DNA of 64,000 bases from contig SUYH01000006.1 of NCBI GenBank assembly GCA_015060535.1, forward strand, positions 124,001 to 188,000, read 5' to 3'. Below are positions 1 to 64,000 of this stretch, piece by piece. A program made the position numbers and the translations under genes. The first letter of the stretch is position 1; every line of letters begins with the position of its first letter. Source of the DNA: Prevotella sp. (GTDB lineage Bacteria > Bacteroidota > Bacteroidia > Bacteroidales > Bacteroidaceae). Below the pieces are notes generated by a model. The model did not search any database, was not told where the DNA came from, and saw only the letters and a program-made list of their open reading frames with translations.

Positions 1-1117
1 AGGCAGCGGTACGTTTCACAGAAGCCCACTCCTGACGGAACAGTTCACGCAGGTAACGCATCTTAGCCTCATTCACACGCTCATAGTCTATCTGCGACAG
101 GGCATTTAGGTCCTTACGCAGCATCTCATACTGGGCACGCTTCTCCTCGTCCTTGATTTCAGGCAACTGGCGGAAGTCAGTATACTGGGGATGCAGGGCG
201 TAAATGCTGATAGAGTTATAAGGATAGCTGTCCTGCCAGGTATGCGTCATATTGGTATCGTTGATGGGCAGCACCTGTAGGATGCGCTGGTTGGTTTTGG
301 CACACCAGTCGACCATCATCTTCAGGTCACCAAAGTCACCCACACCGAATGAGCCTTCACTACGCAGAGAGAAGATGGGCACTACGGTGCCGGCTCCCTT
401 CCACGGATAGATGGGGAAATAGGCTTGTGCCAGTTCGTAGACTACAACCTCACCATCTCCCATCGCAGCCACCTCAATACTGCGGTTTTCTCCTTGCTCC
501 CACATGGGGGTAAAGTCGGGCTCTGTGTCGAGGATAATGAACTTGAACTCAAAGCGTCCTGCAGGCAATAGCGAGGCATCCAGGCTAACCACCCACTCGT
601 TGCTCTCATGCTCCGTCATGGGCTGTGCCTTCTGGGTATCCCATGCACCCAGCACCTCAGGCTCACCGACAATGGCCAGTCGCTCATTCAGACGAAGTTG
701 GGGTGCGCGCACTTTCAGACGTACCGTACGCTGAAACTCCGTCTCTGTGCTCAGTTCACGCTTACGAGCCAACACGCAATCCGTAAAGGCCGAGCTATAC
801 ATATAGCTATCCTCGGGTATGTCTATCCAATGGTCAAATATGGTGTAACGGGCAGCTTTCTGAGCGGCCATCTCCAGACGGTGTGGCTGAACGAGCCATT
901 CATGGCGAGCCTCATCGTCACCACGCATCACGCTATAATAATAGTCGATATACGTCCCTGGCTTCAGAGCCTTAGTCAGTTCAACAAACCAGTGCAGCCC
1001 GTCAAGGGTCTGCATCTTGTGCTGCGATGGTTTGGCGGCAGCATCGCCCGGCAAGATGTTCAACACAAGATTCTCGCCAAAAGAGGTCTGATACTCAATA
1101 TTAAACAATATCTTCAT
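1..1117 (-). CDS. malQ: 4-alpha-glucanotransferase (GH77) with N-terminal starch-binding (CBM20-like) domains, C-terminus beyond window edge
   Basis: Reverse-strand reading from ATG at 1117: MKILFNIEYQTSFGENLVLNILPGD...; CBM20-like repeats (LRLNERLAIVGEPEVLGAWDTQKAQPM), then GH77-like 'PIFSLRSEGSFGVGDFGDLKMMVDWCAKTNQRILQVLPINDT'. Open to position 1; absent from ORF track because it is truncated. Confidence 0.88.
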   Translation of the reverse strand, partial: MKILFNIEYQTSFGENLVLNILPGDAAAKPSQHKMQTLDGLHWFVELTKALKPGTYIDYYYSVMRGDDEARHEWLVQPHRLEMAAQKAARYTIFDHWIDIPEDSYMYSSAFTDCVLARKRELSTETEFQRTVRLKVRAPQLRLNERLAIVGEPEVLGAWDTQKAQPMTEHESNEWVVSLDASLLPAGRFEFKFIILDTEPDFTPMWEQGENRSIEVAAMGDGEVVVYELAQAYFPIYPWKGAGTVVPIFSLRSEGSFGVGDFGDLKMMVDWCAKTNQRILQVLPINDTNMTHTWQDSYPYNSISIYALHPQYTDFRQLPEIKDEEKRAQYEMLRKDLNALSQIDYERVNEAKMRYLRELFRQEWASVKRTAA

Positions 1118-1138
1118 AGCAATAGGTATTTTAATTTC

Positions 1139-2461
1139 TTATTTCTTTGTTTTAATCACCGTAACGCAGGCGGCACCCACAACAAGCAGGACACCCGATA
1201 CTATCATCATCGTAGACTGATGACTGCCTACCAACGAGAGAACACCACCGCCACAGAGGGCTGCAATGATCTGCGGAATGCAGATCGTACCATTGAACAG
1301 GCCCAGGTAGGCACCCATGTGGCCATAACCCTGCAGCGCATTGGTGACGAAGGTAAATGGCATAGCCAGCATGGCAGCCCACGCACAACCAATGAGCAGG
1401 AATGGAACGAACTGCAGGTACTGGTCATGCAGAAAGGGAACCATCGCGAAGCCGACAGCACCTAACAGCAGACTGACGGCATAAGCCACCTTCGTATTAC
1501 GGAACTGAGGCAGAATGGTTGCCCACAGCACAGAGCCGATAGCCTGAACGGCAAACAGCACACCTACCCAGTTGCCGGCCTCCTGGAACGGAGCACTGGC
1601 AGGATCGGTGGTATCCCATACGGTCTCGGCAATAGCACCTGTGCTGTAATTCCACATATAGAGGAAGGCTGCCCAGCAGAAGAACTGCACCAGTCCGACC
1701 TTCCAGAACGTAGAAGGAGCCTTCTTCAGCAGCGTAATCCAGTTGGCAGAGTCGTCACTCCCCTCGCCCTTTGGAGAGGGGTCGGGGGTGAGGCTGTTAT
1801 ATTCTGCATACTCCTGCGGATTCCACTCACGGACTTTCGATGTGGTATAAATGACACAAAGTATCAGGATAGCGGCTCCAATATAGAACGACCAGATGAC
1901 GCTGTCAGGGACAACACCCTTTTCGGCCACATTACTAATGCCAATGAAGGTAAAGATAAAGGGGAACAGATAACCTGCCACCGAACCGGCATTGCACAGG
2001 AACGACTGAATGCTGTAAGCCTTAGCCTTCTGCTCCTCGTTCACCATATCGCCCACCAGCATCTTAAACGGCTGCATCGCCATATTGATACTGGTGTCGA
2101 GGAACATCAGCGCTATCAGTCCGAACATCATGGCTGCGCTGACCGTCAAGCCCAGCGAACCGGCATTGGGCAACAGACACATCACCAGCACGGCAACAGC
2201 GGCTCCAATAAATAAATAAGGTACACGACGTCCAAAACGCGTCCACGTCTTATCACTCAGTGTACCCACGATAGGTTGTACCAAGATACCCATCAGTGGT
2301 GGGAGCACCCAGAAATAGCTCAGCGAGTGAGGGTCAGCACCCAGCGTCGCAAAGATTCGCGAGATGTTAGCCGACTGTAGCGCATAGGCTATCTGCACGC
2401 CGAAGAACCCAAAACTCAGGTTCCATAGACTCCAAAACGGAAGATTAGGTTTTTGTTTCAT
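1139..2461 (-). CDS. MFS/SLC45-like sugar (maltose-type) transporter
   Basis: 440 aa, about 12 hydrophobic segments, 'NLSFGFFGVQIAYALQSANISRIFATLGA...PIVGTLSDKTWTRFGRRVPYL' typical of GPH/SLC45-like MFS; next to malQ. Confidence 0.88.
   Translation of the reverse strand: MKQKPNLPFWSLWNLSFGFFGVQIAYALQSANISRIFATLGADPHSLSYFWVLPPLMGILVQPIVGTLSDKTWTRFGRRVPYLFIGAAVAVLVMCLLPNAGSLGLTVSAAMMFGLIALMFLDTSINMAMQPFKMLVGDMVNEEQKAKAYSIQSFLCNAGSVAGYLFPFIFTFIGISNVAEKGVVPDSVIWSFYIGAAILILCVIYTTSKVREWNPQEYAEYNSLTPDPSPKGEGSDDSANWITLLKKAPSTFWKVGLVQFFCWAAFLYMWNYSTGAIAETVWDTTDPASAPFQEAGNWVGVLFAVQAIGSVLWATILPQFRNTKVAYAVSLLLGAVGFAMVPFLHDQYLQFVPFLLIGCAWAAMLAMPFTFVTNALQGYGHMGAYLGLFNGTICIPQIIAALCGGGVLSLVGSHQSTMMIVSGVLLVVGAACVTVIKTKK
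1755..1797. repeat. REP-like palindromic insert read in frame as SLTPDPSPKGEGSD
   Basis: cactcccctcgccctttggagaggggtcgggggtgaggctgtt; complementary arms around 'ctttgg'; encodes the LTPDPSPKGEG signature inside a transporter loop. Confidence 0.65.
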
Positions 2462-2491
2462 TCTTTTATCTTTTAACTTTTATCTTTTATC

Positions 2492-3559
2492 TCATCTTGT
2501 CGTTCCCCTAACCACGAGACGTGTACGGACTACTCGTTTCTCAGCCTTGTCGCGAGGTATCTTGCCCTCCACCTGCTGAATCAAGATGTCGACAGCCTCC
2601 TGCCCTACCTTCACACCACGCTGCTCGACAGTAGTCAGCATGGGGTCGCAGGATACGGCACGCTGCCCGTTGGTAAAGCCACAGATGGAGATATCTTCCG
2701 GCACACGGAAACCCATACGCTTGGCGGTATACAAGATACCGATAGCCGTATCGTCGTTGACGGCAAAAAAACCGTTTGGGGGGGCATCTTTTTGAAGCAA
2801 ATCCGGAGTAATCTGTTCTGCATCAGCACGATTGTCGCAGATACGCGTCAGCGACTCATCATACTTCAGCCCATGTTTCAGCAGCGCATCCTTATAACCA
2901 TTGAAGCGATTCTTCGATATCTCCAGATTCATGGCAGACCCATAGAAAGCTATCCGGTTGCAACCTGTCTCTACCAGATACGTCACAGCATTGAATGCAC
3001 CCATATAATCGTCAACGACCACACGACTCGCATTCACACCCGTACATATTCTATCATAGAAGACCAGCGGCACACCGGCATCCATCAGCCGCTGGAAATG
3101 GTCGTACTGACGCGTATCCTTAGCCTGCGACACAATGATGCCACACACCTTGTTCTCATAGAACGACTGGCAGATGCGTACCTCCCGTTCGTACTGCTCG
3201 TCGCTCTGCGCCACCATGATACGATAGCCACGCGCAGATGCCTCCTCCTCGATACCAGCCAATACTGACGAGAAAAAGAAATGGGCCAGCTCAGGCACAA
3301 TTACCCCTACCACCTTCATGGGCTGTATACGCGAATAACGCAGCGACTCAGCCAGCACATTGGGCGTGAAGTTATGCTCACGCGCATACTGCTGAATCAT
3401 GGCCCGCCGCTCTGCTGAGATGCGGGGCGAATCCTTCAGCGCACGTGACACCGTTGCCACGCTTACACCCAACTCACGGGCGATATCCTTCATTGTCAAT
3501 GGAGCAGTTTCTTTCATCTGGCCAGTAGCATTTGACTGCAAAGTTAGCGAAAACTTCAT
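2492..3559 (-). CDS. LacI-family transcriptional regulator
   Basis: 'MKDIARELGVSVATVSRALKDSPRISAERR' HTH plus periplasmic-binding-like ligand domain. True start may be the internal Met before KETAPLTMKDIA. Confidence 0.93.
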   Translation of the reverse strand: MKFSLTLQSNATGQMKETAPLTMKDIARELGVSVATVSRALKDSPRISAERRAMIQQYAREHNFTPNVLAESLRYSRIQPMKVVGVIVPELAHFFFSSVLAGIEEEASARGYRIMVAQSDEQYEREVRICQSFYENKVCGIIVSQAKDTRQYDHFQRLMDAGVPLVFYDRICTGVNASRVVVDDYMGAFNAVTYLVETGCNRIAFYGSAMNLEISKNRFNGYKDALLKHGLKYDESLTRICDNRADAEQITPDLLQKDAPPNGFFAVNDDTAIGILYTAKRMGFRVPEDISICGFTNGQRAVSCDPMLTTVEQRGVKVGQEAVDILIQQVEGKIPRDKAEKRVVRTRLVVRGTTR

Positions 3560-3598
3560 TTCGCTGTCTTCACACCTTTATAATTATTAATATCAGAG

Positions 3599-3616
3599 AA
3601 TGCAAACGTTTGCATT
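3599..3616. promoter_or_regulatory. Candidate LacI-family operator (18-bp perfect palindrome)
   Basis: AATGCAAACGTTTGCATT, central CG, between divergent LacI regulator and susC-like gene. Confidence 0.65.
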
Positions 3617-3669
3617 TACCTTATAACGCATTTAACTCAAAAAAAGTATCAACGTATTTAAAAATCTCT

Positions 3670-3677
3670 TACTTTTG
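3670..3677 (+). promoter_or_regulatory. Candidate Bacteroidetes -7 box (TACTTTTG) upstream of susC-like gene
   Basis: Matches TAnnTTTG; no clear -33 element, consistent with regulated transcription. Confidence 0.4.
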
Positions 3678-3743
3678 CACTTGATTTAAATCAACATAGT
3701 CGAAATTCGAGAAAATAACTTTTATACTAACTTTAAAAACAAA

Positions 3744-6700
3744 ATGATGAAGCAATTAAACATTCAAACTCCGTTTAGGATGCTCGTCCTCTTGTTAGGA
3801 CTCTTCCTTTCGGTAGGAGCCTTTGCGCAGATTGACGTCAAAGGCCATGTGAAAGATGCTCAGGGTGAACCCATCATCGGTGCCACAGTACGTGTAGCGA
3901 ACACACAGACCGCTACCGTCACTGACTTCGACGGTAACTTCATCCTCAAGGCTAACCAAGGTGCTGACATCACGGTTTCGTATGTCGGCTACCAAAACGC
4001 CACTGTAAAGGCAGCTCCTTCAGTAGAAGTCACTCTACAAGAAGATGCTGCAGTTCTTGAAAATGTGGTTGTCATCGGTTATGGTCGCGCAAAGAAGAAC
4101 GACTTGACCGGTTCGGTTACAGCTATCAAGCCCGATGAAATGAACCACGGTCTTCAGACTTCCGCACAAGACATGCTACAAGGTAAAGTTGCTGGTGTAA
4201 ACATTACAAACAGTGGTGGTGAACCTGGTGCAGGCGCTACTATCCGTATTCGTGGTGGTTCTTCATTGAACGCATCGAATAACCCACTGATTGTGATTGA
4301 CGGATTGGCAATGGACACCTACGGATTGCAGGGTGCCTCCAATCCTCTGTCACTGGTCAACCCGAATGATATCGAATCATTCACCGTGCTGAAGGACGCT
4401 TCAGCTACTGCTATTTATGGTAGCCGTGCTTCTAACGGTGTTATCATTATCACTACCAAGAAAGGTCGTAAAGGCCAGGCTCCCAAGATCAGCTATAACG
4501 GAAATGTATCTGTAAGCACACTTAGGAAGAAAATGGACGTGATGAGCTCTGCTGAATACCAGCAGTTTGCGAAAGACCTGATTATTGCCGATAAGGGTTA
4601 CACCGACGAGCAGTGGCTTGCCAGCCCCGAATATGCAACTTTAGGTTATTTCGATGCTAATGGCAATCACGTGTTTGCCAATACAGACTGGCAGGACGAG
4701 ATTTATCGTACGTCTTTCTCAACAGATCATAACATCTCTGTTTCTGGTGGGTTCAAAAACATTCCTTATCGCGTAAGTTTTGGTTATACTAACCAAAATG
4801 GTATTGTCAAGACAAGTAGCTACCAACGCTATACTGCCAGCATTAACGTTTCACCTTCCTTGCTTGAGGATCACCTGACTCTTAACATCAATGCTAAGGG
4901 TATGTATTCCAAGACGAAGTATGCAAATGCAGGAACTGCTATTGGTAGTGCCATCTTTATGGATCCAACTAAGCCTGTTTACGACACAAAGTCAGACAAC
5001 GGATTCGGTGGCTATTGGCAGTGGGGCAGCACCGCAGACTGGGGTGATACAGCTTGGAATACCAATATCAACACTTATGCAACAGGCAACCCTGTAGCAG
5101 CTTTGAATAACTATTCTGACGAGGGTAAGTCAAAGGCTTTGATTGGTAACATTGAGGCAGACTATAAGATTCACGGTTTCGAGGATCTCCATATCCACAT
5201 GAATGCAGGTATGGACATTAGCTCCGGTAAGAGCAACAAATCCCAGTCTCCTTATTCTTATGCTTCAAAAGTGTATTACTATGGCAACTACGGTTGGAAC
5301 AAGCAGGATAGCTACAACCTCTCGCTGAGCCTCTATGCCCAGTACATGAAGGATATTGCAGATACTCATCACTTCGACATCATGGCAGGTTATGAGTGGC
5401 AGCATTTCCATATCAAGACTGATTATTTCTACTATGGACTCTATCCTTCTACTTCAACGAAATTGGATAACGATGGTAAGCCTTTGGCTGGAACCTATTA
5501 TGAACCATCAGAAAATACGCTGTATAAGAGCGAAAACTATCTGGTGTCATTCTTTGGACGTTTCAACTATTCATTGTTGGATCGCTATATGCTGACTTTC
5601 ACACTGCGTGATGACGGTTCTTCACGTTTCCATAAGGACAAGCGTTGGGGCGTATTTCCCTCAGTAGCTTTGGCATGGAAAATCAACGAGGAGCCATTCT
5701 TGAAGAAGGCCAACTGGTTGTCTGATTTTAAACTTCGCTTAGGCTGGGGTATCACTGGTCAGCAGGAAGGCATCGGTGACTACACCTATATCGCCACCTA
5801 CACTCCCAACTTCAAAGGTGCATATTATCATTTGTTTGGCGATGGACGCACTTATCGTCCTGATGCCTATAATCCAGAACTCACATGGGAGAAGACAACA
5901 ACTTGGAATGCAGGTTTGGATTTCGGTATCCTGAACGATCGGCTGACATTCAACCTTGATTTCTATCATCGTAAGACAAAGGACCTGATCAACACTGTTG
6001 TAATTCCTGTAGGAACCAACTTCTCTAATAAGGTGACTAGCAACATAGGTTCTCTGCACAACACCGGTTTCGAGTTTGCAACAAACTGGCGCGCCATCCA
6101 GACCAAGGATTGGAACTGGCAAATTGGTTATAACCTAACCTGGAACAAGAATGAGATTGACGAACTTGTAGCAAGCTCTGGTGATGATTACAAGATTCTG
6201 CATGGTGGTCTTGCTATTGGTGACTCTGGTTCGAATGGCGTTAAATCATGGCATGTCGGCAATGCCGTTGAGGCTTTCTACGTTTACCAGCAGGTATATG
6301 ATGCCAAAGGACAGCCTATTGAGGGACAATTTGTAGATCGTAACGCTGATGGTATTATTAACGACGATGACCGTTACTACTATAAGAAGAGCTCGCCTGA
6401 CGTAACGATGGGCTTCACTTCTAAACTTCAGTATAAGAATTGGGATTTGGGCTTCTCACTGCGCGCTAGCTTCAATAATTATGTATACAATGGCATAGAG
6501 GCTGGTAACTCTGATCTTTCCAAGCCACAGGTTTATCTTGGTAACGCATGGCACAACGTTATTGCCATAGCACGCGACAAGAACTGGAAAACTGCTGAAG
6601 TACAGGGTGCTTTGAGTGACTACTACATTCAGAATGCATCATTCCTCAAGTGTGACAACATCACTCTTGGATACTCTTTCGATACACTATTTGGTCTGAA

Positions 6701-6848
6701 GACAAGCGGCCGCGTATACGCAACTGCACAAAATGTGTTTACTATAACAAAGTACAAAGGGCTTGATCCTGAAATCGACGGAGGTTACGATGGCAACATG
6801 TATCCACGTCCATTCGTTGGTATCCTTGGACTGAATTTGAATTTCTAA
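3744..6848 (+). CDS. SusC/RagA-family TonB-linked outer membrane protein
   Basis: Signal peptide, CarboxypepD_reg-like 'GEPIIGATVRVANTQTATVTDFDGNF', plug 'VVVIGYGRAKKNDLTGSVTAI', 1034 aa. Confidence 0.95.
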   Translation: MMKQLNIQTPFRMLVLLLGLFLSVGAFAQIDVKGHVKDAQGEPIIGATVRVANTQTATVTDFDGNFILKANQGADITVSYVGYQNATVKAAPSVEVTLQEDAAVLENVVVIGYGRAKKNDLTGSVTAIKPDEMNHGLQTSAQDMLQGKVAGVNITNSGGEPGAGATIRIRGGSSLNASNNPLIVIDGLAMDTYGLQGASNPLSLVNPNDIESFTVLKDASATAIYGSRASNGVIIITTKKGRKGQAPKISYNGNVSVSTLRKKMDVMSSAEYQQFAKDLIIADKGYTDEQWLASPEYATLGYFDANGNHVFANTDWQDEIYRTSFSTDHNISVSGGFKNIPYRVSFGYTNQNGIVKTSSYQRYTASINVSPSLLEDHLTLNINAKGMYSKTKYANAGTAIGSAIFMDPTKPVYDTKSDNGFGGYWQWGSTADWGDTAWNTNINTYATGNPVAALNNYSDEGKSKALIGNIEADYKIHGFEDLHIHMNAGMDISSGKSNKSQSPYSYASKVYYYGNYGWNKQDSYNLSLSLYAQYMKDIADTHHFDIMAGYEWQHFHIKTDYFYYGLYPSTSTKLDNDGKPLAGTYYEPSENTLYKSENYLVSFFGRFNYSLLDRYMLTFTLRDDGSSRFHKDKRWGVFPSVALAWKINEEPFLKKANWLSDFKLRLGWGITGQQEGIGDYTYIATYTPNFKGAYYHLFGDGRTYRPDAYNPELTWEKTTTWNAGLDFGILNDRLTFNLDFYHRKTKDLINTVVIPVGTNFSNKVTSNIGSLHNTGFEFATNWRAIQTKDWNWQIGYNLTWNKNEIDELVASSGDDYKILHGGLAIGDSGSNGVKSWHVGNAVEAFYVYQQVYDAKGQPIEGQFVDRNADGIINDDDRYYYKKSSPDVTMGFTSKLQYKNWDLGFSLRASFNNYVYNGIEAGNSDLSKPQVYLGNAWHNVIAIARDKNWKTAEVQGALSDYYIQNASFLKCDNITLGYSFDTLFGLKTSGRVYATAQNVFTITKYKGLDPEIDGGYDGNMYPRPFVGILGLNLNF

Positions 6849-6868
6849 ACTAAAACAAGGAAATAATT

Positions 6869-8455
6869 ATGAAACTAAATAGCATTAAGACATTGATTCC
6901 TGCCGTTGCCTTGGCATTATCAATGGGATTTGTATCTTGTACTAAGGATCTCGATGTGGACAATATCAATCCTCAGCAAACCAGTACACTTGATACTGAC
7001 GCACTGCTTAACAAGATTTATTCAAGTTTTGTATTGACAGGCCAAGAGGGACCGTCAGGACAAAAGGATATTGCAGACCTTGACGAAGGACGTTCCGACC
7101 TATATCGTAAGAATTGGGAGTTGAACGAATTTCCTAGTGGTGAAGCCAGCTGGCAGTGGAACGACACAGGTCTTCCTGAATTAATTGACAAGACATGGGG
7201 TGCTGACAATGCTAGCTCCGTAGGTTTGTACTATCGCCTATTCTTCTCCATCACATTGTGTAACTACTACCTGGATGAGGTTGCTGATGACGGTACTGAG
7301 GACACCAAGCATAAGCGTGCAGAAGTACGTTTTATCCGAGCATTCCTCTACTATTACATCATGGATCTCTATGCTAATGCTGCTTTTATCGAGCATGTTA
7401 GTACTGAGCCTGGCATACGCTATACTCGTCCCGAATACTTCACTTATATCGAGAAAGAGTTATTAGCTATAGAATCTGAATTGGCTGCACCTGGAACCGT
7501 CAAATATGGACGTGTTGACAGAGTTGCCGCATGGCTATTGTTGGCTCGTATCTATCTGAATGCTGAGGTATATACAGGTACTCCACAGTGGGCAAAGGCA
7601 AAAGAATATGCTGAAAAGGTCATCAACAACGGGTATTATCACCTGAACGAAACAGGTGCGACAAACCCAAGTACCGGTGAGAAATATTCTGCATATCAGA
7701 TGTTGTTCTTGGCTGATAATGACGAAAACGGTGCTCAGTATGAAAACATCTTCCCCATTCTTCATGATGGAGTGGACACACAGAGTTATGGTTCTATGCA
7801 CTTCCTTGTGCTTGCTGGTTATGCAAAACGCGACGTAAGCAAAATGGACGTACTGATTCCATCTGGAACAGATGTTGCTTGGGGTAAGTGTATGGCAGTA
7901 ACAGGAAAGTTGGTTGATGCTTTCTTTGGAGAAGGTGTTTCAGCTCCTGCTACTACAACAAAATGCTCAGACATTACTGATGCAGCAAAAGATGATCGTG
8001 CATTGTTCTACACAACAGACTATTCTCGCGACATCACGAAACGAAGTGATGAGGCACAGGGCTACGGCTGTGTAAAGTTCCGCAATGTACGTTCTGACGG
8101 AAAGCCCGCAAGTTCTATGGAAAAGGTTGATACAGACCTGCCTCTGTTGCGTATAGCTGAAGCTTATCTCACATTTGCTGAGGCAGAAACCCGCTTGAAT
8201 GGTCCAAACGGAACAGCAAGGGAAAAATTAAATACTCTGCGCAATCGTGCCCATGCTACCGAACAAGGTTCATACAGTCTCGAAGATATCTATAACGAGT
8301 GGGTTCGCGAGTTCTGGTTTGAAGGTCGTGCTCGTATTGACCAGATTCGCTTCGGAAAGTATGACGTGCCTAAGTTCCGTTACATCTATCCTATTCCTTA
8401 CAATGACCTTGTGAACAATCCAAACCTGACAGGTCACCAGAATGAGGGCTATTAA
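6869..8455 (+). CDS. SusD/RagB-family nutrient-binding lipoprotein
   Basis: Lipobox 'MGFVSCTKDLD', SusD-like helical sequence and C-terminal 'RIDQIRFGKYDVPKFRYIYPIPYNDLVNNPNL'; directly follows SusC. Confidence 0.94.
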   Translation: MKLNSIKTLIPAVALALSMGFVSCTKDLDVDNINPQQTSTLDTDALLNKIYSSFVLTGQEGPSGQKDIADLDEGRSDLYRKNWELNEFPSGEASWQWNDTGLPELIDKTWGADNASSVGLYYRLFFSITLCNYYLDEVADDGTEDTKHKRAEVRFIRAFLYYYIMDLYANAAFIEHVSTEPGIRYTRPEYFTYIEKELLAIESELAAPGTVKYGRVDRVAAWLLLARIYLNAEVYTGTPQWAKAKEYAEKVINNGYYHLNETGATNPSTGEKYSAYQMLFLADNDENGAQYENIFPILHDGVDTQSYGSMHFLVLAGYAKRDVSKMDVLIPSGTDVAWGKCMAVTGKLVDAFFGEGVSAPATTTKCSDITDAAKDDRALFYTTDYSRDITKRSDEAQGYGCVKFRNVRSDGKPASSMEKVDTDLPLLRIAEAYLTFAEAETRLNGPNGTAREKLNTLRNRAHATEQGSYSLEDIYNEWVREFWFEGRARIDQIRFGKYDVPKFRYIYPIPYNDLVNNPNLTGHQNEGY

Positions 8456-8489
8456 TTGATATTACCGACATTAAAGAATACAAAGTTTT

Positions 8490-9704
8490 ATGAAAAAGAT
8501 ATTTTCATTCGCATTGATGCTGTTGGGAGGTTTCGCCATGCTGACATCATGTTCAGACGATCGCGATTCTAACCCCACTCTGATTCAGCCCGATGTTTTG
8601 GTGCTGAACGAGACCAACTGGCGAGGCTCCACCGTAGAGTTGGAGAACACGGCAGACTCTGTTCTTCTGTCATGGTCTGCGCCTAAATATACTACAGACA
8701 ACGCGGCCATCCTTGTCAATTATGAAATAGACTTCTCTCCTAAGGGTACATTTAATCAAATTTATGATGCTACTGCTGAAGACAACAGTAATGCCGACTA
8801 TGTAACCATGGGAAAGCCACAATCACAGTGCTCTGTTAAATACTCTGCAAAGGATTTGAATGCAGCATATTTGCAGATATATGGATGGACGACAGCTGAA
8901 GAGGTTCCTGGAGCTTTACCAGGTGCATTCAGAGTCCGTGCCTACGTAAAGAAAGCAACTCAAGAGGTGATTGTCGGAAGTCAGATAACTTCTAATGAGG
9001 TAACTATCAAAGTCCTCCCCTACTTCATATTGCTGAAGCCTGCAGATCCTGAAATTTGGTGGCTCATCGGTTCTGATATTGCCGATGGTACATGGGGATC
9101 AGATATTGGCAAGTGTGTTATCCCCATGCAGACCATTGAGGACGAGAGTTACGACATGACGACTGGTAAGGGTAAGATCCAGTGGACTGGCTACTTGGCT
9201 GGCAATGGATTCAAGCTCCGTGGCGCTCTTGACGATGGTTGGGCTGCCCAGTGGGGACAAGGCGACTCATTTGGCGAGTTCAAGAAGAATGATGGTGGTT
9301 CGGCCAACATCTCAGTTCCTAGTGCAGGTATTTACACTGTGACATTGCATACCGGTGAGGACAAACTGACTGTTGAGGCAGTAGCTGACGCTCCAAAGGT
9401 ATTTACAGGAATGTGCATCTCTGGTTCATTCAATGGCTGGGGTGACACGGATATGATTCCATGCTCTACTGGATGGGAGAACCACGATTGGTATCTAGAG
9501 TACACCTTCAGTACCGGTGACGAAGTGAAGATCAAAGAGGCTGGTTCTTGGGACTTCAACTGCGGTGGCAGTCTTAACGAACGCGAAGATGGCTTCTACA
9601 TCTATGGCCAGCAGAATGGCGACAATCTCTGGATTCCTGAGGATGGAACCTATATCATTCTCTTCAACGATATTACAAGATATATCCGTTTGATAAAAAA
9701 GTAA
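8490..9704 (+). CDS. SusE-like outer membrane starch-binding lipoprotein
   Basis: Lipobox 'MLTSCSDDRDS', SusE N-terminal-like domain and CBM-like repeats ('CISGSFNGWGDTDMIP'). Confidence 0.85.
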   Translation: MKKIFSFALMLLGGFAMLTSCSDDRDSNPTLIQPDVLVLNETNWRGSTVELENTADSVLLSWSAPKYTTDNAAILVNYEIDFSPKGTFNQIYDATAEDNSNADYVTMGKPQSQCSVKYSAKDLNAAYLQIYGWTTAEEVPGALPGAFRVRAYVKKATQEVIVGSQITSNEVTIKVLPYFILLKPADPEIWWLIGSDIADGTWGSDIGKCVIPMQTIEDESYDMTTGKGKIQWTGYLAGNGFKLRGALDDGWAAQWGQGDSFGEFKKNDGGSANISVPSAGIYTVTLHTGEDKLTVEAVADAPKVFTGMCISGSFNGWGDTDMIPCSTGWENHDWYLEYTFSTGDEVKIKEAGSWDFNCGGSLNEREDGFYIYGQQNGDNLWIPEDGTYIILFNDITRYIRLIKK

Positions 9705-9716
9705 AAGCAATATACT

Positions 9717-11120
9717 ATGAAAAGGAATATATTTTTAACTCTTGGTGCGGCAGTCCTAATGACTGCCTGCACCGAAGACTTCAAGGATTGGGCAGCTCCT
9801 ATGAGCAATGAAACACCCGATGCTACTTCGATCCTTTATGACGGTACTAATATTGAAATCACTCCAGAAGCAAGCACCATTGATTTTGCCAGCATCCCAG
9901 AAGGACAGGAGAATATCAAAGTCTGCTCTGTGAAAGCACCTACTGCTTTAAGTGGTGTAACAAAGGGCATAGACTATATTGTGCTTGACGATGTGATAAC
10001 TTATGAACTAGTAAATGATGGCGAGATGCATATCATCGACTTGGAAAATTATGTTACGACTATCTATGGTCGTCGTCCTGTCGAGCGCACTGTCTCTGCT
10101 TATGTCTATACTTCTTATAGCAACAGTAAGACCACAACAAGATGCTCTAGTGAAGTATTTACACTGAAGGTGAAGCCTAAAGCACCTATCATTGAGCAAG
10201 CCTATTATCTTACAGGTAACATCAACGGATGGGACAATACCAACACTGATTACAAGCTGACCAATGATGGTAGTGATCCTTACGATAACCCAACATTCAC
10301 TCTGCGTATCCCTGCACCTGAAGATGGTGGCAACGTAGAATTCAAGATGACTCCTGAGTCTGGCTTAGGAGGCGACTGGAGTGGATGTCTATCTGCTGGT
10401 GCAGAAGAAGGCAAGTTTGCTTACAACAATGCAGGAGGAAATCTTACCATTAACGCAGTTCCTGGAGCCAAATTCTATGACCTGAAATTTGAAATGCTCG
10501 ACCAGACATGGTCTTACACAGCCATTTCATTCAGTGACTACATCTATTTGGCTTGCGACTTCAATGGATGGTCCACAGAAGCTTCTCCTCTGATCCACCT
10601 AGGTGATGGTCTCTACGAGGGATTCTATTATATCCAGGAGGCTGACGAGTCATCTACTTGGGGCTTCAAGTTTGTCATCGATGGTTCATGGAGCGGTGGT
10701 GATCATACCAAAGCAACCTCTGGTACATACGAGTTAGGTGGAGGCGGCAACCTGAACTGCCCAACAGGTTTCTATCAAGTCAAGGTTAATCAGGCTGAAG
10801 CAACGTGGACACTTACCGAGGTCAGCTCAATCTCTCTGATTGGTTCTGCTGTTAATGGTGATTCAAACTGGGGAACAGATGCCGACATGACATTCAGCAC
10901 TACAGAAAAGTGTTGGATTTATGAAGGACCATTAACCGCTGGTGAGTTCAAATTCCGTATGAATCACGACTGGAGCATTAGTTGGGGTGGTACAGGCATG
11001 GACAACCTTACCAATGCCAACGGAGCAAATCTCCAAATGGCCGCTGCAGGCAACTACAAGGTGACATTTAAGCCAAACTGCAATGGTCAAGGTGTTTATA
11101 CGGTTACACCTGCCAACTAA
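9717..11120 (+). CDS. SusE/SusF-like outer membrane starch-binding lipoprotein
   Basis: Lipobox 'LMTACTEDFKDW', repeated CBM-like modules ('YYLTGNINGWDNTN', 'IYLACDFNGWSTEA', 'ISLIGSAVNGDSNWGTDADM'). Confidence 0.85.
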   Translation: MKRNIFLTLGAAVLMTACTEDFKDWAAPMSNETPDATSILYDGTNIEITPEASTIDFASIPEGQENIKVCSVKAPTALSGVTKGIDYIVLDDVITYELVNDGEMHIIDLENYVTTIYGRRPVERTVSAYVYTSYSNSKTTTRCSSEVFTLKVKPKAPIIEQAYYLTGNINGWDNTNTDYKLTNDGSDPYDNPTFTLRIPAPEDGGNVEFKMTPESGLGGDWSGCLSAGAEEGKFAYNNAGGNLTINAVPGAKFYDLKFEMLDQTWSYTAISFSDYIYLACDFNGWSTEASPLIHLGDGLYEGFYYIQEADESSTWGFKFVIDGSWSGGDHTKATSGTYELGGGGNLNCPTGFYQVKVNQAEATWTLTEVSSISLIGSAVNGDSNWGTDADMTFSTTEKCWIYEGPLTAGEFKFRMNHDWSISWGGTGMDNLTNANGANLQMAAAGNYKVTFKPNCNGQGVYTVTPAN

Positions 11121-11142
11121 TAGTTAGCATCATATTATCATT

Positions 11143-11178
11143 CAGGCGGACACCACGACAGGTGCCCGCCTGTTTTTA
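11143..11178 (+). terminator. Rho-independent terminator after susF-like gene
   Basis: CAGGCGGaCACC-acgaca-GGTGcCCGCCTG followed by TTTTTATTT. Confidence 0.8.
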
Positions 11179-11266
11179 TTTGATGCTACACGTTAGCAAA
11201 AAAATTGGGCTCAGTCCGAAAAGCCAGTTGATTCACGCGTTTCGGTAAGCCGATTCGTTTTGAAGC

Positions 11267-11354
11267 AAATTCAGTTGATTTGATAACCAAATTCAGTGAA
11301 TTTACAATGTAATTTCAGTGTATTTACAATCTAATTTCAGTGAATTTACATTCA
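11267..11354. repeat. 22-bp tandem repeat, 4 units, with 11-bp substructure
   Basis: aaattcagttgatttgataacc / aaattcagtgaatttacaatgt / aatttcagtgtatttacaatct / aatttcagtgaatttacattca. Confidence 0.85.
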
Positions 11355-11503
11355 ATACTTCTAAGTCTTTGACAATTATCACAGATTTCCGCCGATGCAA
11401 CCGATTGCGCAACATCAGAAGTATCATTTGAACGCGGAGAGAATAACGGAAAGAAATTTTTCGTACCTTTGCAGACAGAAATAACTAAGGACACTTTTCG
11501 CGT

Positions 11504-13318
11504 ATGAAGAAGATTTACACTATTTTATGGATGCTCACCATCTCTGTAGCCACAATGGCTCAGGGGTGGCCCGAGAAGTATGAGGGCGTGATGCTGCAGG
11601 GGTTCTACTGGGACGGCTATGCTGATGCACAATGGTCATTGCTTGAAAAGCAATCAGACAATATTTCCACGACATTCGACCTGGTGTGGATACCACAGAG
11701 TGCAAACTGCGGTGGACAGTCGATGGGCTACGATGACTTGTACTGGTTCTCGAATTACAACAGTTCGTTCGGTACTGCCGACGAACTCAAGTCGATGATT
11801 GCTACATTCAAGGCAAAGGGTATAGGCACCATAGCCGACATCGTAATTAACCACCGCAAGAATGTTTCGAACTGGGTGGACTTCCCCAAAGAGACATACA
11901 AAGGTGTGACCTACGAGCTGAAATCGACGGACATATGTGCCAACGACGACGGCGGTAGCACAAAGACTTGGGCTACGAAGAACGGCTATCAACTCTCGAC
12001 AAACAACGATACAGGCACTGATTGGGGTGGCATGCGCGATTTGGACCATAAGAGTGAGAATGTGCAGAACAATGTCAAAGCCTATCTGAAGATGTTGTTG
12101 GAGGACTTTGGCTATGTTGGTTTCCGTTACGACATGGTGAAGGGCTACGGTGGTCAGTATACCAAATTGTATAATGAAGACTCGAAACCGCAGTTCAGCG
12201 TTGGCGAGTGCTGGGACAGTAGCAATACTATCAAGAACTGGATTGACGCTACAGACAAGACCAGTGCAGCCTTCGACTTCCAATTTAAATATGTGGTGCG
12301 CAATGCTACCGACAAAAATGACTGGACCTATCTTGGCAAGCAGAATGAGGGTAATTGGCCACTCGTCAGCAGCAGCTTCAACAGCGGCAACTACCGCCGT
12401 TATGCTGTTACCTTTGTAGAGAACCACGACACAGAAGTACGTCCTGACGGATCTTCCAACGGTCCACTGCGAAAAGATACGCTGGCAGCCAACGCTTACC
12501 TTCTGGCTATGCCGGGAACACCTTGTGTGTTCATGAAGCACTGGCAGGAGTACAAGCAAGAAATTGCCAATATGGTGGCAGTGCGCAAGGCTGTGGGTAT
12601 CAACAATATAAGTATACCAACCGAAGTGGCTAAGGCCAAGGACTATTATGCCGTACAAGTAGAGGGCAGTGACAGCAAGAAACTGCTATGTGTTGTTGGC
12701 ACCAAGGCTAACAGCTATACTCCAGAGGACAGCAACTGGAAGAAAGTTATCAGCGGTTACCACTATGCCTACTATGTGCAAGGCATTGAACCCGCAAACA
12801 TTACATTACCCGAACTGAAAGAGGACGAAAAGCCAAAGGATGGTGTTTACGGTGGCGTACCCTCATTCTGCACCATTGAAGAAAACGAGATTTGTGCTTT
12901 CTTTGAGGCTCCTATGACATGGGGCAGTCAGATATTCACTTGGGCATGGATGAACGGTGGTGATGGAAAGGACTATGTAGGTGCAAACTGGCCTGGTGTT
13001 GAAGCATCATTGCTAGGTACTGCAGACAATGGCAACAAGGTGTTTAAGTGGGTGTCTACCAAGACCACGGCTCCCGACAATATTATTTTCAGTGGTGGCG
13101 GCAACAAGACAGCAGACCTTGTATTCACCAACGCTGGCTACTATACCAAGGACGGAAAGCAAGCTGTAGTAACTGCGACCGGCATCGAAGCCATCCGCAC
13201 TACCCCATCCGTTCAGAACGGAGTGATCTACGACCTGCAGGGACGGAAGATGGGAACGACGTGGGATGCGCTGCCTAAGGGCCTGTATATCGTCAACGGT
13301 AAAAAAATTGTCAAGTGA
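11504..13318 (+). CDS. Secreted alpha-amylase, GH13 family
   Basis: Signal peptide; 'VMLQGFYWDGY', 'IADIVINHRKN', 'FRYDMVKGYGG', 'VENHDTE'; C-terminal 'GVIYDLQGRKMGTTWDALPKGLYIVNGKKIVK'. Confidence 0.93.
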   Translation: MKKIYTILWMLTISVATMAQGWPEKYEGVMLQGFYWDGYADAQWSLLEKQSDNISTTFDLVWIPQSANCGGQSMGYDDLYWFSNYNSSFGTADELKSMIATFKAKGIGTIADIVINHRKNVSNWVDFPKETYKGVTYELKSTDICANDDGGSTKTWATKNGYQLSTNNDTGTDWGGMRDLDHKSENVQNNVKAYLKMLLEDFGYVGFRYDMVKGYGGQYTKLYNEDSKPQFSVGECWDSSNTIKNWIDATDKTSAAFDFQFKYVVRNATDKNDWTYLGKQNEGNWPLVSSSFNSGNYRRYAVTFVENHDTEVRPDGSSNGPLRKDTLAANAYLLAMPGTPCVFMKHWQEYKQEIANMVAVRKAVGINNISIPTEVAKAKDYYAVQVEGSDSKKLLCVVGTKANSYTPEDSNWKKVISGYHYAYYVQGIEPANITLPELKEDEKPKDGVYGGVPSFCTIEENEICAFFEAPMTWGSQIFTWAWMNGGDGKDYVGANWPGVEASLLGTADNGNKVFKWVSTKTTAPDNIIFSGGGNKTADLVFTNAGYYTKDGKQAVVTATGIEAIRTTPSVQNGVIYDLQGRKMGTTWDALPKGLYIVNGKKIVK

Positions 13319-13788
13319 AGCAGCGGCTCCTCTTTGTCTGTTTGGGCAATATCTGCCGTTCGCCAGCTGCCGAGGGTATCATGCAGCAGCTGGTGGACGA
13401 GCGAGGACTGACGAACCGGTTTCATATAGAGTCGGCAGCCATAGGGCCTTGGCACATTGGCGACTTGCCTGACAGCAGGATGCGACGCTGTGGCAGTAAA
13501 CACGGATATAACTTCAATTCCCGTGCCCAACAGCTGGACAGTTCGTACTTCGACCGCTTCGACCTCATCATCGGCATGGACCACGAGAACATCCGTGCCA
13601 TTAAGGCTAAGGCTCGCTCAGCGGAAGACGAAGGAAAGATTCGACTGATGGCCGACTATCTGCGGCATCATCCTTCGCAGCCAACTATTCCAGACCCCTA
13701 TTATGGGGCTGAGCGTGACTTTGAGCTGGTGATAGAACTGCTAGAAGATGCCTGCGAAGGACTTTTGGAGGAACTCATCAAAAAATAG
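13315..13788 (+). CDS. Low-molecular-weight protein-tyrosine phosphatase
   Basis: GTG start overlapping the amylase stop; 'LLFVCLGNICRSPAAEGIM' P-loop and 'IPDPYYG' Asp loop. Confidence 0.93.
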   Translation: MKQRLLFVCLGNICRSPAAEGIMQQLVDERGLTNRFHIESAAIGPWHIGDLPDSRMRRCGSKHGYNFNSRAQQLDSSYFDRFDLIIGMDHENIRAIKAKARSAEDEGKIRLMADYLRHHPSQPTIPDPYYGAERDFELVIELLEDACEGLLEELIKK

Positions 13789-13812
13789 CGATGCATAAAC
13801 ATCGCTATTTTT
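13781..13812 (+). terminator. Rho-independent terminator overlapping the LMW-PTPase stop codon
   Basis: AAAAATAGCGATG-cataaa-CATCGCTATTTTT. Confidence 0.8.
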
Positions 13813-13996
13813 GTGGAAGTGGAAGGAATCGTAATCGACGTAGTCGCTTTGTACCTTTAGGTCAAAGAACCCTCACGAGGGTGAGATCCCTCTGCTGTAA
13901 CGAAGTGGAAGTGGAGGGAATCGTAATCGACGTTGTCGCTTTGTACCTTTAGGTCAAAGAACCCTCACGAGGGTGAGGTCCCTCTGCTGTAACGAA
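13813..13996. repeat. 92-bp tandem repeat x2 adjoining the tmRNA 3' end
   Basis: Units 13813-13904 and 13905-13996, 3 mismatches in 92. Each begins with the tmRNA 3'-end core GTGGAAGTGGA(A/G)GGAATCG, which recurs at 13997 inside tmRNA. Confidence 0.92.
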
Positions 13997-13997
13997 G

Positions 13998-14395
13998 TGG
14001 AAGTGGAGGGAATCGAACCCTCGTCCACACGAGGAAACCATACGCTTTCTACATGCTTATCTTGGCCTTCATTTTCGTGCCGTGACAAGACCCAAGCCAC
14101 CAATCACGACCTTATCTCCTAAATTTTCATCTCCCAATCGGAGCGCCCGAGAGACTATTTCCGATTTAACCTGCACCGCTTGACCCTCAGATTCGGAACC
14201 AGATCTTTGGAGCGATGTCTCGTTCTCCTACCTGGTAGGAGAATAAAGCCAGTAATCTACTGTACTTCGATTAGGCAGCGAGAGCGTACTTGTTTTCGCC
14301 AATTAATTGTTCGACCGAATGGATTATGGAGTATACAGCCGTCACTCCGCATGCTTACGTACCATCTCGGCTCGCTGTCAAATCCAGTCACCCCC
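13998..14395 (-). ncRNA. ssrA: tmRNA (transfer-messenger RNA)
   Basis: Minus strand: 5' GGGGGTGACTGGATTTGACAG...; tag reading frame GGC GAA AAC AAG TAC GCT CTC GCT GCC TAA (GENKYALAA*); 3' GAGGGTTCGATTCCCTCCACTTCCA; acceptor GGGGGTG pairs with CACTTCC (with G-U pairs). Confidence 0.96.
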
Positions 14396-14419
14396 AAGAA
14401 TTGTATCGTAATCGGACTG

Positions 14420-14451
14420 CAAAAATACACATTTTTTTGGATTATACCCAA
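14420..14451 (-). promoter_or_regulatory. Candidate tmRNA promoter
   Basis: Minus strand TTG-N21-TATTTTTG, about 25 bp upstream of the tmRNA 5' end. Confidence 0.6.
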
Positions 14452-14518
14452 GTTTTTCAGAAAAAAACACTAATTTTGCACAATATTTTGCGTTATAGCA
14501 GGTTTTCTTTATATTATA

Positions 14519-17068
14519 ATGTACGTGCAAATGAAAAGATTAGCTACTATCATAACAAGTCTGATGCTGGCAACAACCCTATCGTGGGCCCAGTCGGGAA
14601 TGACCGATAATCAGATTATGGACTATGTCATCGAACAGAATGCCAAAGGTGTTTCACGGCAGCAGATTGTTACCCAGCTGATGCAGCGTGGTGTGACCAT
14701 CGAACAAATCCGTCGTCTGAAGACCAAGTATGAAAAGCAGATGAAGAACGGCTCCTTAGGAGCTGAAGACATTACCGCCGGGTCGAAGGCGGTGAAGACC
14801 CGTATGCGTGAATCGAACGGTGAGAAGCGTGAGGAACAGGCCAAGCAGGACAAGAAGAAGGCTTCGCAGTTCCGCATCACTGATACGAAGATGGAGAGCT
14901 ACAAGAAAAAGCAGAAGCGTACTTACGACGAGGACGATAAAGATTTCGTAGCGATGGACGAAGCGATGGACTTCATGATGCCCGACTCGCTGAAATACTT
15001 CATGGACGAGGAGAAAAAGGAAACGAAGCGCAAGATATTCGGCCATGATGTCTTCAACAACAAGAACCTGACCTTTGAGAGCAGCATGAATCTGGCTACC
15101 CCTCAGAACTACCGTCTGGGACCTGGCGATGCCGTCAACGTAGACATCTGGGGAGCCTCGCAGGAAAGCGTGACGGAAACCATTTCACCTGACGGTACTA
15201 TTACCATCGAGGGCATTGGTGTTATCCAGCTGGGCGGACTCTCCGTCAGTCAGGCAAAGGCTCGCCTGAAGAAAGTGCTGGGTCCTCGCTATCAAGGATC
15301 ACAGATAGAGCTCACCTTAGGACAGACGCGAACCATCACCATCAGCGTGATGGGCGAAGTCAACGTGCCAGGAACATATACGATGTCGGCATTTGCGACC
15401 GTCTACAATGCGCTTTACATGGCTGGCGGACCTAACGAGATTGGTACGCTGCGCAATGTTAAGGTGTATCGTCGCGGAAAGTTGCTTTCGAATGTCGACG
15501 TTTACGACTTCCTGCTCAATGGCAAGCTGTCCGGTGATGTGCGTCTGCAGGATAATGACGTCATCACCGTTAGCCCTTATGAGGCACTGGTGAACATCAC
15601 GGGTAAGGTGAAGCGCCCCATGTTCTATGAGATGAAGAAGACTGAGAGTGCCGCCACCCTACTCCGCTATGCTGGCGGATTCACCGGCGATGCCTATACC
15701 AAAGCCATCCGCATTAACCGTAAGGCAGGCAATCGCTACTCCGTGTTTAGCGTGGGTGAGTTCGACATGAGCCAATTCAAGCTGATGGACGAAGACTCCG
15801 TCAGCGTTGACTCGACGCTGAACCGCTATCAGAACATGGTGGAGATCAAAGGCGCCGTGTTCCGTCCAGGCATGTATCAGGTTGGTGGCAACATCAGCAC
15901 CGTCAAAGCGCTGGTCGAGGCTGCAGCCGGACTGACCGAGGGAGCCATCTCGCAACATGCCGTGATGCACCGCATGAAGCCAGACCGCACACTGGAGATG
16001 CTCAGCGTTGACATTCGCGGTATTCTTGAGGGCACTACACCTGACGTTCCCCTTCGCAATGAAGACGTGCTCTATATCGCAAGTCGTGAAGAGAAGAATC
16101 TGAAACAGACGGTTACCATCTCAGGCGAGGTGCTGTATCCTGGTGTTTACAGATATGCCGAAAACGAAAGCGTGGAAGATCTGATCATTCAGGCTGGTGG
16201 ACCTACTGATGCCGCTTCGCTGGTCAAAGTCGATGTGGCCCGCCGTATTACCAATCCCAATGCCACAGAGGCTGAGGACCGGATAGCCCAGACCTTCAGC
16301 TTCAAACTGACAAAGGATTTCTCTATTGTCGACCAACCCGACTTCCGTCTACAGCCTTTCGACGAAGTCTACGTGCGCCGTAGCCCGAACTACACGGAGC
16401 AGCAGAACGTTACCATCGAGGGCGAGGTGCAGTTCCAGGGTACTTACGCTCTGGCAGACAAAGGCCAACGCCTCAGCGAAATCATCAAGCAAGCCGGTGG
16501 ACTGACCAAGCGAGCCTATCCCGAAGGCACAAAACTGCTCCGACTGATGACTCCTGAGGAACGTGAAATGCTGGAGACCGTACTACGCACTGCGCAACGC
16601 AACTCTGGCAAGGACTCTATCGACGTGCGTAAACTGATGACCAACGCCAACTACCCCGTAGGAATCGAGCTGGACAAGGCCCTCAAGAATCCAGGTAGCG
16701 ATGACGACCCCATACTGCGTGAAGGTGACCGCATTGTCGTTCCCCGCTACGACGGTACCGTAACAATCAATGGCGAAGTGCTATACCCTAACACCGTATA
16801 TTTTAAGGAAGGCAAAGACACCGACTACTATATCGACTTAGCGGGTGGCACCACATCAACGGCCAAGAAGAGTCAGACCATCATCATCTACATGAACGGC
16901 ATGGTGGCCCGAGCAGACCGCAAACACAAGCCCCGTCCCGGTTGTCAAATCGTAGTACCCACCAAGCGCCAGCGCCAAGGATTCGGTCTGCAGCAATGGC
17001 TCAGCATCGGTACTACCGCTGCCTCACTCGGCACCATGATAGCCACTATTGCTAATTTGACGAAGTAA
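14519..17068 (+). CDS. SLBB-domain polysaccharide export (Wza-like) outer membrane protein
   Basis: 'YRLGPGDAVNVDIWGASQESVTETISPDGTITIEGIGVIQLGGLSVSQAKARL' plus multiple SLBB repeats; start may be internal Met at 14531. Confidence 0.93.
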   Translation: MYVQMKRLATIITSLMLATTLSWAQSGMTDNQIMDYVIEQNAKGVSRQQIVTQLMQRGVTIEQIRRLKTKYEKQMKNGSLGAEDITAGSKAVKTRMRESNGEKREEQAKQDKKKASQFRITDTKMESYKKKQKRTYDEDDKDFVAMDEAMDFMMPDSLKYFMDEEKKETKRKIFGHDVFNNKNLTFESSMNLATPQNYRLGPGDAVNVDIWGASQESVTETISPDGTITIEGIGVIQLGGLSVSQAKARLKKVLGPRYQGSQIELTLGQTRTITISVMGEVNVPGTYTMSAFATVYNALYMAGGPNEIGTLRNVKVYRRGKLLSNVDVYDFLLNGKLSGDVRLQDNDVITVSPYEALVNITGKVKRPMFYEMKKTESAATLLRYAGGFTGDAYTKAIRINRKAGNRYSVFSVGEFDMSQFKLMDEDSVSVDSTLNRYQNMVEIKGAVFRPGMYQVGGNISTVKALVEAAAGLTEGAISQHAVMHRMKPDRTLEMLSVDIRGILEGTTPDVPLRNEDVLYIASREEKNLKQTVTISGEVLYPGVYRYAENESVEDLIIQAGGPTDAASLVKVDVARRITNPNATEAEDRIAQTFSFKLTKDFSIVDQPDFRLQPFDEVYVRRSPNYTEQQNVTIEGEVQFQGTYALADKGQRLSEIIKQAGGLTKRAYPEGTKLLRLMTPEEREMLETVLRTAQRNSGKDSIDVRKLMTNANYPVGIELDKALKNPGSDDDPILREGDRIVVPRYDGTVTINGEVLYPNTVYFKEGKDTDYYIDLAGGTTSTAKKSQTIIIYMNGMVARADRKHKPRPGCQIVVPTKRQRQGFGLQQWLSIGTTAASLGTMIATIANLTK
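17039..17068. repeat. Left copy of 30-bp direct repeat flanking the DUF3791/DUF3990-like islet
   Basis: atagccactattgctaatttgacgaagtaa; 27/30 identical to 18054-18083. Confidence 0.88.
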
Positions 17069-17074
17069 AGGATT

Positions 17075-17590
17075 ATGGAAGAGAATACAAGAAGTCATGG
17101 CATATCGTCTCGTCTGAACCGCAACATCTATTTCCCTGAAAGAGAAATAACCTTCGACGACTTGAAGTTCGTCTGCTATATGATCGAACGGACAGCCCGT
17201 CGCATCAAGCAGCCCAATGCATACGTGGTCGACCATGTTGGCAAGGATGAACTCTTACGCAACCTTTCTCTGGCTGATGTGCTGCACAGCGAAAACCCTG
17301 ACGATGTGGCAGACCGTTGGATGACAGAATACAAGTTGGAAGAAGGCACTACCGACGTACTTGACATTGACAAGACGCTCGCCCCCACCCCACCGACGGC
17401 CCTTCAGATGGGTAAGGTATATGCACGACTGATACAATCTGTACAGAATAGTCAAGAAAACCTTGTCGACAGCATAATCAATGTCTACCACTCACCCATC
17501 TGCCAACAACTCGACAACTACAACTGTTCAGCCTACTATGAACCCTCTTATGTCATCACAAGAGCATATATCCAAGGAAACTTCAATTGA
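17075..17590 (+). CDS. Hypothetical protein, DUF3791-like (candidate antitoxin/partner)
   Basis: 'FDDLKFVCYMIERTARRIKQPNAYVVDHVGKDELLRNLSLADVLHSEN' resembles DUF3791; directly upstream of the DUF3990-like gene. Confidence 0.6.
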   Translation: MEENTRSHGISSRLNRNIYFPEREITFDDLKFVCYMIERTARRIKQPNAYVVDHVGKDELLRNLSLADVLHSENPDDVADRWMTEYKLEEGTTDVLDIDKTLAPTPPTALQMGKVYARLIQSVQNSQENLVDSIINVYHSPICQQLDNYNCSAYYEPSYVITRAYIQGNFN

Positions 17591-18057
17591 TTATGACAGG
17601 AAATAATATAAGCACGATTTATCACGGCAGCAATGTCATAGTAGAGCAGCCCGAAGTCAGAATCTACGGACACTTCAAAGATTTCGGATATGGTTTTTAT
17701 TGCACCCGCTTTGAACAGCAAGCCAAGAAGTGGGCCTTGACAAAAGGAAAGAAACACTTCGTTTCTTTGTACAAATATACAGAACCTCAAAATCTTAAGG
17801 CACTCATTTTCCCGGAAATGTCTGATGAATGGCTGGATTTCGTAACTGATTGCCGTAGAGGCAAGGAGCACCAGTATGATATCGTAGAAGGACCTATGGC
17901 AGATGACCAGATTTGGGACTATGTCGAGGACTTCGTCGCCGGCAACATCACCCGCGAAGCCTTTTGGGCTTTAGCACGCTACAAGCATCCCACCCATCAA
18001 TTCTGTACGCCAGAAGCCCTGACATGTATTTCCTATAAAGGACACTACGCGTTATAA
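17587..18057 (+). CDS. DUF3990-like protein (ADP-ribosyltransferase-like fold, candidate toxin)
   Basis: 'IYHGSNVIVEQPEVR...FKDFGYGFYCTRFEQQAKKWA...YDIVEGPMADDQIW' matches my memory of DUF3990; overlaps the upstream gene by 4 bp. Confidence 0.78.
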   Translation: MIMTGNNISTIYHGSNVIVEQPEVRIYGHFKDFGYGFYCTRFEQQAKKWALTKGKKHFVSLYKYTEPQNLKALIFPEMSDEWLDFVTDCRRGKEHQYDIVEGPMADDQIWDYVEDFVAGNITREAFWALARYKHPTHQFCTPEALTCISYKGHYAL

Positions 18058-18083
18058 CCACTATTACTAATCTGACGAAGTAA
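18054..18083. repeat. Right copy of direct repeat flanking the DUF3791/DUF3990-like islet
   Basis: ataaccactattactaatctgacgaagtaa, equivalent to the 3' end of the exporter gene. Confidence 0.88.
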
Positions 18084-18095
18084 ACGAAACGAATT

Positions 18096-19139
18096 ATGGA
18101 AGAAAAGAAAGATATCAAGCCCATTGACTTTGCGAAAATAGCACAAAAGCTATGGCCACATAGAAAAAAATATTTCTACGTAATGCCTGCGACACTAATT
18201 ATAACATACCTATTCATGGTATGCATTCCTCGATACTATAGTTGCACGGTAACACTTGCTCCTGAAGCTAACACACCTGCCATGTCGGGCTCACTCAGTT
18301 CGTTAGCATCGTCATTCGGTTTGGGCAGTTCTTTGGCCAAGATGGCTTCACAGGATGCACTCTATGCAGAAATTTATCCTGACGTGGTGGCATCCAAGAA
18401 GTTTATTGCTGAGTTGATGCCTGTTAATGTGAAAACTAAAGATGGGGCAATTGCCTGTAATTATTATACCTATTTGCGCGACCACCAAAAAGCCCCATGG
18501 TGGCTAGTTATTAAGTCGAAAGTCGGTGAACTCCTAAAGCCGACTCCCAAGGACAGCTATTCCGGCAAAGAAAAGTTATCAATATTTAGTCTCACCAAGC
18601 AACAGGATGAGGTTTTTAGCTCCGTAAAAAGCAAGATAAGATGTCGTTATGACAAAAAGACCGACATAGTATCCATTCGTGTACTTGACCAAGATCCCTT
18701 AGTATGCGCTTTAATTGCCGATGCCACTTGCAGCAAACTTCAAGAATTCATTATTGATTATCGTACCAATAAAACCCGCATAGACTACGAATACTATAAG
18801 AAACTATGTGAAGAGAGCAAGGCTGAATACGACAAGGCACTTGACAAATACGCTTCTAGTGCTGATGCCCATACTAACTCCGTTTTGGAAGTGTATAAAT
18901 CTCGAGTTGAAAGACTGGAAAATGACATGCAAGCCAAGTACAACATTTACACAGCAATCAACAATCAGATGCAGACTGCCAGAGCGAAACTGCAGGAGGC
19001 AACGCCAGCATTCACTATTATAGAAAGTGCTTCAGTCCCCGTGAAACCAGCAGGTCCCAAACGAATGATTATCTCGATTGCCATGATGATTCTTTCGTTC
19101 TTTGTTCTGTCAGGATGGCTGCTAACAAAAAAGAAATAG
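18096..19139 (+). CDS. Wzz/chain-length-determinant-like protein without an evident BY-kinase domain
   Basis: N-terminal TM, 'YYSCTVTLAPE', coiled coil, C-terminal 'SVPVKPAGPKRMIISIAMMILSF' TM; 347 aa. Confidence 0.87.
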   Translation: MEEKKDIKPIDFAKIAQKLWPHRKKYFYVMPATLIITYLFMVCIPRYYSCTVTLAPEANTPAMSGSLSSLASSFGLGSSLAKMASQDALYAEIYPDVVASKKFIAELMPVNVKTKDGAIACNYYTYLRDHQKAPWWLVIKSKVGELLKPTPKDSYSGKEKLSIFSLTKQQDEVFSSVKSKIRCRYDKKTDIVSIRVLDQDPLVCALIADATCSKLQEFIIDYRTNKTRIDYEYYKKLCEESKAEYDKALDKYASSADAHTNSVLEVYKSRVERLENDMQAKYNIYTAINNQMQTARAKLQEATPAFTIIESASVPVKPAGPKRMIISIAMMILSFFVLSGWLLTKKK

Positions 19140-19171
19140 CAGACAAATATCCTTAATTTACAAGAAAATAG

Positions 19172-20233
19172 ATGGTTATAGCATTAGTGCTGCTCTTTGT
19201 GACATGTCTCTCACTCTCTTTCTTTGAAGAAAAGTTCAAAGAAAGAGACAAGAAGATAATATATATTTTTCTTGGAGTATTGATGATTCTGATTGCAGGT
19301 TTGCGCGAGGTAGGTTCTACCCCCGACACCGAAGCATACGAGGACATGTACTATGGTAAATATTTCATTACAGAGATATTAACAGAACCAACCTTTTTAT
19401 GGATTTCTGCACTGCTAAAGTCGCTATCACTAAGCGTCGGAGCCCTATTCATGACATATGCCATCATTTCAATACCATTACATTTGTCTGTATTGTGGCG
19501 AATGTCAAGTATCCCCCTCTTGACTCTTACCATATACATTTCCTACTACTACATGATGCACGACATGGTTCAGATTCGTGCCGCTATAGCCTCTGGACTG
19601 TTCCTATGGGCCATATATTTCTACGTTGAAAAGCACAAGATGTATGCGTTGGGGTGTATACTAGTAGGAATTCTGTTCCACTACTCGGCAGCAACCGGTT
19701 TGATATTATTCTTGCTGAGAGAGGAAATTCCACACTGGCAAAAACACGTACTCTATGCCATTGTACCTATTGGCCTTGTCGCCTATTTCACAGATCTTGA
19801 CATATCCTATCTTGTGCCAGAAGAATTAGGAGGCGCGAAACTAATGGCATACCGTGAGTTGAAGGAAAAAGGACTAGAGAACGACCAAGCAGGATGGGCT
19901 TTAGAAGTGAACATTCTTATCTGGATGAATATTGTGCTATACTATGCCAGCATCTATTATCAAGATTTTCTAACCAAGCACTGCAAGTATGTGCCCATTG
20001 CCATCAAAGTTCAAGCTGTAGGTTTCTGTTGTCTGTTCTTCCTGAAAGGTGTCAGCAAAATTCTGGGCAATCGCCTGAACGATTATTTCTCTGTGGCTTC
20101 AATCATTTTATGGACAGCATCCGTCTTTGCCTTTTACCCAACATTGTTGGGCAAAGTTATCAACAATGTTATCTCTTCCATACGATTCGTGACCAGTATG
20201 CTTGCATATGCATTATCACTACTTTTCTTGTAA
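19172..20233 (+). CDS. EpsG-like polysaccharide polymerase (Wzy-type)
   Basis: Polytopic; 'GLREVGSTPDTEAYEDMY', 'YYMMHDMVQIRAAIASGLFLWAIYF'. Confidence 0.85.
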   Translation: MVIALVLLFVTCLSLSFFEEKFKERDKKIIYIFLGVLMILIAGLREVGSTPDTEAYEDMYYGKYFITEILTEPTFLWISALLKSLSLSVGALFMTYAIISIPLHLSVLWRMSSIPLLTLTIYISYYYMMHDMVQIRAAIASGLFLWAIYFYVEKHKMYALGCILVGILFHYSAATGLILFLLREEIPHWQKHVLYAIVPIGLVAYFTDLDISYLVPEELGGAKLMAYRELKEKGLENDQAGWALEVNILIWMNIVLYYASIYYQDFLTKHCKYVPIAIKVQAVGFCCLFFLKGVSKILGNRLNDYFSVASIILWTASVFAFYPTLLGKVINNVISSIRFVTSMLAYALSLLFL

Positions 20234-20242
20234 ATAACACAT

Positions 20243-21667
20243 ATGAGTCTGAAGCAAAATTTCATATACAGCAGCATTCTTACGGTATCTACATACCTTT
20301 TTCCATTATTGGTATATCCCTATGTATCACGTATTCTAGGAGTCTCTAATATTGGTATCGTCAATTTCATTGATAATCTTATCAATTATTTTGTACTCAT
20401 TTCTATGATGGGTATCACCACTGTTGGTGTCAGGGAAATCGCTGCAGCCAGGAGCGACAAGGAAAAACTGTCAAGGACGTTCATGTCGCTGTTTGCCTTA
20501 ACTGCTATTACAACACTCATAGCCATAGCAGCATTATGGATAGCCATGTATGCCGTCCCCACCTTATTTCCTTTCAGAGACATGCTCTATATAGGAGTAG
20601 CAAAATTACTGTTCAATCTATTCTTGTTAGAATGGTTTTTCATGGGCATGGAGGAATTCAAATATATCACCAAGCGTTCCATTATAGTAAAATGTGGCTA
20701 TGTGCTATGCGTATTCCTCTTAGTCAAAGATTCTTCAGACTATAAGATTTACTATTTCTTGATAGTTGCCATGCTTGCTGTTAACGCCGTCATCAATGTC
20801 ATCTATAGCAGAAAGTATGTACATTTTTCCCTACAATTTATTACCATTCGGCCCTTTGTCAAGACTTTTCTGCTGATGGGTGTTTACGTACTGCTTGCCA
20901 ATGTTTACCAGTCGCTTAATCCTGTATGGCTCGGGTTTGTCACCAATACTGATGAGGTGGGCTATTTCACGACAGCCACAAAACTGCACACCATCATTAT
21001 GGCTGTACTTATATCCTTCACAAACATATTGTTCCCCCGTGTTTCAAACCTTCTTTCAGAAGGCAAAAAGGAGGAATTTTGGAAAAAGATAAACATCTCG
21101 TTCGATGCAATTCTCCTGTTCACTTTTCCAACAATTATCTTTGTCTTGGTAGCGGGGCCAGCCTTGCTTAACTTAATAGTCGGCGATGGTTTTGAGGGGT
21201 CCTACCTTCCATTAAGGATTATTACGCCACTTGTTCTAATCATCGGCATAGAACAAATCGTTGTAATTCAAATTCTCATGGCAATGCATCAAGACAACAC
21301 AGTATTGCGAAACTCATTCATCGGCGCGTCAGTAGCTTTGTTTTTCAACATCATCTTAACTGCCGATTTAGGAGCTGTTGGCTCAGCCATTGTATGGGTC
21401 ATTGCCGAAGTAACAATCCTAAGCATCACTATGATTGACATCTATAAAAAATACAATTACACATTGCCATATAAAAGGCTAGCGGTCTATTGCATCTCAT
21501 ATACGCCACTGCTTATCATCTCAATCATTGTATATAACAACATGAACAATGGCTTTGCTGCTCTTAGCTCTGTAGCAATCCTCACAGTGGCATATTCTGT
21601 CCTGAACGAGACACTTATCCTTAAAAACCAGGTAACACAGCAACTTCTTAAATCGCTGCATCTATGA
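20243..21667 (+). CDS. Wzx-type polysaccharide flippase
   Basis: Multi-TM, 'FPLLVYPYVSRILGVSNIGIVNFIDNLINYFVLISMMGI'. Confidence 0.9.
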   Translation: MSLKQNFIYSSILTVSTYLFPLLVYPYVSRILGVSNIGIVNFIDNLINYFVLISMMGITTVGVREIAAARSDKEKLSRTFMSLFALTAITTLIAIAALWIAMYAVPTLFPFRDMLYIGVAKLLFNLFLLEWFFMGMEEFKYITKRSIIVKCGYVLCVFLLVKDSSDYKIYYFLIVAMLAVNAVINVIYSRKYVHFSLQFITIRPFVKTFLLMGVYVLLANVYQSLNPVWLGFVTNTDEVGYFTTATKLHTIIMAVLISFTNILFPRVSNLLSEGKKEEFWKKINISFDAILLFTFPTIIFVLVAGPALLNLIVGDGFEGSYLPLRIITPLVLIIGIEQIVVIQILMAMHQDNTVLRNSFIGASVALFFNIILTADLGAVGSAIVWVIAEVTILSITMIDIYKKYNYTLPYKRLAVYCISYTPLLIISIIVYNNMNNGFAALSSVAILTVAYSVLNETLILKNQVTQQLLKSLHL

Positions 21668-22614
21668 AATTTTCTATCACAATACCGGCATATAAGTCAC
21701 AATTTTTGAACGAGGCAATCAGAAGCGTCATCGCCCAGACCTTCGGTGACTGGGAACTGATTATTGTTGACGACTGTTCGCCTGAGCATCTGCGAGCTAT
21801 TGCAGAACCATATCTATATGACTCCCGCATACACTACTATCGTAATGAGAAGAATTGCGGTGCTGTAAATGTAGTAGACAACTGGAACACCTGTTTGTCT
21901 TATACAGCAGGCGACTATGTGATTTGCATGGGCGATGACGACCTACTACTGCCATGCTGTTTAGAAGAGTATAAAAAATTGATTGACAAATATCCTTCGC
22001 TTAACGTCTACCATGCTCGGACACAAATCATCGACGATAAAGGAAGTATTATCAATCTGCAGGGGCCACGTCCTGAATGGGAATCAGTATTATCACTAAT
22101 ATGGAACAGGTGGGACAACCGGCATAGGCAGTTTCTTGGTGATTTCTGTTACCGTACAGACTATCTGAAAGCAGCTGGAGGCTATTACAAACAGCCATTA
22201 GCATGGGGCTCCGACGATATCACAGCGGCACTTGCAGCCAAAGGCAATGGAATTGCCAACAGCCAATGTTTCTGCTTTCAATATAGGGAAAATGCGATGA
22301 CAATCTCTAAATCGTCTCGCAATGCTCATCTCAAAGTTGAAGCAACTCTCGCCCACTACTGCTGGTTTACTAACTTCATAAAAGAATTATCAATAGGCGA
22401 TTCCACATCCAATGATCAGTTCTATAAGCAAACAATAGAAACGCCACGTCGTAAATTCTTTATCTCAATTATTGGTATTTATTGCAGCGAAAGTATGCGA
22501 GCCAACCCTATGAAGTTGTTTCGTTACCGTAAGCTACTAAAAAACATGCAAATACCAACGGTACATTTCGTCAAGTGGTATCTGGAATCTTTCTACTATC
22601 TATTCGTAAAATAA
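21664..22614 (+). CDS. Family 2 glycosyltransferase
   Basis: 'FSITIPAYKSQFLNEAIRSVIAQTFGDWELIIVDDCSPE'; 4-bp overlap with wzx. Confidence 0.92.
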   Translation: MKFSITIPAYKSQFLNEAIRSVIAQTFGDWELIIVDDCSPEHLRAIAEPYLYDSRIHYYRNEKNCGAVNVVDNWNTCLSYTAGDYVICMGDDDLLLPCCLEEYKKLIDKYPSLNVYHARTQIIDDKGSIINLQGPRPEWESVLSLIWNRWDNRHRQFLGDFCYRTDYLKAAGGYYKQPLAWGSDDITAALAAKGNGIANSQCFCFQYRENAMTISKSSRNAHLKVEATLAHYCWFTNFIKELSIGDSTSNDQFYKQTIETPRRKFFISIIGIYCSESMRANPMKLFRYRKLLKNMQIPTVHFVKWYLESFYYLFVK

Positions 22615-22622
22615 AAACGCCC

Positions 22623-23846
22623 ATGAACATCCTACTACTTACCCCATACCTGCCCTATCCGCTAAACTCCGGTGGTGCCCAAGCCGTTTTCAACATGATC
22701 GACCAACTGCGCCATCAGCACCACTACACAATAGTTATTAGTCAGGGCAGTGGCTACAATCCACACAACATACAAGCACTGCAGGAGATGTGGCCTGAGG
22801 TTGACATCATATACTATCCACTCTGGCGGCAAATACTCTATCTCCCATTTGTCTATGAGCGCTCTCGCCGCGTACTGCTCAAGAAGTTGGTTCCTAATAG
22901 CCGACGACTCATCATCGAGACAGCCACACGTCCCTACGGAGAGTGGTTCTCACCACATCATGTTCGTTTCATAAGCCAACTCATCGAAACACGCCATATC
23001 GGACTTGTACAGGTAGAGTTCTACGAATGCCTGCCTTGGAGCAATCACCTGCCACGCACTGTCAAAAAAATATTCATCCACCATGAACTGGGCTTCGTGC
23101 GCAAGCAACGCCTGCTGAAGGCTCTCACACTAAGTGCTAAAGAGCAACAGCTATTAGAAAAGTCGAAGCAAGCGGAACTAGCCGATCTTGCACTATACGA
23201 TGCCGTCATCACCGTCACACAGCACGACAAGGAGGTGCTTGAAGGAGAGGGACTGGTTACTCCCATATATGTCTCTACATTAGCCATCCAAACACCTTCC
23301 TACCCCTACCAGCCACAGTCTAACAGGCTTGTTTTTGTCGGCAGTGCAGGCCATCAGCCCAACAAGGAGGGCATCGACTGGTTTATCGACAAGGTAGCTC
23401 CATTACTAAAGAAACAGCAACTGACACTTGACATCATCGGCAATTATTGGCCTGACACATATACTGATTGTCAGGATATTAAAGTCAATCTAAAGGGCTT
23501 TGTTGAGAATCTACCAGACGTAGCTTTGGGCTGCATTATGATTGTACCCATACTCAGCGGCAGCGGCATGCGCATGAAGATATTGGAGGCCGCTGCCATG
23601 AGTCTGCCCATCGTCACGACCACCGTGGGTGTAGAGGGTATAGATCTTGTTGACGGTGAGTCGTGCTTGATAGCCGACACACCTGATGACTTTGCCAACG
23701 CTATCCTCCGCCTAGAGCACGACACAGCCCTATGTAGAGGCTTAGGCGAACAGGCCAACCGAGTATTCCGGGCAAAATACCATCCCTCTGTGCTGGCTAA
23801 GGCCAGAAACGAGATATATTCCACCATTATTCAGTCAAAACCATGA
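22623..23846 (+). CDS. Family 4 glycosyltransferase
   Basis: 'MNILLLTPYLPYPLNSGGAQAVFNM', C-terminal 'PILSGSGMRMKILEAAAMSLPIVTTTVGVEGI'; internal Met at 22623 preferred. Confidence 0.9.
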   Translation: MNILLLTPYLPYPLNSGGAQAVFNMIDQLRHQHHYTIVISQGSGYNPHNIQALQEMWPEVDIIYYPLWRQILYLPFVYERSRRVLLKKLVPNSRRLIIETATRPYGEWFSPHHVRFISQLIETRHIGLVQVEFYECLPWSNHLPRTVKKIFIHHELGFVRKQRLLKALTLSAKEQQLLEKSKQAELADLALYDAVITVTQHDKEVLEGEGLVTPIYVSTLAIQTPSYPYQPQSNRLVFVGSAGHQPNKEGIDWFIDKVAPLLKKQQLTLDIIGNYWPDTYTDCQDIKVNLKGFVENLPDVALGCIMIVPILSGSGMRMKILEAAAMSLPIVTTTVGVEGIDLVDGESCLIADTPDDFANAILRLEHDTALCRGLGEQANRVFRAKYHPSVLAKARNEIYSTIIQSKP

Positions 23847-24616
23847 CCGATTTCAGCATTGTCATACCTGCCTACAACAGTCTGCCACTGCTGCAACGAG
23901 CTCTCGGCTCCGTCTGCCAACAGCAAGAAGTTAGCTATCAAGTCATCATCACCGACGACTCGACCACCGATGATATCAGGCAATATATTCATAGTCTGGA
24001 CAATCCGCATGTCAAATATTATCATCACACCCAAAGACTTGGAGCAATCAGTAATTGGAACCATGGTCTTGAGATAGCTTCGAGCGGACAATATATCATA
24101 CTAATGCATCACGACGAGGCAATGAACGGTGCAAACCATCTTGCAAAAATCAAACGTGACATGGAACAAAAGCAGTGTGACATCGTTGTGACAAACATCG
24201 AAGTACACATCAACGGTAATGTCAAGTCCACGCATTTCACGACGTGGATAAAACGATACGCTTTACGTCACCCCTCGCTACTATTCCTCATCAATACTAT
24301 CGGCCCATGTGCTTGTTTTGCCTTTCGCAAAGAACAGCTACAGCCGTTCTGCGAAGAGCTCCACTGGTTAGTGGATGTAGAGTGGTACTACCGCATGCTG
24401 AAAGGGAAGCGTGCTTACTACGACAAATCAATCGTTACCCATTCTATTCACGGCCATCAGGAACAAATTACTCAAAACATTGATATTGCGAACTATTTCG
24501 AAACAGACAGGCAAACGATAACACGACTTCATAACGGCAACAGAACTATCCGACGGATGCTATGGTTCAATAAGATACTGATTATCAACACAAAAAAACT
24601 GTTTAGAAAGATATGA
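23843..24616 (+). CDS. Family 2 glycosyltransferase
   Basis: 'FSIVIPAYNSLPLLQRALGSVCQQQEVSYQVIITDDSTTDD'. Confidence 0.92.
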   Translation: MTDFSIVIPAYNSLPLLQRALGSVCQQQEVSYQVIITDDSTTDDIRQYIHSLDNPHVKYYHHTQRLGAISNWNHGLEIASSGQYIILMHHDEAMNGANHLAKIKRDMEQKQCDIVVTNIEVHINGNVKSTHFTTWIKRYALRHPSLLFLINTIGPCACFAFRKEQLQPFCEELHWLVDVEWYYRMLKGKRAYYDKSIVTHSIHGHQEQITQNIDIANYFETDRQTITRLHNGNRTIRRMLWFNKILIINTKKLFRKI

Positions 24617-25485
24617 GAATCGTAAACGTTTTAGGAGGATTGGGCAATCAGATGTTTCAGTATGCGCTATACGTCTCACTAAAGCAAAAGTTCCCTAAAG
24701 AAAGAGTCCTCGTCGACCTCCATTGCTTCAATGGCTATCACAAACATAGAGGAATAGAGATAGACAAGGTGTTCAATATCTCTTTCGAGCAAGCTACACT
24801 ACGAGAAACAGCACATTTGGCCTATCCTTACCCTAACTTCCAAGCGTGGCGGATAGGCAGTCGCCTACTCCCCATTAGACGAACAATGCTTAAGGAAAAA
24901 CCAAACTTTACCTATGAGCCAACAGCAACGACACGAACCATCGACACCTACTATGACGGTTATTGGCAGCACGAAGAATACTTCATGGACATACGTCCTG
25001 AAATTCTGAAAACATTCACCTTTCCATCCTTCATCGACAACAGAAACAGACATATTGCAGATATAGCCTCGACCTCCAACAGTTGTTCTATACACATCCG
25101 AAGAGGTGATTATCTGACTGATCCACTTCGGAAAGGAACCACAGGCGATGACTTTGCGCTGAAAGCTATCAATGAGATGCAGCAAAGACAACATCCCAAC
25201 AGGTGGTTTGTTTTCTCTGATGACATCAACTGGTGTCGTCTGCATCTTTCGAGATTGTTAGGAAACAATAATACTCATTACATCGACTGGAATACAGGCA
25301 ACAACAGCATCCACGACATGCATCTGATGTCGCTCTGTAGGCATAATATCATTGCAAACTCTTCATTCTCATGGTGGGGAGCATGGCTCAGCCAGAATGA
25401 CAATAAATGTGTGATTGCTCCTGCCGTATGGATGAACATGAAAGACGTGGCTTCGCCCGTTCCGCACCATTGGATTAAATTGTAA
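24613..25485 (+). CDS. Alpha-1,2-fucosyltransferase (GT11)
   Basis: 'VLGGLGNQMFQYALY', 'SIHIRRGDYL', 'NSSFSWWGAWLS'. Confidence 0.93.
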   Translation: MRIVNVLGGLGNQMFQYALYVSLKQKFPKERVLVDLHCFNGYHKHRGIEIDKVFNISFEQATLRETAHLAYPYPNFQAWRIGSRLLPIRRTMLKEKPNFTYEPTATTRTIDTYYDGYWQHEEYFMDIRPEILKTFTFPSFIDNRNRHIADIASTSNSCSIHIRRGDYLTDPLRKGTTGDDFALKAINEMQQRQHPNRWFVFSDDINWCRLHLSRLLGNNNTHYIDWNTGNNSIHDMHLMSLCRHNIIANSSFSWWGAWLSQNDNKCVIAPAVWMNMKDVASPVPHHWIKL

Positions 25486-25498
25486 TTTAAATAGAAGT

Positions 25499-26701
25499 AT
25501 GATTCGGGTTTGCTTCATAGCTTTACTGCTCTTCAATTACATGCAACCAACATCGCTGGCCAACGAAGACGAAATGCCAATCATTGCCTATATGGGCGTG
25601 CCTGATTGGCGAACCAGCGAAGAGGACTTTCGCACACTCAGTGAATGCGGATTTAATGTTAGTTTATACCCCTATGCATCACTTGATCTCATGGTTCAAG
25701 CATGCCGATATGCCGATAAATATGGTGTTAAGATATTAGGACGATGCCCTGAAATGCGGAATTCTCCTACCAAAACAGCCAACACGCTAAAAAAAGAAAA
25801 AGGTTTTTTTGGTTATATCATACAAGACGAGCCTACTGTCCCAGAGATACGTGAGCGACAGAAGGATATTCTCAAGCTCAAACGCATTGACAGCACACAT
25901 TGCTTCTATATCAATCTTCAGCCTTATTACCATGAAGAATGGGTAAAGCCCAGCATGAAGGCTAAATCCTACCCTGAGTACCTAAAAGCAGCATCGGCAG
26001 CTTCAACACAGCAAATATCATTCGACTTCTATCCTATTACGACTAAGGGAATCAGAGGAACTTGGTATCACAATCTCGAGATGGTGAGGAATGAGAGCCA
26101 GATATCAGGCAAGCCATTTTGGGGCTTCGTGCTCTCTGTTCCCCACGATGTTCCATTCACACCCGATACCTTCTACCCCACCCCCACGTTAGGCTCACTG
26201 CGATTGCAAATTTACTCAAATCTTGCTTACGGTGCCCAAGCCATACAATACTTCACTTATTGGAATCCTGGAGAAAGTGAAGGTTTCCACTACCACGATG
26301 CTCCTATCAGTCGCGACGGTAAGAGGAACGACACCTACTTTCTCGTACAGCAGATGAACAAAGAACTTCGTCAGGTTGCCCCACTCTTCTATGGTGCAAA
26401 CATCACAGAAGTCCACCACCTTGTATCTATCCCTCAGGGAACCTCTAAACAGATGTCAACGCCCACCAACATTCGCTCGCTAAAAATCGTTGGACGTCAA
26501 GGAGCTATCATATCACAATTCAATAAGGATGGGCACTCTTATATGGCCATTGTCAACAAGAGTCATGAGAGAAAAATAAAAGTATCCATCAAACTACAAA
26601 ACAACACTCCACGTCAGATTAGCAAAGATTTGAAGGAGCAATCCATCAAATCAACATATATCGTTGCAGCGGGCGATATTCTCATTTTTAAACTGAAATA
26701 G
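25499..26701 (+). CDS. Secreted glycoside-hydrolase-like (TIM-barrel) protein
   Basis: Signal peptide; 'GVPDWRTSEEDFRTLSECGFNVSLYPY...GFFGYIIQDEPTVPEI...ISFDFYPI', pattern of beta-galactosidase-like TIM barrels. Confidence 0.6.
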   Translation: MIRVCFIALLLFNYMQPTSLANEDEMPIIAYMGVPDWRTSEEDFRTLSECGFNVSLYPYASLDLMVQACRYADKYGVKILGRCPEMRNSPTKTANTLKKEKGFFGYIIQDEPTVPEIRERQKDILKLKRIDSTHCFYINLQPYYHEEWVKPSMKAKSYPEYLKAASAASTQQISFDFYPITTKGIRGTWYHNLEMVRNESQISGKPFWGFVLSVPHDVPFTPDTFYPTPTLGSLRLQIYSNLAYGAQAIQYFTYWNPGESEGFHYHDAPISRDGKRNDTYFLVQQMNKELRQVAPLFYGANITEVHHLVSIPQGTSKQMSTPTNIRSLKIVGRQGAIISQFNKDGHSYMAIVNKSHERKIKVSIKLQNNTPRQISKDLKEQSIKSTYIVAAGDILIFKLK

Positions 26702-26749
26702 TGAGCTAATAATTTGCCCATCTCTAAACTTATTATTACCTTTGCAGTT

Positions 26750-27571
26750 ATGAATGAGTTTTCAGTATTAATGTCTGTATATAAAAATGAGCAAGCCAGC
26801 TATCTCACGGCGTGTTTTGACAGTATATGTCAGCAAACGCTGCTACCTAACGAAATAGTATTAGTAGAAGACGGTCCACTTACCCCTGAATTATACGAAG
26901 CCATTGCTCATGAAGAACGACGTCTTCCTATACTTAAACGTATCGTCCTACCTGAAAACCAAGGACTGGGGATTGCTCTCAACAAAGGCTTGCAAGCCTG
27001 CTCACATGATATTGTTGCACGAATGGACACCGACGACATCTGTTTACCCAATAGATTTAAAACCCAGATAGATTTCATGATCTGTCATCCAGAAATAGAT
27101 GTGCTAGGAGCCTGGATAGAAGAGTTTGACCATACCCCAAACAACATCGTCGGAATTCGTTGTACACCTGAATATCACGACGAGATAATCAAATTCGGAA
27201 AGAAGCGAAATCCCATCAACCACCCTGTCGTCATGTTCCGAAAGAAAGCCGTGATGGAGGCTGGCAACTACCAGCCTTGCTATCTTTTTGAAGACTATTA
27301 TCTATGGGGCCGCATGCTTCAACAAGGATACATTTTTCACAATCTGCAGGAAATATTACTCCAGTTTAGGCGTTCACCAGAAATGATTAAGCGTAGAGGC
27401 GGCATCAATTATGCGCTATATGAAATAATATTCTTAAGAAAACTTCAAGAAACAAGGTACATTTCCTCCTACGATTTATTACGCAATATTTCGCAACGCA
27501 CACTCATCAGAATTATCCCCAATGGTATCAGAAACTATATCTATAAAAAATTATTGAGAACAATACCATAA
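26750..27571 (+). CDS. Family 2 glycosyltransferase
   Basis: 'FSVLMSVYKNEQASYLTACFDSICQQTLLPNEIVLVEDGPLT'; internal Met at 26750 preferred. Confidence 0.92.
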   Translation: MNEFSVLMSVYKNEQASYLTACFDSICQQTLLPNEIVLVEDGPLTPELYEAIAHEERRLPILKRIVLPENQGLGIALNKGLQACSHDIVARMDTDDICLPNRFKTQIDFMICHPEIDVLGAWIEEFDHTPNNIVGIRCTPEYHDEIIKFGKKRNPINHPVVMFRKKAVMEAGNYQPCYLFEDYYLWGRMLQQGYIFHNLQEILLQFRRSPEMIKRRGGINYALYEIIFLRKLQETRYISSYDLLRNISQRTLIRIIPNGIRNYIYKKLLRTIP

Positions 27572-27800
27572 CATTTTTTATAAACAGGATAGTACTTTCC
27601 CAACTGAAGAATCATCATTTCGGCTGTGAATGTACAAAGAAGAGGTGGAAAAGCCAAATAATCTTCACCTCTTAATATAATTCTTGAGGTTTTTCAATTA
27701 CTCCGAAAGGACAAAAAAAATTGCCATTGGATGCAATAAAATTGATATTCACTCGTCTTAATAATAGAACGTTGAATTAAAATGAAGTGTTTATCGATAT

Positions 27801-28430
27801 ATGACTACTCTTAAAAACGGATATATCGTAGACGGAATGAATGAGGTGGAACGCAATATCAAAAGGTTAATAGACCTGTTTACTGCGCTCATTTGCCTTG
27901 TCATTTTTTCACCCCTGATGCTGTTATGTTACATCGCCATCAAACGAGAGGATGGCGGGCCTGCCATCTTCAAGCAGGAGCGCATCGGGCGATTCGGGCG
28001 TCCTTTCTATATCTATAAGTTCCGTAGCATGAGAGTAGATGCTGAGAAGGACGGACCTGCTCTTTATCAGCATGAAAACGATACCCGTATAACAAAGATT
28101 GGAAAGTTTCTTCGTGCCCATCATTTGGACGAGTTGCCCCAATTATGGAACGTGGTGAAAGGTGAGATGGCTTTTATCGGTCCTCGTCCTGAACGCAAAT
28201 TCTATATCGACCAAATTATTGAGCACGATCCTCGCTACGTCTATCTCTATCAGGTGCGTCCTGGGGTAACTTCCTACGCTACACTCTATAACGGATATAC
28301 GGACACGATGGAGAAAATGTTGCGTCGTCTGGAACTTGACCTCTACTATCTGGAACATCGATCTTTGTGGTTTGATGCCAAACTATTGGTATTGACCTTC
28401 TTGAACATTGCTTTTGGAAAGAAATTCTAA
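27801..28430 (+). CDS. Sugar transferase (undecaprenyl-phosphate sugar-1-phosphate transferase)
   Basis: 'RLIDLFTALICLVIFSPLMLLCYIAIKREDGGPAIFKQERIGRFGRPFYIYKFRSM', 'HLDELPQLWNVVKGEMAFIGPRPER'. Confidence 0.94.
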   Translation: MTTLKNGYIVDGMNEVERNIKRLIDLFTALICLVIFSPLMLLCYIAIKREDGGPAIFKQERIGRFGRPFYIYKFRSMRVDAEKDGPALYQHENDTRITKIGKFLRAHHLDELPQLWNVVKGEMAFIGPRPERKFYIDQIIEHDPRYVYLYQVRPGVTSYATLYNGYTDTMEKMLRRLELDLYYLEHRSLWFDAKLLVLTFLNIAFGKKF

Positions 28431-28453
28431 AAAGAGATTTTCATATTAAACAC

Positions 28454-28484
28454 TTGCATATCTCAAGAAAAAGTCATATCTTTG
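28454..28484 (+). promoter_or_regulatory. Candidate Bacteroidetes promoter (TTG-N20-TATCTTTG)
   Basis: TTG 28454-28456, TATCTTTG 28477-28484. Confidence 0.65.
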
Positions 28485-28578
28485 TCGCATCGTACGTCAA
28501 TTTAGAATGCACTTACCTTCGATATCCCCAAGATGTAGTCCCCATTCTTGTACGATTGAACAACGTTTGATATACGTC

Positions 28579-28605
28579 TGTTGTCCGTTTATTAATCGGA
28601 CAACA
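28579..28605. promoter_or_regulatory. Inverted repeat / hairpin in leader
   Basis: TGTTGTCCG-tttattaat-CGGACAACA, 9-bp perfect arms. Confidence 0.65.
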
Positions 28606-28648
28606 ATCGAACATCAATCGGACAACAGTGGGAGAACAGTGGGAGAAA
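28594..28648. repeat. 11-bp periodic tandem repeat (5 units; 22-bp higher-order copy)
   Basis: aatcggacaac / aatcgaacatc / aatcggacaac / agtgggagaac / agtgggagaaa. Confidence 0.75.
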
Positions 28649-28743
28649 GAACGAAGGAAGAAGAGAGCAAAGGTAAAGATGAAATGGAGTGCGATTTGAC
28701 AGGAATGAGAGTAGAATTAGCATACTACATAAAATATATTGTG

Positions 28744-29475
28744 ATGAAAAGGAAAGGAACAGGAAAAGGACTGATGGTTGTTGGCAGTATGCGAAAGGAC
28801 GGCATTACAACCTACATGAAGCAAGGCAGAATGATTGTACGGTCTGCAAATTCCATGGAGAGGCGCAGCAATACGCTGCCTCAGTTTATTCAACGGCAGA
28901 AAATGCGTCATTCCGTGGCGCTATGGAGGATGATGAAGTATTGTGAGCCGATGTTTACCAAAGGAACAACGGCTTATAACAACTTCCTGTCACTAGCCAA
29001 CCAATTGCCTGCGTTGTATGTAGAAAAGATCGTGATGGAAAACACCTCGTTCCTGATGCCAGGCATACCCGTAAGTGACGGTAACCTTCCGAAGATTAAA
29101 GAGGAGTTGGGCGAGGTGGACGGAATGCCAGCCCTGATTACTAATCTCAAGCCTCATGACTGGGAACCTTGGACGAAGTTATGGCTTTATACCGCCGTTC
29201 AGACTGGTGAATACAGAGATATTCACGTGCAGTTCAGCAAGCGCGAAGTATCTTGGGAAGAGATGACGGTGGTGGACGGACATTATGTATTGAAGTGTAA
29301 GGAATTCTCCGATGAGACAAAAGGCTGGGCACTGGTGTTGGTAAAAGGGGAACGCTGTTCGCCACAGGCCATTGTTACACGTTGTACGCTATACCAAAAG
29401 TACATGACAGAAGAAGCCTTAGAGAAAGCAGCAGAAAGCTATGGCGGACTCACTGGAATAAATAAATTTTTATAA
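28744..29475 (+). CDS. Hypothetical conserved-type protein
   Basis: Start at 28744 (MKRKGTGKGLMVVGSMRKDG...) preferred over 28507, because the extended N-terminus is translated from hairpin/repeat DNA. Confidence 0.65.
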   Translation: MKRKGTGKGLMVVGSMRKDGITTYMKQGRMIVRSANSMERRSNTLPQFIQRQKMRHSVALWRMMKYCEPMFTKGTTAYNNFLSLANQLPALYVEKIVMENTSFLMPGIPVSDGNLPKIKEELGEVDGMPALITNLKPHDWEPWTKLWLYTAVQTGEYRDIHVQFSKREVSWEEMTVVDGHYVLKCKEFSDETKGWALVLVKGERCSPQAIVTRCTLYQKYMTEEALEKAAESYGGLTGINKFL

Positions 29476-29502
29476 ATGGAACTCAAACTATTATAGGCTG
29501 AT

Positions 29503-31035
29503 ATGAAAATATTATTTAAGACTTTTGAATACATTGTGTCTGGAAGTTATCTTTGCATCGCCTTCGCCATTCTATGTACGAACAACGCTATGGCGCAGGA
29601 TTCACTGCAGACCAATATCACCTACGACCTAACAACGGAAGCCGCCTTTGGTACGGGCGACTTCACAGCTTATCAACTGGTGACGAATCGGCATCATGTG
29701 CTTGCAACCCGTCCCAACACGGCTTATCTGCGGGGTGCGGTCAACGTGGAACATTCATTCAACAAAGACTGGAAGCTGTCAGGGACCATCGATGCCATCG
29801 GTTCCCTGCATGCCGACCACAAAGCATACCTGCAGCAGTGTTATGCCAACCTCTCGTGGAAGAGTTTCTTCGTGGAGGCAGGAAGTCGTGAACAGAGGCC
29901 CGTATTGCGCGACGAACTTCTGTCGAGCGGTGCATTCACCAAGGGCTGTAATGCCAAGCCCATACCGCAAATTCATGTAGGCACGAAGGATTTCTGGACG
30001 ATACCATACACCAAGGGATGGTTACAGCTTAGTTTCGACTTCGGCTACGGAAAGTTTCTCGACAGCGACTATCAAGAGAAATTGTTCCTGCGCAACAGCA
30101 TCGGCAACAGGCACTATGCCACTGGCGTGCTCTATCATCAGAAGCACCTATACCTGCGATCTAATCCAAACAAAACCTTCGTCGTCACCATCGGTATCGA
30201 GCATGCAGCGCAATTTGGAGGCACAGGATATGAGATGAAGGACGGGGATCTGGTCAGCAAGAAGAAAGATTCTGGTTTGAAGGCTTTCTGGAAGATCATT
30301 CTGCCAGGCGGCGACAGCAACTACTTTAATAACAATGCACAAGAAGACTGGGTTTACGGCAACCACCTCGGTTCAATGACCGTACAGTTAGGCTGGAACA
30401 TCAACAAAGAGCATCTGTTGCAGGCATATCTCGATAATATTTTCGAAGACGGTTCTGGCATCCGAAAAAGTAATGGATGGGATGGCCTGTGGGGACTGCA
30501 GTATAGCAACAAATCAGCAGGCAGACAATATGTTCGTGGAGTTGTCTTTGAATATTTCCAAACCACCAACCAATGCGGTCCCCTGCACTATGATAGTGGT
30601 GACTATCCTGAACCTATCCGCAGTCAGATTACCGACTTGGTGACGGGCAACGACAACTACTACAACCACTCGTTCTATAACAGCTACGACCACTACGGTA
30701 TGGCTCTTGGCAATGCGCTGCTGACGTCACCAATATACAACAAGATGGGCTATAACGACTTTCGCGACACGCGCATAAAAGCCTGGCACATGGGAGTAAC
30801 TGGCGAAATCTGCGACCATGTGTCATATCTCGTCAAGGGTTCCTACCGCGAGGGTTGGGGCACTTACTGGAATCCGTTACCCAGCAAACACCACTCGATA
30901 GACGCCATATTCCAAGGCATCTACATACAGGGGCCTTGGAAGATCTCTGCTGCCTATGCTTTCGATGCAGGCAACGTCTATGGCGACTGTAACACGTTTA
31001 ACTTTAAAATTGGTTATCATGGCAAGATTCTTTAA
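29503..31035 (+). CDS. Capsule assembly Wzi-family outer membrane protein
   Basis: Signal peptide, beta-barrel-like, 'SFFVEAGSREQRPVLRD', position at end of EPS cluster. Confidence 0.72.
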   Translation: MKILFKTFEYIVSGSYLCIAFAILCTNNAMAQDSLQTNITYDLTTEAAFGTGDFTAYQLVTNRHHVLATRPNTAYLRGAVNVEHSFNKDWKLSGTIDAIGSLHADHKAYLQQCYANLSWKSFFVEAGSREQRPVLRDELLSSGAFTKGCNAKPIPQIHVGTKDFWTIPYTKGWLQLSFDFGYGKFLDSDYQEKLFLRNSIGNRHYATGVLYHQKHLYLRSNPNKTFVVTIGIEHAAQFGGTGYEMKDGDLVSKKKDSGLKAFWKIILPGGDSNYFNNNAQEDWVYGNHLGSMTVQLGWNINKEHLLQAYLDNIFEDGSGIRKSNGWDGLWGLQYSNKSAGRQYVRGVVFEYFQTTNQCGPLHYDSGDYPEPIRSQITDLVTGNDNYYNHSFYNSYDHYGMALGNALLTSPIYNKMGYNDFRDTRIKAWHMGVTGEICDHVSYLVKGSYREGWGTYWNPLPSKHHSIDAIFQGIYIQGPWKISAAYAFDAGNVYGDCNTFNFKIGYHGKIL

Positions 31036-31411
31036 ATATTTTCTCTTTTCACTTTTTGCGATTCACTTTTCAATTCTCATATCCTCTTGTCAAGAAGGAA
31101 GAGAAGCCGGCGATTTGCTAGGCCAGTGGCGCATGGATCATACCGATTCCAAATACATCAGTTTCTCTGGTTCCATTGTTTGGATAAAAGATCTTAACAT
31201 GGGTGGTGTCAATGGAAATTTCCAGCATATAGGCGACAGTCTGTTCATTCAATGTTATTCTGAAAAGGCCGAAAAAACAGACACCACACTCGTTGAAGAA
31301 TCATTTGGCTTCAAACCCTTTAATAATATCAGGGTAAAGATAGCTGCCTTGGATAACGACCAGCTCGTCATTACCAAAGGCAGCCAAACGTGGAGTCTCC
31401 ACAAATACTGA
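31019..31411 (+). CDS. Lipocalin-like lipoprotein
   Basis: MARFFKYFLFSLFAIHFSILISSCQEGREAGDLLGQWRMDHTDSKYISF; start moved to 31019, overlapping the wzi-like 3' end. Confidence 0.7.
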   Translation: MARFFKYFLFSLFAIHFSILISSCQEGREAGDLLGQWRMDHTDSKYISFSGSIVWIKDLNMGGVNGNFQHIGDSLFIQCYSEKAEKTDTTLVEESFGFKPFNNIRVKIAALDNDQLVITKGSQTWSLHKY

Positions 31412-31412
31412 T

Positions 31413-33461
31413 TTATTTCTTAATGCGGTAGATACGGAATGACATAGCAGGCAATTGATCTTTGATAACCGATAGTTTCTTGCCTGCTTCAACAGCTACA
31501 CTACCCTTCTTCGGAGTGATGAGTTCAGGATGCTGGATGCTGTTCTCATCATCCAAGCCTTGATGACTCAGAGTAAGCGTTTGTGCAGTTTCAGCACCCA
31601 TCATATCTTTCAGGTTTAGCGTAATGGGTTGCTCGCTCTTCGATGTGTTGACCACCTTAACAATGACCTCGTTGGCATCCTTATCGAAAGCAGCTGAGGC
31701 AAAGAGTCCGTTCTGGCCCTCCTGATTAGCTACAGGCTGCGGCTTGCCTTTCTTCGGACGATTGGTACTCACCATCGTCTTAGCTGGTGTGGTCAGCGAA
31801 AGCACATGGGTGCCCTTGTTGGTAGCATACATCTGTTGAACATAGTAGCTCACGGTCTTGAACATCTGTGTCTGGTCGTACCATATCTGGTCGGGACGCC
31901 ACTGCCATCCGTCGACATGGGCAAAGAGCGGAGCTGGTGTCGTCATGTGTACGATGTCGGCATTACGCTCAAATCCCGTCATATGGGCGGCCTCCAGGAT
32001 AGCAGCCTCATAGTGATTCCATTTCTTGCCCTTACCATGACAGGCATACTCACCGGCAAACACTTTCGGACCCTTGCGATCATACGAATCATAGCGCAGT
32101 CCGTGACTCAGGAACCAAGCCTCATTCCGGTAATAATGTTCGTCGTAGAGGTCTACTTTCAGTTCCTTCATACGGGGTTGTAGCAAGTCAAAGTCCCATC
32201 CCTCAGAGTTAGGACCTGTTGTTCCGATAAGCTTCAGCTTTGGATATTTTGCACGCAGGGCATCACAGAACTTCTTCAGTCGCTCAGTAAACACGGGGCC
32301 ATATCCACCATGTGCCTCGTCGTAGTCCCACTGCTCGTTACCCACACCAAGGAACTTCAGATTAAAGGGCGCGGGATGCCCCATATCAGCACGCACCTTA
32401 CCCCACTTCGTCGTGATGTCACCATTGGCAAACTCTACGAGGTCCAGCGCATCCTGAATATAGGAATCCAGATCGTCGAGTGCCACATGAACACCAGGCT
32501 TGGTTGGATTGCGATTCTGGAACTGGCAGCTCAATCCGCAAGAGATAACGGGCAAAGGTTCTGCACCGATATCCTCTGCCAACTGGAAAAATTCGAAGAA
32601 TCCCAGTCCATACGACTGATAGTAATCGGGGAAGTAGCGGTAGTCAAAAGTGTGCTCCCAGCGGTTCTGGTTCAACGGACGGTTCTCGACGGGACCAACC
32701 GAATTCTTCCACTGGTAGCGTGTGGCCAGGTCTGTTCCCTCCACGATACATCCACCGGGAAAGCGGAAGATACCGGGATGCAAATCCTCCAGCGCCTGGG
32801 CTAAGTCACGACGCATACCGTTTTCGCGATTCTTATAGGTATTGACCGGGAAGAGTGAGACGTGCTCCAGACAAACGCTGTTCGAGCTATTCAAGAAGAT
32901 GCGCAACTTGGCATGTTTTAAGGTCTTCCCAGCGGTCAGCGTAATGGTGTATTTCTTCCATTCCGTCGATGTAATGTCCAGTTTCTGCTCAGCAAACTCC
33001 TGACGCTCGTCCATTGAATTCTCCAGAATGAGCTGAACGCGAATGGCAGAGTTACCCTTAGGAGCCTTGGCCCATACAGAGAAACGGTACTGTTCTCCCT
33101 TCTTCACGCCGATGCCAAAGAATCCTTCATTCACAAGTCCCGTACGACGGTCTCGATGACCTGGGTCGCTCAGCTTCACATAGTGAGGACAGCGCTGGAA
33201 TGGTCCATCATCCTCAACATCGACATCACCAAAAGCCTGCCAGCCCATCAAGTGCTGGGGAAATTCAAACGAACGGTTCTTCACCAGTTCACCATACAGG
33301 CCACCATCGGCAGCATAGTTGATGTCCTCAAAAAAGATACCGTACATGGTCGACTGGATGGGAGCACCTAGCTTCGCTGTATTCACATCCATCGTCAGCT
33401 GTGCCATTGTAGCAAATGACGTGACCATGACGGTTGCTAATGATATCAATCTTTTATTCAT
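31413..33461 (-). CDS. Alpha-L-arabinofuranosidase (GH51)
   Basis: 'MYGIFFEDINYAADGGLYGELVKNRSFEF', 'FRFPGGCIVEG', 'FLGVGNEQWDYDEAHGGYG', 'FAGEYACHG'; signal peptide from Met at 33461. Confidence 0.93.
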   Translation of the reverse strand: MNKRLISLATVMVTSFATMAQLTMDVNTAKLGAPIQSTMYGIFFEDINYAADGGLYGELVKNRSFEFPQHLMGWQAFGDVDVEDDGPFQRCPHYVKLSDPGHRDRRTGLVNEGFFGIGVKKGEQYRFSVWAKAPKGNSAIRVQLILENSMDERQEFAEQKLDITSTEWKKYTITLTAGKTLKHAKLRIFLNSSNSVCLEHVSLFPVNTYKNRENGMRRDLAQALEDLHPGIFRFPGGCIVEGTDLATRYQWKNSVGPVENRPLNQNRWEHTFDYRYFPDYYQSYGLGFFEFFQLAEDIGAEPLPVISCGLSCQFQNRNPTKPGVHVALDDLDSYIQDALDLVEFANGDITTKWGKVRADMGHPAPFNLKFLGVGNEQWDYDEAHGGYGPVFTERLKKFCDALRAKYPKLKLIGTTGPNSEGWDFDLLQPRMKELKVDLYDEHYYRNEAWFLSHGLRYDSYDRKGPKVFAGEYACHGKGKKWNHYEAAILEAAHMTGFERNADIVHMTTPAPLFAHVDGWQWRPDQIWYDQTQMFKTVSYYVQQMYATNKGTHVLSLTTPAKTMVSTNRPKKGKPQPVANQEGQNGLFASAAFDKDANEVIVKVVNTSKSEQPITLNLKDMMGAETAQTLTLSHQGLDDENSIQHPELITPKKGSVAVEAGKKLSVIKDQLPAMSFRIYRIKK

Positions 33462-33486
33462 AATTTTATAGTAATACATCTCTAAT

Positions 33487-36400
33487 TTACTTATTGGATT
33501 TAATCTCGGGCCACCCGTCAGGTGTCCACAAGATAGGGCGCTGTACAAGGTATGCTGCACCATCTTGCGTTGCACTGTAGCCATGGCAGATGAATACATC
33601 CTTACCATCAAAGTGATATGCAGCGCTATGGCCTGCAGCCTCAAAGGATCGTTTGTCGCCCTCTAAGAAGAGAGTGCCTCCACCTTGTGCCATATCGCGG
33701 CCTTCGCGATCAATAAAGGGACCGGTCACCGACTTACTGCGTCCTACAGCGACGCGATAGTTGCTCTTGGCACCTCGGCAGCAGTAGTCCCACGACACGA
33801 AAAGGTAGTAGTAGCCACCATGCTTGAAGACGAAAGGCGCCTCAATGGCATTGGTGCCAGCAAACTTAGAAGTGGGGTTGGGTTCTGGCGCCTGATAGCC
33901 CTTAGGATAGCGGCGCGCAATAGTGCGTGGCTGCTGGCCTTTAGCCAAGTGCATGGTAGAGTCGAGGCGCGCCACCTGAATACCATCCCAAAATGAGCCC
34001 CAGAAGAGCCAAGGCTGGTCATCGTCATCAACCACGAAACAGGGATCGATAGCATTCCACTGGTCTCGTTTCTCGCGCGATGTGACAATGCAGCCCTCGT
34101 CGCTCCACAAAGGACTGTTAAGCGACTTGCTGCTCAGGAGTCCGATGACCGAGTTATTCTTACCGAATGTCGAACAGCTATAAGCCATCCACCAACGGTC
34201 ATGCCAACGGATGACATCGGGTGCCCAGACGTGGTGGTTGAATCCTGGCACTGAGTCGCGCGTCCACTGAGGGATGACACTCATAACGGGTTCATGACGC
34301 ATTGACCATTGCTTGCCATCCTGTGACGTCATGTGCTGGATACCCACACCAGTGGAATATAGGTGGTAGGTGCCATGCTCATGAGCCATCACAGGATCAT
34401 GGACAAAAGGGGAGTCGGTAGGGGCTGAAAGACCTTTGATGCGGATGATGTTCAGCGAATAAGCAGGAATTTCCACCTCGACCTGATTGCCCTCAGGTGA
34501 GAGTTCGTGCTGAGTGGGATAGATATTGGTGGGCTGCTGGAGGGTGTTCTCGTCCATACCGTCGACTGCAGCCAGTCTGATCAGTTTGGCACTCTTCACG
34601 GGGAAGTGGCTGATGTCGAGGCGGACGGTTGTCGTCTCACTGCCTGTATTGACTACCTTGATAATGAGCTCGCCAGTGGGCTCGTCAATCGTAGCCGACG
34701 AGAATATGCCGGGCTGTACATCAGCCTTCAATACGGTATCGAATACCAGTTCCTTGTCCAGCCAGCACTTTAGGCTGTCGCCAGCCATCTGGAACGTGAT
34801 GTCATACCAGCGTCCCGTCTCAATGCTGCCAGGCTTAGTCTCCATCTGTCCCTTACCGCCATTGGTGATGTGCTCGATGCCATGCTGGGTATTGCCCCAG
34901 CCGCCCAGATTCACCCAGTCGTAGTTCAGCGAGTCAACATAGTTGAAGACAATGATAAAACCCTCGTTGCCACTATCCTTGCGGGCACGGAACTTGACGG
35001 TATAATGGTCGGAAACTTCAGCACGACACATGGCCAAACACTGTTCGTACAGACTGGTCTGACTGACGCTTCCGTCAGCATTCTTCTGCCACTGGCCCGA
35101 CAGGAATTGGGGCTGTCCGGTCTTGGGCAGCGGATCGGGATGGGTAAACGATGCCTGTGTGGCCCATGTGGCAAAGCCGATACGCGACTTTGGCGGAGTG
35201 ACGGCAGTACGTCGCTGTAGGTTAACATTGCCCTGCTGTTCGACACGGACCACCTGAGTGCCCACATGCTGAGGCATGAGTTGCTGGACGTAATACGACG
35301 GAGTACCCATGACGCGGCTCGAGTTGAAACGTATCATGTCAGGACGCCACTTCGCATCATTTTCGTTGACGAAGATGGGGGCGTATGAGTTCAGGGGTAC
35401 GATGTCAGAGTTATTCTCCATGCCCATCATATAGACAGCCTCGCCCAAGGCTGCGTTCATATTACCTAAGTTGCCAAAGCCGCTGGTGACAGCATATTCG
35501 CCGACATAGATCTTCGGACCGCGGCGGTCGTAGCTGTCGTACTTGCGGAAAGCCTCAGTGAACCAAGCGGGATTGCGATAGTAGTGCTCGTCGAGCAGGT
35601 CAACAGGGAGCTGTGAGCCCCATTTGGGGTTGTCATCACCCCAAGCCACCACATTGCCAATCAGTTGCATCTTGGGGTATTTAGCCAGGATTGCCTTGCG
35701 GAACTGGTTGTAGCGCTCGTAGTAGTGGTCGCTTTGGTATTCGGCATTAGGCTGGTTATTCTCGTTGCCAATCTCGAGATACTCGATATTGAAAGGAACC
35801 GGATGACCGTTCTTGGCGCGCATGGCACCATACTTCGTCGTGACGTCGCCATTGGCATACTCTAAGGCTGCCAGCGTTTCGTCAATCCAAGGCTGAATCT
35901 GATCATAGGGCGTCATACCGCCATGCCACAGTCCGATGTTGACAACATAGAGCGGTTTAGCTCCCAGGTCCTCGGCCATCTGCAGGTATTCGTGGAAACC
36001 GATACCGTCGGTGGTACGGTAGCCCCAGTTGACATTCCAATGACCAGGACGTTCCTCGATAGGACCGATGGTACGCTCCCAGCGGAAAGCATTCTCAGGT
36101 GATAGCTGCCCCTCGACGAAACAGCCACCGGGGAAGCGCATGAACTTGGGATGCATCTCGTAGAGCATCTGTGCCAAGTCAGGACGTAGACCATTTTCAC
36201 GATTCTTGAACGTCGGTGGGAAAAGCGACACCACGTCGAGGTCGAGCATGCCCTTGCCGTCAAAGACCAGTGCGAACTGAGCCTGCGGATCGTTAGCAGT
36301 GCCTGTCAGCGTGGCCGTATATTTGGTCCATCCCTTATTCTTTTTAGCTATGGGGAAACCACTGACCACCGTTTGGGCATAAACAGTTGAGCCGTCCTTC

Positions 36401-36873
36401 GCACACAGCATGGCCTTAACAGTTCCATTGTATGTACCACGAGCAAAGAAAGAGAGTCGGTAAGTGCGCCCCTGTACGGTGTTAATACCCCAGAAACCCT
36501 CATTAACAATGCAGGCTGGAGTCTGAGATGTAGCGTGGACATTCAACTGAAGAGCGTTACCCTGAGCAGTATTCAGAAGTCTAACCTTTTTCGTGGGCTG
36601 TATGAGCGTGGCTGTAGCACCACCCTTAACAGTCCACCCCTGCATGTCGGCTGGCATTCCGTATGCAGGACCATCCTCGAACGAACGGTTTCGAATCAGC
36701 TCTGCATAAAGGCCTCCATCGGCAGCATGGTTGATGTCCTCAAAGAAGATACCATAATGCGTCGGGCTGATTTGGGGGCCTCGCTGGTTAGCATCAACAT
36801 GAATAAAAACCTGAGCACTGGCAACCACTGTTGCCAGCCCCCAGGTTAAAATTACTATTAATAAACTTCGCAT
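33487..36873 (-). CDS. GH51 alpha-L-arabinofuranosidase fused to C-terminal GH43 domain
   Basis: 1128 aa: N-terminal GH51 motifs ('GIFFEDINHAADGGLYAELIRNRSFE', 'YLEIGNENNQPNAEY', 'YVGEYAV'); C-terminal GH43 ('VHDPVMAHEHGTYHLYSTG', 'WAPDVIRWHDRWWMAYSCS', 'DPCFVVDDDDQPWLFWGSF'); LamG/DUF1080-like insertion between. Confidence 0.92.
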   Translation of the reverse strand: MRSLLIVILTWGLATVVASAQVFIHVDANQRGPQISPTHYGIFFEDINHAADGGLYAELIRNRSFEDGPAYGMPADMQGWTVKGGATATLIQPTKKVRLLNTAQGNALQLNVHATSQTPACIVNEGFWGINTVQGRTYRLSFFARGTYNGTVKAMLCAKDGSTVYAQTVVSGFPIAKKNKGWTKYTATLTGTANDPQAQFALVFDGKGMLDLDVVSLFPPTFKNRENGLRPDLAQMLYEMHPKFMRFPGGCFVEGQLSPENAFRWERTIGPIEERPGHWNVNWGYRTTDGIGFHEYLQMAEDLGAKPLYVVNIGLWHGGMTPYDQIQPWIDETLAALEYANGDVTTKYGAMRAKNGHPVPFNIEYLEIGNENNQPNAEYQSDHYYERYNQFRKAILAKYPKMQLIGNVVAWGDDNPKWGSQLPVDLLDEHYYRNPAWFTEAFRKYDSYDRRGPKIYVGEYAVTSGFGNLGNMNAALGEAVYMMGMENNSDIVPLNSYAPIFVNENDAKWRPDMIRFNSSRVMGTPSYYVQQLMPQHVGTQVVRVEQQGNVNLQRRTAVTPPKSRIGFATWATQASFTHPDPLPKTGQPQFLSGQWQKNADGSVSQTSLYEQCLAMCRAEVSDHYTVKFRARKDSGNEGFIIVFNYVDSLNYDWVNLGGWGNTQHGIEHITNGGKGQMETKPGSIETGRWYDITFQMAGDSLKCWLDKELVFDTVLKADVQPGIFSSATIDEPTGELIIKVVNTGSETTTVRLDISHFPVKSAKLIRLAAVDGMDENTLQQPTNIYPTQHELSPEGNQVEVEIPAYSLNIIRIKGLSAPTDSPFVHDPVMAHEHGTYHLYSTGVGIQHMTSQDGKQWSMRHEPVMSVIPQWTRDSVPGFNHHVWAPDVIRWHDRWWMAYSCSTFGKNNSVIGLLSSKSLNSPLWSDEGCIVTSREKRDQWNAIDPCFVVDDDDQPWLFWGSFWDGIQVARLDSTMHLAKGQQPRTIARRYPKGYQAPEPNPTSKFAGTNAIEAPFVFKHGGYYYLFVSWDYCCRGAKSNYRVAVGRSKSVTGPFIDREGRDMAQGGGTLFLEGDKRSFEAAGHSAAYHFDGKDVFICHGYSATQDGAAYLVQRPILWTPDGWPEIKSNK

Positions 36874-36896
36874 TTCCTGTTACTTCTTTTTACCTC

Positions 36897-38849
36897 TTAA
36901 TCTGCAGTTTGTTTATAACCCCAGATAGTGACACCCGTAGCACTGTCCAAAGCGGTGAAGCACGGTGTCTTGACATCGGTTGGCTCCAGGGTCTGCGGAA
37001 TCATCACACCCTTGAACTCCGAACCGAGCTTGATGGTGACGTACGACGTACCTGTCTTGGCAGTCCACGTACCCGTCAGCGCACCAGTGATCGTTCCGTC
37101 GGCATTCAGCGTGATATCTGTGGGAACGGCATATTCCTTCGATGCATGATCCAGACCGTAGCTGTGAACCAACAGCTTATACGTGCCGGGGATGTCTGCC
37201 GTAGCCACCTTCTGTGCAGCGGCAATACCTGCGCTCTTAATGCCTTCGCCGGTATACTCGAACGGTGCAGCCACCAGCCAGCCCTCCTCGTTCTGGTAAA
37301 CCTGGTGAACACGTACCTGATGACCCTCGCCCCACTCCTGGAAACGAGTGTGGTAAACCAGATAGGTGCGTCCATCGGGAGCTGCAATGATACTGTTGTG
37401 ACCTTGTGCACGCTCGCCAGAGGCCTCATTGGCACCACCTGTCAGCAGTTTGCCCCACATGGAGTAAGCACCAAGGATGTTCACACCACGGTTGCCGTCG
37501 TTAGCCGTAGGCCCGAAGTTCAGCAGATACTTGCTGTAAAGTGCCGAAGCCCCCTTGCTGTCAACATACGGCCCATCAGGATTCAACGAGCGGAACACGC
37601 GCATTTGATAACCACCAGCAGCCTCCAGACCACCGTATGTTACAAACAGGAAGTAATAGCCACCGATGTACTCGATATAGCTGGCCTCGCCTGAAACATA
37701 GTGCCCACCAGCTATCTTCTTGCCGAAGTAGGGGTCGGAGTTGTCGCCAGTCTCATAGGTCACATCATAGTCGCGCAGACCGGTCTCCTCGTCAAGTTCG
37801 AGCATGAAGATACCACCACTCCACGAGCCGTACGACATCCACAGCTTGCCCGTCTCGTCGTAGAAGACACAGGGGTCGATGGCGTTGGGCCAGTGATTGC
37901 CATAATTATCGGAGGGAGCATAACGGGCAGGCAGTGAAGCCTGTTCGCCAATCACAATCTCCAGATCGGTCGACTTATAGGAATCGCCCGAGCGGAATCC
38001 GCTCATCACGACGGGAGCCTGATAGCGGTAAGGTCCTGCGATGTTGTCAGCAGTCAGCATGATGATGCTCGAATACCAATGGTCGCCATTGACACTGAGG
38101 TACATACAATACTTACCCATCTTCTTGTTATAGATCACGTCGGGCGCCCACATGTTGCCATTGACATCGTAAGTGTCGCTGCCACGCTTCGACCACTCCA
38201 GAGCATTGAACGCGAAGTCGATTTCAGCCCCGCCCTTTTTCATCTTGGTCACCTGGGGAGTCGTAAATGCGTCAACATTGTCGGCATTCGTACTGGTAGC
38301 AGTAGCCCAAGGTGCGGTGAATGCCTCCCACGACATCAGATTGTTGCACCTGGCAGCAGCACGGTGTGAGCCAAAGATATAATAGGTGCTGGTAGCCTGA
38401 TCCCATACGATGCTGGGGTCATGCACCGAAACACGCTTCAGAGCCGACGGTCCCTCGGTCTGCGGATCGTCATCGACAGGTTCCGTAGCTGTTGTCGTGA
38501 ATGAAATCTCGTCAGAATATGCTACGTCGTAACTCGTCTGGGCGAAACCACGAACGTAGTAAGTCGTGCTCTTGGTCAGTCCGCCAATGGTCAGCACCAT
38601 ATTTTTGCTACCACCCATGACCTTATCGTCACTAATCGTCGGATTGGGCGATGTAGCGTAGCAGACACCACGATGGGTGATGTGCGAACCCGTAGCCGCC
38701 AGCGTGACAATGGCAGAGCTACCTTGTATGGAAGACACCGTGGGCGTGGTCACTGTCAGCGGGATGTTCACCTCGTCGATGTCGTTGCTACAGGCTGTCA
38801 GCATCATTCCGATGCTGAACAGCGCCAATAGTTTAGATATATATTTCAT
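36897..38849 (-). CDS. GH43 endo-arabinanase-like lipoprotein with N-terminal Fn3-like domain
   Basis: Lipobox 'LTACSNDIDE'; 'SVHDPSIVWDQATSTYYIFGSHRAA', 'MWAPDVIYNKKMGKYCMYLS', 'AIDPCVFYDETGKLWMSYGSWSGGIFMLELD'. Confidence 0.9.
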   Translation of the reverse strand: MKYISKLLALFSIGMMLTACSNDIDEVNIPLTVTTPTVSSIQGSSAIVTLAATGSHITHRGVCYATSPNPTISDDKVMGGSKNMVLTIGGLTKSTTYYVRGFAQTSYDVAYSDEISFTTTATEPVDDDPQTEGPSALKRVSVHDPSIVWDQATSTYYIFGSHRAAARCNNLMSWEAFTAPWATATSTNADNVDAFTTPQVTKMKKGGAEIDFAFNALEWSKRGSDTYDVNGNMWAPDVIYNKKMGKYCMYLSVNGDHWYSSIIMLTADNIAGPYRYQAPVVMSGFRSGDSYKSTDLEIVIGEQASLPARYAPSDNYGNHWPNAIDPCVFYDETGKLWMSYGSWSGGIFMLELDEETGLRDYDVTYETGDNSDPYFGKKIAGGHYVSGEASYIEYIGGYYFLFVTYGGLEAAGGYQMRVFRSLNPDGPYVDSKGASALYSKYLLNFGPTANDGNRGVNILGAYSMWGKLLTGGANEASGERAQGHNSIIAAPDGRTYLVYHTRFQEWGEGHQVRVHQVYQNEEGWLVAAPFEYTGEGIKSAGIAAAQKVATADIPGTYKLLVHSYGLDHASKEYAVPTDITLNADGTITGALTGTWTAKTGTSYVTIKLGSEFKGVMIPQTLEPTDVKTPCFTALDSATGVTIWGYKQTAD

Positions 38850-38871
38850 AATACAATTCTATTTTTAAAAA

Positions 38872-40827
38872 TTATTCGAATACCAAATGACTGCTATCGA
38901 CTGTGAAACGGAAGTAGAAGTCGTCAGGATCGATGGTGTTGATACCGATATAATCCTGTGTATAGGTCTTACCATCGGTACCCAATATCGTAGCCTTGAC
39001 ATCTGCTGTGCCATCACCATTATTAGCAATCTTGACAGACACCTTTGCGCCATTCATCGCTGACAGCCATGTAGCCCAGTCGCCACCGTTATCGCAGGTA
39101 GCTGTGCAGGCACCATAGCCAGCGCCCCAACCATAGTTGTCAGCACGAACCACTGCATATTCGGTATTATCGGCCTTACAGAGTACAGCTACGAAGTTGT
39201 TCCAGTTGGCTACACCACTGGTATAGTTGGTGAAGTTGACAGTACATACTTGATGAGCAACGACCTGGATATTGGCAGAGTGGGCTCCCCACCAGCCGGT
39301 AGAGCAGTCGGCAGCACCTAACTCTTTGTCGAACACCAGGTGGCAGCCATCCACCGTGAAGCGGAAGTAGAAGTCGTCAGGATCGGCAATTTTGATGCCC
39401 TTATACTCCTGAACATAGGTATTGCCATCGTTGCCCACCATGACAGCCTTGACATCGCCAGAGCCGTCGCCATTGTTGGTCACGTAAGTAGTCACCTTAG
39501 CACCATTCATGGCAGCAAGCCAAGCTGCCCATCCTTCATCGTCGGCAAAACCGCCAATGGGCGTGCAACCTGCATATCCGTCGCCCCAGCCGAAGTTGTC
39601 GGCACGTACAACGGCATACTCCGAATTGTCGGCCTTACAGAGCACAATGACAAAGTTGTTCCAGTTGGCTCCACCACTGGTGAAGTTGGTGAACGTCGTC
39701 ACCTTGGTCTCCTTAGGCTCAATCTTGATGTTCTCGGTATGAGCACCCCACCAGCCTGTTGAGTTGTCCTCAGCACCCAGTACCAGCGGTGTCGGAACGA
39801 CAACGGTTTGTGTGAAGGCAGACAGCTGATTGACTACGCTGAAGGTCTTGGTAGCCAAGATAGGCTTGTCGGCATTTAGACCCTTGAAGGTCTTGTTGTA
39901 GATGACAACCAGCGTCTTCTGTCCCAGCTCATCATAGTTAGGAATAGCCTCAAACTGCAGTTCCTCGGCCTTCACATCCTTAGTAACACCCTGTTCGAAG
40001 GTCACCACAGCAGTCACGTTAGCCATCGCCTCTTCCAGAGTTGTACCCACAAGAACCTCCGTGGGTACACCCGACAGTTCCATCGACAACGGCTGCTTAT
40101 CCTCAGCAGACGTGCATCCTCCAATAGGTTCGATATTGGTAGAAATGAAGCTGACCAGCGAGCCCTCTATACCAATGCGGCATGCGATAGGTACATCGGC
40201 ACCCGTAGACGGGAATGCCGTTGTCTGCGTGTAGGTTTTCGTCAGCGTTCCGTTGGTAAACTTGATAAACATTCCGCCCTCTGCACGGTCTACCGTAATG
40301 GTGACCGTACCGTTCATCTTCTGCACACTGGCGTCCACGGAATCGTCACCCGACGAGTTACTGAAGTTGCCACTCACCAGGCTCCTGTCTATTTCTGTTC
40401 CTACGGTATTCCACTCAGAGTTTTTGGAGGGGTCGTTGTCGTAGCGGATAACGCCAAACTCATCACCCAGTTCGCCCGTTTCAGCATTATATGCATTCAG
40501 CACGAGATAGAAGTTCTTGTAATACAAGTTGTCGGGATTGACCGTCAACTTAAACTGAGCCTGCCATTTAGCACCAGCAGGTACAACATAGGTCTTACCC
40601 AACGTCCAGAATCCAGATGACAGGTCTTCCTTGCCGATGTTGTACACATCCTCCATCTGGCCCACCAGTTCCTCCTCTTCTTCGGGTTCTTCCTCTTCGC
40701 CTCCCATTTCCGAGAGCCAGTCGGGAGCATTTATCTTGTATAGATCAGCACCTTCACAACTTGCCAACGTCATGATGCCAAGTGTTGCAACGAAAAGAGC
40801 TGAAACAAATTTATTGAGATATTTCAT
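38872..40827 (-). CDS. Surface glycan-binding lipoprotein with two tandem homologous C-terminal domains
   Basis: Lipobox 'LASCEGADLYK'; repeated 'LGAEDNSTGWWGAHTENIKIE...DPDDFYFRFTVDGCHLVF' / 'LGAADCSTGWWGAHSANIQVV...DPDDFYFRFTVDSSHLVF'. Confidence 0.8.
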   Translation of the reverse strand: MKYLNKFVSALFVATLGIMTLASCEGADLYKINAPDWLSEMGGEEEEPEEEEELVGQMEDVYNIGKEDLSSGFWTLGKTYVVPAGAKWQAQFKLTVNPDNLYYKNFYLVLNAYNAETGELGDEFGVIRYDNDPSKNSEWNTVGTEIDRSLVSGNFSNSSGDDSVDASVQKMNGTVTITVDRAEGGMFIKFTNGTLTKTYTQTTAFPSTGADVPIACRIGIEGSLVSFISTNIEPIGGCTSAEDKQPLSMELSGVPTEVLVGTTLEEAMANVTAVVTFEQGVTKDVKAEELQFEAIPNYDELGQKTLVVIYNKTFKGLNADKPILATKTFSVVNQLSAFTQTVVVPTPLVLGAEDNSTGWWGAHTENIKIEPKETKVTTFTNFTSGGANWNNFVIVLCKADNSEYAVVRADNFGWGDGYAGCTPIGGFADDEGWAAWLAAMNGAKVTTYVTNNGDGSGDVKAVMVGNDGNTYVQEYKGIKIADPDDFYFRFTVDGCHLVFDKELGAADCSTGWWGAHSANIQVVAHQVCTVNFTNYTSGVANWNNFVAVLCKADNTEYAVVRADNYGWGAGYGACTATCDNGGDWATWLSAMNGAKVSVKIANNGDGTADVKATILGTDGKTYTQDYIGINTIDPDDFYFRFTVDSSHLVFE

Positions 40828-40854
40828 AATCTATGTCTTTTAAAAGGTTTCTTG

Positions 40855-42630
40855 TTATTTGCTCAAGTCAACTACCGGATGTACAGTCCACCCATTCTTT
40901 GTAAAGTATGCAGAGTTATCCGAATTGAGGTTAGCGGAATTACCCATAAGGCTTGAGTTGATATTCATATAGTTCTGATAAATGGGGAAATACTCATGGC
41001 CCTTCTCATATTTGTCGAAAGTGCTTGCTACACCAGCAGCGCCATAGGTAATCTCCTCTTTGATATCAGCACCAAGCTTATATGCTCCGTGCTCCTTCAA
41101 CTGCTGTAGACGGTCGTCGTTGTAGAAGAATCCCCAGCGGATGAGGTCGTAGCAGCGACCAGCCTCGCAACCGAACTCCTTGGGACGCTCAACATTGGCA
41201 ATCTGCTCGAAGAGCTTGTCTGCTGTATTGAAGTCAGAAGCTTGCAGGTCGTTCAGGTTAGCACGACGACGCACCTGATTGATCCACTCAATGGCTTGAG
41301 CTGTAGGACCATTCACTTCGTTTTCGCACTCTGCTGCACGAAGCAACACATCAGCATAGCGCATGATACGAAGATTGATACCGCACTTCAGACCTGTCAC
41401 AACAGAAGAGTAAAGTCCTGTACGGAAATTGGTATACTTAGCCACAGGCAGGCCCTTGTTTGTAGCACTGACAACAACAGAGCCATCATCGGTCATCTTT
41501 TCTGTATAGCACATATTACCCAGTCCGTCCGAATAATTGTTCCAGTCATCCTCATACGTACCGATAGTCCAATAGAGTCGGGGGTCAAGCTTTCCGTCCT
41601 TGGTCTTCTCACCATTCTTGAAGAGGAAATAGAGCCATGGTGCTGCCGCCAGGTCCTGCCAGCTTCCTACGTGAGCCGGAGCGAAGTTGGCCTCTAAGGC
41701 ATGTCCCTGCGAAGCATTCTTACTAATGTTTACAGGTGTCCACTCATCATCAGAGCCCTGTGAACCATAGTCTAAGAACTGCACTTCATACAGACTCTCT
41801 GCATTGTTCTCATAAGCACTGCCTTCACGGAAGTTATCACCATAGTTCTTCATCAGTTCGTACTTACCATAAGTACCTGCAATAATCTCCTTCAAGACAG
41901 CGAGAGCTTCGCCATACTTATGGCGCTGCATCAGTGTACGAGCGTAGAAACCCGCAGCCGCACCACTGGTAGCACGTCCTTTAGCCCACTCTCCACCAGC
42001 ATCTTTAGTTGGCAGCAGTGTCATAGCTTCAGAGAAATCTTTCTCAACTTGATCCAATACCCTATCGTATTGCGCATTAGGATCCGTCTCCCCTTCCTGA
42101 TGATTAGCAGCATACAGACCCTCGAGCGTTGAGTATGAGTTGTAATCCAAAATGAGAGCTGGGTTCTGATAGAAATTCGAAAGGTTATAATATGCCAAAC
42201 CACGAATAAAGAGAGCTTGTCCCTTAATACGTTTCATCTTGTCAGACAAGGCAGTATTGTCTCCGCCACACTTGGTAATCACGAAATTGGTGATATTCGT
42301 CACATAGTACCAGTCACGCCAAATCCAGGCAACTTCACCATTGTCTATAGATACATTTAGGTTGTCGGCCGATATATGGTTCCAAGATTGAGCCACGTTC
42401 CAAACCTCATCACCTCGGCAACACTCCAATGTGTATCCTACACGAGCATAGGTTCCTTCCATACGAGTATGATGATAGCAGGCTATAACAGCATCCTCCA
42501 GATCATCTGCGGTGTTGCCGAAAGTACTTGTAGTCGGATCGTTGGGGTTGGTCAGTTCCAACTTGTCGCTGCATGATGTCAGCGTACCGATGCCCAACAT
42601 CAGGGCAAGTGATAATTTATATAGTTTCAT
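40855..42630 (-). CDS. SusD/RagB-family lipoprotein
   Basis: 'LTSCSDKLELTNPNDPTTSTF', 'GQALFIRGLAYYNLSNFYQNPALI', 591 aa, next to SusC. Confidence 0.94.
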   Translation of the reverse strand: MKLYKLSLALMLGIGTLTSCSDKLELTNPNDPTTSTFGNTADDLEDAVIACYHHTRMEGTYARVGYTLECCRGDEVWNVAQSWNHISADNLNVSIDNGEVAWIWRDWYYVTNITNFVITKCGGDNTALSDKMKRIKGQALFIRGLAYYNLSNFYQNPALILDYNSYSTLEGLYAANHQEGETDPNAQYDRVLDQVEKDFSEAMTLLPTKDAGGEWAKGRATSGAAAGFYARTLMQRHKYGEALAVLKEIIAGTYGKYELMKNYGDNFREGSAYENNAESLYEVQFLDYGSQGSDDEWTPVNISKNASQGHALEANFAPAHVGSWQDLAAAPWLYFLFKNGEKTKDGKLDPRLYWTIGTYEDDWNNYSDGLGNMCYTEKMTDDGSVVVSATNKGLPVAKYTNFRTGLYSSVVTGLKCGINLRIMRYADVLLRAAECENEVNGPTAQAIEWINQVRRRANLNDLQASDFNTADKLFEQIANVERPKEFGCEAGRCYDLIRWGFFYNDDRLQQLKEHGAYKLGADIKEEITYGAAGVASTFDKYEKGHEYFPIYQNYMNINSSLMGNSANLNSDNSAYFTKNGWTVHPVVDLSK

Positions 42631-42652
42631 AATGATTACACCTTAATTTATA

Positions 42653-45600
42653 TTAGAATGAGAATAGAATACCAGCCATGAAGCTACGTGCACTTGGATA
42701 AGAACACCAGTTGAAGCCAGGAGTAAAGGTTCCACCTGCATAGTCTACATTATATCCCTTATATTTAGTGAAGGTATGGAGATTCTGTGCAGAAACATAA
42801 ACACGAGCACCGGAAACAACACCCTTGAACCACTTATCGGGGAAGTTGTAGCCCAACTCGATGTTGGCAATCTTCCAATAGGCTGCGTTTTGAATCATTC
42901 GATCGCTGAAGTAGTCGTTCCATGCTTCACCATTTGCTGTAATATAGGTACGCGGAACATCTGATATATAGGTCAGGCCGTCAGCAGAATACCGGTTAGC
43001 ATCACCGATTGCTACATCCTTATTAGCCCATCCATAGCAAGAGTTCAAACCATCATAAATACCATCAGTAACATGGTAATTCAATGCACCAAAGGTTGAA
43101 ATGCTCAAGTCGAAGTTCTTATACTCCAGATGAGCGCTGATACCGAAGTTCACCTTTGGCAGACCACTGCCCAGTACGACACGGTCATTGGCATCAATAA
43201 TACCATCTTCATTAACATCTTTATACAGACAATCACCTATCTGAGCACCTGTCTGGGTAGCGTGATCGTCCAAGTCTGCTTGTGTACGGGCTATACCTTC
43301 ATAAATCCAACCATAGAACTGTCCTACTTCCTGTCCAACGAAAGTTGCATAATATCCAGTTGGATTGCCACCTGTTATGTATGACTCGTTTCCGAATCCA
43401 AGTTTAGTAACTTTGTTCTTCAAGGTACTCAAGTTGGCACTTACCTGCCACTTCAAGGCGTGGTCGCGGTTACGATAGGTTGCCGAGAACTCGAAGCCAC
43501 TGTTCTCCATCGAGGCAGCATTCATAGTTACACTCTCGTTTCTTACACCGGCATTGGCAGGTACGGGAACGCTATACAGCAGGTCGGTCGACTTGTTCTT
43601 GTACCATTCGGCAGTGAACTCCAAACGGTTGTTCCACATAGCGATGTCGATACCAACGTTAGTCGTCGACTTCTTCTCCCAGGCAAGCTGATTGTTCACA
43701 TAGTCCTCGATAGACGAACCGTAAACTACCGTATTACCGAAGCTATAAGACATATAGCCTGGACGATAGACTGACTGATAGGCATATTCGCCGATGTTCT
43801 CGTTACCAAGCTCACCATAGCTGGCACGAATCTTCATCATGTTGACGATGTTATGGTCGATGGGGAAGAACTTTTCCTTATCGAAACGCCAACCAACAGA
43901 GATTGACGGGAATGTACCCCAGCGGATGTCTTTGGTCAGACGAGAGCTACCGTCGCGACGAATCACGAAAGACAACAGATACTTGCCGTCGTAATCATAG
44001 TTCAAACGTCCGATGAGAGATGTCAGAGCGTGTTTATATTCATACGAAGCTGATTCACGCGTCTCGGCCTTCTGCGGATGGAGATAGTATGGCTCAGTAA
44101 GGTTGATTCCCCATGCATCCAGAAGATGGGTGTTCTCCTCTTCGTAAGTAATACCGCCTAAAAGATTGACATGATGTAATCCAAAATTACCATCCCACGT
44201 TATTGTATTCTCAACCAAGAAGTCTGAGTAAGTGCGTTTGTTCTCTGTCAGACGCTCATTCGACTTGTCAAGATATACACGGTTACTCTGAATCCAAGCA
44301 GCAACCCATGTCTTGTCCTGCGCATTGGTCTTACTGTATGACAGGTTGAGCTTGTAGTTCAGCTTATGGCTCTTCTGCTCCTGACCTATCATCTTCAGCA
44401 GGTCGAAATCGGCAGAACCAGTAGCTACAATACGGTCAACCAGTGTGTTACGAGTCAGCTGGTTATTCACCAACAAGGGGTTAGATGCCGAGATGTCACC
44501 ATGAATGTCATTGTAATAAACACCATATCCATAGGCATCATAGTTATAGTTCTTGGCGGCAGGAACCTTCTCGTCCAAATACCATGTCGTCTCATCGTAA
44601 GCCTTGATAGTAGGCTGCATCAGCAGTGTTCCACGTAGTACATTAGTGACATCACCATACAGGCCCTGTATGTATTCGTTTGCATTTGAAAGTCCCATAC
44701 CGTCCTGATTGGAGTGCGAATAAACCAGGCTGGTGTGGAACTGGATAAACTTGGTCTCCATCATGTTATTCACACGAGCCGTGAAGCGGTTGTAGTTAGG
44801 ACCAGCACCCTCCAGCGTTCCTTTCTGCTGGAAGTAGTCTAGACCTATATTATAAGTATTGTGTGCACCACCACCGCTCAAGTTGATATTGTGATTCTGG
44901 CGAGTACCTGTCTTAAACACCTCTTTGAACCAGTCTGTATCGGTATTGTCCATAAACTGGTAGCGGCCTGTCTCTGCATTCAAGCTATAGCCACCAGGAA
45001 GTGGAGTGTTTGAATTGGCGGCAGCATGGCCGAGATAGTTGCTATATTGGTCGGCATTCATCAAATCGTAAGTGCTGCTGGGAATCCAGTCTATTCCAAA
45101 GTATCCCTTATAGTCTACTTTCAAAGGCTGATCCTTCTTACCGCCTTTAGTCGTGATAATGACCACACCATTGGCGGCACGAGAACCATAGATAGCACCT
45201 GCCGATGCATCCTTCAGCACTTGGATGGTCTCAATGTCGTTGGGCGAGAAATCGCGGATGGTGGTACCCATAGGTACACCGTCGATAACGTACAGCGGAG
45301 CCGTGCTGCCGAACGAGCCGATACCACGGATACGTACAGAAGGGTCGGCACCAGGCTGACCGTCTGATGTAATCTGCACACCAGCCACCTTACCTTCAAG
45401 CATGGTCGAGATGTTTGAATTGGACACGCGCTTCAGCTCTTCAGCATTTACAATAGAGACTGCGCCCGTCAGGTCGGCCTTCTTCTGCGTACCGTAACCC
45501 ACAACGACTACCTGATCGAGCATCTGGGAGTCTGGCTCCATCTGAATCTGGTCGATGACAGCACGTCCACGTACGGCAATCTCCCTGTCCTTGTAACCCA

Positions 45601-45859
45601 CATAGCTCACTACGAGCGTAGCATTAGAAGCAGCGTCAATTTGGAAATTACCGTCGAAATCGGTAACAATACCAGTCTGAGCTCCTTTCACCCTCACAGT
45701 GGCACCAATCAGGGGTTCACCCTGCTGGTCGACAACCTGACCCTTCACCTTAACGGTTTGCTGGGTCACTGATGCCATCGCACGTCCTGGACACAAAATA
45801 GTTGCGCCTCCCAACATGCTTAGCGACAGCATCGTAGAGAATAACAGTTCTTTTCTCAT
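42653..45859 (-). CDS. SusC/RagA-family TonB-linked outer membrane protein
   Basis: 'VKGQVVDQQGEPLIGATVRVKGAQTGIVTDFDGNFQI', 'VVVVGYGTQKKADLTGAVSIV', C-terminal 'AGILFSF'; start at 45859 preferred. Confidence 0.95.
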   Translation of the reverse strand: MRKELLFSTMLSLSMLGGATILCPGRAMASVTQQTVKVKGQVVDQQGEPLIGATVRVKGAQTGIVTDFDGNFQIDAASNATLVVSYVGYKDREIAVRGRAVIDQIQMEPDSQMLDQVVVVGYGTQKKADLTGAVSIVNAEELKRVSNSNISTMLEGKVAGVQITSDGQPGADPSVRIRGIGSFGSTAPLYVIDGVPMGTTIRDFSPNDIETIQVLKDASAGAIYGSRAANGVVIITTKGGKKDQPLKVDYKGYFGIDWIPSSTYDLMNADQYSNYLGHAAANSNTPLPGGYSLNAETGRYQFMDNTDTDWFKEVFKTGTRQNHNINLSGGGAHNTYNIGLDYFQQKGTLEGAGPNYNRFTARVNNMMETKFIQFHTSLVYSHSNQDGMGLSNANEYIQGLYGDVTNVLRGTLLMQPTIKAYDETTWYLDEKVPAAKNYNYDAYGYGVYYNDIHGDISASNPLLVNNQLTRNTLVDRIVATGSADFDLLKMIGQEQKSHKLNYKLNLSYSKTNAQDKTWVAAWIQSNRVYLDKSNERLTENKRTYSDFLVENTITWDGNFGLHHVNLLGGITYEEENTHLLDAWGINLTEPYYLHPQKAETRESASYEYKHALTSLIGRLNYDYDGKYLLSFVIRRDGSSRLTKDIRWGTFPSISVGWRFDKEKFFPIDHNIVNMMKIRASYGELGNENIGEYAYQSVYRPGYMSYSFGNTVVYGSSIEDYVNNQLAWEKKSTTNVGIDIAMWNNRLEFTAEWYKNKSTDLLYSVPVPANAGVRNESVTMNAASMENSGFEFSATYRNRDHALKWQVSANLSTLKNKVTKLGFGNESYITGGNPTGYYATFVGQEVGQFYGWIYEGIARTQADLDDHATQTGAQIGDCLYKDVNEDGIIDANDRVVLGSGLPKVNFGISAHLEYKNFDLSISTFGALNYHVTDGIYDGLNSCYGWANKDVAIGDANRYSADGLTYISDVPRTYITANGEAWNDYFSDRMIQNAAYWKIANIELGYNFPDKWFKGVVSGARVYVSAQNLHTFTKYKGYNVDYAGGTFTPGFNWCSYPSARSFMAGILFSF

Positions 45860-45942
45860 TGTTAGTGTTTTAGTTATAATAAAAAAATGTGATAATGTCA
45901 TCAGGTTTCGTTGGCAAAAGTATGGAAAAGTTGTTTTTTGGT

Positions 45943-45974
45943 GGTGGACAAATCAATAAATTAGGTGGACAAAA
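45943..45974. promoter_or_regulatory. Direct repeat GGTGGACAAA x2, 21-bp spacing (candidate regulator-binding site)
   Basis: GGTGGACAAA beginning at 45943 and 45964, just upstream of minus-strand -7 box TACTTTTG (45922-45915). Confidence 0.6.
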
Positions 45975-46020
45975 TGCAATTTCAGCATCTTGTCTAACGA
46001 TTTTTTATTGATTATACCTA

Positions 46021-49005
46021 TTATTTGTCCACTGTCATGTCTTCCTCGACATAAGAGCTGGGACTGCAGCCATATTTGCGTGTGAAGCAACGAGTGAAAT
46101 ATTTCGGGTCGTCAAAACCTACCTTATAGGCTATCTCCGTAATATTCCTCTTGGCCCAATTCTCCAACAACAACTTCCGGGCGATGCTGAGCCGGTAGTT
46201 GCGCATAAACTGACTGGTGCTCTGTCCCGTCTCAGCATTCAGGCGCTTCGACACCAGGCTGCGGCTCATTCCCATAGCAGCAGCAAACTCATTGATTCCG
46301 AAATGACTGTTTGTGTAGTTCTGCTCCATCACTTCTGTGGCACGTTCCATAAACGATTTTACGGTGCGCAGCGCCTCGTTCTTGTCGGCTTCCACCGTGC
46401 GCCGGAAGCTCTTCTGCAAGCGCTCGTGGTTGTCCAGGATGTTCTGGATACGCGACTGCAATTGCTCTGAGTCGTCAGCCTCATCCAGCACGCGCCGAAT
46501 GGGTTGCAGTAGCTTCTCAGCCTCCTGCTGCCTCAACTTGTCAATTCTCTGGCGGTAGAGCCAAATGCCAACCCCCGTCATCAACAGGACCACCAACAGC
46601 AAGAACCACCAGCTCTTCCAAAAGTAGGGTGTCACCTCCACCCGTATGCTAATCATGCTGCCAACGGCTTCCACGCCGTCGCTATACTCTACCTCAAAAG
46701 TATAGATGCCAGGCTTCAGACTGGTATAGTGGACAGTGTTCCTATCAGGCTTCAGTGATGTCCACTCGTCGTCGTAGCCTCGTAAACGATAGCGATAAAG
46801 CCCTTGTGACTCTCCACCATATGTCAGCTTCGAGAAACTGATATCAACCGACTTGTTGGACTCATGCAGTCTGATTCGGGATGCTTGAGAAATGTCAGCA
46901 TCAAGAACGTCACTGTTTGCTGCTGTGACTTCTTGATTATCCACCATCAAACGGGTAAAAGAAAGATGTTGAGGATAACGGGCTTCCGCGCTCTCACCCC
47001 TAATCTCTGTTAGACCATCCAAACTGCCCAGATAGATAACACCATCGGAACCTTTCACTGTGGAATTCCAATAAAAACGCTGACAGGGGAGACCGTCGTT
47101 CTCAGTATAATTAAGAAAGGTACGCGCACGAGGATTATACACCGACAAACCATTGTCTGTGGTAATCCATAGTCGGCCCTGTTCGTCCTCCACAATTCCC
47201 TTTACGGCATTATTAGCCAAACCATCTTCCGTTGTCAGAACCTCAAAACGCCACCCGCCGTCATCCGTAATAATTCTTTTATATAAACCATAGCCGTTTG
47301 ACCCTAACCACATGGTGCCATCACTTGCCTCACAAAAACAGCATATTTTATCAATGACCGGTGACTCCGGCTGGTTGAGTTTATGGCGCAGGTGTAGATA
47401 TTTGAAATTTTTGCTTTTCAAGTCGACAACACAGACCCCCGACAGACACCCCATCCACAATTTCCCCTGACGGTCAATATGACTGCCTATACATCCACGG
47501 AAGACACGATTGCCCTTAAACGGATCCTTCAACGTGCCGGACTGAAGGTCGTAATAGAAAATGCCATCGTTACTCCCTATCCACATCGCATCGTGATACT
47601 TATCGTAAGCTAGCGCACCGATATAATCAGTGAGTGGCACCATGGCATCAGGCATTGATACATGATATACTTTGTCATGAGCAGCCTGCGAGATATAATT
47701 GATACCTGCGCCCCATGTTCCTATCCATAGTCTGCCATGCCCATCAGGCTCCAATACCGACACCGTATTATGTTTCAAACCCAGTTCATACATTGACCAA
47801 TGCATAAATTCCCCACTTCCCATTTCCTTTCTGTTCAGACCGCCTTCTACAGTTCCGGCCCAAAGAGTACCATCTGATTCAGCATACATGGCATTAACAG
47901 GCCCTGGCGACAGCGACTGGACGTTGCCTATAGCATGGGTATAATGGCGGAGCATCAACGGCTTGGGCGACAATTTGACAATACCAGCCGTTTCTGTACC
48001 TACCCAAAGCTGACCATCACGGACAAACAGGCAGTGAACGAAATCACTCGGCATAGGTACACCGCTAGTAGATGTATTCCAATGTTCAAAGGTGCCGTGT
48101 TGCTCGTCGAACACATTGATGCCGCATAACGTACCGACCAACAGCCGTCCCTCGGGGGAAACGACCAAAGAAGTAGCATGATCATGCGACAAGCTATGCT
48201 TATCCCCCGTATGGCGGTATGCGGTCAAGGTTCCTCGACTCTGGTCGTAAGCATAGAGCCCCTGATTTGTGGCAATCCAAACCACATTGCCTCGTTTCAA
48301 CAAATCTGTAATATACAAGCCACGCAACTGTTGAATCACCGAAGCTGCATTCTTCTGCACCAACTGATCGCCGACCTCAACAAGCCGATTGAGACCGTCC
48401 TCAGTATTGATCCACACCGTACCATTGTGCTCAATGTCGGAAAGAGTGATGTCAGGGGTATTGCCTTGATATTGACAACGGCTAATATGACTCACACGAC
48501 CTCTCTCATCGAAAGAATAGCGAAACACACTATCACGCGTCACCTGCCAAATACTGCCTTTCGAGTCGCAATAAACCTTTACAGACTGCTGATGGAGCCT
48601 GTTACCGATATGACTTTCCCCAAAGGATGGTGTTACACAATTCATCTTGTGCAAGTCAACCACCACCGTACCTTCGTCGAAGGCAACCCACAATCGCTGA
48701 TGACCATCCTCAGCAAAACCCTTGCACGAATTGCTGGCCATTAACCCACGCGTCTCCAGATGCATGAATAAATAGCCATCATACCTAACAGCTCCGCCAC
48801 CGTATGTCGACACCCATATAAAGCCTTGACTATCAGCAAAAAGCTGATTGACATGATTATGAGGGAGTCCTGCAGCAAGGTCAAGACAAGTCACATTGTA
48901 CTTGTCGGTCAACACATTTTGTGCTACCGAAAAGCCTGCCAAGAAGGTCAGCATCAGGAACAACAAAAGGGAATGCTTGCTCATCGTTTTGCATTTATGC
49001 AGCAA
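46021..49005 (-). CDS. Propeller-type periplasmic sensor + TM + AraC-type HTH regulator (HTCS-like without kinase/receiver)
   Basis: Many two-component-propeller repeats, Y_Y_Y-like 'YRYRLRGYDDEWTSLKPDRNTVHYTSLKPGIYTFEV', TM 'WWFLLLVVLLMTGVGIWLY', then AraC HTH 'ITEIAYKVGFDDPKYFTRCFTRKYGCSPSSY'. Confidence 0.9.
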   Translation of the reverse strand: MLHKCKTMSKHSLLLFLMLTFLAGFSVAQNVLTDKYNVTCLDLAAGLPHNHVNQLFADSQGFIWVSTYGGGAVRYDGYLFMHLETRGLMASNSCKGFAEDGHQRLWVAFDEGTVVVDLHKMNCVTPSFGESHIGNRLHQQSVKVYCDSKGSIWQVTRDSVFRYSFDERGRVSHISRCQYQGNTPDITLSDIEHNGTVWINTEDGLNRLVEVGDQLVQKNAASVIQQLRGLYITDLLKRGNVVWIATNQGLYAYDQSRGTLTAYRHTGDKHSLSHDHATSLVVSPEGRLLVGTLCGINVFDEQHGTFEHWNTSTSGVPMPSDFVHCLFVRDGQLWVGTETAGIVKLSPKPLMLRHYTHAIGNVQSLSPGPVNAMYAESDGTLWAGTVEGGLNRKEMGSGEFMHWSMYELGLKHNTVSVLEPDGHGRLWIGTWGAGINYISQAAHDKVYHVSMPDAMVPLTDYIGALAYDKYHDAMWIGSNDGIFYYDLQSGTLKDPFKGNRVFRGCIGSHIDRQGKLWMGCLSGVCVVDLKSKNFKYLHLRHKLNQPESPVIDKICCFCEASDGTMWLGSNGYGLYKRIITDDGGWRFEVLTTEDGLANNAVKGIVEDEQGRLWITTDNGLSVYNPRARTFLNYTENDGLPCQRFYWNSTVKGSDGVIYLGSLDGLTEIRGESAEARYPQHLSFTRLMVDNQEVTAANSDVLDADISQASRIRLHESNKSVDISFSKLTYGGESQGLYRYRLRGYDDEWTSLKPDRNTVHYTSLKPGIYTFEVEYSDGVEAVGSMISIRVEVTPYFWKSWWFLLLVVLLMTGVGIWLYRQRIDKLRQQEAEKLLQPIRRVLDEADDSEQLQSRIQNILDNHERLQKSFRRTVEADKNEALRTVKSFMERATEVMEQNYTNSHFGINEFAAAMGMSRSLVSKRLNAETGQSTSQFMRNYRLSIARKLLLENWAKRNITEIAYKVGFDDPKYFTRCFTRKYGCSPSSYVEEDMTVDK

Positions 49006-49044
49006 AGGTAGTGGTTTTTAACGAAAATCCCAAATCTTTATGTC

Positions 49045-49082
49045 GATTTAGGGAAATTCCCCCTCTGGTTTAGGGAAAATCC
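49045..49082. repeat. Direct repeat tttaGGGAAAtTCC / tttaGGGAAAaTCC, 22-bp spacing
   Basis: gatttagggaaattcc (49045) and ggtttagggaaaatcc (49067) upstream of the regulator gene. Confidence 0.65.
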
Positions 49083-49115
49083 TTTGTGATGTCATTATTT
49101 TCTTCCTACTTTTGC
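49083..49115 (+). promoter_or_regulatory. Candidate promoter TTTG-N21-TACTTTTG
   Basis: TTTG 49083-49086, TACTTTTG 49108-49115, upstream of ORF at 49139. Confidence 0.6.
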
Positions 49116-49138
49116 ACCGTGAACATATAACAATTACG

Positions 49139-50107
49139 ATGATGAAGAAGATAATGATAGCCCTGGTAGCAATGCTGACGATAGCAGCAACGGGCAAGGC
49201 AATGAGCTACGAACAGGCACGCAATGAGGCATTGTTCCTGACGGACAAGATGGCTTATGAGCTGAACTTGACCGACGAGCAGTACCAGGCAGCCTACGAA
49301 ATCAACCTCGACTACTTGATGGGAGTGACCAGCTACGATGATGTGTATGGGAACTACTGGGAGCGTCGAAACCTGGACATGAGTTACGTTCTGCTGGACT
49401 GGCAGTGGCAGACATTCTGTGCAGCCAGCTATTTCTATCGCCCACTCTACTGGCGTGATGGTTTCTGGCACTTCGGCATTTACGCCCGTTATCCGCATCG
49501 CGACTACTTCTACTTCGGACGCCCCGTGTTCTATGCCAGCTATCGTGGTGGACATGCCTGGCACGTAGTAGGCGGACGAGGATACTACTATGGTCGTCGT
49601 GATCATTTCCGTCCTGTAGGACGCTCACACTTCGGCATGCTCGACCGCTGGAATCGTGGCGACTTCCGCCATCATCACACCACGTCACGTATCGGCAATG
49701 GACATACACGATTCGAAGGAGGTGTACGCAACAGCTCTACACGAACTACGGTAAATCGTCATCACAGCAACAATACGGGCCACTATAGCGGCAATGGCCA
49801 TAGTTATCAGAATGGTTCATTCCACAACGGGTCTGCTAGCAGAGGTTCGTTCGGCAGTGGAGCTACCCGGGGAAGTGGTTCATTCAGCAATGGCGCTAGC
49901 CGTGGAAGTGGTTCATTTGGAGGCGGTTCCACTCGCAGCAGTGGCTCATTCGGTGGTGGAAGCCATCATAGCAGCGGATCATTCGGCGGAGGCGCTACCC
50001 GCAGCAGTGGTGGCGGAGGTTCCTTCAGCGGCGGAGGCCATAGGTCTGGCGGAAGCCAGGGAGGCGGCCACAGCAGCGGAAGCGGTGTTTTCGGCAGAGG
50101 CCGTTAA
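49139..50107 (+). CDS. Secreted hypothetical protein with Gly/Ser-rich repetitive C-terminus
   Basis: Signal peptide 'MMKKIMIALVAMLTIAATGKA'; Tyr/Trp-rich core; C-terminal tandem (R/H)(G/S)SGSFGGG-type repeats. Confidence 0.82.
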   Translation: MMKKIMIALVAMLTIAATGKAMSYEQARNEALFLTDKMAYELNLTDEQYQAAYEINLDYLMGVTSYDDVYGNYWERRNLDMSYVLLDWQWQTFCAASYFYRPLYWRDGFWHFGIYARYPHRDYFYFGRPVFYASYRGGHAWHVVGGRGYYYGRRDHFRPVGRSHFGMLDRWNRGDFRHHHTTSRIGNGHTRFEGGVRNSSTRTTVNRHHSNNTGHYSGNGHSYQNGSFHNGSASRGSFGSGATRGSGSFSNGASRGSGSFGGGSTRSSGSFGGGSHHSSGSFGGGATRSSGGGGSFSGGGHRSGGSQGGGHSSGSGVFGRGR

Positions 50108-50605
50108 GATACGCACCTCAGCATTCATCATCCGATGGACCTCACGCATCGAGCACTTTGCATAAACAGCCAATATAGCTTTATTGACTATACCATGACC
50201 AACGGCCACCACCCGCTTTCCTGGGTAGGTGGTCGTTATATATAATAGGAATGCGCGAGCTCTCAGCAGCAATGTTTCCTCTGATTCGATATCGTCAGGC
50301 CACACCTCACCTTTCAAGTCTGGGATAAACCGACCCGTAAAGCCTCCCCAGTCGCGCTCTCTTAGAAGGGGAGTCGTTGAAACAGATAAATGATGAGGCG
50401 CAGCTATGATTTCTGCCGTCTGAATCGCGCGATTCAGGTCACTGGCCACTACGGCATCAATCTGTTCGCCAGCCAGCCGCCCGGCCACCTGCGCAGCCTG
50501 TTCCCTACCCTTCTCGTTCAGACAGCCTTGCGTCTGTCCCTGCATGATTTGGCGTGCGTTGTCGACGGTCTCGCCATGTCTTACTAAGAAAATAGTTGTA
50601 TCCAT
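49979..50605 (-). CDS. Histidine phosphatase family protein
   Basis: 'MDTTIFLVRHGETVDNARQIMQGQTQGCLNEKGREQA', 'VVAVGHGIVNKAILA'; start at 50605 preferred. Confidence 0.88.
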   Translation of the reverse strand: MDTTIFLVRHGETVDNARQIMQGQTQGCLNEKGREQAAQVAGRLAGEQIDAVVASDLNRAIQTAEIIAAPHHLSVSTTPLLRERDWGGFTGRFIPDLKGEVWPDDIESEETLLLRARAFLLYITTTYPGKRVVAVGHGIVNKAILAVYAKCSMREVHRMMNAEVRILTASAENTASAAVAASLASARPMASAAEGTSATTAAGSASAE

Positions 50606-50610
50606 TGGTG

Positions 50611-50642
50611 CAAAATTACGAAAATATTCGTATATTTGCAAA
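50611..50642 (-). promoter_or_regulatory. Candidate promoter TTTG-N20-TAATTTTG on minus strand
   Basis: Plus-strand CAAA 50639-50642 and CAAAATTA 50611-50618; ATG at 50605. Confidence 0.6.
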
Positions 50643-50664
50643 CGAAAACCATTAGAAGAAAACA

Positions 50665-51354
50665 ATGAAGATATTTCAAAGTTCTATTTTCCGTGCTTTG
50701 TGCGCCATCGTGGTGGGCGTACTGCTGATTAAATTTCCACAAGATGGAGTGACTTGGCTGACCGTAGCCATTGGCGTCCTGTTTCTGGTGTCAGGCATCA
50801 TTGCGCTGATAGCATATATAAATGCCAGAAAACATGCAGGCGAATATACCATTACCGATAAAGAAGGACGCATCATCTCGGGCGGACAGCCTACCTTTCC
50901 CATTGTGGGAGCAGGCAGTGTGATCCTCGGACTGACGCTGGCACTGACTCCTGGTGTGTTCATCAACGGACTGATGTATATCCTTGGAGCTATCATGATA
51001 TTAGGAGGATTGAATCAGCTAATGGCACTGGTCGCAGCACGCAGACTGGGCAGCATTCCCTTCAGTTTCTGGATTGCCCCTTCACTGATTCTGCTTACAG
51101 GATTGTTTGTCGTGCTGAAACCTATGGAGACAGCAGAACTGCCCCTGCTCATTCTAGGTTGGTGCTCATTGGTATATGGTGTGACAGAAATTATTAACTC
51201 GCTGAAGATCCACAGTGTACGGAAGGCTGCAGAGCGGCAACGAGTTATTATGGAAGCCGAGGAGGTATCATCACACGTTGGTGACGATACCCTCGATGTA
51301 GGTCTTGAGAATGTGGATTCCGGTTCTGTTCTCGTGTCCCCAAGGGATGATTAA
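50665..51354 (+). CDS. DUF308/HdeD-like membrane protein
   Basis: 229 aa, repeated paired TM segments ('FRALCAIVVGVLLIKFPQDGVTWLTVAIGVLFLVSGIIALIAYI'). Confidence 0.8.
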   Translation: MKIFQSSIFRALCAIVVGVLLIKFPQDGVTWLTVAIGVLFLVSGIIALIAYINARKHAGEYTITDKEGRIISGGQPTFPIVGAGSVILGLTLALTPGVFINGLMYILGAIMILGGLNQLMALVAARRLGSIPFSFWIAPSLILLTGLFVVLKPMETAELPLLILGWCSLVYGVTEIINSLKIHSVRKAAERQRVIMEAEEVSSHVGDDTLDVGLENVDSGSVLVSPRDD

Positions 51355-51885
51355 GTCGGCAAATTTCTTCGTGGGTTCGATGAACTGCTCATGCATAGGC
51401 TTGAGCACTTTCTCGTAGCGGTCGAGCACCATATCGACGGTACGTCCGCGCTCCACGACATCACGACGGATATTTCGGATCAGACGCACGTCATTGTCAG
51501 TATCCACGAATATCTTCAGATCCATCATGTCGCGCAGCTTCTTATAGTGCAGCGTCATGATACCCTCAAGTATAATGACGGGCTTGGGCTCTACATGAAT
51601 AGTCTCCGGCAAACGGTTGGAGATGATATACGAATAGGTAGGCTGTTCGATAGCCTCGCCATTCTTCAACATCTTGATATGCTCCGTCAGCAGTTTCCAG
51701 TCGAAGGCATCAGGATGGTCAAAGTTAATGGCTTTACGCTCCTCATCTGTTAAGCCCGTCGTATCGTTATAATACGAATCAAGGGGTATGAGTGCAACAC
51801 AATCGGGTGGTAACACCTTGGCAATTTTCTTCACGACGGTAGTCTTGCCCGAACCCGTACCGCCTGCAATTCCTATAATGTACAT
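51271..51885 (-). CDS. udk: Uridine kinase
   Basis: 'MYIIGIAGGTGSGKTTVVKKI', 'PLDSYYND', 'NFDHPDAFDWKLL', 'FVDTDNDVRLIRNIRRDVVERGR'. Confidence 0.95.
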   Translation of the reverse strand: MYIIGIAGGTGSGKTTVVKKIAKVLPPDCVALIPLDSYYNDTTGLTDEERKAINFDHPDAFDWKLLTEHIKMLKNGEAIEQPTYSYIISNRLPETIHVEPKPVIILEGIMTLHYKKLRDMMDLKIFVDTDNDVRLIRNIRRDVVERGRTVDMVLDRYEKVLKPMHEQFIEPTKKFADLIIPWGHENRTGIHILKTYIEGIVTNV

Positions 51886-51890
51886 GATCT

Positions 51891-52460
51891 TTATAATATA
51901 TCTTCAAACATGGGTTTATAATACTCTGCCTTGCGCTCCACTTTCATGGGATATGCCCTTGAGGAGCTGGGCATCCGATAGAGACGAAGCACGCGCTTAC
52001 CAAAGAAGAACAGCGCGTACTGACCTACCTTCGGAGGCTTGATGCCAAAATGAGTACAGAACACATTGGTAGCCTTCTCGCCCGTGGTCACCACAGCCTT
52101 ACACGCAGGAATCCGACCCAGCAGCGCATCCAAATCCGTGGGCTCAATCACCTCCAGATCTTTGTCTGCAGCCGTTCCTGCCAACCGTCGCACCGTCGTT
52201 GCGGTATCGTAGATGCCGATTTTCTTCTCCCTTAACAGCTGTTCTATCGCTTCTCTCCGATAGGTTTTAGCAGGCTCATCGACAAAATGTAACTTGTCAT
52301 CAAAGAAACAGAGGCCAAAGATGCGCCACATATCATTGGTGAAATTGGGATAGAAGAATTCCATTGCCCAACGCTTCCGGGCTGGAGGAAACGAGCCTAA
52401 CATCAGCAGACGCGTGCCCTCAGGCAGGAAAGGTTCCAGCGGATGGCGCTCTATCTCCAT
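51891..52460 (-). CDS. Uracil-DNA glycosylase superfamily protein
   Basis: 'RLLMLGSFPPARKRWAMEFFYPNFTNDMWRIFG', 'GIYDTATTVRR', 'RMPSSSRAYPM' pattern of UDG-like family. Confidence 0.8.
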   Translation of the reverse strand: MEIERHPLEPFLPEGTRLLMLGSFPPARKRWAMEFFYPNFTNDMWRIFGLCFFDDKLHFVDEPAKTYRREAIEQLLREKKIGIYDTATTVRRLAGTAADKDLEVIEPTDLDALLGRIPACKAVVTTGEKATNVFCTHFGIKPPKVGQYALFFFGKRVLRLYRMPSSSRAYPMKVERKAEYYKPMFEDIL

Positions 52461-53513
52461 TTATTTTTGTTCTTTTACCAGATAAACCAGCGTGGGCAAG
52501 TGGTCGCTGTAGCCGTCGAGCCAAACTCCTCCGGCATGTGTACGCAATGTGTTGCCTTTATATTTTCCCTCCTGTTGGAACAGGTAGTCACGACGGAAAA
52601 TCTGTGGTTGCCAGAACTTCAGCGTTGAATAGTCGCGCTTCCCATTCTGGTTCAGCAGCGAGTTGGAGAGGATAATCTGGTCAAACAGGTTCCAGGCACC
52701 ACCATACATCAGCGTACCCGTTCCGCTGGCATGAATGTCCCACCAGGGATTGAACAGGTCGGTCTTTTCCGTAGCATCCTCTATCTTACGTTTGGCACCT
52801 AGGGCTACCGACATGGAGGGATCCTTCGGATCATCGTTCATATCACCCATAATGAAAAGTTTCACGTCGGGGTCTTCTGCTATCAGCGAGTCTTTCACCA
52901 CACGCAACTGACTGCCACCCTCCTCACGATAGTAGCTGGTAGCACCACGCGAAGGCAGGTGGTTAACGATAATCGTCACATGCTCCTTGGCCATCGTACC
53001 GCTAACCACCAAGAATCCACGGGTTGCACGCATAGAGTCAGTGGGCAACTTATAAATATAAGGTACGAGCTTCACGTCACGAATGGTGAAAAGTGCAGGA
53101 TTGTAAAGCAGCGCACAGTCGACACCTCGATGGTCCGGACCTTCCACGTGACAGAACTGGAAGTTACGGGCTTTCAGCGGCTCCTGATTACAGAGGTCTC
53201 TCAGACAGTTAGCATTCTCCACCTCAGACACACCGATAGCGGCACAGCCTATCAACGGCAATTTGTCCGTACCCATCTCAGCCAAGACGCGAGCCATATT
53301 GCGAAGCTTATGAGTATACTTCAGCCCCGACCACTTATTACGCCCGTCAGGCAGATACTCATAGTCGTTCTTACCTGTATCATGACAGGTATCAAACAGA
53401 TTTTCAAGGTTATAGAAACCAATAGCATACACCGAGAATTTCTTTTCTTGTGCTTGTGCGTTCATCGTTCCCATCAGGAAGATAACAGCCAGTAAAGTGA
53501 ATAGTTTTTTCAT
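52461..53513 (-). CDS. Secreted endonuclease/exonuclease/phosphatase (EEP) family protein
   Basis: Signal peptide; 'GFYNLENLFDT', 'IVNHLPSRG', 'LFIMGDMNDDP', 'YSDHLPTLVYL'. Confidence 0.9.
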   Translation of the reverse strand: MKKLFTLLAVIFLMGTMNAQAQEKKFSVYAIGFYNLENLFDTCHDTGKNDYEYLPDGRNKWSGLKYTHKLRNMARVLAEMGTDKLPLIGCAAIGVSEVENANCLRDLCNQEPLKARNFQFCHVEGPDHRGVDCALLYNPALFTIRDVKLVPYIYKLPTDSMRATRGFLVVSGTMAKEHVTIIVNHLPSRGATSYYREEGGSQLRVVKDSLIAEDPDVKLFIMGDMNDDPKDPSMSVALGAKRKIEDATEKTDLFNPWWDIHASGTGTLMYGGAWNLFDQIILSNSLLNQNGKRDYSTLKFWQPQIFRRDYLFQQEGKYKGNTLRTHAGGVWLDGYSDHLPTLVYLVKEQK

Positions 53514-53656
53514 ATACCTATAGTTTTATGTTGCGAAGATAGGCATTATTTCTGAGAATAATGCAACTTTTTTAAAAAAAGATACGAAAAAATACCTATT
53601 TTTACATTTTATTCATTATCTTTGCAGCAAATAACTAACAAAAAACACTAACTCAT

Positions 53657-56341
53657 ATGCAAAAAAGACTAAAACTTGCCGTGCTGGCACTTTGCCTTAC
53701 TATGGCAGCTTATGCCCAGAACAATACCGATACGGAAAAGGAAGGGCAGAACGCTATCAATAGTGAGCAGGCCTTCACATTCACGGAAGCTCAGTTAGGC
53801 GAAGATGACGACATGTCGCAGAACGTGACCATCATCTCATCTAATCAGAACGTCTATGCCTCGCAAGTGGGATATACGTTCAGCCCCGTGCGCTTCCGCT
53901 ACCGTGCTTTTAACCAAAAGTACAATGAGATCTACATCAACGGTGCACAAATGAACGACATGGAGTCAGGGCAGTTCCGCTATTCATTGGTGGGCGGACT
54001 GAACCAACAGACCCGTGGCGTCGAAAATGCCCTACCCTTTGAGTTCAACAATTTTGCCATGCCAGCTATGGGCGGTTCAAACAACTATGATTTCCGGCCC
54101 AGCCACATGCCGACAGGCCAGCGACTGACGCTGAGCGGTGCCAATCGCAACTACACCATCCGTGCCATGTACACATACAACACGGGGTTGCGCTCTGACG
54201 GATGGGCATTCTCTGCCAACCTGACCTACCGCTGGGCCAATATGGCAACATCATATGTGGATGGAACGTTCTACAACTCTGTCTCCTATTTCTTCGGAGC
54301 TGAGAAGAAACTGAACGACCGACATGCGCTGAGCATTGTCACATGGGGTAATCCCACGGAGCGTGCCTCGCAAGGTGCTGCTACCGATGAAAGCTACTGG
54401 TTGGCCAACTCAAACTACTACAACCCCTATTGGGGCTATCAGAATGGCCAGAAGCGCAATTCGCGCGTTGTTCATGACTTTGCCCCCACGGTGATGATGA
54501 CCTGGGACTGGAACATCAACGACAAGTCGAAGCTGACCACCTCGCTGACAGGACGTTATTCTATGTACAAAAGCACCAAGCTCAACTACAATGGTGGTGA
54601 GAATCCTGCTCCTGACTATTGGAAGAACCTGCCATCAAGCTACTATGATGTGTGGAATGAGGACGATTACTGGGGACGTACTCAGACAGGCTACAACGAC
54701 TTCATGTATGCCAAAACATACCTGATGGACAGTGACAAGAATCGACAGATCAACTGGGACCGCTTGTATTACGCCAACCAGATGGGCAATACCGAAGGAC
54801 GTGATGCTGCCTACTACGTACAGGCCAAGAACAACGACAACCTTAACCTGACGCTGGCCTCATCACTCAAGACAGAGCTTAACAAGAACACGTCATGGAA
54901 CGTCGGTCTACAGTTGGCAACCAATAAGGGTATGCACTACCAGACGATGGAAGACCTGCTGGGCGCCAAGACGTTCCACAACATTAACACCTATGCCTTA
55001 GGCAACTACGCCTCGACTGACCCACGCGTCCAGTACGACATGAATAATCCCAATGCGGAAGTCAAGGAGGGCGACCGCTTTGGCTATGACTACAACATCC
55101 AAGTTCGTAAGGCACAGCTCTGGAGCTCTCTGAAATACAACAAGGGGACTATGCAGACTTTCGTAGCAGGTCGTATTGGCGGTGTCACCATTCAGCGTGA
55201 TGGTAAGATGCGTAACGGTATGGCTGCCGACTACTCATACGGAAAGAGTGGCGTTGCCAAATTCCTGGAAGGTGGCGCTAAGGCAGGCTTGGCTTATCGC
55301 ATAGCACAAGGCCAGACCTTGACTATTGGTGCAGGCTTCGAACTGAAAGCACCACAGGCTCAGACCGCTTTCGTATCACCAGAAATCAACAACGACTTCG
55401 TGAGTAACTTGAAGAACGAAAAGATCTTCAGTTCTGACCTGGGTTACCAGTATGAGAACAGCTGGTTGAAAGCCAACGTTGGAGGTTATTACAGCTATTT
55501 GACGGACGTCAGCGAATGGCAGAACTACTTCGATGACCTCATCGGTTCGTTTACCTACGTGTCGATGACAGGCATCAAGAAAGCTTACTACGGTTTGGAG
55601 TGGGGTTTGAATTTCAAAATCAATTCAGCCTTTAGTATCAAGACCTTAGGAACCATCAGCGAAGCCAAGAACATGAATAACTCCAGCGTTCGCTATATGA
55701 ATTCGACTGAAGGAACCTATCATGACGACCTTGTATATAATAAGAACATGCGCGAGAGCGGTACACCGCTTTCAGCCTACAACCTGACACTGAGCTTCCA
55801 CTCTGGCGGATGGTTCATCGATGTCATGGGTAACTATTATCACCGCATCTACCTGAGCTATGCTCCCGTCTTCCGCTATGCTACGGCACTGGAGAAGCGC
55901 CAGGAGTCATGGACTGGTGTTTATGATGCCAACCACAACCAGCCTAATTCAGGCAATGATCCCAGCAAGTATATCATGACTGGCGAACAGGTTTATTACA
56001 CGGCCGCACAAGCCGCACAAGACCCCAACGTACAGGAAGGACAGCTGTTGCCCGGCGTTATTGACCAGCAGAAGAGCAACGGTGGCTTTATGCTCGACCT
56101 CTCTATCGGTAAGAGCATCTGGCTGAAGAAGGGCTCGCTGAGCATCAACCTCATGATAACCAACGTGCTGAACAACACCAAGCTCTGCACGGGTGGCTAT
56201 GAGCAGGGACGTATGAACTTCTCTGTCAACTCCGAAACGGGCGAGGTTGGCTCTACACGCCTTTACAAGTTCGACAAGAATCCTAAAAAATACTATGCTT
56301 ACGGTATCAACGGTATGCTGAACATTGCTTATAAATTCTAA
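53657..56341 (+). CDS. TonB-dependent receptor-like outer membrane protein
   Basis: 894 aa, signal peptide, plug-like 'VYASQVGYTFSPVRFRYRAFNQKYNEIYINGAQMND', aromatic-rich beta-barrel, terminal F. Confidence 0.8.
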   Translation: MQKRLKLAVLALCLTMAAYAQNNTDTEKEGQNAINSEQAFTFTEAQLGEDDDMSQNVTIISSNQNVYASQVGYTFSPVRFRYRAFNQKYNEIYINGAQMNDMESGQFRYSLVGGLNQQTRGVENALPFEFNNFAMPAMGGSNNYDFRPSHMPTGQRLTLSGANRNYTIRAMYTYNTGLRSDGWAFSANLTYRWANMATSYVDGTFYNSVSYFFGAEKKLNDRHALSIVTWGNPTERASQGAATDESYWLANSNYYNPYWGYQNGQKRNSRVVHDFAPTVMMTWDWNINDKSKLTTSLTGRYSMYKSTKLNYNGGENPAPDYWKNLPSSYYDVWNEDDYWGRTQTGYNDFMYAKTYLMDSDKNRQINWDRLYYANQMGNTEGRDAAYYVQAKNNDNLNLTLASSLKTELNKNTSWNVGLQLATNKGMHYQTMEDLLGAKTFHNINTYALGNYASTDPRVQYDMNNPNAEVKEGDRFGYDYNIQVRKAQLWSSLKYNKGTMQTFVAGRIGGVTIQRDGKMRNGMAADYSYGKSGVAKFLEGGAKAGLAYRIAQGQTLTIGAGFELKAPQAQTAFVSPEINNDFVSNLKNEKIFSSDLGYQYENSWLKANVGGYYSYLTDVSEWQNYFDDLIGSFTYVSMTGIKKAYYGLEWGLNFKINSAFSIKTLGTISEAKNMNNSSVRYMNSTEGTYHDDLVYNKNMRESGTPLSAYNLTLSFHSGGWFIDVMGNYYHRIYLSYAPVFRYATALEKRQESWTGVYDANHNQPNSGNDPSKYIMTGEQVYYTAAQAAQDPNVQEGQLLPGVIDQQKSNGGFMLDLSIGKSIWLKKGSLSINLMITNVLNNTKLCTGGYEQGRMNFSVNSETGEVGSTRLYKFDKNPKKYYAYGINGMLNIAYKF

Positions 56342-56356
56342 AACAGGAACATGACT

Positions 56357-57205
56357 ATGAAGACTAAGAAATATATACTCTTCGCAATGGCTGCTCTTCT
56401 GACCGCCTCGTGTTCAGAGGAGAAGGTTGCAGAGCCATACAGCCAAATAGGAATGGAAGCCTACGGCAATCTGAACCTGAAGGCTACCAATCCGAAGACC
56501 ATCGCTGAAGTGAAGGCGATGTACAGCAGCGAGATAACAGACGGCAGTCTGAAGCAGGTGACCGATCCCATGCAGATACAAGGCGTTGTTGTGGGTAATG
56601 ATGAAGGTGGCAACATCTACCAGTCGCTGTACGTTCAGGACAAAACCGGTGCCATCAGCATCAGTATCTCTCAAGCAGGACTCTATGGAGCCTTCTCCGT
56701 AGGACAGGCCGTCATGATTGAGCTGGACGGACTCTATGTGGGTGGCTATGGCCAACAGCCTCAGATAGGCACCATCTATACCAACCCCAAGAACGGAAAT
56801 ATCCAGACGGGACGCATGAGCCGCTATGAATGGCAGAAGCACTACAAGTTGCTTAATAGCATCGACGGACTAAAGGCCACTCCGCTTGAGGTAACCTCCA
56901 TGAGCAGCCTAAGCCTGACTGATGACTGCTGCAAGCTCATCACACTGAAGGGCGTACAGCTGACTGCCGCTGACGGAAAGGCCGTCTACGCACCTACTGA
57001 CGGTAGTGCAACGATAACCAGCAATTGTGTCAATCGTGACGTCAAAGGTATGAGCAACGTCGTTGTGCGTACCAGCACCTACGCCGACTTTGCCAATGTC
57101 GCAATGCCTACAGGAAAAGTAGACATTACTGGCATAGCCTCGCGTTTCAACAACACTTGGCAGATTCTGATGCGCACAGAGAAAGACATCAAGAGTGCCC
57201 AATAA
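56357..57205 (+). CDS. DUF5689-type (OB-fold-like) lipoprotein
   Basis: Lipobox 'LLTASCSEEK'; 'IQGVVVGNDEGGNIYQSLYVQDKTGAISISISQAGLYGAFSVGQAVMIELDGLYVGGYGQQPQIG'. Confidence 0.8.
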   Translation: MKTKKYILFAMAALLTASCSEEKVAEPYSQIGMEAYGNLNLKATNPKTIAEVKAMYSSEITDGSLKQVTDPMQIQGVVVGNDEGGNIYQSLYVQDKTGAISISISQAGLYGAFSVGQAVMIELDGLYVGGYGQQPQIGTIYTNPKNGNIQTGRMSRYEWQKHYKLLNSIDGLKATPLEVTSMSSLSLTDDCCKLITLKGVQLTAADGKAVYAPTDGSATITSNCVNRDVKGMSNVVVRTSTYADFANVAMPTGKVDITGIASRFNNTWQILMRTEKDIKSAQ

Positions 57206-57244
57206 TATTCAAAACCAACTAGTATAATAAAAAAGAACATCGAT

Positions 57245-58990
57245 ATGAAAAAGATTGCAAAACTTATGACACTGGCCTTGGCGGTCATCACGCTCGCCAG
57301 TTGTGAGGACGTTCCAAGTCCTTTTGGAACCGTTACGCCTCCGAAGACTCAAGGTGAGAGTTCCACTGTAGAGCCAGCAGGCGATGGTACAGCTACCAAC
57401 CCCTTTAATATTGCTGCAGCCATTGCGAAGTGTAAGGAGATTGGATCTACCGAATCAACGGAGAAATACTACGTCAAAGGCGTTGTAGTGAATGCCGGTG
57501 CAGCTGATGCCACCTATGGAAACGCTTCTTTCTACATGGCTGACGAAGAAGACACGTCGAGCAAGTTCTATGCCTTCCAGGTATTGGGCTCCGACGGCAA
57601 GAAGATGACTGCAGGCTATGCCATCAATGTGGGCGATGTAGTAGTCATCTATGGTCCTATCTACAACTACAAGGGTAACACACCGGAGACCGCAGGCAAG
57701 GGTGCAGCCTATATCGTGACCATCAATGGCAAGAGGACAGACGAAGGAAGCAGTACTCCTACTGGCGAATATGGCACGAAGGATGCTCCGCTGACCGTTG
57801 CTAAAGCACTAGAGGTTATCAATGGACTGGAGCCTGCTGGCTCAGTAAGTCCCGCCTACGTAAAGGGTAAGATTTCGAAGGTTCAGAGCTTTAACGATAA
57901 ATATAAGAGCATTACTTACTATATCTCTGACGATGGTTCTGACGCCAATGCCCTACAAGTGTATAGCGGCAAGGGACTTGATGGTGCTGATTTCACCGCA
58001 CAGACCGACCTTCAGGTAGGCTGGACAGTCGTTGTGACAGGCGAGCTGAAGAAGTATGTCAACTCCAGCACTGGTGCCACCACACCTGAAATCAACCAGA
58101 GCAGCACGATTGTTTCTATCGACAAGACTACTGGTGGCAACACAACTCCTGATGAAGGCGAGACAAAGAAAGTATCTGTTGCCGAATTCCTCGCTGCTTC
58201 AGAAAGCACATCCGACTGGTATCAGTTGACAGGAACCGTTACCCATCTTGAAGATGGAACCTACAACAACAGTACTAAATACGGAAACTTTGACCTTGTC
58301 GACGAGACAGGCTCGATTTATGTCTATGGCGTTGTGACGGAAAAGGGAGGCGCCAAAGGACAATTCGCTGACTTGATGGCTGCTAAGGGTATCAAGGATG
58401 GATGCAAAATCACCATCATCGGTAACCGTGGCTCATACAAGGAAACTGCCCAGGTCGTCAATGCATACTTCGTCAGTGTAGAAGCCGGTAGTGGCGATGG
58501 AGGTTCGTCAACAGGTGCATCCTCTTACAGCATGGACTTCAAGACTAATGGAATAGGAAGCTGGACTCTCACTGACAAGACAAAACCTTCAGATATTGAT
58601 GCCATCTGGAAGTACAACAGCAAATATGGCATGGTAGCCACAGCTTATGTCAATTCTACGAACTATGCTTCTGAATCGTGGATTATATCCCCAAAATTTG
58701 ATTTAAGCGGAGCCACCAAGGCCACATTGACATTACACCACGCCATCAACTTCTTCACATCAGTAGACGTGGCTAAGACAGAGGTTCTTATTAAGGTTTC
58801 TACCGATGGGACGAACTGGACGAACCTGACATTGACGGGATGGCCGGAAAAATTGGGTTGGACATTCTTTGACTCAACAGCCGACTTCTCATCATATGCG
58901 GGAAAGAAAGACGTTCAGATTGCTTTCGTCTATACCAGCACTGCTGAGAAAGCTGGTACATGGGAAATAGAAAAGGTTACCATCGAATAA
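57245..58990 (+). CDS. Multi-OB-fold-like lipoprotein with C-terminal jelly-roll (choice-of-anchor-like) domain
   Basis: Lipobox 'TLASCEDVPS'; three OB-like segments ('YYVKGVVVNAG...', 'AYVKGKISKVQSF...', 'YQLTGTVTHLEDG...'); C-terminal 'ESWIISPKFDLSGATKATLTLHHAI'. Confidence 0.8.
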   Translation: MKKIAKLMTLALAVITLASCEDVPSPFGTVTPPKTQGESSTVEPAGDGTATNPFNIAAAIAKCKEIGSTESTEKYYVKGVVVNAGAADATYGNASFYMADEEDTSSKFYAFQVLGSDGKKMTAGYAINVGDVVVIYGPIYNYKGNTPETAGKGAAYIVTINGKRTDEGSSTPTGEYGTKDAPLTVAKALEVINGLEPAGSVSPAYVKGKISKVQSFNDKYKSITYYISDDGSDANALQVYSGKGLDGADFTAQTDLQVGWTVVVTGELKKYVNSSTGATTPEINQSSTIVSIDKTTGGNTTPDEGETKKVSVAEFLAASESTSDWYQLTGTVTHLEDGTYNNSTKYGNFDLVDETGSIYVYGVVTEKGGAKGQFADLMAAKGIKDGCKITIIGNRGSYKETAQVVNAYFVSVEAGSGDGGSSTGASSYSMDFKTNGIGSWTLTDKTKPSDIDAIWKYNSKYGMVATAYVNSTNYASESWIISPKFDLSGATKATLTLHHAINFFTSVDVAKTEVLIKVSTDGTNWTNLTLTGWPEKLGWTFFDSTADFSSYAGKKDVQIAFVYTSTAEKAGTWEIEKVTIE

Positions 58991-59009
58991 CATCTAACAG
59001 CTTTCCATA

Positions 59010-59048
59010 AAAGCCGCAGGAAACAAGAACTCCTGCGGCTTTCTTTTT
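59010..59048 (+). terminator. Rho-independent terminator
   Basis: AAAGCCGCAGGA-aacaagaac-TCCTGCGGCTTTCTTTTTAT. Confidence 0.88.
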
Positions 59049-59076
59049 ATTATTTCTCAAAAAGTCATTAATCCTG

Positions 59077-59142
59077 GCAATTGCAAGTATTAATAGTAGC
59101 AATTGCGGAGATTAATAGTAGCAATTGCGGGAATTAATAGTA
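59077..59142. repeat. 22-bp tandem repeat, 3 units, with 11-bp substructure
   Basis: gcaattgcaagtattaatagta / gcaattgcggagattaatagta / gcaattgcgggaattaatagta. Confidence 0.9.
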
Positions 59143-59192
59143 AAAACCGCAGGCAAGAAATGCTAACGAAGAAAATAAAAAACGGCAGAATA

Positions 59193-59224
59193 TTTGGTGG
59201 AAAGGAAAAAAGTTCGTACCTTTG
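59193..59224 (+). promoter_or_regulatory. Bacteroidetes promoter for L31 gene (TTTG-N20-TACCTTTG)
   Basis: TTTG 59193-59196, TACCTTTG 59217-59224. Confidence 0.78.
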
Positions 59225-59276
59225 CAGCCCATAATGTAGAATTACAACAAGTAACAATTAATAATAAACAAGTAAA

Positions 59277-59531
59277 ATGAAAAAAGGTATTCATCCAGAA
59301 AACTATCGCCCCGTCGTGTTTAAGGACATGTCCAACGGCGATATGTTCCTCTCGCGCTCTACCGCAAAGACAAACGACACCGTAGAGTTCGAAGGCGAAA
59401 CTTACCCTGTGGTAAAGATTGAAATTTCGAGCACATCTCACCCCTTCTACACTGGTAAGAGCAAGCTCGTCGACACCGCTGGTCGTGTTGATAAGTTCAT
59501 GAGCCGCTACGGTAAGGCTGCGAAGAAATAA
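59277..59531 (+). CDS. rpmE2: 50S ribosomal protein L31 type B
   Basis: '[29 protein letters not shown]...[29 protein letters not shown]'; no CxxC motifs. Confidence 0.96.
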
Positions 59532-59556
59532 ATAATTTCACGCCAGAAGAAGAATC

Positions 59557-59602
59557 AAGGCGCGTCCGAAGGTAGTTGCATATGCCTTTCGTACGCGCCT
59601 TT
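59557..59602 (+). terminator. Extended stem-loop terminator after rpmE2
   Basis: AAGGCGCGTcCGAAGG...CCTTTCGtACGCGCCTTT long imperfect stem. Confidence 0.7.
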
Positions 59603-59625
59603 ATCAGCTAAAAACGACAAGAACT

Positions 59626-60588
59626 ATGAAGACGAAACAACTATTCTTTCTTTTCACTTTTGCCCTGGCAATAACTGCCTGTGGCGATGACGAGCCTATT
59701 TATACTCATGGAAACAGCAAGTCATCATCTATTAGTGACGACAAAAGCGCCAACACGAACAAGAACACAAGTGGTCCAGCAGAGGCCCAGTATCGCTATG
59801 AGTTCCCAAAAATGAAAGGTGGAAATAGTGATGTCATCATACATTCATGCATCCTGAATAGCAACACGGGTGAAACGGGAGTGAACTACGGATTGGAGTG
59901 GGATCACCAAAAACGAGCCACCCGATGGGTGTGCTATCAGATGTACGCCTCGGTCTGTGCATCAAACTGGAATCGCAACAACTGGCCCAATGGCGACCCT
60001 TGGGCATACGATCCCCAAGTTAAAGAAGCCGAGCAACAGAATACATACAATGAACTGAGCAAGACCAATCCTCCCCTGCCTAATTCGACTTATTACCAGA
60101 AAGGACATATCCTTCCTTCTGCAGACCGTCTCGGTTCACAAGAAGCCAATGGACAAACCTACTACATGACCAACATCTATCCTCAGGTTGGCGATTTCAA
60201 CAGCGGCATCTGGCTGACGATGGAGGGAAGAATCCGCACGTGGGCCAACCAGTCGGACACCCTTTACGTCTGCAAAGGCGGTACCATCGACGACGATAAA
60301 AATATCTTGGGCTACACGATGGCAGAATATGGCGGACACACAGGCAACCATATTGTACCCAAATATTTCTTCATGGCTGCATTGAGCAAAAAGGGGAACA
60401 AAGTGAAGGCTTTAGGATTCTGGGCAGAACACAAAGACGGGACTTCGTGGGGCGCTCTGAAGAATTATATTATCAGTGTTGACAGACTTGAAGAACTGAC
60501 CGGATTGGACTTTTTCTGCAATCTACCAGACGACACAGAAAACAGCGTAGAGGCCAACTTGACGCTCAGTGACTGGAATCTTCAATAA
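59626..60588 (+). CDS. DNA/RNA non-specific endonuclease (NUC1-like) lipoprotein
   Basis: Lipobox 'ITACGDDEP'; 'YYQKGHILPSADRLGSQEANGQTYYMTNIYPQVGDFNSGIWLTMEGRIR' matches the beta-beta-alpha-Me nuclease signature ((R/K)GH...N...E). Confidence 0.88.
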   Translation: MKTKQLFFLFTFALAITACGDDEPIYTHGNSKSSSISDDKSANTNKNTSGPAEAQYRYEFPKMKGGNSDVIIHSCILNSNTGETGVNYGLEWDHQKRATRWVCYQMYASVCASNWNRNNWPNGDPWAYDPQVKEAEQQNTYNELSKTNPPLPNSTYYQKGHILPSADRLGSQEANGQTYYMTNIYPQVGDFNSGIWLTMEGRIRTWANQSDTLYVCKGGTIDDDKNILGYTMAEYGGHTGNHIVPKYFFMAALSKKGNKVKALGFWAEHKDGTSWGALKNYIISVDRLEELTGLDFFCNLPDDTENSVEANLTLSDWNLQ

Positions 60589-60603
60589 AAAATCATAAAA
60601 TTC

Positions 60604-60634
60604 TTGGTAATACCAAGGAAATGTCGTATCTTTG
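60604..60634 (+). promoter_or_regulatory. Candidate promoter TTG-N20-TATCTTTG upstream of GPx gene
   Basis: TTG 60604-60606, TATCTTTG 60627-60634. Confidence 0.7.
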
Positions 60635-60660
60635 GACTGAAAAAAACAAAGATACGACAT
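60621..60660. repeat. 14-bp perfect inverted repeat spanning the -7 element
   Basis: ATGTCGTATCTTTG-gactgaaaaaaa-CAAAGATACGACAT. Confidence 0.9.
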
Positions 60661-60688
60661 TATTAATATCATCAACAAGAAAAAGAAA

Positions 60689-61240
60689 ATGAAGACAGTT
60701 TACGATTTCTCTGTCAAAGACAGAAAGGGAAAGGACGTTTCACTGAAAGAGTATGCCAACGAAGTACTGCTGATTGTCAACACAGCAACAAAATGTGGCT
60801 TTACCCCCCAATACGACGAATTGGAGGCACTCTACAAGAAGTACCACAGCCAGGGTTTCGAAATCCTCGACTTCCCCTGCAACCAGTTCGGGCAGCAGGC
60901 TCCTGGTACTGACGAGAGCATCCATGAGTTCTGCAAATTGAACTTTGGCACAGAGTTCCCCCGCTTCAAGAAAATCAAGGTAAACGGCGAAGATGCGGAC
61001 CCACTATATAAGTTCCTGCAAGAGCAAAAAGGCTTTGCCGGCTGGGATATGACCCACCCCATCGCTCCTATTCTAGATGATATGCTGGGCAAGGCAGATC
61101 CTGACTACAAGCAGAAGTCTGACATCAAATGGAATTTCACCAAGTTCTTGATTAACAAGAAGGGACAGGTGGTAGCCCGCTTTGAGCCTACCGAGAAGAT
61201 TGAGAATATTGCAGCACAAATTGAGGAATTGCTGAAATAA
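60689..61240 (+). CDS. Glutathione peroxidase-family (probably thioredoxin-dependent) peroxidase
   Basis: 'LLIVNTATKCGFTPQYDELEALYKKY', 'ILDFPCNQFGQQAPGTDESI', 'IKWNFTKFLINKKGQVVARFEPT'. Confidence 0.95.
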   Translation: MKTVYDFSVKDRKGKDVSLKEYANEVLLIVNTATKCGFTPQYDELEALYKKYHSQGFEILDFPCNQFGQQAPGTDESIHEFCKLNFGTEFPRFKKIKVNGEDADPLYKFLQEQKGFAGWDMTHPIAPILDDMLGKADPDYKQKSDIKWNFTKFLINKKGQVVARFEPTEKIENIAAQIEELLK

Positions 61241-62172
61241 TGGAACACGTAAAATGCCTGATTATCGGTAGCGGACCTGCCGGATATACCGCTGCCATAT
61301 ATGCCTCACGCGCCAACCTGCAGCCCATAGAGTACTGCGGGCTGCAGCCGGGTGGACAGCTGACGCAAACCACTGAAGTGGAGAATTTCCCCGGCTATCC
61401 CCAGGGTGTAGACGGCAATCAGATGATGATGGACCTCAGAGAGCAAGCTGAACGTTTCGGCACTGATATCCGCGACGGTTACATCACGAAGGTTGATTTC
61501 TCAAAACGTCCTTATAAACTATGGACAGATGACGGAAACGAGATTGAAGCTGACACCGTCATTATTGCCACTGGCGCATCAGCAAAGTATCTGGGACTGC
61601 CCGATGAGCAGAAATACAACGGACAAGGGGTTTCTGCCTGTGCTACTTGCGACGGATTCTTCTACCGCAAGAAGACCGTTGCCGTAGTGGGCGGAGGCGA
61701 TACAGCCTGTGAAGATGCCCTTTATCTGTCGGGATTGGCTAAGAAGGTATATCTCATCGTCCGCAAACCCTTCCTTCGTGCCTCCAAGGTGATGCAGCAA
61801 AGGGTTATGGAACGCGAAAACATCGAGATACTGTTTGAACATAACACACTAGGCCTGTTTGGTGAGAACGGTGTTGAAGGTGCACACCTCGTAAAACGTA
61901 AAGGTGAGGCTGACGAAAAGCAGGTAGACATCCAGATTGACGGATTTTTCCTGGCTATCGGCCACAAGCCTAATACCGACATCTTTAAGGAATGGCTTGA
62001 AACCGACGAGGTTGGCTATCTGAAGAAGATTGACGGCACACCACGTACAAAGCTACCCGGCGTATTCGTAGCTGGTGACTGCGCTGATCCGACCTATCGT
62101 CAGGCAATCAGCGCAGCAGGTACGGGCTGCCAGGCTGCCATCGAGGCCGAACGTTTTTTACTAAATAGCTGA
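61240..62172 (+). CDS. trxB: Thioredoxin-disulfide reductase
   Basis: 'CLIIGSGPAGYTAAIYASRANLQPIEY', 'CATCDGFFYRKKTVAVVGGGDTACEDALYL', 'VFVAGDCADPTYRQAISAAGTGCQAA'. Confidence 0.96.
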   Translation: MEHVKCLIIGSGPAGYTAAIYASRANLQPIEYCGLQPGGQLTQTTEVENFPGYPQGVDGNQMMMDLREQAERFGTDIRDGYITKVDFSKRPYKLWTDDGNEIEADTVIIATGASAKYLGLPDEQKYNGQGVSACATCDGFFYRKKTVAVVGGGDTACEDALYLSGLAKKVYLIVRKPFLRASKVMQQRVMERENIEILFEHNTLGLFGENGVEGAHLVKRKGEADEKQVDIQIDGFFLAIGHKPNTDIFKEWLETDEVGYLKKIDGTPRTKLPGVFVAGDCADPTYRQAISAAGTGCQAAIEAERFLLNS

Positions 62173-62192
62173 TTAAACACGATATACAACAA

Positions 62193-62222
62193 AAAAAGCC
62201 TCGCTTCACAGCGGGGCTTTTT
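62193..62222. terminator. Terminator (potentially bidirectional) after trxB
   Basis: AAAAAGCCTCGC-ttcaca-GCGGGGCTTTTT, T-rich on both strands. Confidence 0.82.
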
Positions 62223-62281
62223 AACTAAAAACTAAATTAATCAACCATAAACCTTAACCATTAAAAATATTTCTTGTCAAT

Positions 62282-62299
62282 GATAGGAAATTTCCTATC
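62282..62299. promoter_or_regulatory. 18-bp perfect palindrome (candidate operator)
   Basis: GATAGGAAATTTCCTATC; half-site (A)TTTCCTATC recurs at 62505-62514 overlapping the -7 box, ATTCCTATC at 62361-62369. Confidence 0.65.
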
Positions 62300-62487
62300 T
62301 GATAAATTTCAATCAAGAATTCTCTAATTCTATCTTTTCTGTTTGCAAAGATAGTGTGATATTCCTATCAACAAGTTCACTTAGCATTATTTGAAGTTTA
62401 AATTTCGTTATTTACACGTTTTGCACACCTAAAATAATGATTTTTAAACTAAAATCGGCATTTTTGACGAAATATTTATTGCTTTTG

Positions 62488-62518
62488 TTGATTTTTCGAA
62501 GAAGATTTCCTATCTTTG
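62488..62518 (+). promoter_or_regulatory. Candidate promoter TTG-N20-TATCTTTG
   Basis: TTG 62488-62490, TATCTTTG 62511-62518. Confidence 0.65.
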
Positions 62519-62539
62519 CAGCACTAAAACTAAAGTAAC

Positions 62540-63595
62540 ATGAACCTTGTCGACATTCTACTTATCGTTATCATCCTACTTCTTTTGGTCTATTGCGCCA
62601 AATTAAAGCTGCGTCAGCAGCCCTCAAACAACGACACATCGGATTATGCGGGACTGAAAGCAGAGGTCAGCAACAATGACATCATGCACTATATCCGTGA
62701 AACGGCTGAGAGCGTCAGACCAGTCATGGATTGCAAGCAGATTGATTTTAGCATCAAGTGCTCCCCTGAGAGTATGATGGGTTGGATTGACACCGACCAG
62801 CTGGATAAAATCATTCTCCTGCTCCTCTCTGACATGATTAAGAGCGTCGGCAAGGAAGGAATGATTACTATGGAGGTTAACACCAATAAGAATTATGACA
62901 GTATTACCCTCCGTTTGAACGACAATGGTACGAAGATGTTGAACACCGGTATTACGATAGCCCACAAGCTGGTAACACTGCATCATGGTGACATCAGCAG
63001 GACGTATTATGAAGGACAAGGTAATGCTGTGCTCATCAGGCTTCCAATTACCAAAGATGCTTTCCTCACAGAGCAAGACGAACAAAAGGGAGAAATAGCC
63101 CAACAGCCATCCCTACCCTTCCACATTCCTACCAACATTGAACTGAATGTGCCTACCATCGAGCTACCACCAGGCTTCGAAACAGGCAGTCAGCCGTTAG
63201 GAGCCCTTGTGCAACAGGCTTACAACTCGCCTGACCAGAAATTTCTTCTTCAAGCCATGAAATGTATCAATGAGCACATGGCTGACAGCGATTACGACCG
63301 CGAGGCGTTTGCAGCCGACATGGGAGCCAGTGTCAGCACGCTCTATAACAAGCTACGCGCTATTACTGGCAAGAATGTTACAACCTTTATCCGTGACCAG
63401 CGCATCAAAACAGCCTGCCGACTGGCTAAGGAGAATCCAGACCTGCGCGTCAGCGACATCGCCTATCGGGTAGGCTTTCGCGACCCCAAGTATTTTGCCA
63501 CATCCTTCAAACGCGTCATGGGTGTCCAGCCCAAAGAGTATTTCGATCGCATCAGGACTTTGCAGGACGAGCCATCCACAATCCCACAAACGTAA
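62540..63595 (+). CDS. Membrane-anchored degenerate HATPase + AraC-type HTH regulator
   Basis: N-terminal TM; HATPase-like 'DTDQLDKIILLLLSDMIKSVGKEGMITMEV...LRLNDNGTKMLNTGITIAHKLVTLHHGDISRTYYEGQGNAVLIRLP'; AraC HTH 'VSDIAYRVGFRDPKYFATSFKRVMGVQPKEYF'. Confidence 0.82.
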   Translation: MNLVDILLIVIILLLLVYCAKLKLRQQPSNNDTSDYAGLKAEVSNNDIMHYIRETAESVRPVMDCKQIDFSIKCSPESMMGWIDTDQLDKIILLLLSDMIKSVGKEGMITMEVNTNKNYDSITLRLNDNGTKMLNTGITIAHKLVTLHHGDISRTYYEGQGNAVLIRLPITKDAFLTEQDEQKGEIAQQPSLPFHIPTNIELNVPTIELPPGFETGSQPLGALVQQAYNSPDQKFLLQAMKCINEHMADSDYDREAFAADMGASVSTLYNKLRAITGKNVTTFIRDQRIKTACRLAKENPDLRVSDIAYRVGFRDPKYFATSFKRVMGVQPKEYFDRIRTLQDEPSTIPQT

Positions 63596-64000
63596 ACACC
63601 CCATTAAGCATCAGCAACTCGTAGCCAAAGCGATAGCCTGCCAGATAAGTCATCAGAGAGTCTATCCCATAGCACAACAACGGTGAGGCTACGCAGATAT
63701 AAGGCACTAAACGATCTTGCGACTTTCTCTTGGTCAGCATGCCGAAGGCAAAGAGCCCCAGCAGCGGACCATATGTATAGCCACAAATCACGTAGATGGC
63801 ATCAATCACACTTGTGGAGTTGAGCATCCTGAAGAGAATAATCATCAAGACGAAGAGGGCGCTGATGCCCAGATGAGCCCGTTTACGCAAACGCTCATCC
63901 CCTGCCCTGCCACAGATATCCACACAATAACTCGTGGTCAGAGAAGTCAGTGCAGAGTCGGCACTCGAGAACGAGGCCGCCACCAGTCCGATGGTAAAAG
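63552..64000 (-). CDS. Sodium:solute symporter family protein, N-terminus beyond window edge
   Basis: 'AASFSSADSALTSLTTSYCVDI', 'AIYVICGYTYGPLLGLFAFGMLTKR' typical of SSF C-terminal half; open to 64000. Confidence 0.85.
   Translation of the reverse strand, partial: FTIGLVAASFSSADSALTSLTTSYCVDICGRAGDERLRKRAHLGISALFVLMIILFRMLNSTSVIDAIYVICGYTYGPLLGLFAFGMLTKRKSQDRLVPYICVASPLLCYGIDSLMTYLAGYRFGYELLMLNGVFTFVGLWMARPAKS

Follow-up and report, generated by a model that had tools for sequence, protein, structure and literature searches.

The 64,000-nucleotide window analysed here, that is, the whole stretch of DNA presented above, belongs to a rumen-type Prevotella, the assembly of which consists of 31 contigs (2.94 Mb, about 83% complete). 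Three tandem arrays had been pointed out in it by a first-pass annotation, and all of them were found in place by Tandem Repeats Finder and by the grid of their units. The arrays and the genes around them are the following:

9717..11120, plus strand: SusF-like outer membrane protein (match weak and under the Pfam cut-off), upstream of the family A array
11204..11385, plus strand: 182-bp stretch around the family A array, 81% homologous to C22:12520-12679
11267..11354, no strand: family A array, made of four 22-bp units that resemble AAATTCAGTGAATTTACAATGT
11504..13318, plus strand: alpha-amylase, downstream of the family A array
28550..28648, no strand: third array, 11-bp grid, with AATCGGACAAC units at 28594-28648
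57245..58990, plus strand: protein with an OB-fold match, upstream of the family B array
59062..59142, no strand: family B array, 22-bp unit, period 22 x3.6 (Tandem Repeats Finder)
59277..59531, plus strand: ribosomal protein L31 gene, downstream of the family B array

The family A array (period 22 x3.9 at 11266-11350) forms an exact 4 x 22 grid, with units starting at 11267, 11289, 11311 and 11333. Palindromes of the forms TTCA-S-TGAA and TTTACA-W-TGTAAA alternate along it, their centres 11 bp apart. The 182-bp stretch around it opens with GGCTCAGTCCGAAAAG at 11208-11223, the same sequence that makes up the terminal inverted repeats of the copy at C22. Judged by these letters, the array appears to be carried in a MITE-like element, of which one end only is recognisable in the window. 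A terminator-like stem is located at about 11136-11175, after the SusF-like gene, and a -7-like box (TACCTTTG, 11464-11471) lies between the array and the alpha-amylase gene. The same box is present at 59217-59224, between the family B array and the L31 gene. Within the family B array, ATTAAT and GCAATTGC cores alternate, again with centres 11 bp apart. The third array, detected with period 11 at 28594-28638/28620-28647, extends to the left as far as about 28550 through inverted GTTGTCCGTTT-type units (28550-28593) on the 11-bp grid. An ORF downstream of it (28507-29475), whose family was not recognised, has its likely start at 28744, which places the array about 95 bp upstream.

The arrays had been described as unrelated to each other. 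Those at 11267 and 59077 indeed differ in sequence, but they are not singletons, as their units recur at other loci. Family A occupies four loci in its own genome (the window, C22:12520, C7:63808 and C5:108313) and family B about ten, while a reversed-pattern control for the latter gave 0 matches. Across the genus, the array families are patchy: family A is found in 3 of 150 genomes, family B in 12 of 150 and family D in 10 of 200. At least 10 family D loci are present in genome G280 and six to seven in G105, each genome having its own variant. The family C pattern was found in the own genome, and the other order-level matches look like chance. The genes flanking the arrays have no functional theme in common, and the arrays are not enriched in any intergenic class.

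The region upstream of the amylase gene carries 22-bp arrays of different families depending on the species (L081, L086, L091, L055, L089, L129), and the family D array found there has opposite orientations in L086 and L091. A LacI-type operator (TGCAACCGATTGCGCA, at 11396-11411 in the window) is located upstream of alpha-amylase in nearly all relatives, independently of the arrays. The arrays were rejected as a conserved amylase operator, since their family differs between species or the array is absent, and it is the separate LacI-type operator that is conserved instead.

All periods from 4 to 60 were covered by a scan of intergenic DNA for tandem similarity. The 759-kb sample of the own genome gave 14 clusters at period 22, against 0, 5, 0 and 3 at periods 20, 21, 23 and 24. 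In 820 kb of loci from 80 relatives, the corresponding numbers were 19 against 0, 15, 2 and 2. Markov-1 (dinucleotide) shuffles of the own sample contained about 0 arrays. The preference for 11/22 bp suggested by the first-pass annotation is thus specific to period 22, in the own genome as well as in relatives; neighbouring periods are far from equally common (0 at 20, 0-2 at 23). Given this enrichment and the near absence of arrays in shuffles, the period is not accidental. A separate second class of arrays, with period 7/14/21, is as common as period 22; it was not found in the Bacteroidales outgroup sample.

An 11-bp period is close to one DNA helical turn. Over all intergenic DNA, the distances between palindrome centres have their peak at 11 bp exactly, with 11 and 23 pairs compared to about 1.7 in shuffles. 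The palindrome is not the defining feature of the arrays, because its symmetry exceeds that of shuffles at the 0.05 level in only 12 of 35 22-bp arrays. The conservation is organised by position. In those family B units that adjoin the search match, and were thus not selected by the search, ATTAAT and CAATTG are kept while the 5-bp spacers vary. The difference in conservation between cores and spacers has a P of 2e-4 over 23 loci, and shifting the frame by half a core-spacer step reverses the sign of the contrast. In G105, each of the seven family D loci contains four units, all 21 spacings are exactly 22, and the 10-bp core GACTTAAGTC is conserved at 279 of 280 positions, compared to 54-82% for the 12-bp spacer. 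In G280 the family D spacing varies from 22 to 23. Within one D element, different blocks keep a common 22-bp register. The fixed spacing, together with the divergence of the spacers, resembles the outcome of recognition at a fixed helical phase more than that of slippage, and a conserved core at fixed helical spacing with a variable spacer is the layout of a protein-binding operator array. Several D elements (L302, L390, L306, L300) also contain extra in-register 22-bp blocks beside the palindromic core blocks, made of about 12 conserved and about 10 variable bases (e.g., TTAAAAGCCTTT + 10).

Two of the genes flanking arrays encode HU-HIG proteins (Pfam PF18291). The genes beside the B and A arrays reach 55.4 and 83.2 bits, respectively, well above the Pfam cut-off of 26.2 (E-values of 8e-15 and 2e-23). 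An AlphaFold model of the partner (pLDDT 74) matches 4fmr (E 4e-5) and HU/IHF structures, and the array partner proteins are accordingly predicted to have the HU fold. To our knowledge, no function has been described for HU-HIG, a family reportedly covered by Burroughs et al. in 2017. Its members are numerous, with 31 matches in the own genome and a range of 8 to 40 per genome over the six Prevotella genomes searched.

The arrays are concentrated around these genes. In the own sample, which includes two stretches (L039, L040) chosen because family A matches lay there, 10 of the 16 11/22-bp arrays fall within 1.5 kb of HU-HIG genes, a zone that makes up 10% of the intergenic DNA and would be expected to contain 0.66 of them (P about 2e-9); none of the 27 arrays of period 7/14 does so. 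Together, all 30 HU-HIG loci of the own genome have 12 arrays, where 2.2 would be expected (P about 4e-6). A tighter test over 800 bp, in which a profile made from fetched proteins identified the HU-HIG genes, gave 8 against 0.64. Among 97 HU-HIG genes from six genomes, a set that includes near-duplicates, 55 period-22 arrays were found within 400 bp, compared to 7.4 expected when scaled from 1,358 other genes. Around the same 97 genes (400 bp), periods 8 and 16 are also raised, to a smaller extent in absolute terms, and no array was detected at 44 of them. With strict thresholds, the 30 HU-HIG loci of other genomes taken alone gave 9 against 5.6, which is not significant (P 0.11). The outgroup sample of Bacteroidales has few arrays; it is uninformative on this pairing, as it contained no HU-HIG gene.

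Particular families accompany particular HU-HIG genes. Family A, a label that takes in looser variants (L359, L364), is located upstream of clade A genes, at -54 in the own genome (L328) and at -60 in G280 (L363). Family B is likewise found upstream, at -109 in the own genome (L340), at -97, -115 and -85 in G025 (L367, L385, L423) and at -81 in G083 (L388). Families C and D are both located just downstream of the stop codon, the former in the own genome (L343) and G025 (L424), the latter in G105 (L386), G280 (L387) and G300 (L390). Family H, of the 11-bp type, consists of two inverted blocks at about -180 and -490 (own genome, L336; G083, L380; G025, L372). The carriers of A, B, C, D and H each form one branch of the HU-HIG tree, with a support of 95-100.

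For cross-genome pairs of HU-HIG genes with at least 45% identity, the mean array score is 12.4, compared to 7.2 ± 0.5 when arrays are swapped among genes within the same genome, and none of 2000 such reshufflings reaches the observed value. In the same pairs, the DNA between gene and array cannot be aligned (scores at the shuffled level), while the arrays can. The pairing is therefore more than a conserved neighbourhood. Two predictions made beforehand were also correct: G083:C5:67114 belongs to clade B and has a B array 81 bp upstream, and G300:C8:119020 belongs to clade D and has a D-type array 38 bp downstream.

The dispersed arrays can be compared with those beside the genes. For family D in three genomes, the gene-side array that scores best with each of the 16 dispersed arrays is the one in the same genome (66-104, compared to 21-52 for the other two). 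Dispersed B arrays gave a mixed picture, with no consistent best match to the gene-side array of their own genome. Among the HU-HIG flanks examined, the array at 11267 is best matched by that of the own clade A gene (score of 54), followed by its G280 counterpart (43), over a background of 19. The best flanks for the array at 59077 are those of clade B genes (51 in G083, 45 in the own genome; background 16). The array at 28594 had no match above background (score of 16) in any of the HU-HIG flanks examined. In G001, the 20-kb stretch around the A array contains no HU-HIG gene.

Since matching arrays adjoin particular members of the family, arrays of the type seen in the window are probably HU-HIG binding sites. 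Our preferred explanation, which we consider likely on the basis of these sequence comparisons, is that the 22-bp arrays are the cognate multi-site binding arrays of HU-HIG paralogues, probably autoregulatory, with the A and B arrays of the window as dispersed sites. Each HU-HIG clade would have its own array sequence, the copy beside the gene probably serving autoregulation, and further copies scattered between unrelated genes would be dispersed sites of the same clade. Spaced by one or two turns of the helix (11/22 bp), HU-like dimers might occupy the palindromic cores as neighbours along a single face of the DNA. The bound dimers could then form a short nucleoprotein filament, which would shape or insulate the local DNA, or tune nearby transcription. 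The array at 11267 would be a dispersed site of the HU-HIG A protein encoded at C7:63959, and the one at 59077 a dispersed site of HU-HIG B, encoded at C16:18772/C26:1. For binding, filament formation, autoregulation and any effect on neighbouring genes, we infer from sequence patterns. Three causes had been put forward in the first-pass annotation. A protein contacting one face per turn agrees with the 11/22-bp cores, the variable spacers and the pairing with HU-HIG clades. Phased curvature alone does not explain the family-specific, often non-A-tract sequences, and a duplication mechanism with a fixed unit size explains neither conserved cores with variable spacers nor the gene pairing.

The most serious competitor, which we regard as a real possibility, is that of selfish or mobile elements: the arrays would be short MITE-like repeats, comparable to REP or BrickBuilt, that spread through a transposase or through copying, with HU-HIG genes as co-travelling hosts or as helpers in their mobilisation. 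At C22, the family A copy is bounded by terminal inverted repeats, with direct repeats (GCGAATAACC) on its flanks, D elements were copied together with their flanking arms, and the families have a patchy distribution, with amplification in individual genomes. A B array is also part of a 174-bp segment found in identical form at C16:18577 and C16:60235. This segment (L140, L142) comprises a promoter box and the array, and precedes an HU-HIG gene at one location and a permease gene at the other. Because array-bearing elements show such signs of copying, a selfish component is plausible. However, most copies have no recognised terminal repeats (in family A, both inverted ends are found in the C22 copy only, one in the window copy and none in the C5 and C7 copies), and the spacing stays at exactly 22 while the spacers diverge, which is unexpected for a passive passenger. 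The mobile-repeat explanation shares the binding step with the HU-HIG explanation and is compatible with it. In favour of ordinary minisatellites, born of replication slippage with 22 bp as no more than a favoured duplication length, some arrays have only two to three units, and 7/14/21-bp arrays, which resemble slippage products, are also abundant. The same units nevertheless occur at unrelated loci, neighbouring periods are not enriched, cores are conserved over spacers and the gene pairing extends across species. Positional core conservation and HU-HIG pairing refute slippage for A, B and D, and for the arrays in general we hold it to be very unlikely.

It is only slightly less improbable that the arrays serve ordinary transcription factors as operators, or act as RNA hairpins in mRNA leaders or tails. 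Many of them are near promoters or terminators and their units are palindromic, but no intergenic class is favoured, the neighbouring genes are unrelated and the clade pairing points to HU-HIG. Complementarity of the spacers is weak around ATTAAT (9 of 1000 shuffles as high) and absent around CAATTG in family B, which leaves a conserved hairpin mostly unsupported. Known RNA families were rejected, the tmRNA being the only Rfam match, and no plasmid homologues were found. At 13813-14015 and 13995-14395, a near-perfect 92-bp x2.2 tandem duplication adjoins and overlaps the 3' end of this tmRNA (minus strand), and looks like attachment-site scars left by integrations at the tmRNA. An origin as REP/BIME-like elements of a RAYT (Y1 transposase) is the least credible of all, and highly improbable, even though REPs are likewise short, palindromic, extragenic, tandem and species-specific. 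No PF01797 match was obtained in the D-rich genomes G280, G105, G300 and G035, the inverted repeat of 30 nt around the only RAYT of the own genome is unrelated, and RAYT loci elsewhere have no A arrays and only isolated short B or D words. This origin was rejected for A, B and D, as their repeats were not found to flank a RAYT gene. The RAYT-like gene of the own genome (L234, C22:29785) is a single gene, and a 30-nt REP-like hairpin (GTGCACAGCGGAACCGACCCTATTGTGCAC) is present in inverted copies on its two sides.

HU and IHF are DNA-bending dimers, classical HU having little sequence preference and IHF binding single sites. The partner proteins belong to the HU-HIG family (PF18291) of the HU/IHF superfamily and share the HU fold; unlike classical HU/IHF, the paralogues here are accompanied by clade-specific, 22-bp-phased arrays of several units. 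Iterons and autoregulated multi-site operators also consist of direct repeats, spaced by whole turns of the helix and located next to the gene whose product presumably binds them. The arrays differ from them in not being a replication origin, in their many chromosomal sites in trans and in a partner with the HU fold. As in REP/BIME and RAYT systems, extragenic palindromic repeats occur on the flanks of the partner gene; this partner is not a Y1 transposase, and the 22-bp phasing is exact.

Beyond the preferred explanation, HU-HIG paralogues of Bacteroidetes may represent a previously unrecognised class of chromatin proteins that bind arrays in a sequence-specific manner, each co-evolving with its own 22-bp-phased family beside its gene and at many other sites; we put this forward tentatively, as a proposal with slightly less in favour of it than against it. 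If true, one bacterium would contain dozens of nucleoprotein systems working in parallel, whether locus-marking or selfish. HU-HIG is among the largest paralogue families of these gut bacteria, and the pairing supplies a candidate DNA target for each clade, through which HU-HIG function becomes testable by binding and deletion experiments. The pairing would also account for many "anonymous" repeats between genes, and it suggests that an evolvable sequence specificity, read at helical phase, is possible for HU-type proteins. A search of openly accessible papers found nothing on 22-bp intergenic arrays in Prevotella, on HU-HIG, or on HU-HIG together with repeats.

The nearest described repeat is BrickBuilt of Porphyromonas gingivalis, a MITE minisatellite with a single 23-nt unit family, found in one species and described with no protein partner (PMC4596501). 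Both are intergenic, dispersed and made of short tandem units in Bacteroidales. BrickBuilt has a leader and tail bearing inverted ends (PMC4596501); among the family A copies, both inverted ends were recognised at C22 only. The present arrays differ in comprising many families, paired with HU-HIG clades, and in their unit of 22 bp (two 11-bp half-steps) instead of 23; period 23 is not enriched. The TAACTGA direct repeats of Beggiatoaceae, abundant short intergenic heptamers, resemble the separate 7-bp class and not the 22-bp class (PMC4679880). The 7/14/21-bp arrays are A/T-rich, and 43 of 49 are located in gaps between co-directional genes, often short ones.
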